Below, piece by piece: positions 1 to 32,373 of a DNA stretch of 32,373 nucleotides. The stretch is taken from contig JADHWC010000024.1 in assembly GCA_016783665.1 (NCBI GenBank), positions 1 to 32,373 on the forward strand, in the 5' to 3' direction. The stretch is from Fidelibacterota bacterium (GTDB lineage Bacteria > Fidelibacterota > UBA2242). Position 1 is the stretch's first letter. Each line of letters starts with the position of its first letter. The position numbers and the translations under genes are program-made. The notes under the pieces were generated by a model. That model did not search any database. It had not been told where the DNA came from and saw only the letters and a list, made by a program, of their open reading frames with translations.

Positions 1-47
1 TTTTTTGTCTGTCTAGAGTGACATCTGGGACATGTTTTCTTAACCAT
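1..47 (-). CDS. N-terminal fragment of IS1-family-like transposase (InsA-type zinc ribbon)
   Basis: Fifteen codons are visible from an ATG at 47-45 to the window edge, reading MVKKTCPRCHSRQTK. The CPRC pair at residues 6-9 is the first half of a zinc ribbon. Short N-terminal ribbons of this type are characteristic of IS1-family InsA-like proteins. No further residues are available, so the family assignment is tentative. The frame lies immediately 3' of the truncated endonuclease-like gene on the same strand, which fits an insertion into that gene. Confidence 0.4.
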   Translation of the reverse strand, partial: MVKKTCPRCHSRQTK

Positions 48-136
48 TTTTATCTTAATATATAAAAATTCTCTGTAATTCGCTGAGTATTAATCGATTA
101 CCGCTATTTCAGCCACCATTATTTGTCTATTATACC
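1..136 (-). mobile_element. Partial IS1-like insertion sequence, cut by window edge
   Basis: The left edge appears to be one end of an insertion sequence. On the minus strand, sequence similarity to the interrupted endonuclease-like gene stops just after the residues DILSIIR, at about position 136. A short non-coding stretch follows, and then a transposase-like start codon at 47. The putative element end reads GGTATAATAGACAAATAATG on the minus strand; a GG start is common in IS1-type ends. The second inverted repeat lies outside the window, so neither the family nor the exact boundary can be confirmed here. The call rests on the abrupt loss of homology plus the zinc-ribbon start of the reading frame. 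Confidence 0.45.
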
Positions 137-896
137 TAATAATTGATAATATATCTTCATATTCTTGATTTGCTAAAATTGGCTCAGGTTTATATGTATT
201 TCCTGATACCTCAGGGCGTTTTATTAAGGGTTTTTTTATAATAGATGGAACTGTATATGTTTGAGGAGCATTATCTCTTTTTTTAATTGGTAAACCGATA
301 TCCGATAACAATCCTTTATCAGCAATTAATTTCTTCTTTCGTATATCAATTATTTGGTTTATAGAACTTTCGAGTGAGTCATTATGACTTTTAATATCAC
401 TTTCAACCCAAGATAAATATCGTTCTATTAATCCAACTTCTCTATTATAAATTCCTTTGATTTCTTCTGCATTGTGATTTATTTGTCGAACAGCGATAAT
501 TATTTCATTACCTCTAATAATTCCTTGTGGTCTGTTTGAAGTAAATGATGATGGTTGAAAATCAAACAAAATAAAATTTCCACTAAAAGGAACAGCAATT
601 GAAATTTCTGTGCCTTTAATATAAAATGGTTTTGTTCTATCTCGAATATCACGCATTCTATCATGTCTCACATCAATATCTACTTCCCTTTGGTTATCAA
701 TATATATTTCATTTCTATCAATTTTAGGACAATCCAAATAATATTTTGAAATCAAATGTTGAGTTAAATCATAAACACTAATATTAAGTAAATAATCACT
801 ATTTAGACTAAATATTTCTTCTTTAAGATTATCTTTTAATTGCCTGAGATAATTATACAATTCACCCTTTTTATAGAACAAATAGTTATTAGGCAT
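90..896 (-). CDS. 3'-truncated restriction-endonuclease-like protein (N-terminal part only)
   Basis: This 268-residue protein has no catalytic motif of its own. From memory of the family, its middle and end (IRKKKLIADKGLLSDIGLPI, then KPEPILANQEYEDILSII) resemble the N-terminal two thirds of roughly 400-residue proteins. In those proteins the stretch is followed by a C-terminal nuclease-like domain with GETFN, GKTDIL and AECKFW motifs. Here homology ends at DILSIIR, and the last 15 residues are probably read from insertion-sequence DNA. It is therefore likely an inactive remnant, although the frame is open. The start ATG at 896 lies 22 bases downstream of an attC-type core site (GTTAGAC on the minus strand, 924-918), so it is the last gene of the cassette array. 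The upstream purines AGAGG could serve as ribosome binding site. The assignment is inference; no search was run. Confidence 0.55.
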   Translation of the reverse strand: MPNNYLFYKKGELYNYLRQLKDNLKEEIFSLNSDYLLNISVYDLTQHLISKYYLDCPKIDRNEIYIDNQREVDIDVRHDRMRDIRDRTKPFYIKGTEISIAVPFSGNFILFDFQPSSFTSNRPQGIIRGNEIIIAVRQINHNAEEIKGIYNREVGLIERYLSWVESDIKSHNDSLESSINQIIDIRKKKLIADKGLLSDIGLPIKKRDNAPQTYTVPSIIKKPLIKRPEVSGNTYKPEPILANQEYEDILSIIRYNRQIMVAEIAVID

Positions 897-917
897 ACTG
901 TATTACCTCTTTTTAAT

Positions 918-1064
918 GTCTAACGGGCAAGCCTGAGATACGAGGTGATTCTAAGCGATAGTCTTTCAACTTTAAAATTCCTTTTGAAATTCCGAAAATC
1001 TCAAAATCATCGAACAGCTCACCGAGTTATCTCCAGCCAATGGATATGTGAAAATCTATTAGAA
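918..1064 (-). repeat. attC-like recombination site after the cyclase cassette
   Basis: Read on the minus strand, a core GTTAGAC (924-918) matches GTTRRRY and sits 22 bases before the next gene. Inside it, arms at 1038-1019 and 948-931 can pair imperfectly (GAGATA with TATCTC, GGTGA with TCACC). One extra A is left unpaired on the arm nearer the cyclase gene, as in attC sites. An R''-like TTCTAAT (1064-1058) lies directly after the cyclase stop codon. It matches the consensus RYYYAAC poorly, so this is the most degenerate of the three sites. Confidence 0.55.
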
Positions 1065-1805
1065 TTATGAAACATCATTGTATTTTTCATATATTGCTTC
1101 AATAACTTTTTTTGTATTATCGACATATCTTCTTGGATTTCCTGATGTCATTGTTTTAAATGAATTGATCTTATCTAATAAATACTCTTTCTCTATATTA
1201 TTTTTTTCCAAATCAATGTATCGAAACCAGTCTAGGTTTAAATGAAATATAGAACCATATTTATTAAAAGGTGTTAAAACATCATAATAATCATAAATAT
1301 TACCCATATCTGGATTGTCTTTTATATAATTATCAATTGAATTGTGTGCTACTATTCCAAAATATGAAAGATCCTCTTCAAGGAGATATGAATCAATAAT
1401 TGGTTGACCAAAATATATTTGATTCGATTTATTAATACTAATATTTCCAAATGCTATTGCTCCTTTTAAAGGAATCGTCTTCTTTATAGTTTGTGCAAAT
1501 AACCATCCAGCAGAACTAGTAATTAATTTAAAACTATCTATAGTGCTATCTTTTGAAAAAAGTATGATAGAATCAGAAAAACTAACAGTATATAATCCCG
1601 AATTACCAAAAAGCTCTGGAAATTTCTTACTCTCTGGCATATGATCAATTATTTTTCGATATTCAGAAATTCCAGTAAGTAATTTATAGATATCTTCATG
1701 AGTACTACGCATAACTAAATCTTTAAATCCTAAAATGTCTAAAAAAACAACAAATCTTTTATCAGTGGGAATCCAATTTTGACTTGTACTTTTTGAAGAT
1801 TTCAT
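1065..1805 (-). CDS. Pycsar-like nucleotide cyclase (class III cyclase-fold protein)
   Basis: This 246-residue soluble protein shows the pattern of the class III nucleotide cyclase fold used by phage-defence PycC proteins. FVVFLDILGF carries a first metal-binding aspartate at D23, VSFSDSIILF carries a second at D78, and IPLKGAIAFG (111-120) is followed by a GQPIIDSYLLEE stretch (133-144). In Pycsar systems such enzymes make cCMP or cUMP on infection and activate a membrane or TIR effector. The substrate cannot be read from the sequence. The gene is a cassette: a core site GTTAGGT (1847-1841) lies 35 bases upstream and an R''-like site follows the stop. The next gene upstream on the same strand encodes a TIR protein, a plausible effector. 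A catalytically altered homologue with another role is possible. Confidence 0.7.
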   Translation of the reverse strand: MKSSKSTSQNWIPTDKRFVVFLDILGFKDLVMRSTHEDIYKLLTGISEYRKIIDHMPESKKFPELFGNSGLYTVSFSDSIILFSKDSTIDSFKLITSSAGWLFAQTIKKTIPLKGAIAFGNISINKSNQIYFGQPIIDSYLLEEDLSYFGIVAHNSIDNYIKDNPDMGNIYDYYDVLTPFNKYGSIFHLNLDWFRYIDLEKNNIEKEYLLDKINSFKTMTSGNPRRYVDNTKKVIEAIYEKYNDVS

Positions 1806-1840
1806 ATTTTCTCCATAATTACTCTAATTATTATATTAAC

Positions 1841-2333
1841 ACCTAACGGTGGCTGCATGAAGTACGCTTGTCGGAGTGCTTATTTTTCGCCTTTCGATTC
1901 ATGGTTAGAAAATCCTCAAAATCCTTGTTTGTCGAGCAGCTTACAGCGTTACTTCCATGCGATTGTTGAACTAAGCCCGGCAGCTGCCGGGCAGCCCGCC
2001 GGTAAAACAACAGGATAATTCTCTCCTTCAATATTCCTATCAGTCTTTCCATCTTATTTTAATCTACTGATTTTCAGTGGAAATTACACAAAAAAAGAAA
2101 GGACAGACATGACATCACTACGAAAACGGTTTGTCCCCGCCTACGTCAGGCAGGCCCGCCTGAATGACACTGTCGGGCAGGCAACCCCTGACGCTGCGCG
2201 ATCAGGTACAAAGACTTGTTGAACTAAGCCGCAAGCGACATATCGCTGAAATCAGGGCTTCTTGAATCCTGGATTGATTACGACTTTCATATATTTTTAT
2301 CGGTATTGTCGTATCAATCCTTATTTGTTAGAA
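1841..2333 (-). repeat. attC-like site after the TIR cassette, interrupted by inserted DNA
   Basis: On the minus strand the site starts with R'' TTCTAAC (2333-2327), which overlaps the TIR stop codon, and ends with R' GTTAGGT (1847-1841) before the cyclase gene. Arms at 1959-1946 (CATGGAAGTAACGC) and 1867-1856 (GCGTACTTCATG) pair perfectly except for an extra G and an extra A on the R''-side arm. That is the extrahelical-base pattern expected of attC. The segment between 1961 and about 2326 is far longer than in the neighbouring sites and includes the 213-bp repeat, so the site appears split by an insertion. Confidence 0.65.
1969..2181. repeat. 213-bp dispersed repeat, copy 1
   Basis: This segment matches 12473-12685 over the same 213 bases with no gaps; by hand I count about 18 differences, roughly 92% identity. 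It opens with AACTAAGCCC and a perfect 18-base palindrome at 1975-1992, and ends with a GC-rich tract closing in GTCGGGCAGG. A 15-base direct repeat, TTGTTGAACTAAGCC, occurs at 1963-1977 and 2216-2230. Short frames exist on both strands (a 30-residue MERL start on minus and an MTSLRKRF start on plus) and are conserved in the other copy, but I recognise neither. A miniature mobile element or a fragment of a larger one is the likeliest reading. Confidence 0.75.
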
Positions 2334-3278
2334 GTCGTTATTTAATATCCTTTTTAGAGATGGGGAAACACTAATTATTCTAATATGACCGCCCATAGCT
2401 ATAACAATCTTTATATGGTTGTTATTATTTAGAAGTTTAAGGACATGATTTACTAACGGAATTGGTTGATTAACTTCAATTGAAATTTCATTATTATTTT
2501 TCAAATCCATATTTATAATTGCTACTATTATGTCATTTATAATTTCGTCATAATTCGGAATATATGACTTAGCGTACTCATTCATACCATGTATGGTTAT
2601 TTCATATCGATATGGCCCAGGCCCCATATGCCTATATAGTTTAACGAAACCATTTTGTTCTAAAATTAGAATGGAATCTGATAGTTCTTCTTGAGGAATA
2701 CTTATTGGGCTATTTAATCCAAACAGGGTATTTGGTTCTATAATTGAACATTTTTTATCCAAGACACATTCACAGGATACTTTTAGAATCAAGTTATCAA
2801 TTTTATTTAATCCCGGGATATCAAGTATTTTTTCTGTCATATACGATGGTTTTGACCCAAGAGTCGGTTTATCATATTGTCCAAATATTGAGGCTATAAT
2901 TCTATCAAATGATTCTTGATAATTATTAATATCTATAATTTTTTCCCACAATGTTGATTTTAGGCTTTCTGGCACAATACAGTTATCTAAAACAACAGGA
3001 ATTATTTTTGAGCCTTTATTAATTTTTTTTATGATACTTGCATTTAGTTCTTCTTTGACCCATGCTTTATTAACACTGTTAATAGATAATACAATTATTA
3101 CTGCACTAGCTTCTTTTAAACCTTCATCAAAGATTTTTTCGACTAGACTATCACCCGGAAGCATTTCCCAACGGTCAAGCCATACATCAACTCCAGATTC
3201 ACGTAATTTCCTCGCGAAGTCAAGTACAAATCTTTCTTTATCTTCACTTGCATGACTTAAGAATACTTTAGGATTCAT
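2328..3278 (-). CDS. TIR-domain protein with C-terminal winged-helix-like region
   Basis: Residues 1 to about 135 form a TIR domain: KVFLSHASEDK at the start (4-14), WLDRWEMLPGDS (33-44), and WVKEELN (73-79). E77, before the leucine, is the likely catalytic glutamate of NAD-cleaving bacterial TIRs. After a linker, residues of about 155-235 look like a winged helix (ILILEQNGFVKLYRHMGPGP). The last 70 residues are unassigned and end in a predicted alpha/beta segment. Bacterial TIR proteins usually act as abortive-infection effectors triggered by a nucleotide signal or protein partner. The C-terminal part does not show an obvious cyclic-nucleotide-binding domain. The gene is a cassette: core GTTAGAA (3311-3305) lies 26 bases upstream, and its stop codon overlaps the complementary TTCTAAC. 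Its downstream neighbour is a nucleotide cyclase, so a sensor-effector relation is possible. Confidence 0.8.
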   Translation of the reverse strand: MNPKVFLSHASEDKERFVLDFARKLRESGVDVWLDRWEMLPGDSLVEKIFDEGLKEASAVIIVLSINSVNKAWVKEELNASIIKKINKGSKIIPVVLDNCIVPESLKSTLWEKIIDINNYQESFDRIIASIFGQYDKPTLGSKPSYMTEKILDIPGLNKIDNLILKVSCECVLDKKCSIIEPNTLFGLNSPISIPQEELSDSILILEQNGFVKLYRHMGPGPYRYEITIHGMNEYAKSYIPNYDEIINDIIVAIINMDLKNNNEISIEVNQPIPLVNHVLKLLNNNNHIKIVIAMGGHIRIISVSPSLKRILNNDF

Positions 3279-3304
3279 TTAGTTATCCCCATAATATTTT
3301 ACAC

Positions 3305-3439
3305 TTCTAACGAATAAGTGTCACCTACGGCGGAATTGATTTCGCTAACTTTCATACATCTCAAAAACGTATCGCAAACTCGCAAAATCATCAATAAAAA
3401 ACCGCTCCAGCCGCCGTTAGGTGCACACAATGGTTATAC
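3305..3439 (-). repeat. attC-like recombination site after the lipoprotein cassette
   Basis: This is the clearest attC in the window. On the minus strand R'' is GTATAAC (3439-3433) and R' is GTTAGAA (3311-3305). Between them GTGTGCACCTAACGGCGG (3428-3411) pairs with CCGCCGTAGGTGACAC over 16 base pairs. Exactly two bases, a G and an A six positions apart, are left extrahelical on the R''-side arm. Extra bases on that arm set strand choice for integron integrases. The central part between the arms is AT-rich and unpaired, giving a total of 135 bp. Confidence 0.72.
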
Positions 3440-3458
3440 CATTTATTTTCTAAGTTTT

Positions 3459-4265
3459 CTAACAAATGAATAATGTCCAATAAGTGATTACTTCACCACT
3501 TAATATATCTACAAATACATAAAAATCAGGATATATACTTCCCCCAAATATCGGCACTCTCCAACAAACACGCATTTCAAGAGAATCGCCCTGTTCATAA
3601 GGAAGAATTTTTATCGATGTTTCTTCTTTTGCATTATCAATATGTATTGCATCTTCGGTTACAATAAAAGTATCTACTTCGGCGTAGCCATAATATATCA
3701 ACTCTGCACCAATTACTGATTCTTCTGCTTCTTCTGAACTTATCAAATTATTTTCAGGAACAACAATATCACCATAATGGTGTCCATCGACCTGCACTAT
3801 GTTATCAGTAATTAATACCATAATATTTGTTTTTAATACCTCAATAGTATCATGTGCCTGGTTTTGAAATGATACAATCCAATCGTTAAATAGATTAGTT
3901 CCATGTTGGTTTGTAGCTTCGGAAACAATTAACTTGGATGTATCACTTACGTTAGTGAATTGAGAAAATGCAACAACGGCTGATTTTGCCTTCGATACTG
4001 CATAATTCACATCATTAATCGATGATGATCCTCTACTGAGTAATCCAGATGGACCAATAAAACCATATTCATCTAATGTTGCTTTATAATGGGAATTCAA
4101 TAGCGAATCCAATTCTAATTGTAATTCGTTAAGTTCTGATTCCGATAATGGGTATAGAATTATTGGATAATCAATATTTGCATTATCGTGTTCTTCTGAT
4201 GACTCAAATAATTCGCATCTAATAAAAAATAGAAGAAGCAGCATAAATAAATAGACCTTTTTCAT
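3459..4265 (-). CDS. Putative secreted lipoprotein, unknown function
   Basis: The 268-residue product begins with a positively charged, strongly hydrophobic segment (MKKVYLFMLLLLFFIRC) followed by acidic residues. Cysteine 17 could be lipidated, but arginine at position -1 is unusual for a lipobox, so simple secretion is also possible. The C-terminal 50 residues (SLEMRVCWRVPIFGG, then YVFVDILSGEVI) resemble the strand pattern of PepSY/FTP-type domains, in which a VD..SGEV turn is common; this is weak similarity. No catalytic motif is visible. The gene is the first of the cassette array in transcriptional order. A core-like GTTATAC lies 25 bases upstream of its ATG, and the complementary GTATAAC lies just after its stop, as expected of one excisable cassette. 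Confidence 0.5.
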   Translation of the reverse strand: MKKVYLFMLLLLFFIRCELFESSEEHDNANIDYPIILYPLSESELNELQLELDSLLNSHYKATLDEYGFIGPSGLLSRGSSSINDVNYAVSKAKSAVVAFSQFTNVSDTSKLIVSEATNQHGTNLFNDWIVSFQNQAHDTIEVLKTNIMVLITDNIVQVDGHHYGDIVVPENNLISSEEAEESVIGAELIYYGYAEVDTFIVTEDAIHIDNAKEETSIKILPYEQGDSLEMRVCWRVPIFGGSIYPDFYVFVDILSGEVITYWTLFIC

Positions 4266-4290
4266 TTTACACCTCTTATGTTTTAATAAG

Positions 4291-4308
4291 GTATAACATA
4301 TGTTTAAC
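4291..4308 (-). other. Core recombination site at the array's right end
   Basis: On the minus strand GTTATAC (4297-4291) precedes the lipoprotein gene. Its exact reverse complement, GTATAAC, begins the attC after that gene (3439-3433), with an eighth matching base on one side. In an integron cassette the inverse core and the cassette's own first bases pair in the excised circle, so the match supports a cassette from 4297 to 3305. An overlapping candidate, GTTAAAC at 4308-4302, fits the GTTRRRY consensus better but does not match the far end. No integrase gene or recognisable attI follows to the right. Confidence 0.5.
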
Positions 4309-4493
4309 CTTCACATATTCTCAAAAAAAAGTTTTTCTATAGAGAAATAAATTTCTCCATAGACAAAGTTTTACTCTCAAAATACTTCTCATTCATTATG
4401 TGTAATTTAAACCATTTAGTATTCGACTTTCAAGACCTAAAACCTGAGATATGCAGTAAGTTTTATATATAAATTTTGATTGGTATAAATATA

Positions 4494-4615
4494 GGCGAGC
4501 GGTGTTCCAATTAGGTCGGCGCTCCAGTAAACTGGATCAATGCACAATGGCAAGTCCTGACGCCTCGGGACGATCACCTTTACCCGATATTTGGACTCGG
4601 GACTCACCGCTCACC
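4494..4615. ncRNA. Candidate structured RNA or long imperfect hairpin, unidentified
   Basis: This 122-base segment is more GC-rich than its AT-rich surroundings and can fold into a closed three-way structure. The outer stem is GGCGAGCGGTG (4494-4504) with CACCGCTCACC (4605-4615), one mismatch. A second helix is TCCAA (4506-4510) with TTGGA (4591-4595). Two internal hairpins follow: TCCAG-TAAA-CTGGA, and GTCCTGA-CGCC-TCGGGAC with a 7-bp stem. CTCGGGAC occurs twice (4564-4571 and 4596-4603). On the plus strand TATAAAT (4484-4490) lies just upstream as a possible -10 box. It lacks the signature loops of SRP RNA or tmRNA. The strand is unknown. A recombination site or repeat is an alternative. 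Confidence 0.4.
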
Positions 4616-4667
4616 ATAAATTTTCTCAATATTTTTAACGTATTTCGAATATACTATTTTATATGTC

Positions 4668-7600
4668 CTAAAATTTTATTTTATCAATTTCTTTCATAAT
4701 TCTACCTGTTTCCGAAAGAGCAACAATGATTTTCTGATAATGTAAAATATCATCAAAACTCAATTCACGTCCTCGGCGGTCTTTAAGCCATTTCTGAGCA
4801 GGCTGGTATCCGCCAATGTAGAACTCCCATGCAACAAGCGGGATATTATCAAAATACTGTTGGTCGTTTATCCAAATTCTGCCAGTTTGATTTTCCGGAT
4901 CGGTAATATCCCAGTCATTTTTACGGAGTTTTCGTGTAATGACATTATCCCCATCCTGGGGGTAGGTAGTTATGTATTGTTCCACCTTTGGAGATTCCAA
5001 TAGATGTATTTGTCGAATTTCTCCACCAAGTTTTACTAATTGCCAAAAGGTTTCCTGGTTTTTTGGATAAGGTACTCTCGGAAAATCTATTTTTAGAAAT
5101 TCTTTGTATTTTTCTCTATAAGTCGGTGAATGTAAAACAGCATAGATGTAATCCAGAATATCAATTGGGGCAAAGGTATTTTCTGTTTCTTCTTTTTCGC
5201 TTGTGAATTCCAGCTTGATATTTTCTTCTAATTGCTCTACAATTTCCATATTCAGGTTGGGTTTTCTGCCTTGTTCGGCATATAAACCATCGGTTTTGTT
5301 GTCTGGGTAAAGGTAGAGAGGGAAGAAATTACCTGAACCATATCTACCAGCATTACCAGTTAAATTAAATTCCCCAATTAATTTCGAAATAAATATATAT
5401 CTCCAATCACTTGCACATTGTCTTGCAGCAACTAACCCCATATTTTCACCTTTAAGGAAGTGTTGCATAACCTGACCTCTTGGCATACAATGAAAACCTT
5501 TGGATTTCCCTGTGTAATATGTCCATCTATCATCAAACGGACGGTATGAAACTTTGCAAATGTTATCAGTTGAAAGATTTGATTGTTTTAAATCCTCTTG
5601 GGCTAAATGCACTTTCCAATCCCGGACATCTTTACCAAGAGAATATTTTGTTCGCGCTTCTTCTATTTCTAGACTAACGAAATCGTTTATTATTTCAGTT
5701 ACTCTTTCTTTTGTGGCTTGAATTGTAAAATCATCTCTTGCTGTAACAATACCAACTGAATTAACAATAAATAACTCAACTATTGAAAATCCTTTATTAT
5801 ACTGTTTTTGTATTTTAAAATCTTTTTGTACAAAGAAATAATGAGGCTCTACATTTGGCAATTCCACATAAGGAACAGACTTAATATTATTCTCCCAAAG
5901 GAAATTGTATTTTTCTTCACGTTTCCCATAAAGGTCATAATGAAAGACTTTCCCGAGTTCATTAGTTTTCTTTTTACCTGTTTTTACAAATAAGTTAATA
6001 GAGACACCTTGCTGAATATCAAATACATTTACATCAGGTGAACCATCGGGGCAAACTTCTTTCTTTTTACTGTTGCCGTGTAAATCTATAGTATAAATCT
6101 TATCGTATGTTTTTAACAGGTTCCAGCGCATACCTCTAAAAGTAGGATTATCGAGAAAGCCGTGTGGATTAATAAATGCTAAAATGCCCTCTCCGTTTTT
6201 TTCAATAAAATATTGACCATAGCGTAAAAATTTCACATAATCATCATTAATCCATTTAGGATTCCGTTCTTTTAATTTTTCTTTACCACCCGGCTCTTTT
6301 TTATAATCTTGCATCAGATTCATGATCCAATCGCCTTTATTGGAACTTTCTCCACTATACGGCGGATTCCCAATTACACACATAACAGGCGCATCACGCT
6401 TAATATGATTTGCTTCGTTTGCCTCTGTAGAGAGCCAATTGGCAAACAGGGTTCCTGTATCCGGGTGGTGTTCTTCTAATGAGTTAGTAAGGAATATTCT
6501 AAAACGTTGCTCTTTTTTGGGATTGTAGCCTGTTTCCCGGAGCAGTAAATCTAATTTCAGATGAGCCATTGCATAAGAAGCCATCAATAACTCAAATCCA
6601 TTCAAGCGGGGTATTAAATGGTTTTCTACATACTGACTCCAAATCCCCTGCTGTCCTTTAAACTTCTTGTAAATGTGTTTTACTATTTCCGCCAAAAATG
6701 TCCCCGTACCGGCAGCCGGGTCAAGAATCTGAACTTTATGGACTTCCTGTTTGATACGTTTATAAGCTGTCGGAGAGCGCTTATCAGGTGTTTGCGTATC
6801 AATTTCTATTGTGGTTTTGGAAGTGTCTGCTAATCCTTGTGATAATCCAAATTCGGTTTTTAGAATATCGTCAACGGCACGTACAATAAAATTCACCACG
6901 GGTTCGGGTGTGTACCAGACACCCCGGCTCTTTCGCAATTTCGGATTATACTCTGCCAGAAATTTCTCATAGAAGTGAACCATGGGGTCGTTTTGTTGTG
7001 TAGCAGAACCAAAATCTTTCAACAGATCGGCAACATTTGTCGCTCTGAAAATTTCAGCCAGAGCATCAACAATCCATTTAATCCGGTCATCTAAGTCATA
7101 GCCGGCAATATATTGAAATAGTTTCCGTAAAAAGGGGTTTGTTCTCGGTATCAGTTCGGCTGCTTCCTGTCTGGAAAAATCTTCTAAGGTCCTGTCATGC
7201 AACCGGGCGGCAAACATGCCATAAGCAATTGTCTGGGCATATATATCGGCGAATTCATTCGGCTGTATATCATGAATTAAAACATCCTTGAAGGCTTTCA
7301 TCTGCTCTTTAAGCGTACTGTCCGCTTCATTATCTTCATCGCTCAACAAAGCCCGCTCAATTACGGTTTCCAGTAGTCTTGCTTTACCAGCCATCATTTT
7401 AGATAGTATAGATGCAGATTTGATAGTTTGTCCAACATAGGTGCAAAAGTTTATTATGAGATTGGTGAAGGTACCAAAATTTTCTGGTATAGGATGTATT
7501 TTGCCCTTTTCAATTTCTGCAATTTTAATAGACGTTATGAATTTCCCATCGATATATAGCCGGAAATCAAGATAATCAGTAATGATAAGGTTTTGGAGTG

Positions 7601-7877
7601 ACTTTTTATATCGGTCGAATTGCTCTTTGTATTCCTTGCTGTCTAAGGGCTTAGCTATGTCCTTGGCTTCAATATAGCCAACAGGGATATTCCTTTTTGT
7701 AATGATATAATCCGGGGCGCCGCAAGCAACTCTGGCAGGTTCATTAGTGGCTAAAACACCGGGAGCAAGGTTTTCCACAAGACGTTGTAAGTCTCCACGG
7801 TAGCTGTGCTCTGTGGAAATTCCGGTTCTATATCTTGTATTGATATTTTGTAAATAATCGTTGATATGTTCATTCAT
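4668..7877 (-). CDS. Type ISP/IIG-like restriction-modification enzyme (nuclease, N6-adenine methylase and specificity in one chain)
   Basis: The 1069-residue protein joins restriction and modification in one chain. A PD-(D/E)XK nuclease lies near the N-terminus (PDYI with D56, then YIEAK with E70 and K72). A helical connector follows (about 150-310), then an N6-adenine methyltransferase: WYTPEPVV (321-328, motif X), DPAAGTGTF (386-394, SAM binding) and GNPPY (503-507, catalytic). The last 400 residues match the pattern of ISP-type C-terminal specificity domains (DILDYIYAVLHSPTYREKY and FPRVPYP). Type ISP enzymes normally also carry a helicase block and are about 1500 residues; none is seen here, so this is the shorter IIG-like layout. 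It would methylate its own site and cut unmodified incoming DNA. It stands alone, next to the defence-rich cassette array, and I see no core site upstream, so it is probably not itself a cassette. Confidence 0.85.
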   Translation of the reverse strand: MNEHINDYLQNINTRYRTGISTEHSYRGDLQRLVENLAPGVLATNEPARVACGAPDYIITKRNIPVGYIEAKDIAKPLDSKEYKEQFDRYKKSLQNLIITDYLDFRLYIDGKFITSIKIAEIEKGKIHPIPENFGTFTNLIINFCTYVGQTIKSASILSKMMAGKARLLETVIERALLSDEDNEADSTLKEQMKAFKDVLIHDIQPNEFADIYAQTIAYGMFAARLHDRTLEDFSRQEAAELIPRTNPFLRKLFQYIAGYDLDDRIKWIVDALAEIFRATNVADLLKDFGSATQQNDPMVHFYEKFLAEYNPKLRKSRGVWYTPEPVVNFIVRAVDDILKTEFGLSQGLADTSKTTIEIDTQTPDKRSPTAYKRIKQEVHKVQILDPAAGTGTFLAEIVKHIYKKFKGQQGIWSQYVENHLIPRLNGFELLMASYAMAHLKLDLLLRETGYNPKKEQRFRIFLTNSLEEHHPDTGTLFANWLSTEANEANHIKRDAPVMCVIGNPPYSGESSNKGDWIMNLMQDYKKEPGGKEKLKERNPKWINDDYVKFLRYGQYFIEKNGEGILAFINPHGFLDNPTFRGMRWNLLKTYDKIYTIDLHGNSKKKEVCPDGSPDVNVFDIQQGVSINLFVKTGKKKTNELGKVFHYDLYGKREEKYNFLWENNIKSVPYVELPNVEPHYFFVQKDFKIQKQYNKGFSIVELFIVNSVGIVTARDDFTIQATKERVTEIINDFVSLEIEEARTKYSLGKDVRDWKVHLAQEDLKQSNLSTDNICKVSYRPFDDRWTYYTGKSKGFHCMPRGQVMQHFLKGENMGLVAARQCASDWRYIFISKLIGEFNLTGNAGRYGSGNFFPLYLYPDNKTDGLYAEQGRKPNLNMEIVEQLEENIKLEFTSEKEETENTFAPIDILDYIYAVLHSPTYREKYKEFLKIDFPRVPYPKNQETFWQLVKLGGEIRQIHLLESPKVEQYITTYPQDGDNVITRKLRKNDWDITDPENQTGRIWINDQQYFDNIPLVAWEFYIGGYQPAQKWLKDRRGRELSFDDILHYQKIIVALSETGRIMKEIDKIKF

Positions 7878-8167
7878 GGGAATTCAATACGCCTTATAGT
7901 TAGGAAAATAACGGTTTTATATTTGCTTCATTCCTATTATTAATTACCAATCCGTATTAATATCAACATACTCCAGCGAATGACGAACACAGTGCCAATC
8001 CGGATTTCAATCATATCTCATAAATTACCAGCCTGAACATACCCATTTTCAGACTTTTGTTTGTATCCAAAACGGCCTGTTTTATCTGTTTATCGACGAG
8101 CAATCCAAAATACTCCTGCAACCAACCCGATATCCTTCCCCAATGCAGCAGCACCGTCAGTCCCGTC

Positions 8168-8183
8168 TCCGGCAGCTGCCGGA
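8168..8183. repeat. CCGGCAGCTGCCGG palindrome, isolated copy
   Basis: A 16-base perfect palindrome (TCCGGCAGCTGCCGGA). The same 14-base core occurs at 1977-1990, 12481-12494 and 12912-12925. Unlike the copy at 12911 it has no T-run beside it, so it is not an obvious terminator. Confidence 0.8.
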
Positions 8184-8399
8184 AATTTGACTGCGGTACT
8201 TTGTTTTTACACCTCCCCCGTTTGTAGAATTACCGCTTGTAGTGATTTTATCATTTATTATGAAAGAGTGCAACTGTTTTTTGTATAAATCCGTATCCGG
8301 CACCAGATGACAAATATGGGCGACATTTGGTAGAGAATGTATCCAACAACCACGGGTTTTCACCGGTAACATCTCCAATCAACCATAAGATTGCATTCC

Positions 8400-8557
8400 G
8401 AGACTTGACTTAAGACTGCAATATCAAAGAACATAAACCGATCTCCAAACTTCCCCGGCAGGCTTGAGTTAAGTCGAATCGCTATCGCCCTTAACTTAAG
8501 TCGTCTCAAACACTCACGCTTATTTAAAAAATCATCCCATGCCGCCTTAAGTCAAGG
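8400..8557. repeat. Cluster of inverted CTTAAGTC repeats
   Basis: GAGACTTGACTTAAG (8400-8414) is nearly the reverse complement of CTTAAGTCGTCTC (8495-8507), with two extra bases in the left arm. Related motifs lie at 8463-8476 (CTTGAGTTAAGTCG) and 8545-8557 (CCTTAAGTCAAGG). The pair at 8400/8507 could bound a roughly 108-bp miniature element. No reading frame is associated with it. Confidence 0.5.
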
Positions 8558-8621
8558 GCTTGCGAACCTACGGCTGGGAAATATAAAATATCGAAAAATG
8601 ACTATTGAAACAGTAAAAGAA

Positions 8622-8648
8622 AAAGCCCGGTTTTTTAGGTCGGGCTTT
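8622..8648 (-). terminator. Rho-independent terminator of the large secreted protein gene
   Basis: AAAGCCCG and CGGGCTTT form an 8-bp stem with an 11-base loop. On the minus strand the stem is followed by TTCTTTT, 24 bases beyond the stop codon of the gene at 8672. Confidence 0.85.
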
Positions 8649-8671
8649 ATGGTATTAATGAGTAATGCTTT

Positions 8672-11600
8672 CTATCTTAACAACAATAGTTTCTTCGTTT
8701 TAACAAATACTTTATCATCTGACATTGCAACAATCCTGTATAAGTACATTCCACTGGATGCTTTGTTCCCATGATTATCTTTTGCATCCCAAACAATGTT
8801 TAAATAACCCGCATTTTGTTCTTTACTAATAAGAGTAATTATTTCTCTACCTAAAAGATCATATATTTTTATTTCTACCATACTTCGTTTCGGAATCCCA
8901 TAGATAATATTTGTAATTGGATTAAAGGGATTGGGATAATTTTGTTCTAGAGAATATTCTTTAGGTATCTGACTCATTATATATTCAATTCCCGTAACCG
9001 TATTGACCGTCACGATGAGTGAATCATAAACAGTGAATTCTCCATCGAAAATACTTAGAACAACCGTGTCTTTACCAGATAAATTTTCCTCTACACGGAA
9101 AATAGCACAATTTAAAGTATCATTGATAAAACAAAAAACAAAGCTGCTGTGAATATAAGACCAGGTTAAGATCGAATCAGGACTATCAATATCGGAAACG
9201 AGTCCCGTTAATAATAGTGTATCGCTAACGTTTGAATCAAATTCTATGGAATCAGGCATTAACCCGGTGAAGTATGGAGAATCATTTGTTGGATGAACAG
9301 TAGTAACAAAGGACGCTGTATCACTGAATTCACCATCGCTGACTATCAATTTTAAAGTTGCTTTACCAAACCAGTCATTATTTGAACTCAAGATGACAGA
9401 ATCTTCATTTACTGTAGCATGCACATAGTTATTTGTTTCAGGAATAAACCAGGTTAAGGTACTATCTGCATTATCCGGATCATATACGAAATCGTAAAAG
9501 TATGCTATTGCGAATCTCAATTGCTCATCTTCATTAAAACTTGTATCCGGAATCACGGACAACACTGGCGGATCGTTAACAGTGGCAACGATAGCGAATA
9601 AAGTATCAGAATCGGAGGTGCTGTCATCGGAAACGGTAACGATTAACGTATCTTTGCCGAAGAAATTTTCCTCCGGATTTAAGTAAAGCGTATCATTCAA
9701 TGAGGAGACCTGGATATGGTTTCCCTGAGAAACTTCCCAGGATAGTTCTTCATCGGGAGTGTCCGGATCGCTGACATAATCAAACCAATCTGAGAAAGGT
9801 ATTTTTAACTGAATATCCTCGGTCAGGTTGATTTCAGGAAGGGTTGTTAATACCGGCGGCTGAAGAGTAAACTCGCTTTGAAACCATCGGATGATCCGGC
9901 TGACCAGTGTGTCACGCTGAGAGGTATTGGTTATACTGCTAAAATTCGGTGCGATGAAAACAGTTCGGTAATCGGAGGTGCTATTTTTGATACCGACACT
10001 ATTGCCACTTCCGGGATGGGTTAGAATCACCGAACTTCCACTTAAGTTTTCATTAAGTATCAAAATACCGGTCATTCCTGTTGGAACTGATAACGACAAG
10101 CCATCGGATATCGGATCGTTGGAAACTCCCTGGAAAGTCGTTGCATTATGGTTAAAATAATTCGGCATCGTGCCACCGAAATAATGGTCGGCAAATGAGG
10201 AATTCATATTATATCCAAGGGCATATTCTCCGAAAGCCAGCATGCTTTTTCGTTCGGTTTCGCTACCTGCTGTTAGGAAGCTTTTAATTTGAGTGGAATC
10301 TATATACCAGGCGTATATACTGGTAGGACTCAGGTACAGGGATTCATAATTCAGCAATTTTTCGGAAGTGGGGAACTGGTAGTTATCTTCATGATAAAAA
10401 TCATGCTCGATGTGTAATTCATTCAGCAAATCGGAAAAACCATCGCTGGTACCGATGAGTATATTACTAAAGTAAGGCATTACCGTAATCGTATCAGAGG
10501 CGTCTACCAGTACATCACAGCTTGCCAGGATTCTGATCTGTCCAGCCTCTGGATAGGTCAGATTATTCCATTGAGCTATCCCGTTGGAAAATGTTTTCGT
10601 CAAGCCCTCCGTGGAACTCAATGCCGCCTGGGTCGGAGTAACACCATCCAGCTGAACAGCGGAAAGTGTGATACTCACATCTGTGATTGATGTTGCGATT
10701 GTGCCATTTGCATCGACAATTTTGAGCTGCATGTAAAAACCCTGAACCAGATTTTCACCATAGAAATCACTACCCAGTTTGACAAATTCAAAGTGATCCG
10801 GTACAACCTGAAAGAATATCGTCCCTGATGTAATATCCGAATTTGTATAAGCAAATCTGGAACCGGTGGTATCGATAATAACATCATAAAGTCCGTTCAC
10901 CTTCATCTCTATTTTTTTACCGTCAACATTCAGTAATGGTTGTTTGAGTGTACCGCTTATAGTAAAGTCGATGGATTGCCCTTCCGGTATATTCTTCCAG
11001 ACAGAGTTTAAGGTTCCAAATATAATTTTTGAGTTGTAAACAGTTCCGATAACACTATCGCCATTTGAAGCACTGAGCGTTACCTGTCCGAATACATCTG
11101 CAAAGCCGATATCGGTTGACATTCCCGGTCCTCGCTGGATAATCAGCTGATTAATTTTTATCGGCAAGCCATCACCACCTGCATCGGATACTGTGAATCC
11201 AAGTATGTCAATACTACCAGTAGCACTTGTGCTTAGTGTATCTGGTGCATTTATACTGGAATTTGCGATGAGAGTTGTTGTTGTATCGGTAGTATGCATA
11301 CTCCTCAGGCGGAAATCAGATGTCTGGGCAATTTTAACCGTCTGTCCGCCGCTGATATAAACGATATTCACCGTATTACTTTTGGGATCTATGGCGATTT
11401 TACTTTCCACATGCGCAACATCCTCAGTCGCTGAACTTATATCAGTATTAATGGTGACAATATATGCCGGAGTCAACCAGCTTCCGTCGATATTATTCGT
11501 GTAATACAAAGCCCCAGATTCTACATGAGTGTACCAGGCAATATGGGCTTTACCATTTTCATCCACAACAATATTGGGAAAGATACATGAGGTTGAGATT

Positions 11601-12397
11601 AATTCCGGAGTTCCCCAATCTCCGGATTCATTATTAAGATAGTATAACCCATCGCCGGATGCGAAAACGACATGCAGATTATTGTTGTTATCTACTGTAA
11701 TCGATGGGTGATAGGCAGCTGTCTCGACCTGATCAATTTCTACAGGTACGGTCCAACTACCGTTGCTGTTTTTGGTATAATAAACACCATTTGCATGTCC
11801 TCCGACGAAATGTAAAAAATCATTTTGATCAATGGCAGTTCCGAAAAAATGGCCTGTACCATCCGGGATAACAGCATTACCGGTATTCAATTCCTGATAA
11901 TATACATTACTGCCATAGGTATCTTCCTGGGCAAAAACATGAGTATTAAAATCCTGATCGACTTCTATTGAGGATTCATGATAATGTCCGGAGTCCATCT
12001 GTCGGATAACGTCCCAGTAGTTTGAAGTTATATTCCTATTGGTTGCATATTTTATTTCAAAGGAGTAGCCATAGTATCGATAAACAATATACGCAAAGCC
12101 CTGCCGATCAGCCGTAATCGAAGGATTATAGGAGCCATCGCCTGTTCTCCCGGCAGCCTTTTTTTGATAACCCCAGCCGCCGTACTGATTCGTTGCATAT
12201 TGGACTAATTCACCGTAAACATTATCGCTTGTCCAGGCAACATGCAGATTACCCAACGGATCGCTGCAAATCACCGGGCGGGTGGAAGAGGGTGCACTGC
12301 CGGCCGTGATGTGAGTCCAGTTTACTTGAGCACTCACCATGCTGAACACAACTAAGATCGATCCGAATATTTTGGAAAAACTTTTTAGAGTATTCAT
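8672..12397 (-). CDS. Large secreted beta-propeller/Ig-like protein with type-IX-like C-terminal sorting domain
   Basis: I start at the ATG at 12397, which has GGAG seven bases upstream; an in-frame ATG at 12409 lacks this. The 1241-residue product has a signal peptide (MNTLKSFSKIFGSILVV, cleaved after VSA). It then has about 350 residues of propeller-like repeats of the form DxxGNLHVAW / DNNNNLHVVF / DENGKAHIAW. A middle region follows with a ThuA/GATase-like stretch of unknown role, then three tandem cadherin/Ig-like repeats each opening with a LPEINLTED or IPDTSFNEDE type motif. The last 85 residues are a Por/type-IX sorting domain (SLEQNYPNPFNP, IYDLLGREI, SGMYLYRI). It is probably exported to the cell surface or released; the target is unknown. 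It is monocistronic, with its own terminator. Confidence 0.85.
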   Translation of the reverse strand: MNTLKSFSKIFGSILVVFSMVSAQVNWTHITAGSAPSSTRPVICSDPLGNLHVAWTSDNVYGELVQYATNQYGGWGYQKKAAGRTGDGSYNPSITADRQGFAYIVYRYYGYSFEIKYATNRNITSNYWDVIRQMDSGHYHESSIEVDQDFNTHVFAQEDTYGSNVYYQELNTGNAVIPDGTGHFFGTAIDQNDFLHFVGGHANGVYYTKNSNGSWTVPVEIDQVETAAYHPSITVDNNNNLHVVFASGDGLYYLNNESGDWGTPELISTSCIFPNIVVDENGKAHIAWYTHVESGALYYTNNIDGSWLTPAYIVTINTDISSATEDVAHVESKIAIDPKSNTVNIVYISGGQTVKIAQTSDFRLRSMHTTDTTTTLIANSSINAPDTLSTSATGSIDILGFTVSDAGGDGLPIKINQLIIQRGPGMSTDIGFADVFGQVTLSASNGDSVIGTVYNSKIIFGTLNSVWKNIPEGQSIDFTISGTLKQPLLNVDGKKIEMKVNGLYDVIIDTTGSRFAYTNSDITSGTIFFQVVPDHFEFVKLGSDFYGENLVQGFYMQLKIVDANGTIATSITDVSITLSAVQLDGVTPTQAALSSTEGLTKTFSNGIAQWNNLTYPEAGQIRILASCDVLVDASDTITVMPYFSNILIGTSDGFSDLLNELHIEHDFYHEDNYQFPTSEKLLNYESLYLSPTSIYAWYIDSTQIKSFLTAGSETERKSMLAFGEYALGYNMNSSFADHYFGGTMPNYFNHNATTFQGVSNDPISDGLSLSVPTGMTGILILNENLSGSSVILTHPGSGNSVGIKNSTSDYRTVFIAPNFSSITNTSQRDTLVSRIIRWFQSEFTLQPPVLTTLPEINLTEDIQLKIPFSDWFDYVSDPDTPDEELSWEVSQGNHIQVSSLNDTLYLNPEENFFGKDTLIVTVSDDSTSDSDTLFAIVATVNDPPVLSVIPDTSFNEDEQLRFAIAYFYDFVYDPDNADSTLTWFIPETNNYVHATVNEDSVILSSNNDWFGKATLKLIVSDGEFSDTASFVTTVHPTNDSPYFTGLMPDSIEFDSNVSDTLLLTGLVSDIDSPDSILTWSYIHSSFVFCFINDTLNCAIFRVEENLSGKDTVVLSIFDGEFTVYDSLIVTVNTVTGIEYIMSQIPKEYSLEQNYPNPFNPITNIIYGIPKRSMVEIKIYDLLGREIITLISKEQNAGYLNIVWDAKDNHGNKASSGMYLYRIVAMSDDKVFVKTKKLLLLR

Positions 12398-12472
12398 ATA
12401 TCTCCACATTAAAATGTTTTCAAGTAATTATGTGCAAATATAGGGCCTGTGGTTAGATTGAACCACTTACTA

Positions 12473-12685
12473 AACTAAGCCCGGCAGCTGCCGGGCTGCC
12501 CGTCTGTAAAACCACGGAATAATTCGCTCCTTTAATATTCCTGCCAGTCTTTCCATCTTATATTAATCTACTGATTTTTAGTGGAAATTACACAAAAAAA
12601 GAAATAACAGGCATGACATCACTACGAAAACGGTTTATCCCCGCCTGCGTCGGGCAGGCCCGCCTGAATGACACTGTCGGGCAGG
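12473..12685. repeat. 213-bp dispersed repeat, copy 2
   Basis: Ungapped partner of 1969-2181 (about 92% identical by hand count), including the 18-base palindrome at 12479-12496 and the closing GTCGGGCAGG. On the minus strand an MERLAGILKERII start is conserved between copies but stops after 28 codons here. The right end abuts a degenerate piece of tRNA-Lys, unlike copy 1. Confidence 0.75.
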
Positions 12686-12724
12686 GAACCTGCGACCCTC
12701 GGCTTAAAAGAACACAGGGCACCC
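12681..12724 (-). pseudogene. Degenerate fragment of tRNA-Lys
   Basis: Positions 12686-12710 match 12958-12982 of the intact tRNA-Lys gene at 24 of 25 bases, covering the T arm to the anticodon loop. GCAGGGA (12681-12687) matches the other side of the T arm if TCGA is deleted, though GCAGG also belongs to the adjoining repeat. A GCACCC at 12719-12724, like the tRNA 5' end, may be chance. The rest of the tRNA is missing, so it cannot be functional. Confidence 0.6.
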
Positions 12725-12904
12725 GTCGGGAAAAAATAAAAGTGTGCTATAACTGTGCTGTTTTTTTGTCCATTCCTGTCCATTCCTGTCATATTGGATA
12801 CATTTTCAACACCTGAAATCGGACACAAAACATTGGCGATTGTATCTATTTCCCTGTTGAAAAATTGTGTTCAATCTCACTATTTTCTCAACGGGAAATG
12901 TAAT

Positions 12905-12926
12905 AAAAAACCCGGCAGCTGCCGGG
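12905..12926 (-). terminator. Rho-independent terminator of tRNA-Lys built from the palindromic repeat
   Basis: On the minus strand the 16-base palindrome CCCGGCAGCTGCCGGG is followed by six Ts, 15 bases past the tRNA 3' end. The stem is the same palindrome found in the dispersed repeat. Confidence 0.75.
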
Positions 12927-12940
12927 CGATCTATGTTGTG

Positions 12941-13013
12941 TGAGTGCAGCAGGGATCGAACCTGCGACCCACGGCTTAAAAGGCCGTTGCTCTACCAACT
13001 GAGCTATGCACCC
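12941..13013 (-). tRNA. tRNA-Lys (anticodon UUU)
   Basis: A 73-base cloverleaf can be drawn. The acceptor arm GGGTGCA pairs with TGCACTC (one G-T). The D arm contains AGCTCAGTTGGTAGAGC. The anticodon stem ACGGC/GCCGT encloses CTTTTAA with anticodon TTT, and the T loop is TTCGATC. The discriminator base is A and CCA is not encoded. It separates the accessory left part of the window from the mostly core right part. Confidence 0.97.
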
Positions 13014-13101
13014 TTCAAATAGCTTTAAAATTTAATAGATATTGTTTCCTCAATCAATAAAAATTTTCAGGAACATTTGTAACTACTAAATCTGATGCTG
13101 A

Positions 13102-14307
13102 TTACTCTTTTCCCATTACAATTCGACTGGTTTCCATAGCAATTACCAACTCTTCATTGGCCGGAATTACCATGACTTTAACCGGGGAATCGCCAGCGCT
13201 GATAGTTGTTTCACTACTGCGGGTAGTTTTATTCTTTTTCACATCCAATTTAATGCCAAGGGCATCCATATTACCGAGAGTCATATTACGCACTACGTCG
13301 GAATTTTCACCAATACCGCCTGTAAAAACGATTACATCGACGCCGTTCATGACGCCAATATAAGCGGCAATATATTTTTTCAAACGATAGGAAAATACTT
13401 TTAGCGCCAGCAGTGCCCGGTAATTTCCGTTTTCCGCTTCAGCTTCGATTTCCCGCATGTCATTGGTAAGACCGGAAATTCCCTGCACACCGCACTGTTT
13501 GTTAAAAAAATTATTTGCTTGATCAATTGTGAAATTCTCTTTACCGGCAATCGTGAAAATAACACCCGGGTCAATATCGCCGCAGCGCGTGCCCATCAGG
13601 AGACCTTCCAGTGGTGTAAAGCCCATCGATGTGTCCACGGAAACGCTGCCTTTAACCGCTGCAATACTGCTGCCATTACCCAGGTGACAAGTAATGATTT
13701 TCAGAGATTTGATATCTTCACCCAGTATTTCGGCAGCGCGATGTGAAACATAGTAGTGTGATGTGCCGTGAAATCCGTAGCGACGAATACTATGATTTTT
13801 GTAGTAATTATAGGGGATGCCGTACATGTAGGCATAGTCCGGCATATTGACATGGAAAGTAGTATCAAAAACGCCAACATTAGGTGTTCCCGGCAATTTG
13901 TCCAGACTGGCTTCAATTCCTTTGATGTTTGCTGGATTGTGTAGAGGTGCATATTCGATACACTCATAGAGTTCTTCTCGTACCTCTTCGTCTATAAGAA
14001 CCGAGTGTTTAAATTTTTCCCCGGCATGCACCAGGCGATGGCCGACGGCATCTATTTCTTTCAAGTCGGAAATAACGCCATATTTAGGGTTGACAAGAAT
14101 TTTTAGGATTTGTTCGATTGTAGATTCGTGATCGGTGATGTTATCAGAGGCCTTGGTTTTGATGCCGTCGTGTCGTTTGTGAGTTAGATTAGTGCCGCTG
14201 ATACCAATACGTTCAATCAGCCCTTTACACAGTGATTGTTTTGTGTCGGTGTCAATAAATTGATATTTTACCGAGGAACTGCCGGAATTAATAGTTAATA
14301 CCTTCAT
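13102..14307 (-). CDS. ackA: Acetate kinase
   Basis: Catalyses acetyl phosphate + ADP = acetate + ATP in the cytoplasm, making ATP in fermentation or activating acetate. The 401-residue length is typical. Family motifs in order: INSGSSSVKYQF (6-17), GHRLVHAGE, VFDTTFH, RRYGFHGTSH with the catalytic-site histidine, CHLGNGSS, DTSMGFTPLEGLLMGTRCGDIDPG, and VFTGGIGENS near the C-terminus. The start ATG has GGAG eight bases upstream. Its usual partner pta is not in the window, so it is a single transcription unit here, read away from the divergent gene at 14715 and towards tRNA-Lys. I see no clear terminator in the 88 bases after the stop. Confidence 0.97.
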   Translation of the reverse strand: MKVLTINSGSSSVKYQFIDTDTKQSLCKGLIERIGISGTNLTHKRHDGIKTKASDNITDHESTIEQILKILVNPKYGVISDLKEIDAVGHRLVHAGEKFKHSVLIDEEVREELYECIEYAPLHNPANIKGIEASLDKLPGTPNVGVFDTTFHVNMPDYAYMYGIPYNYYKNHSIRRYGFHGTSHYYVSHRAAEILGEDIKSLKIITCHLGNGSSIAAVKGSVSVDTSMGFTPLEGLLMGTRCGDIDPGVIFTIAGKENFTIDQANNFFNKQCGVQGISGLTNDMREIEAEAENGNYRALLALKVFSYRLKKYIAAYIGVMNGVDVIVFTGGIGENSDVVRNMTLGNMDALGIKLDVKKNKTTRSSETTISAGDSPVKVMVIPANEELVIAMETSRIVMGKE

Positions 14308-14714
14308 AGAGATACTCCGTTTTCAATAATTAAATGTCGTGTCACTTCAAAACGCATTTTCTATTCGATTTTTCAGTTGCGTGTGATTTTAGCAAATTAT
14401 CTTCAATTTTTCAATTAGAATTGTCAGTATTTTTAGAACAATTCAAATCAATAATAATGATTCTGAAATTCGACATCAGGTATAAATACAAGATTCTTAT
14501 ACAATATCTGGACAATTCCAGGATTTCTTATCTACAGTTATCAATTATTTTTTCTTAATCTTTTTCTTTAATTGTTGTCTGTAAGATTCTCTAAATCAGG
14601 GAAATTTTAAATTCTACAAAAGCATATTACGACACTTTTTTGCTTGATTATTAGTGAAGCTGCAAATATATTCAAGTTAGAAAATATTTTATATGAGTAT
14701 TTTTGGAAGACGCT
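14308..14714. promoter_or_regulatory. Divergent AT-rich promoter region between ackA and the FG-GAP protein
   Basis: About 400 bases of AT-rich DNA between two outward-facing genes. It should contain promoters for both, but I cannot fix any -35/-10 pair with confidence. A 74-codon plus-strand frame inside it (14334-14558) has a low-complexity composition and no ribosome binding site, so I do not call it. Confidence 0.5.
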
Positions 14715-17700
14715 ATGAAAAATAACAAAATATCACTGCCAAAAGGGTTAGCAGCCGTTCTCCTGGGCATGACTGTACTTTGTCAGGCACAGGTGGGTGT
14801 GCCTGAAATATTTCCATTTACCAAAGAAAATACGGCTCTGATTAAAACCGTTGGCGGATTCAATTTTGACAATGATGAGTATCTGGATATTGTTGGGATC
14901 GCATCCCTGGTAGACGAAAAGGGGAAACCGGTGCCTCGCTCGACCTATATCGTCCACCTGGAAGAATCTGTTTCAAAGGATTTTATCGTCCAGTGGAAAT
15001 ATACTGTGCCGAAAGATTTAAAAGCCGATTTTTCCGACATCATGGTAACGGATATGGACAGTGACGGTTTGCCGGAAATTGTAACGGTGATGAACATTTC
15101 AGATGTTGGCGGATCAAGCTGGACTGACTGGTTGAAGATCTTCGAATATACCGAAGGATTTCCTGAAATTCCGACAGCATCCATGAATAAAGTTGGTAAC
15201 TTTGCCACTCGTCCGCGTCCTATGTTTATACACTGCGGTGATATTGATGGAAATAAAGTTCCCGATATAGTAGTCTCATCCGGCGGACCCGGCAGGGGAG
15301 TGATTATTGTTTCAACAAAAGGACAGGTGTCTTCTGAGAATCTTGAAATTCTCTACTATACTAAAAAACCGAGCACATTAAAGGGAGTTCTTTCATTTCG
15401 GGCCATTACCGCCAATTTAGATAATCACTCCGGTGACGAGCTGGTGATTTTTGGCGGTGACAATCACCTGCAAGTGGAAGTGTTTATTCATGAAATCCAG
15501 GGAGCGATATTAAAACACACATTTCGGGGAATATCTCGCAGAGAGTTTGACCTTGCCCATCTGGTATCAGGTGATATCGACGGTGACGGTCTGGATGAGT
15601 TTATTATTCCTCTGAAATCCGGCGGAGCTGTTTTACTGACACTGCAAGACGATGATTTAATCGGTTCACGATTTCTGTCGGGAGATAATAAAATCGCGTT
15701 GCTGTTAATTGCAGATCTGGACGCCAATGGATTAGCGGAAATATTATTCAACCTCAAGAGCACTACCTTAGTATCGCGGTTAGAATATGATATGTCTGGA
15801 GCGCTTACCGATATTAATTCTTATCGTCAATCTCAATATGATAATCCTTTATTGAAAGGGCTTCAATATGTTGATTTGGCAGCGATCGTATCGACCTCCG
15901 GAAGATATACTGGATCAATCATTATGCCTTTTTTAAATAAAAATTACAACAAGCACGGATTGTGCCGCTGGCAACTGGAAGAAACCGCACCGTTTATTGA
16001 AGAAGGACCAATTGATGAGGTGTTAGGTGAGATCGATCTTGTTTTGGAATCAAAGATTGCCGTATCTGAATCCGGACAACAGGTATCTCTGGTTGGCGCA
16101 GATGAGGTCATTGACGAATTGAGTGAAATTGTTGGAGAAGAAGTACCGCTATCTCCTTTACCAACAACTAAGAGCGGAATGGTCAGCACTAAATCCATTA
16201 ATGAAGTTTATCGTCCTGATATTCTTGTGCACCCTGGTGAGAAAGTACAGCGAAAGATAACCGTAAACGGTTTGACTCTCGATGATTTAAAAGACTTAAA
16301 TGTGAATGTGCGGATTCCCGATGGAATGAAATTCGATCTGCCCCGGAAAGAGTTTACCTGGTTTCCGGCTGATACCCAGCTGGGCTTACATACAATTGAA
16401 GCGGAATTTATCTGGGGCCCAAAGCGTGACGTACAATCATTTACCGTCTATGTAAACGACAAACCGGAGATAATAACTACCTGCCCTCAGCGTGATATCA
16501 TCCAAATTGGTGAAACATTTAAATTGAAAATCGCTGTTAAAGACAGCAATGACAACGCGTTTCTCGGTTATAAATTGATTGATTACCCCGATGGAGCGCA
16601 TATTGACGCCAATGGAGAACTGGTCTGGAAACCATCATTTGATCAGAAAGACTGGTGTGATTTTATAATTGAAATATCCGATGGGTATGATACTGATAAA
16701 ATATCATTTTCACTGTTTGTCAATCACCCGGTATATATTGAATCCGCCGCAAACCCGTTAACCACAGTTGGCGTAAAATATTTATATCGGCCTGTTTTAA
16801 AGGATAAAAACGATGGATTTTATGTCTATTGGTATGGTCTTTCACCCAGAGTAACCGACTGGAAACACTCTGGTATTTATGAGATTAAAATTATTGATGA
16901 CGTCGTGCGGAATAATTTGGAAAGAGATATCGAACGTTATAAACGGGAATTTATCCCGGAAGTAGATCCGGCAAATAAAACAAAAAAGACTCATTTGATT
17001 GACGATGTTTTCGTGCATGACGGCAAAATGATCCTGGTGTTTAATGTTCTTGGTAAAAGAGTTCCGTCATCTGCCAGCGTGATTGAGACCTTCTTTCAGA
17101 ATCTTGGCATGAGTGTCCCCAGGTATTCGAAACCGATACGCAGGCACTTCTACACTTTTACATTAAAAGAGACGCCTAACGGCTTATCTATGGACGACAA
17201 AGGGGTAGTAAATTGGATTCCCGAACAGAACCAGTTTGATTATCACTCAATTTCATATACCGTTTCTGACGGATACTTCACGGCAGAAGAACATGCCCAG
17301 GTTTATGTCAACACTCTGCCGGTGATTGTGTCCACTGCCGATACCAATGCCTATGTGAACAGCCTGTGGCAATATGAGATTAAAGTGACAGATCTGAATA
17401 CCGACAGTAAATTAACATTTGAGCTGATTGATGCCCCGGATGGTATGATGGTATCGCCGCAGGGGGTTATTTCATGGACGCCAACCGAGCTTCAGCTGAA
17501 CGGACATGTTTTTTCGTTTAAGGTAACGGATGGTATGGGCGAAGATGTTCAGAAGAGCAGTATTTTTGTGAATATTAAGCCTAAGATTCTTTCCGTACCG
17601 AAACCGGTTGCATTAACCAATTTGAAATGGGAATACCACCTGGATGCTGAAGACCCTAATGGTGATCCCCTTGTTTTTAAATCGGTTCGTTTGCCAAGAA

Positions 17701-17927
17701 ATGCTAAGTTCGATCCGGAGACCGGCATATTGATCTGGAGTCCGAAAAAATCTCAACGCGGCGTGAACGACATTGTTTTAGAGGTTGTTGATTCCCATGG
17801 CTGGAGCACGCTGCAGGAATTTCAGGTACACGTATTTCACAATCCCGGCACACAGCGATTGAACTTTCTTAGAAATACTATATCGCTGTTGGCGTTGATA
17901 GGCGTTATTTATTTGGTAGCGATATAA
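14715..17927 (+). CDS. Secreted FG-GAP/cadherin-like repeat protein with C-terminal membrane anchor
   Basis: I start at the ATG at 14715, preceded by GGAAG, rather than the in-frame TTG at 14703. The 1070-residue product has a signal peptide (KGLAAVLLGMTVLCQA, then QVGVPEIF). FG-GAP/VCBS-type calcium-binding repeats fill about 20-400: FNFDNDEYLDIVG, TDMDSDGLPEIV, GDIDGNKVPDIV, GDIDGDGLDEFI, ADLDANGLAEIL. The C-terminal half holds dystroglycan-type cadherin-like repeats ending in signatures such as PDGAHIDANGELVWKPS, LSMDDKGVVNWIPE and PDGMMVSPQGVISWTP. The last 18 residues (ISLLALIGVIYLVAI) form a membrane segment, so the protein is probably anchored and extracytoplasmic. The function is not recognised; an adhesive or structural role is inference. 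It is monocistronic, ending at a strong terminator that lies within the convergent lpxK. Confidence 0.82.
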   Translation: MKNNKISLPKGLAAVLLGMTVLCQAQVGVPEIFPFTKENTALIKTVGGFNFDNDEYLDIVGIASLVDEKGKPVPRSTYIVHLEESVSKDFIVQWKYTVPKDLKADFSDIMVTDMDSDGLPEIVTVMNISDVGGSSWTDWLKIFEYTEGFPEIPTASMNKVGNFATRPRPMFIHCGDIDGNKVPDIVVSSGGPGRGVIIVSTKGQVSSENLEILYYTKKPSTLKGVLSFRAITANLDNHSGDELVIFGGDNHLQVEVFIHEIQGAILKHTFRGISRREFDLAHLVSGDIDGDGLDEFIIPLKSGGAVLLTLQDDDLIGSRFLSGDNKIALLLIADLDANGLAEILFNLKSTTLVSRLEYDMSGALTDINSYRQSQYDNPLLKGLQYVDLAAIVSTSGRYTGSIIMPFLNKNYNKHGLCRWQLEETAPFIEEGPIDEVLGEIDLVLESKIAVSESGQQVSLVGADEVIDELSEIVGEEVPLSPLPTTKSGMVSTKSINEVYRPDILVHPGEKVQRKITVNGLTLDDLKDLNVNVRIPDGMKFDLPRKEFTWFPADTQLGLHTIEAEFIWGPKRDVQSFTVYVNDKPEIITTCPQRDIIQIGETFKLKIAVKDSNDNAFLGYKLIDYPDGAHIDANGELVWKPSFDQKDWCDFIIEISDGYDTDKISFSLFVNHPVYIESAANPLTTVGVKYLYRPVLKDKNDGFYVYWYGLSPRVTDWKHSGIYEIKIIDDVVRNNLERDIERYKREFIPEVDPANKTKKTHLIDDVFVHDGKMILVFNVLGKRVPSSASVIETFFQNLGMSVPRYSKPIRRHFYTFTLKETPNGLSMDDKGVVNWIPEQNQFDYHSISYTVSDGYFTAEEHAQVYVNTLPVIVSTADTNAYVNSLWQYEIKVTDLNTDSKLTFELIDAPDGMMVSPQGVISWTPTELQLNGHVFSFKVTDGMGEDVQKSSIFVNIKPKILSVPKPVALTNLKWEYHLDAEDPNGDPLVFKSVRLPRNAKFDPETGILIWSPKKSQRGVNDIVLEVVDSHGWSTLQEFQVHVFHNPGTQRLNFLRNTISLLALIGVIYLVAI

Positions 17928-17940
17928 AAGAAGTCAACAA

Positions 17941-18987
17941 TTAATTTTCCAAAGGCGGTAATTGTTTGATAATTGCCGCCTTTATTTTTTCGGTCAGCTC
18001 ACAGGAAATTTGCACGATTAAAATCCTGGGAAATTTCGTAGCAGATGGCGGCAGGTTAACAGCGTCTTTTTCGGTTGTAATGATAAATTGGCAGTTCTGC
18101 TTTTCGGCTGCTTGGATCATCTCATCAATTTCATTTTCCGAATATTTATAATGATCGGGAAAGGTTTTTGTGATTGGCGGGGTTTGTGTTAATTGCCGGA
18201 TGGTATCAAAAAATTGTTGAGGGTTTCCCAGTCCGCAAAAACCCAACACCTTTTTATTCTTCAGGTTTTCTTGAGATAATTCCTCACGATTGGAGAAACG
18301 AAATATTTTCCGAACCGAAAAAGGCAGAGTTGAAATATATAGATCGCTTTGTTTAGTATGAAAAAATTCAGCTATATGTTGAGGTAAATTTGCCGTGCGG
18401 GTTACGAGCAACATGTCGGCTCTGCGCAAGCCTTTCCATGATTCCCGCAGATGACCCGAAGGGATGACTGCTTCTTTAGCAGGATCGTTGTAGCTGTCCC
18501 ATAACACAATATCAAGGTCCCGGGCGAGGTAACGGTGCTGAAACGCATCATCGGCAATCAGTGCGGAACAATGGTATTTTTCGATGGCACATCGGGCTGC
18601 TTCAACCCGATTCGCATTGGCAATTATAACCGTGTTTCCGGATTTAAGTGCAATAAGATATGGCTCGTCGCCGGCTTCCCGAGGTGACGCCAGAATCGAT
18701 TTACCATCTTTGACGATTATCTGTCCCTTGCTTTTACGGTGATAGCCTCTTGTAATCACGCCAACTTTGTAACCTTTTGATTCAAGAAAGGAAGACAATG
18801 CAATGACGAAAGGTGTTTTCCCGGTGCCGCCAAGAGTAATGTTTCCGACCGCAATGACGGGAACATGAAATCGGGTTTTTTTAAGAATTGATTTATCAAA
18901 TAAACAGTTACGGAACCCGGTGATTAATCTGTACAACCAGGAAAAAGGTAGCAGTAAAAACCGTAATAATCTGAGCATGTGATTCAT
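17941..18987 (-). CDS. lpxK: Tetraacyldisaccharide 4'-kinase
   Basis: Phosphorylates the 4' position of the tetraacyl-disaccharide 1-phosphate, making lipid IVA at the inner face of the cytoplasmic membrane. The 348-residue product starts with a membrane-associating hydrophobic helix (MLRLLRFLLLPFSWLYRLI). It then shows the P-loop VGNITLGGTGKTP (48-59), GVITRGYHRKSKG, GDEP, and the family motif DDAFQHRYLARDLDIVLWD. It follows lpxB by 15 bases in the same operon and ends 13 bases from the convergent gene. Its last dozen codons also encode the plus-strand terminator of that neighbour. Confidence 0.96.
   Translation of the reverse strand: MNHMLRLLRFLLLPFSWLYRLITGFRNCLFDKSILKKTRFHVPVIAVGNITLGGTGKTPFVIALSSFLESKGYKVGVITRGYHRKSKGQIIVKDGKSILASPREAGDEPYLIALKSGNTVIIANANRVEAARCAIEKYHCSALIADDAFQHRYLARDLDIVLWDSYNDPAKEAVIPSGHLRESWKGLRRADMLLVTRTANLPQHIAEFFHTKQSDLYISTLPFSVRKIFRFSNREELSQENLKNKKVLGFCGLGNPQQFFDTIRQLTQTPPITKTFPDHYKYSENEIDEMIQAAEKQNCQFIITTEKDAVNLPPSATKFPRILIVQISCELTEKIKAAIIKQLPPLEN
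17951..17990 (+). terminator. Rho-independent terminator inside the lpxK 3' coding end
   Basis: AAAGGCGGTAATT pairs with AATTGCCGCCTTT (13 bp, one G-T) around a 7-base loop, followed by ATTTTTT. It lies 23 bases after the stop codon of the plus-strand gene and within the last codons of lpxK. On the minus strand no T-run follows the stem, so it works only for the plus strand. Confidence 0.9.
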
Positions 18988-19002
18988 GGTGATTTCATAT
19001 TG

Positions 19003-20130
19003 CTATATGTATTCCAGGATGATTCTGGCGACTCTCTCGGATGCGCCGGGCTTTCCAAGGCGTTGGCTTACATTTTTCAGGAATTGGATTGTCGCATCCC
19101 GTCGCTGGGGATTTGTTAAAATTGTCTCAGCTTCGCTGGCAATTGTATCGGCATTAGCGTCATGCTGTATCAATTCGGTGATACCTCTTTTATTGGTGAT
19201 TAAATTGGCAATGGTAATGTACGGGACTTTAATCAATAATTTCCCCAGTCGGTATGATAGAGAATTTAAACGATAAATGACGATCATGGGAGTATGGAAA
19301 ATCGTTGCCTCAAGCGTTGCCGTACCGGAAGACATGATCAGTAAATCCGATTCGTTTATGAGTTGGGGATTCCTGTTTCCGATCCAATAGAGCCACTCAA
19401 AGTCATAAACTTTTCTGTATGCCGACATATCAATTTTCGGCGCAATTGATACTGCGGCGACTATTTCAGGGAATTTATCTCTCAGTTTTCTCACTGATTC
19501 GATCATAACGGGCAGATGTCTCTGTACTTCCTGAAGCCTGCTGCCGGGGAATAAACCGATTACTAGAGATGTGCTCGTAGGACGAATTGAAGTTGACTGC
19601 AGCATAGAATTTTTTTCTTTGGCAATTTGATCCAATAACGGATGACCAACGAATCGCGCATTTACGCCTCGTTTGCGGAACCACTCTTCTTCAAATGGCA
19701 GGATGCAGAGTACTTCTTTGGTATAGCGTTTAATTTTTTTAATTCTGGATTGATGCCAGGCCCAAACCTGGGGACTGATATAATAAATAACGGGGATATT
19801 GCGTTTTGAGACAGCCTTTGCCAATCTGAGATTGAAACCGGGGTAATCGATGACGACTACCAAATCGGGTTTTATTTTATCGATATGGCGTAGAGTATTT
19901 TTCCACAATTTACGGATAAAGGGCAGGTGTTTGACTATTTCGGCGAAGCCCATAATAGAGGTTTCCCGGATGTGATACAGCAACTCGGCGCCAGCCCCGG
20001 CCATGTTATCACCGCCAATGGCTGTGATCTTGATTCCGGGGTTAATTTGTCTAATCGCAGAGACGAGGTTTCCGCCGTGAATATCTCCGGAAAGTTCCCC
20101 GGCTGAAATAAATATTTTTTTAGATGACAT
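19003..20130 (-). CDS. lpxB: Lipid-A-disaccharide synthase
   Basis: Glycosyltransferase (GT19) that joins UDP-2,3-diacylglucosamine and lipid X to form the lipid A disaccharide. Family motifs in the 375-residue product: ISAGELSGDIHGGNL (8-22), IGGDNMAGAGAELLY, YYISPQVWAWHQSRIKKIK, LPFEEEWF, GLFPGSRLQEV, and SSGTATLEA before PMIVIYRLN. The start ATG overlaps the end of the ICMT-like gene by 11 bases, and lpxK follows by 15, so all are co-transcribed. The window does not contain lpxA, lpxC or lpxD. Confidence 0.97.
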   Translation of the reverse strand: MSSKKIFISAGELSGDIHGGNLVSAIRQINPGIKITAIGGDNMAGAGAELLYHIRETSIMGFAEIVKHLPFIRKLWKNTLRHIDKIKPDLVVVIDYPGFNLRLAKAVSKRNIPVIYYISPQVWAWHQSRIKKIKRYTKEVLCILPFEEEWFRKRGVNARFVGHPLLDQIAKEKNSMLQSTSIRPTSTSLVIGLFPGSRLQEVQRHLPVMIESVRKLRDKFPEIVAAVSIAPKIDMSAYRKVYDFEWLYWIGNRNPQLINESDLLIMSSGTATLEATIFHTPMIVIYRLNSLSYRLGKLLIKVPYITIANLITNKRGITELIQHDANADTIASEAETILTNPQRRDATIQFLKNVSQRLGKPGASERVARIILEYI

Positions 20131-20716
20131 GAAGCTTATAGACCATGATTTCTTTTATTAGAACAACGATTAGAAAAAAACATTGATTGATCAGGGTCGA
20201 TTTTTCAGAGCGAAACACCTTAATCCAGGATACCCGCTCTATTGTTTTATCCGGTTGCCAGGCAGTGAGCCGTGGAAACAGACGGGGTACGTTCTTTTTA
20301 AATTCCTGATAATCTTCACCAAATAAATCGGCGAGTGTCTTCTCTTCAAGAGAAATGATCATGCCGTATTGAAAAGCAATGTAGATCAATGCAATGAACA
20401 TCAGGTAAAAAACCCACGGTCCGCCGGCAAATAATGCAAACCCCATGTAGATTATAACATTACCAAGATATAATGGATTTCGCACGTAGGAATATATACC
20501 GCCGGTACATAATTTTTTAGCGCCTACTTTTCTGGTGCGGGTTCGACCTCCGGCAACCCGAACCCCCGATATTCTGATAAGTTCACCGATAGCAGCAAGT
20601 ACCAAACCGGAAATGAGGCCCCATCGCGTCATGTCGGACTGAACAATTAACAGGATGACAAAAGGTAACGGGGTTATCCCGCGATATTTAAAAAAAATAT
20701 TACGAATGTCTATCAT
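20120..20716 (-). CDS. ICMT/PEMT-family integral membrane methyltransferase-like protein
   Basis: The 198-residue protein has four to five hydrophobic segments. It carries the family signature of isoprenylcysteine carboxyl methyltransferase-like enzymes: GIYSYVRNPLYLGNVIIYMG (93-112), then EEKTLADLFGEDYQEFKKNVPRLFP. The RNPLYLG block and the EE...FG..Y block bind SAM in this family. The bacterial substrate is usually unknown and need not be a prenyl-cysteine; methylation of a lipid or membrane compound is plausible given the lipid A operon. It overlaps the upstream dehydrogenase gene by ATGA and the downstream lpxB by 11 bases, a sign of tight translational coupling. Confidence 0.85.
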   Translation of the reverse strand: MIDIRNIFFKYRGITPLPFVILLIVQSDMTRWGLISGLVLAAIGELIRISGVRVAGGRTRTRKVGAKKLCTGGIYSYVRNPLYLGNVIIYMGFALFAGGPWVFYLMFIALIYIAFQYGMIISLEEKTLADLFGEDYQEFKKNVPRLFPRLTAWQPDKTIERVSWIKVFRSEKSTLINQCFFLIVVLIKEIMVYKLHVI

Positions 20717-21705
20717 AGCATAGTCTTTAATGTTGATTGTATTTTTTGTTCAATTTTAAGCGCGATTTCAAGCGCCCTCATTCCATCTTCGCCGCTGACA
20801 GGTGGTGGAGTGCCTGTTTCGATGGCATGTGTAAATGCCCGCAGCTCTTCAAGCATGGCATTGGATTTATCTGTATCAACCTGCTTATATGTAATGACCT
20901 TTTTTCGGTCGGAAGCAGTTACCAGTTCAGCAATTTGAATTGACCCTTGTGGAATTTCGCCGGCGTCCTCTGAAAGAGAATATATTTCAGTCTGATTTTT
21001 CAGAAAATCGATGGAAATATAAGCGTCCTTCTGGAATATTCTGATTTTGCGCAGCTGTTTATTTGACACTCTGCTGGCGGTGATATTGGCGACACAGCCA
21101 TTTGTAAATTTTATCCGAGCGTTGGCAATATCGATAGTGTCGGTGAGAATTGGTGCGCCGGCGGCGTCAATCTGCTCGACATCCGATCGAACCAGTGATA
21201 GAATGATATCGATATCGTGGATCATAAGATCAAGTATGACTGCAACATCGATACCGCGCGGATTAAATTGTGATATACGGTGGGATTCGATAAAAAGCGG
21301 TTTGATCGGATAGTCTTTCAAACCGGACAGCGCCGGATTAAACCGTTCTATATGACCTACCTGGAGCACCAGATTTTTCTCTTTTGCCAGTCCGATGATT
21401 TCGTTGGCTTCATCAATGGTTTGCATGAAGGGTTTTTCACAAAAAATGTGAATTCCTTTATGAAGAGCTTTTTTCGCGACATCGTAATGTGAAATTGTCG
21501 GTACTACTATCGAAATAGCATCGCAGGTATTTAATAACTGATTCAGTGATGTGAAAGAGGACGCTGTGTATTCTTTCGCAATTTGATCGCTGCGCTTTTG
21601 ATCAGTATCAAAAAATCCAACCAGTTCCACATTGTCCAGTGATTGCAGATTTTTTATGTGCCATTTTCCCAGGTGCCCGGCGCCAATTACAGCTATTTTC
21701 AGCAT
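20713..21705 (-). CDS. Gfo/Idh/MocA-family NAD(P)-dependent sugar dehydrogenase
   Basis: The 330-residue product has an N-terminal Rossmann fold with VIGAGHLGKWH (6-16), the conserved FCEKPF motif that holds the catalytic lysine, VGHIERFNP, and DLMIHDIDI with the active-site histidine. It opens the operon that continues with the ICMT-like gene, lpxB and lpxK; GAGG lies seven bases before its start. Family members oxidise sugars. In Acidithiobacillus and Leptospira, GnnA of this family oxidises UDP-GlcNAc at C3 so that the aminotransferase GnnB can make a diamino sugar for amide-linked lipid A. The gene position next to lpxB suits this role, but no gnnB is in the window, so it stays a hypothesis. 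Confidence 0.88.
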   Translation of the reverse strand: MLKIAVIGAGHLGKWHIKNLQSLDNVELVGFFDTDQKRSDQIAKEYTASSFTSLNQLLNTCDAISIVVPTISHYDVAKKALHKGIHIFCEKPFMQTIDEANEIIGLAKEKNLVLQVGHIERFNPALSGLKDYPIKPLFIESHRISQFNPRGIDVAVILDLMIHDIDIILSLVRSDVEQIDAAGAPILTDTIDIANARIKFTNGCVANITASRVSNKQLRKIRIFQKDAYISIDFLKNQTEIYSLSEDAGEIPQGSIQIAELVTASDRKKVITYKQVDTDKSNAMLEELRAFTHAIETGTPPPVSGEDGMRALEIALKIEQKIQSTLKTML

Positions 21706-21879
21706 AAAGACCTCATTTTTGTTATAAAATATAATTCTTGAACCGCAATATTAAAAATGATATCCTTTCCTGTCAATTTAAGTTCGAGCATAAAAAAGTA
21801 GTTTCCGGTCATTTGGTTGCTCCTATTTCTTTGACATTCCTTGGTAAATTTCGTACTTTTCCCCAATTGGAAAATTGAA

Positions 21880-23037
21880 ATGAAAAAACATCGATATTTA
21901 AAAAAACCTAATAAAGTTATCGCCAATCGCCGAAAAGATGAAAAGAGATTACTGATTGCATTCATTGGTGTCATCTGGCTGCTAACAGTTGTTCTAATAT
22001 ATTTTTGTCCTAAATCGGCGCCGTCGAAAAGTATCGTGTATCTTGAAGGAAAATCGTTTTTAAATAACACGGTGCGAAACTCGCTGGCAAAACAGGGCTT
22101 TACCGAAGTTCAGATCGAAAGCGATAACACTCATGGACTTTTCCTGGCGTTTGCTGTTCCGCCGGGGATGAGTGATGAAAAAGCGATCGAAACAGTCAAA
22201 CCTATCATTCAGAGAAAGGGTTGTAGTGTCCGGAGTGTCAATCGCTTTTCCCAAAACCGGGGATTTATGGTGTTGGTAGATTATTACAATCAATTAATCG
22301 GTACAATTACATTCCTGAAGGGTGAGAATTTAAATGATTACCTGATTCTGAAAGGTGAATTGCGGAGCAAACCAAAGTTGGCGATTGTTATTGATGATTT
22401 TGGCTACAGTAACGGTGAAGTGATCCGGGGATTCATTCAGCTAAATGCGAAATTAACCATGTCGGTTATCCCCGGACATCGATATTCACGCTGGACATCG
22501 TCCGAGGGTAAAAAATACGGCAAAGAGGTTATCATTCATATGCCCATGGAGCCGGAACGTTCAGAATACAGTACGGGTGAGGATCAATATCTCATTAGAC
22601 ACTCAATGCGCTCCTTTGAGGTTGAACAGCGAATTTCCGACGCCATGATGGAGCTGCCGGAAGCAATTGGAATGAACAACCATATGGGATCATTGGTAAC
22701 TGCCGATAAGGAAGTGATGCAGATGGTAATCAACAGCCTGAAGAAAAAGGGTCTGTATTTTATCGATAGTTTGACATCACCTCGAAGCGTCGCTTATGAA
22801 GTCGCCAAGGTTCAGGGTATACCATCAGCCTTTCGTTCGGTATTTCTTGATAATATCCGTGATAAGAGCGAAATTCAGGCGCAGTTTGAAAAAGCGATAG
22901 AAGTTGCCAGGCGGCGTGGTTCGGCAATTGCCATAGGTCATGTTCATTTGGAAACGCTGGAAGTGTTAAGGCAATTAATTGAAGCGGGCAGGTTTTCGGG
23001 GATTTCTCTTTGTTTTGCCTCGGAAATTGTTTTGTGA
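21880..23037 (+). CDS. Divergent polysaccharide deacetylase family protein
   Basis: I start at ATG 21880 (MKKHRYLKKPNK), since the longer frame begins at a TTG at 21841. The 385-residue protein has one N-terminal membrane helix (LLIAFIGVIWLLTVVLIYF), a linker region, then a C-terminal divergent polysaccharide deacetylase domain: KLAIVIDDFGYS, MSVIPGHRYS, IIHMPMEP, GMNNHMGSLVT, YFIDSLTSPRSVAYEVA, and AIAIGHVH. The IDD aspartates and the NNHMGS histidine fit the metal-binding pattern. It is probably a membrane-tethered periplasmic enzyme acting on cell-wall or envelope glycan; no substrate is known. It leads a plus-strand run, with the PdxJ-like gene only 15 bases downstream. Confidence 0.88.
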   Translation: MKKHRYLKKPNKVIANRRKDEKRLLIAFIGVIWLLTVVLIYFCPKSAPSKSIVYLEGKSFLNNTVRNSLAKQGFTEVQIESDNTHGLFLAFAVPPGMSDEKAIETVKPIIQRKGCSVRSVNRFSQNRGFMVLVDYYNQLIGTITFLKGENLNDYLILKGELRSKPKLAIVIDDFGYSNGEVIRGFIQLNAKLTMSVIPGHRYSRWTSSEGKKYGKEVIIHMPMEPERSEYSTGEDQYLIRHSMRSFEVEQRISDAMMELPEAIGMNNHMGSLVTADKEVMQMVINSLKKKGLYFIDSLTSPRSVAYEVAKVQGIPSAFRSVFLDNIRDKSEIQAQFEKAIEVARRRGSAIAIGHVHLETLEVLRQLIEAGRFSGISLCFASEIVL

Positions 23038-23052
23038 AAGGAACAAACTAAA

Positions 23053-23751
23053 ATGCCTTATTTTGAAGTTAATTTTGATCCGTTTATCGCGCTGGGAAAA
23101 ATAACGAATTCTCCGGTATCCAATCCGCTGAATCTGCTGAGTTTTGTGGAATCGGTTGGAGCCGCCGGAATCAGTTTTACTTATGGACCGGAAACAGGGC
23201 AGATGAACAATGTAACCCTGTTACGCTCTATGACTAATTGCCGTATAAATATCCGGGTTCCGGTTGACATGCAGGTCCTGCAGAAAGCGGTTCTTTTACG
23301 ACCGGACATTGTGACGCTCTGCGATATGGAAAGAGAGGATACAACCGTTCAGATTCCCTCTAAATCGATCAAGGAACTTGTCGACACTGTATTAAATATT
23401 GAGGACCTGGGCATTGCCATTCGTTTGAAACCCGATGTAAAGCAGTTAAAGGAAGCCTATCAGATGGGCATCGATGAAATCGAAATTGCCACAAATGAAC
23501 TTGCCCATCACGATAAACAGACCCCTTTTCTGGAATGTCTTGAAAAAATTACACATACTATTCATATAGGCATTAAAAATAACCTGCGTATAGCTGCCGG
23601 TGGTGAGTTAGATCGACGCCTGATCCGGGCATTGAATGAAGTGATAGATGTGGAATTCATATCAGTTGGTAAAGCCTTGTTATCCAGGTCGCTGATGTGG
23701 GGTCTTGAAAATACCTTAAAAGAATTTAATGAAGTGATTGATATTAGATAG
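23053..23751 (+). CDS. PdxJ-like TIM-barrel protein lacking the catalytic residues
   Basis: The 232-residue protein aligns by eye along its whole length with pyridoxine 5'-phosphate synthase: VNFDPFIAL against VNIDHIATL, GAAGISFTYGPE against GADGITVHLRED, RINIRVPVDMQVLQKAVLLRPDIVTL against the NLEMA region, and ISVGKALLSRSLMWGLENTL against IGHAIIGRAVMTGLKDAV at the phosphate-binding end. Key PdxJ residues differ: the first histidine is P10, the loop histidine of VHLRED is lost, the NLE glutamate is R68, and the GHG histidine is G184. It is unlikely to make pyridoxine phosphate by the usual chemistry. AAAGGAAC lies just before the start, and the asparaginase gene follows by 16 bases. Confidence 0.8.
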   Translation: MPYFEVNFDPFIALGKITNSPVSNPLNLLSFVESVGAAGISFTYGPETGQMNNVTLLRSMTNCRINIRVPVDMQVLQKAVLLRPDIVTLCDMEREDTTVQIPSKSIKELVDTVLNIEDLGIAIRLKPDVKQLKEAYQMGIDEIEIATNELAHHDKQTPFLECLEKITHTIHIGIKNNLRIAAGGELDRRLIRALNEVIDVEFISVGKALLSRSLMWGLENTLKEFNEVIDIR

Positions 23752-23767
23752 TAAGGAGATTGTAGGT

Positions 23768-24757
23768 ATGATTTTGGTTTCGAAACAATATATGGGCGAC
23801 ATTGTTGAAAGTTTTCATATTGGATATGCGACTGCTGTAGATGAAAAAGGTGAAATCATTTTTTCAGCAGGGGAGCCGGAATATCCCATATTTGTTCGTT
23901 CAGCTGCAAAGCCGTTCCAGGCGGTTGCACTGTTAGAATCCGGCGCAGTTGATAAATTCAACCTGACGGATGAAGAAATTGCGATCGCTTGTGCCAGCCA
24001 CAACGGGGAGGTGTTTCACACGGAAACTGTCGCAGGCTTGCTTAGAAAGATCAATATGAATATAGATGATCTGTTATGTGGAATCCATCCCCCATATGAC
24101 CGTACCAGTTATGAACAGCTGATTCTTCAGGGACGCCGTTTAACAGCGCTCCATAATAATTGTTCCGGTAAACATGCCGCCATGCTGGCGATATCGAAAG
24201 CTATGGATGTAGTTTCCGATAATTATACCGATGTTGAACACCCTGTCCAACAACGGATCTTCGAAAAGATCAAACACTATGCGGAAAAAGATAAAATTCC
24301 GGTAGAAGTAGATAGTTGTAACACGCCTACATTCTTCCTGCCGTTGTTTAATCTTGCACTGATGTATCGGAAATTAGCCGAAGGCGCCGATGAATATATG
24401 CAGAAGATCTTTCATGTAATGAGCCTTCATCCCAGACATATTGCAGGTAAAGAACGCTTTGACACAGATTTTATCACGGCGCTCCATGGTAAAGGAATAT
24501 CAAAAGTTGGTTCCGAAGGCGTCAGAGGTATTGGTATTCGAACAGATTCCGGGCATGTTGGTATTGCCATCAAAGTTTTAAGCGGCAGCAAGGAAGCGGC
24601 GGATTCCATGTCTGTAGCAGTGCTGAAACACCTGAAAATTTTGGATGAAGAAGTATTAACCAAGTTGGATAAGTATTATTGCCCGATATTAAAAAGCCAT
24701 TCCGACAAAGATATCGGGCGTATCGAGACAGCAATCATCGTCAACGAAGATAAATAG
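23768..24757 (+). CDS. Asparaginase II family protein (L-asparaginase)
   Basis: I start at ATG 23768, which has AAGGAG nine bases upstream, not at the in-frame TTG at 23738. The 329-residue cytoplasmic protein has the asparaginase II family motifs: PIFVRSAAKPFQAVALLESG, IAIACASHNGE, HNNCSGKHAAMLA, VEVDSCNTPTFFLPL, HPRHIAGKERFDT and GSEGVRGIGIRTDSGHVGIA. The SAAK and CASHNG blocks hold the serine-lysine and metal-site residues in the characterised Rhizobium enzymes. The reaction is L-asparagine to aspartate and ammonia. It is unrelated to the E. coli AnsA/AnsB type. It is likely co-transcribed with the PdxJ-like gene and the HAD gene that follows by 51 bases. Confidence 0.93.
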   Translation: MILVSKQYMGDIVESFHIGYATAVDEKGEIIFSAGEPEYPIFVRSAAKPFQAVALLESGAVDKFNLTDEEIAIACASHNGEVFHTETVAGLLRKINMNIDDLLCGIHPPYDRTSYEQLILQGRRLTALHNNCSGKHAAMLAISKAMDVVSDNYTDVEHPVQQRIFEKIKHYAEKDKIPVEVDSCNTPTFFLPLFNLALMYRKLAEGADEYMQKIFHVMSLHPRHIAGKERFDTDFITALHGKGISKVGSEGVRGIGIRTDSGHVGIAIKVLSGSKEAADSMSVAVLKHLKILDEEVLTKLDKYYCPILKSHSDKDIGRIETAIIVNEDK

Positions 24758-24808
24758 TACAAAATTCTTCAAATACTCTTTTATTTTTTCCCGTTTGGGG
24801 AAGCAGCT

Positions 24809-25420
24809 ATGATGATAAAAACTATTTTTTTTGATCTCGGAAATGTTTTGATTCATGTTGATAAAGAACGGGCAATTCGGGAAATCGCCAAACTGTCCGG
24901 ACTCGATCTGAATACCGTTAAGCAGATTGCCGAATCGAATCTGGAGAAAGAATTTGAAAAAGGTTATTTTAGCGCCGGTGAGTATATTGATAAATTGCAG
25001 CGCGAGTACGGGATTCTGACCGATGTCACGCTGGATCATCTGATAGACATCTGGCAGCAACCCTTTGAGATCATACCTGAGGTTTGGGAACTTATCCCGG
25101 TTCTAAAAAAGCAGGCGCGACTTGTACTGTTGTCCAACACGAATGACCTTCATATAAGGACGGTAAGAAAAAAATATTCAATATTAGATGAATTTGACAA
25201 TCTTGTACTTTCTTACGAGGTGGGTTCACGTAAACCGGAAGAGCAGATATACCGCGAAGCGCTTAAAATTGAAGACAGTTTGCCTGAAGAAAGTATTTTT
25301 ATTGATGATCTTCACGAAAATGTTGTTGCCGCTCAACGGATCGGTATCCGGTCTCATCAATTCCGGCATGTTGAGGGACTGAGGACATTTCTGCAAGAAT
25401 CGGGGTTTTCTTTGATATAA
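24809..25420 (+). CDS. HAD-IA family phosphatase (YihX-like)
   Basis: The 203-residue protein carries all four HAD motifs. FFDLGNVLIHVD (7-18) has the nucleophile D9, with glycine in place of the second aspartate as in YihX and epoxide-hydrolase N-terminal domains. LLSNTN is motif II. SRKPEEQIY carries the lysine. IFIDDLHENV carries the metal aspartates. A helical cap lies at 20-90. It probably dephosphorylates a sugar phosphate or nucleotide; no specific substrate can be read. GGGGAAG lies upstream of the start, and the preceding gene's stop is 51 bases away. Confidence 0.9.
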   Translation: MMIKTIFFDLGNVLIHVDKERAIREIAKLSGLDLNTVKQIAESNLEKEFEKGYFSAGEYIDKLQREYGILTDVTLDHLIDIWQQPFEIIPEVWELIPVLKKQARLVLLSNTNDLHIRTVRKKYSILDEFDNLVLSYEVGSRKPEEQIYREALKIEDSLPEESIFIDDLHENVVAAQRIGIRSHQFRHVEGLRTFLQESGFSLI

Positions 25421-25479
25421 CGTCTCTATAATCGATACACTGAATTGGATTGCATGTTTTTACAGTTTGTAATAATTTG

Positions 25480-25782
25480 ATGCCAATGAAAACACAAATG
25501 AAGAAACCGGGCGATTTACAACAACTTATTCTGCATATTTCAACGGATTTTATTAACCTTGTTCCCGGTGAAGTGGATAATAAAATCAGTGAAGCCCTGA
25601 AACTGATTGAAGAGTTTACCGGATCGGACCGCAGTTATGTTTTTCTGTTGAACCGAAGTCTGAATACATTGACCAATACCCATGAATGGTGTGCTGCCGG
25701 GATGCTGGGATATAGCTATGACGAATTGATCATTGCGGACTACCGGAAAGTGTACAAAAAAAAGGGCATTGATTATGGATAG
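25480..25782 (+). CDS. Truncated GAF/PAS sensor remnant
   Basis: About 100 residues remain. Residues of the LQQLILHISTDFINLVP to SDRSYVFLLN segment followed by TNTHEWCA are the start of a GAF domain common in sensor kinases and diguanylate cyclases. The frame then jumps to MLGYSYDELIIADYRKVY, which resembles a PAS-domain loop, and ends. Neither domain is complete and no output domain follows, so it reads as an internally deleted relic of a larger sensor. A longer frame starts at TTG 25450; the ATG at 25480 is a guess with no clear ribosome binding site. Its last 8 bases overlap the start of the antiporter gene, so translation may still couple to it. Confidence 0.5.
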   Translation: MPMKTQMKKPGDLQQLILHISTDFINLVPGEVDNKISEALKLIEEFTGSDRSYVFLLNRSLNTLTNTHEWCAAGMLGYSYDELIIADYRKVYKKKGIDYG

Positions 25783-27190
25783 TTACGGCTGGATCTCGAT
25801 TCTACCACCGCTGTTAGCAATTGTTCTGGCAATAAAAACCAAACAAGTGTATCCTTCGTTATTTCTCGGAATCTGGCTTGGGTGGACGGCGGTTAATGGG
25901 TGGAACCCGTTGCTGGGATTGCGTGATACGCTGGAAGCAACAGTCAATACATTCAAAGACTCGGGGAATACTAGGGTTATCATTTTCAGCATGATGGTGG
26001 GCGCCCTGATTATTTTAATGCAGCATTCCGGGGGTGTCCAGGGATTCATTCGCTGGATCAGCGAAAGAGGGTTGGTAAAAAATCGCCGGAGCGCTGGCAT
26101 AATGTTGTGGCTTATCGGCATCCTGATTTTTATTGAAAGCAATATGATTAATCTGGTGATAGGATCTATCGGAAGACCGTTGTTTGATAAGTTTAAAGCC
26201 CCCCGGGAGAAATTGGCATATCTGGCGCATTCAACTTCAGCGCCGGTCTGCGTCATGATTCCATTCAATGGATGGGGTGCCGTTCTGACCGGTCTCCTGA
26301 TTGCCCAGCAGGTAGAAAACCCATTTTTTACGGTGCTGAAAGCGGTTCCAACTAATTTCTATGCGATGTTCACTATTCTGCTTGTATTGTTTATTATTAC
26401 AACAGGAAAAGACTATGGACCCATGGCAAAAGCTGAAAAGCGAGCCCGTGAAACCGGGAAATTGATCAGGGACGGCGCTCAGCTGTTGGTTTCGGAAGAG
26501 ACTATTGCCATGCCGGTTAAAGAAGGTGTAAAACCGCGACCGATAAATATGATTTTGCCGTTGGTGGCGATGGTGCTGACCGTGCCGCTTGGGTTGTATA
26601 TTACCGGTGACGGTAATGTTGCTCAGGGGTCCGGCTCCACGGCTGTTTTCTGGGCGGTAATCATGGGTATTTTCGTCGGTGCAGTCCTCTATAAAATACA
26701 GGGTATATTTTCATTAAAAGAGATTCTTGATCTGGTCATGAAAGGTATGGGCGGGTTAATTCCCATGGGATTATTGATGGTTTTTGCTTTTACATTGGGA
26801 GCGACCTGTAAAACCATGGGAACCGGACCTTATGTGGCAAACCTGGCGTCTGCTACCATCCATCCGGCGCTGATAATTCCTTTAATTTTTTTAATTGCTT
26901 GTTTCATTTCCTTCGCCACCGGAACATCCTGGGGAACTTTTGCAATCATGATACCGATTGCCGTGCCGCTGGCTTTGAATATGGGATTAAATCTTCCGTT
27001 GATGGTCAGCGCGGTAATGGGTGGCGGTGTTTTTGGTGATCATTGTTCGCCGATTTCCGATACGACCATGATTGCCTCTATGGCAACCGCCTGCGATCAT
27101 ATCGATCATGTCAACACTCAACTCCCCTATGCCCTGTTTTCAGCGGGGCTGGCACTGGTGATTTACCTGGTGCTGGGATTTATCGGATAA
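25775..27190 (+). CDS. NhaC-family Na+/H+ (or organic acid/H+) antiporter
   Basis: I start at ATG 25775 (MDSYGWISILPPLLAIVLAI), within the last codons of the GAF remnant; a longer frame begins at 25733 with an unlikely start. The 471-residue inner-membrane protein has about 11-12 hydrophobic segments. It has NhaC/ion-transporter superfamily motifs: a conserved LAHSTSAPVCVMIPFNGWGA, ATGTSWGTFAIMIPIAVPLA, and GGGVFGDHCSPISDTTMIASMA. A charged cytoplasmic loop (EKRARETGKLIRDG) sits mid-protein. The substrate may be Na+/H+ or, as for several relatives, malate-lactate or arginine-type exchange; this cannot be decided from sequence. The next gene begins four bases after the stop. Confidence 0.9.
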   Translation: MDSYGWISILPPLLAIVLAIKTKQVYPSLFLGIWLGWTAVNGWNPLLGLRDTLEATVNTFKDSGNTRVIIFSMMVGALIILMQHSGGVQGFIRWISERGLVKNRRSAGIMLWLIGILIFIESNMINLVIGSIGRPLFDKFKAPREKLAYLAHSTSAPVCVMIPFNGWGAVLTGLLIAQQVENPFFTVLKAVPTNFYAMFTILLVLFIITTGKDYGPMAKAEKRARETGKLIRDGAQLLVSEETIAMPVKEGVKPRPINMILPLVAMVLTVPLGLYITGDGNVAQGSGSTAVFWAVIMGIFVGAVLYKIQGIFSLKEILDLVMKGMGGLIPMGLLMVFAFTLGATCKTMGTGPYVANLASATIHPALIIPLIFLIACFISFATGTSWGTFAIMIPIAVPLALNMGLNLPLMVSAVMGGGVFGDHCSPISDTTMIASMATACDHIDHVNTQLPYALFSAGLALVIYLVLGFIG

Positions 27191-27194
27191 ATTC

Positions 27195-27863
27195 ATGCAG
27201 AAGATTGAAGCGATAATATTTGATTTTGACGGAGTTGTAGTGGATTCGGAGCCGCTGTATGAAGTGGCTGAAAAGCGATTATTTGCAGAATACGGTGTAA
27301 CCGTTCCCGATGAGGACTGGAAGATATTCAAAGGCAGCTCGGAAATGGGATTTTATAGACTTGTCCGGGATCGATATAATATTGATGTTCCGATTGATGA
27401 ACTTCACCGCAAAGGGCGTAACTTTTTACTGGAAACCTTTGCCGGAGGGCTGCATTACTTCCCCGGTTTCGAAACCTTTTTAGGGAAAATAAAAGACCGG
27501 TATAAAACCGGACTGGTGACGGCAACATCCGGGGAGATTCTGGACTGGATATTCCGCAACACTCCCATTCGCAATCCTTTTTCCAATGTGATTACAGCGG
27601 AAGATGTGAATAATTCCAAACCTCATCCCGAACCTTTCCAAAAGATCTGCCGGATGATGAATGTCTCTCCTGAGAATACAATCGTAATTGAAGATTCCAT
27701 AATGGGTATCCGGTCGGCTCTTGCCGCTGGTGCGATTACGATCGGTTTTCTCAGCAGCTTTACAGCAAAGGATCTGGCGGCAGCCCATTTTACAGCCAGG
27801 AACTATGGGGAGATTGAAAATCTTGTGTTTTCAATTATTGAACAAAGCAGAAATGGTAAATAG
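27195..27863 (+). CDS. HAD-IA phosphatase, beta-phosphoglucomutase-like
   Basis: The 222-residue protein opens with IIFDFDGVVVDSEPLYE (7-23), so both catalytic aspartates D10 and D12 are present. Further motifs are LVTATSG (motif II), NNSKPHPEPF (lysine) and IVIEDSIMGIRSALAAG (motif IV). The cap lies at 20-85. This pattern is that of PgmB/Gph-type enzymes, which are phosphoglucomutases or phosphoglycolate/sugar phosphatases. It starts 4 bases after the antiporter stop and is therefore co-transcribed; the upstream HAD at 24809 is a different subfamily. Confidence 0.9.
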   Translation: MQKIEAIIFDFDGVVVDSEPLYEVAEKRLFAEYGVTVPDEDWKIFKGSSEMGFYRLVRDRYNIDVPIDELHRKGRNFLLETFAGGLHYFPGFETFLGKIKDRYKTGLVTATSGEILDWIFRNTPIRNPFSNVITAEDVNNSKPHPEPFQKICRMMNVSPENTIVIEDSIMGIRSALAAGAITIGFLSSFTAKDLAAAHFTARNYGEIENLVFSIIEQSRNGK

Positions 27864-28025
27864 TTCTTGCATTTTGTGTTGAATAAAAAGATATTACCGA
27901 CCGTCTGAATGTTATTTTAAAATGTTAATTTTCATAATGATACTTCTGAGAAAATTTTTATCTAATTCTTTTTTTATCCTCTTAAAACCGCCTGGTTTAA
28001 TTCATAATATATTTCAATTATTTTT

Positions 28026-28065
28026 GGTTATGACCATGACACCTTTATGTATAATGGTCATGAAC
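28026..28065 (+). promoter_or_regulatory. Inverted repeat upstream of the alpha/alpha-toroid gene
   Basis: GGTTATGACCAT (28026-28037) and ATGGTCATGAACC (28053-28065) are reverse complements apart from one extra G, separated by about 15 bases. It lies 25 bases before the start codon at 28091. It could be an operator for a dimeric regulator or an RNA hairpin in the leader. Confidence 0.45.
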
Positions 28066-28090
28066 CGCTAAACAATAGAAAAGAGTAGCA

Positions 28091-29044
28091 ATGACAAAAT
28101 CTAATAAATGGATGAACATGCTGAAGAAAGATCCTGTTCCCACCCTTCTGAACAAGGGTCCATTGCCCATCCGATATATAACGGCACAGCGCTTTTATCC
28201 CCACGATGAGGAGTTGCTGAACTTCCTTAGAGCGGAAATACTTAGGTTTAAACCAAGGGAACAGTTGTTAGACACACAGCTACCGGACGGATTATGGAAA
28301 ACAACGAACAAATATCAAATTGAAGAACGGAATCGGGCTATATCCTATCTTTTACAGCTTCAGAAAATGACCCAATTGCACGATTATGGTTGTACCCGGG
28401 ATATACCACCGATTCAGAGAGGCATCATTGCATTGTTGAAAACACAGAAGCCAGATGGGAAATTTCCCCTTCTCCTGCATCATCACGGATATACACTGTG
28501 GCTCCTGGCTCAGTATGATCTGATTGGCAATCCTTTTGTGGAAAAAGGGTATCGTTGGCTCGCCAAAAGGCAGCGTTCCGATGGCGGTTGGTTATCACCC
28601 GCTATGGTACCATCAGGAGTATCAATTAAAACGACTAAGAGCGGCATCTGGACTACGCTTTTTGCCTTTCAGGCATTCAGTGTTCATTCGCGCCTGCGTC
28701 ATTCAGAAGTTTGCCGGAAAGCCGCCACTTTTGTGCTGGATAATTATCTGGAAAAGAGTCACACCACATTATTTCCCGAACAGGATGCATGGAATTTTCT
28801 CTATACCGATTATTCCGACAATGGTCTTTTTCGCGGTGGCACGCTGCGCTTTATTGAAGCGCTGGCTCCGCTTGCCGATTATCATAGTCACCCTAGTTTT
28901 AAAAAAGCCGTCAACTGGCTGTTAGATTTACAAATGAGCTCCGGGCTGTTGCCAGCAGTGGCAGGTATATCAAAAGAAGGTGATTTCGCCACAACTCTTC
29001 GGTTTGTTTCAGCTCTTAAAGAGATGGAAAAAGCAACGTCTTGA
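28091..29044 (+). CDS. Prenyltransferase/squalene-cyclase-like alpha/alpha-toroid protein
   Basis: The 317-residue protein has repeated helical units with QW-like motifs of terpene-cyclase and prenyltransferase toroids: LLKTQKPDGKFP, LAKRQRSDGGWLSP, and LLDLQMSSGLLP, spaced by about 45-110 residues. There is no DXDD motif of class II terpene cyclases visible, and no signal peptide. The length is about half that of a squalene-hopene cyclase. It is likely a stand-alone toroid protein of unknown substrate, not a full cyclase. The start ATG follows AAAAGAG. Transcription may be controlled by the inverted repeat just upstream; lon follows 77 bases downstream. Confidence 0.65.
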   Translation: MTKSNKWMNMLKKDPVPTLLNKGPLPIRYITAQRFYPHDEELLNFLRAEILRFKPREQLLDTQLPDGLWKTTNKYQIEERNRAISYLLQLQKMTQLHDYGCTRDIPPIQRGIIALLKTQKPDGKFPLLLHHHGYTLWLLAQYDLIGNPFVEKGYRWLAKRQRSDGGWLSPAMVPSGVSIKTTKSGIWTTLFAFQAFSVHSRLRHSEVCRKAATFVLDNYLEKSHTTLFPEQDAWNFLYTDYSDNGLFRGGTLRFIEALAPLADYHSHPSFKKAVNWLLDLQMSSGLLPAVAGISKEGDFATTLRFVSALKEMEKATS

Positions 29045-29121
29045 GAAAAATATTTTTTCTAACCTTAGGATTTTAAACCAAATTAAAATAATGAGATTTC
29101 TTATATTAGTAGGAGTTACGA

Positions 29122-31491
29122 ATGGATGAAAAAATACAAGATAACGGTATATTGGAACCGGTCGCCGGTGTGCCGGAAATATTACCCATCATGGCGCTGC
29201 GCAATACGGTGCTGTTTCCTCAGCAGGTAATCCCGATCTATGTGGGCAGGGAGCGATCCCTAAAACTGATTGAAGACCTGCCGGAAACCAAGCGTAGAAT
29301 CGTGGTAGTGGCTCAAAAAGACGGTTCCGTTGAATTACCCGATAAAGAAGATCTATACGAATGGGGAACAATCGCACAAGTATTGAAGATATTTAATATG
29401 CCTGATGGCAGCAAAAGCGCCATCGTCCAGGGGATAGAACGTGCCCGGATTCAGTCCTATATTCAACAGGAACCCTATTTCAAAGGGGCGGTGCTGAAAG
29501 TGCAGGAAGTGTATGAACCGGGAATAGAGATCGATGCGCTGGTTGCCAATTTACACCAGTTATACAATAAACTGATCAAAGTGGCTCCCTATTTAACCGA
29601 GGAGCACACGACGATTTTATCGAACATTCCGCATCCCGGTCGTCTGGTTGATCGCGCCATGCATCTTTTGAATGTACCGGTAGGGGAGAAACAGGAAGTA
29701 CTCGAACGTTTGAATGTCAAAGGTCGTCTGGAACGAGCGACGATTATTGTCAGTAAAGAGATCCAGCGGATTGAACTGGGCGAAATGATCCAGTCCGAAG
29801 TTCAGGATGAAATCTCCAAAACTCAGCGGGAATATTTTCTGCGTGAACAGCTCAAAACTATTAAAAAAGAGCTTGGCGAAGACGAAGGTACCATGGAGAT
29901 AAAAGAGCTGGAAGAAAAGATCGCCAAGTCCCGGATGACCGATGAGGCCCGGAAAGTTGCCGAAAAAGAGCTGGACAGGTTGCAGAAAATTCCACCGGCA
30001 TCACCGGAATATACGGTGTCCCGTACCTATCTGGATTGGTTGGTGGATTTACCCTGGGCAATCTTTACCGAAGACAATATGGATGTCAAAGCAGCTAAGA
30101 ATATTCTTGATGAAGATCATTACGGTTTGGATAAAGTAAAAGACCGTGTTGTGGAATACCTGGCGGTTCGCAAATTAAAAGAACAGGTAGAGCAAGACAG
30201 CGCCGTAAAAGGTCCGATTCTCTGTTTTGTGGGCCCTCCCGGCGTTGGCAAAACGTCTATGGGAAAGTCCATTGCCCGCGCCATGGGGCGGAAATTTGTG
30301 CGTATTTCACTCGGCGGCGTCCGCGACGAAGCAGAAATCCGCGGTCACCGGCGAACCTATATCGGCGCTCTGCCGGGGCGCATTATTCAAAGCATCCGTA
30401 AATCCGGCTCCAGCAACCCGATTTATATGATGGATGAAATCGATAAGGTCGGCGCTGACTTCAGAGGCGATCCGTCATCGGCATTACTGGAAGTGCTTGA
30501 TCCTGAACAGAACAGTACTTTCAGCGATCATTATCTGGAAGTTAACTATGATCTTTCCAAGGTAATGTTCATTGCCACCGCTAATATGATAGATACGATT
30601 TTACCGGCGCTGCAAGACCGCATGGAGATGCTGGAATTTTCAGGATATATCGAGGAAGAAAAACTGAACATTGCCAAGACATTTTTAATTCCGAAACAGA
30701 TAAAAGAACACGGTCTTACTAAAACGGAAATGGAATTCAAGGATGAAGCGATTCGGAAAATCATTACGCTTTATACCCGCGAATCTGGTGTGCGAAACCT
30801 GGAACGGGAAATTGCCAATATCTGTCGTAAAATAGCCCGTGATGTAGCCGGCAGGAAAAGGAAAAAGAGTTATATCGTTGACGGGAAAATGGTTGCCACC
30901 TTATTGGGACCGCAGAAATATTTCGTTGATATTGCAGAGCGGGCATCACGACCGGGAGTAGCCATTGGATTGGCATGGACAGCCGTGGGAGGCGACATTC
31001 TGTTCATCGAGGCTACCGGTATGAAGGGCTCCGGCAAACTGCAACTGACCGGACAATTAGGCGACATCATGAAAGAGTCGGCAGAAGCGGCGCTCAGTTA
31101 TATTCGGTCTAATTCCAAAGAATTGGACATTGACGAAAAAACCTTCAGCGAAACCGATATTCATATTCATGTTCCCGCCGGTGCTATCCCGAAAGACGGG
31201 CCGTCTGCCGGAGTGACGATTCTGACGGCGGTCTATTCGCTCTTGAAACAGAGGAAAGTCAAAGACATGCTGGCAATGACCGGGGAAGTTACGTTGCGCG
31301 GCGCTGTTCTCCCGGTTGGCGGTATCAAAGAAAAAGTACTTGCAGCTCACCGCGCCGGGCTGAGACGAGTAATATTACCAGAGCACAACCGTAAAGATCT
31401 TGTGGAAATTCCCAAGCAGATTCAAAGGGAAATGAAGTTTGAATTTGTCAAAGAAATGTCCGATGTTCTGGAACGGGCTGTGCGGAAATAA
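29122..31491 (+). CDS. lon: ATP-dependent protease Lon
   Basis: A 789-residue cytoplasmic AAA+ serine protease that degrades misfolded and regulatory proteins. Domains in order: N-terminal substrate-binding domain (about 15-215), a coiled-coil with ISKTQREYFLREQLKTIKKE, an ATPase with Walker A GPPGVGKT (371-378) and Walker B PIYMMDEIDK, and a C-terminal protease with the dyad S695 (in PKDGPSAG) and K738 (in GGIKEK). The length matches bacterial LonA. TAGGAG lies eight bases before the start. A 77-base leader separates it from the upstream gene, so it may have its own promoter; I see no CIRCE or other heat-shock operator. Confidence 0.98.
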   Translation: MDEKIQDNGILEPVAGVPEILPIMALRNTVLFPQQVIPIYVGRERSLKLIEDLPETKRRIVVVAQKDGSVELPDKEDLYEWGTIAQVLKIFNMPDGSKSAIVQGIERARIQSYIQQEPYFKGAVLKVQEVYEPGIEIDALVANLHQLYNKLIKVAPYLTEEHTTILSNIPHPGRLVDRAMHLLNVPVGEKQEVLERLNVKGRLERATIIVSKEIQRIELGEMIQSEVQDEISKTQREYFLREQLKTIKKELGEDEGTMEIKELEEKIAKSRMTDEARKVAEKELDRLQKIPPASPEYTVSRTYLDWLVDLPWAIFTEDNMDVKAAKNILDEDHYGLDKVKDRVVEYLAVRKLKEQVEQDSAVKGPILCFVGPPGVGKTSMGKSIARAMGRKFVRISLGGVRDEAEIRGHRRTYIGALPGRIIQSIRKSGSSNPIYMMDEIDKVGADFRGDPSSALLEVLDPEQNSTFSDHYLEVNYDLSKVMFIATANMIDTILPALQDRMEMLEFSGYIEEEKLNIAKTFLIPKQIKEHGLTKTEMEFKDEAIRKIITLYTRESGVRNLEREIANICRKIARDVAGRKRKKSYIVDGKMVATLLGPQKYFVDIAERASRPGVAIGLAWTAVGGDILFIEATGMKGSGKLQLTGQLGDIMKESAEAALSYIRSNSKELDIDEKTFSETDIHIHVPAGAIPKDGPSAGVTILTAVYSLLKQRKVKDMLAMTGEVTLRGAVLPVGGIKEKVLAAHRAGLRRVILPEHNRKDLVEIPKQIQREMKFEFVKEMSDVLERAVRK

Positions 31492-31638
31492 GGCATTGAT
31501 TTTTAATATAGAATCCGTAAATTTTCGGGCTTTTTGAGCGAAGATGATTTTCGCTTCCCCGAAACCGGGCGCTTAGCTTCCATTTTCTCCCGCTTTGGCG
31601 GGATTCGATGGACAAGCAGCCGGAGTGAATTTCAATAG
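31492..31638. other. Intergenic hairpins between lon and tRNA-Val
   Basis: Nested inverted repeats follow lon. TTTTCGGG with CCCGAAA surrounds GCGAA/TTCGC (about 31522-31563), and CCCGC-TTTG-GCGGG lies at 31589-31602. Neither has a T-run, so they are not clear intrinsic terminators. GGGCGCTTAGCT (31567-31578) repeats the first 12 bases of the tRNA-Val gene, 72 bases upstream of it. Confidence 0.4.
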
Positions 31639-31713
31639 GGGCGCTTAGCTCAGCTGGTTTAGAGCGCCTGCCTTACAAGCAGGAGGTCACAAGTTCGAAT
31701 CTTGTAGCGCCCA
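31639..31713 (+). tRNA. tRNA-Val (anticodon UAC)
   Basis: A 75-base cloverleaf. The acceptor arm GGGCGCT pairs with AGCGCCC, the D arm contains AGCTCAGCTGGTTTAGAGC, the anticodon stem CCTGC/GCAGG encloses CTTACAA with anticodon TAC, and the T loop is TTCGAAT. The discriminator is A and CCA is not encoded directly next to it. Confidence 0.97.
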
Positions 31714-31790
31714 CACCAATTCCCCGTCGAGAAAACTATATTTTTATTACTTCTGAAAAACCTTCAGATTATCAAATATTGCTGAATATT

Positions 31791-31833
31791 ACCGGTAAAG
31801 ACCGGTAACTGACCGGTAACTGACCGGTAACTT
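31791..31833. repeat. 11-bp tandem repeat (ACCGGTAACTG)
   Basis: Three adjoining 11-base units (ACCGGTAACTG twice, then ACCGGTAACTT) at 31801-31833, preceded by a 10-base variant (ACCGGTAAAG). Each holds the palindrome ACCGGT. They end in a T-run, 79 bases before the transposase stop codon. Confidence 0.85.
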
Positions 31834-31911
31834 TTTTGAATAATTCTTGGACATATCCAAAAGTTAGTTGAAAATTATTTTTATATATAGGTGAGGTTAC
31901 CATTTTTGTGT

Positions 31912-32373
31912 CTATTGTTTCTCTATTTCAGCCTGAATCGTCATTGCCATCACGTCCAGATGCCTATAGTTGCTAACCTTGCGCATCCGTAATTCAATTT
32001 CAAGTAATGCACAGGCTACCCAGCGATAGCGCTGATCCGAACTTTGCCAGCGTTTGACATTTCGCAGGTATCTACTCAACTGAGAATTCAAATTCTCAAT
32101 GATATTGGTTGTCGAAAAACTCTTGCCAAAAAGATCTTTTAACCCTAAGCGCTGTAGCGTAAGAGTCTCTTCCAATCCTTCGGCCAAAGAGCGAGCGGCG
32201 CTCAGGTTCAGTCGCTCAAGATCGTGAATAATCTGATCTAATTGTGCCCGGGCCTCTTCATAGGTGTCAGATTGGTACGCTTTGTTTATACGCCGTTTAT
32301 AGATTTCCCGATCTTTCTCATTCAGATAATTCAACACATTTTCCCGCTTGTGCCACTGACAGCGTTGGATGAG
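31912..32373 (-). CDS. IS256-family (Mutator-like) transposase, C-terminal part
   Basis: The frame is open from the window edge (32373) to a TAG at 31912, about 153 residues. It begins inside the protein with LIQRCQWHKRENVLNYL, the C/H-containing region before the last catalytic acidic residue of DDE transposases of the IS256 family. It continues with LTLQRLGLKDLFGKSFSTTN, IIENLNSQLSRYLRN, VKRWQSSDQRYRWVACALL and RMRKVSNYRHL, which are typical of one IS256 subgroup. A GTG at 32337 is in frame but is internal and not the start. The upstream half lies outside the window. The terminal inverted repeat should lie near 31880-31905 but I cannot define it. The element sits 198 bases from tRNA-Val. 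Confidence 0.9.
   Translation of the reverse strand, partial: LIQRCQWHKRENVLNYLNEKDREIYKRRINKAYQSDTYEEARAQLDQIIHDLERLNLSAARSLAEGLEETLTLQRLGLKDLFGKSFSTTNIIENLNSQLSRYLRNVKRWQSSDQRYRWVACALLEIELRMRKVSNYRHLDVMAMTIQAEIEKQ

Follow-up and report, generated by a model that had tools for sequence, protein, structure and literature searches.

The window, by which we mean the whole stretch of DNA analysed (32,373 nucleotides), carries in its first part (1-4265) cassette-like minus-strand genes, which are spaced by imperfect palindromes with TAAC/GTTA cores. Only one core-site pair in this part (1841/1971) fits the strict form RYYYAAC...GTTRRRY. Defence-gene candidates in the window are found at 90-896 (candidate family PDC-S54) and at 2328-3278 (a TIR/SEFIR-domain protein), and the minus-strand gene at 4668-7877, encoding a type IIG/ISP restriction-methyltransferase, is a likely defence gene as well (type IIG restriction-methyltransferase, 1264 bits). 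Between this restriction gene, whose stop codon is 52 nt away, and a cassette-like gene at 3459-4265 (minus strand), 228 nt away on the other side, lies a discrete GC-rich block at 4494-4615. Its GC content is 56.6%, compared to 24% and 30.5% in the adjoining 200 nt on either side and 40% in the window, of which only 1% of all 122-mers reach such a value. An earlier note on this DNA had placed a structured element here and remarked on the rise in GC content against AT-rich flanks. Both observations held: homology with copies in unrelated contexts ends at or near 4494 and 4615, so that the element had been located to within one base, and conservation spans outer stem to outer stem.

The predicted fold energy is low on both strands, with a z score of -3.1 on the plus strand (0 of 200 dinucleotide shuffles as low) and of -3.6 on the minus strand (1 of 200). 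The arms of the outer stem are GGCGAGCGGTG (4494-4504) and CACCGCTCACC (4605-4615), which form 10 of 11 pairs on the plus strand, as had been noted; on the minus strand, the sole mismatch (C/A) turns into a G-U pair and all 11 pairs form. The sequence repeat mentioned in the earlier note is also present, as an exact CTCGGGAC at 4564-4571 and 4596-4603. However, the second copy lies partly inside a stem that varies among relatives, and the repeat is not conserved as such.

Relatives of the element

When 199 related genomes were searched at the DNA level, another genus of the same family yielded four close copies (97, 94, 84, and 83% identity), and a short match came from a different family. The divergent copy L020 has a wholly different outer stem (AGGGCAATG/CATTGCCCT), which still pairs and constituted the first compensatory evidence. 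Five DNA homologues and one divergent relative made up the starting set; a first covariance model was built from these six sequences and recovered further copies in the window's phylum, Marinimicrobia. In addition, a seed pattern was scanned over a species-level genome collection and the matches were filtered with the covariance model. This gave at least 119 matches in genome contigs, about half of which were chance matches discarded by the model, and at least about 60 true copies. Altogether, the covariance-model searches found at least 84 copies in at least 14 phyla. Carriers among the matches listed belong to Desulfobacterales, Syntrophaceae, and other Deltaproteobacteria, KSB1, Calditrichia, Kryptoniota, Lewinellaceae, Gemmatimonadota, Acidobacteria, Verrucomicrobia, Planctomycetota (Phycisphaerae, Brocadiaceae), Nitrospirae, Anaerolineae, Latescibacterota, and Paceibacterota; the named carriers among these matches are all metagenome-assembled or otherwise uncultured genomes.

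Prevalence is patchy. When genome samples from three phyla were scanned by the model, copies were present in 9 of 245 Marinimicrobia, 16 of 297 Desulfobacterota, and 6 of 294 Planctomycetota genomes. Most carriers have a single copy (30 of 34 genomes), and the maximum is three. Two copies with like orientation, separated by about 1 kb, were seen in L129 (4977-5145 and 6057-6216) and on contig C2 of G724 (262253 and 263226); judged by sequence motif, the L129 ORFs between the two copies resemble a nucleotidyltransferase/HEPN pair. The RNA tree, which is based on few columns, clusters partly by phylum and places the Marinimicrobia copies at three positions, which is no more than suggestive of transfer. 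A BLASTN search of plasmids and phages with three family members gave no match within the sensitivity of that method, and of the viral contigs, 60 matched core patterns and none was confirmed by the covariance model.

Neither the window nor its relatives matched any family of Rfam 15 (4227 models) at gathering or relaxed thresholds, in agreement with the earlier remark that no standard RNA signature is recognisable; the best relaxed matches (E 0.2-7) covered only part of the element or lay on the opposite strand. The RNA thus spans many phyla and yet is missing from Rfam, an oversight that the uncultured status of its carriers may explain. Among the open-access papers covered by our literature search, none contained the core GGCGUCAGGAC or an account of this RNA, which may have been described in subscription papers or supplementary motif lists. 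A term search of the main text of a 2024 survey of 50 genomes (PMC11109978) likewise found nothing alike.

Fold and covariation

As the earlier note had proposed, compensatory changes were sought by covariance-model searches across genomes, and they were found in abundance. The main alignment comprises 64 copies, and the structure, including both pseudoknots, has 39 pairs. Standard pairs occupy 94.4% of the pair cells (76.5 ± 0.5 in shuffles), 34 of the 39 pairs show changes on both sides (24.5 ± 1.7 in shuffles), and 424 cells are compensatory (111 ± 9 in shuffles), while slid controls are only 34-48% paired. A second alignment of 24 sequences, including 14 Desulfobacterota copies from a genome-wide model search without the seed pattern, was 95.6% paired, with changes on both sides at 33 of 39 pairs. 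Since the exact seed pattern is missing in 10 of these 24 sequences, their covariation is not an artefact of the pattern. GUCCA..GGCGUCAGGAC looks more conserved than it is, since the pattern that led to most homologues contains it; the genome-wide matches without the exact pattern lessen this bias and do not remove it.

All helices are given here for the minus strand, with the 5' end of the RNA at 4615 and the 3' end at 4494. The closing stem P1 is formed by the 5' arm GGUGAGCGGUG (4605-4615) and the 3' arm CACCGCUCGCC (4494-4504); all 11 of its pairs form in the window and show changes on both sides among the 64 homologues. P1 is extended inwards by P1b, in which UCC (4600-4602) pairs with GGA (4506-4508) and which covaries in relatives (CCAC/GUGG, GCAC/GUGC, CUCU/AGAG, CUAC/GUAG). 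Next to it lies PK2, in which GUCC (4593-4596) pairs with GGAC (4554-4557). Both-side changes affect three of its four pairs in the 64-copy set and all four in the second set; PK2 is near-invariant, yet fully swapped to GAUU/AAUC in a variant group. PK1 joins UCGGG (4583-4587) and CCCGA (4565-4569), with both-side changes at five of five pairs. Both pseudoknots were absent from the aligning models, so that the covariation of PK1 and PK2 is independent of the alignments.

The core is crossed by two further helices. In P2, AGGU (4576-4579) within the PK1 loop pairs with ACCU (4513-4516) and thereby forms a pseudoknot with PK1 (96% paired, both-side changes at four of four pairs). P3, which pairs GGCG (4561-4564) with CGCC (4518-4521) and is interleaved with PK2, is 100% paired and mostly invariant. 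The constant hairpin P4 (4523-4536, UCCAG-UUUA-CUGGA) is 99.7% paired, with both-side changes at four of five pairs, whereas P5 (4541-4552) is a variable hairpin region that differs in length across the 64-copy alignment and is missing in several relatives. The variant group has P3 as AGCG/CGCU and P4 as UGCGGAUUAUCCGCA in addition to its exchanged PK2; its members, L035:1501-1627 (Marinimicrobia), L259:1501-1627 (Desulfobacterota), and L270:575-688 (Latescibacterota), have nearly the same sequence. Conserved unpaired bases are the AA-UA after PK2, the UCA before the 3' strand of PK2, and a single A and G flanking P4. They are located in core junctions, while hairpin loops are variable.

The architecture supported by these sequences has a closing stem, two hairpins, of which one is constant and the other variable, and two pseudoknots that interleave to form the core. 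The three-way junction of the earlier note was incomplete in comparison.

Strand and transcription signals

Among paired cells, G-U combinations outnumber A-C combinations by 77 to 15. As the reverse would be expected if the other strand were functional, the RNA is assigned to the minus strand, which is also the strand of the restriction gene; the earlier note had left the strand unassigned. Transcription signals of the family agree with this orientation in 67 copies that were compared. Promoter-like hexamers before P1 have a mean match of 7.87 of 12 positions (6.40 ± 0.12 in shuffles), and 20 of the 67 copies reach at least 9 of 12 at the right distance, compared to 2 when the position is shifted by 6 nt. 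This family-wide, sigma-70-like signal ends 3-9 nt before P1, a spacing that would place +1 at the first base of P1. On the other side, the 12 nt after P1 contain 5.8 T on average, compared to 4.0 ± 0.16, and TTTT occurs within this stretch in 29 of 67 copies versus 2 of 67 farther downstream, although a strong T-tract is missing in about half of the copies.

In the window itself, the putative promoter region is the 52-nt gap after the restriction-gene stop codon (4616-4667, minus strand). Its -10 and -35 elements are unclear, and by sigma-70 rules the promoter is weak. The putative terminator tract is the T-rich tail TATATTTATACC following P1 (4482-4493, minus strand), which is identical in G004 and is weak in the window as well. 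Across the family, the RNA is probably transcribed as a unit of its own, with a length of about 105-135 nt.

Alternative readings and mode of action

Taken together, covariation, strand asymmetry, promoter and terminator signals, and the lack of an Rfam match strongly favour the novel small RNA that was one of the options in the earlier note. In our judgement, the minus strand of 4494-4615 probably encodes a freestanding noncoding RNA, and its whole transcript of about 122 nt would form one folded domain. Four alternatives were weighed.

In the first, the element would be a cis-acting riboswitch or attenuator, in which P1 and the T-tract form a terminator that is set by ligand binding to the core and controls the downstream gene. 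An aptamer-like pseudoknotted core does sit directly atop a terminator-like stem, and among the first 67 copies the gene downstream is on the same strand more often than not. However, a promoter signal of its own lies at P1, and for a sizeable minority of copies, the downstream gene is encoded on the other strand or lies hundreds of nucleotides away. Moreover, these genes share no common family: in comparisons of the flanking proteins to Pfam, no family was recurrent and the best, an epimerase superfamily among downstream genes, reached 4 of 93. For PADLOC, the tallies on each side stayed at 2 or fewer of 93 neighbours, and an all-against-all comparison of 499 ORFs around 84 copies revealed no recurrent neighbour. 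The riboswitch-like leader that the earlier note had considered is hence improbable given these neighbourhoods. Defence-system RNAs (retron, DRT, CRISPR tracr, type III antitoxin) were not supported either, PADLOC and the all-against-all comparison having found no fixed neighbouring protein gene.

The second alternative is a small mobile element, either MITE-like or copied from RNA, with P1 as a terminal inverted repeat; the RNA would be incidental or would aid the spread of the element. The patchy distribution over differing genomic settings fits such an element, as does the fact that the copy in the window has a counterpart of 97% identity in another genus. A second copy in one Calditrichia genome points in the same direction: L171:3223-3331 (minus strand) is 97% identical over 102 nt to L181:4547-4654, with unrelated flanks. 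It starts at the 5' end of the RNA, breaks off within the 3' arm of P1, and has no evident promoter or terminator; by its sequence, this copy looks like one made from the RNA itself. In contrast, P1 is not constant in sequence and covaries as a stem, carriers mostly have one copy, transposases are as a rule absent nearby, and in three related species of one lineage the RNA has been kept 3' of asnB, inherited in place. The window and G004 also share 12-20 nt of flank per side plus a displaced TGCATATCT-AG block; because of this, the element boundary is not razor-sharp, and a sharply bounded mobile unit of about 155 bp in this pair was dropped as a candidate. When compared for a target-site duplication, the window flanks ATAAATATA and ATAAATTTT proved AT-rich, and their likeness could be chance; no empty site lacking the RNA was found. 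On the whole, we regard a mobile element as an unlikely explanation.

Further observations concern the DNA around the copies. In the pairs L133/L201, L102/L170, and L175/L191, upstream DNA is common to each pair and similarity is gone within about 10 nt of the RNA 3' end, as if this end were a recombination point. An intergenic stretch of the window (7953-8110) is 73% alike to L016:1306-1442, with a differing order relative to the RNA; these are the genomes with the 97% identical RNA copies.

A recombination site acting at the DNA level is very unlikely, whether it is taken as an integron attI, as a folded site of the attC type, or, as the earlier note had suggested, as the point where the cassette array begins. 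The position of the element between the restriction gene and cassette-like genes, an integron integrase in the same genome, and a Gemmatimonadota copy (L145) about 0.4-0.5 kb from an integrase would suit such a site, but 4494-4615 contains no RYYYAAC/GTTRRRY core sites. Relatives do not as a rule sit beside integrons either, with an integrase nearby at 1 of about 62 loci examined, namely L145. Four Marinimicrobia genomes have both the RNA and an integrase, and in each of them the integrase is on a different contig (G000:C86:19743-20681 in the genome of the window). Within the bacterial family, genomes lacking the RNA have an integrase as often (4 of 9) as those carrying it (3 of 7). Finally, pseudoknot covariation, use of G-U pairs, and promoter and terminator signals are features of an RNA. 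Most simply, the cassette-like neighbourhood is a coincidence of the window's genome. The L145 copy (4055-4180) is near two oppositely oriented integrases (4592-6699), one of which shares 51% identity with the integron integrase encoded in the genome that contains the window.

A coding remnant has next to no probability: two frames of the window copy, one per strand, are stop-free after the first codon, but the substitutions in 64 copies are compensatory in base pairs and do not follow codons, and lengths of 92 to 136 nt differ between relatives by amounts that are not multiples of three, so that no conserved reading frame emerged.

For the freestanding RNA, we propose the following course of events. 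RNA polymerase would start at or within one or two bases of 4615 and stop in the T-rich tract past 4494, and the transcript ends would then zip into P1/P1b and close the molecule. The stem-loop of PK2 and PK1 would be crossed by the 3' segment AGCGCC-N-ACCU, which is predicted to form P3 with the internal loop and P2 with the apical loop of this stem-loop. The two pseudoknots would thereby interleave into a compact core, next to which lies the constant hairpin P4.

By elimination, we infer that such an RNA acts in trans. It presumably works through its three-dimensional shape rather than through antisense pairing, because almost every conserved base belongs to a helix or a short junction, whereas the hairpin loops are variable. 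The same elimination makes a protein partner encoded elsewhere most likely, and we would give protein binding or sequestration roughly an even chance as the mode of action. Catalysis and small-molecule binding are jointly a lesser prospect, and antisense action appears hardly probable. One rather speculative extension is that the RNA represents a new freestanding class with an unprecedented double-pseudoknot core, being a trans-acting ribozyme or the RNA half of a ribonucleoprotein, and that it has spread horizontally among uncultured bacteria, sometimes by RNA copying.

In their way of working, freestanding structured bacterial noncoding RNAs are the closest likeness. The element shares with 6S RNA, raiA, OLE, and others its own promoter and terminator signals, a transcript that is one conserved fold, and the lack of a linked gene family; however, it is smaller than raiA and OLE and differs from them by its doubly pseudoknotted core, and its patchy distribution is unlike that of 6S RNA. 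Pseudoknotted riboswitches with terminator-embedded aptamers resemble it in the compact pseudoknotted core on a terminator-like stem, whereas the element has no conserved downstream gene, has its own promoter signal, and has opposite-strand neighbours. Integron attI and attC sites are comparable as folded elements edging a cassette-like array, in which role the element differs by its missing core sites and the setting of its relatives. Bacterial Y RNAs, the partners of Ro60, likewise have ends paired into a long bulged stem and a patchy distribution. However, a search of 41 genomes, almost all of which carry the RNA or are closely related to carriers, found Ro60/TROVE in just one, and Ro60 was thus excluded as the protein partner.

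Judged from these comparisons, the RNA family looks new, while its functional kind, a freestanding structured noncoding RNA, is already known. Few bacterial RNAs are complex and strongly conserved and yet have no linked gene; those known, namely 6S, OLE, raiA, GOLLD, and ROOL, have opened new biology or remain puzzles. With the covariance model and the structure at hand, the RNA is directly testable with regard to transcript, fold, partner, ligand, and cleavage.
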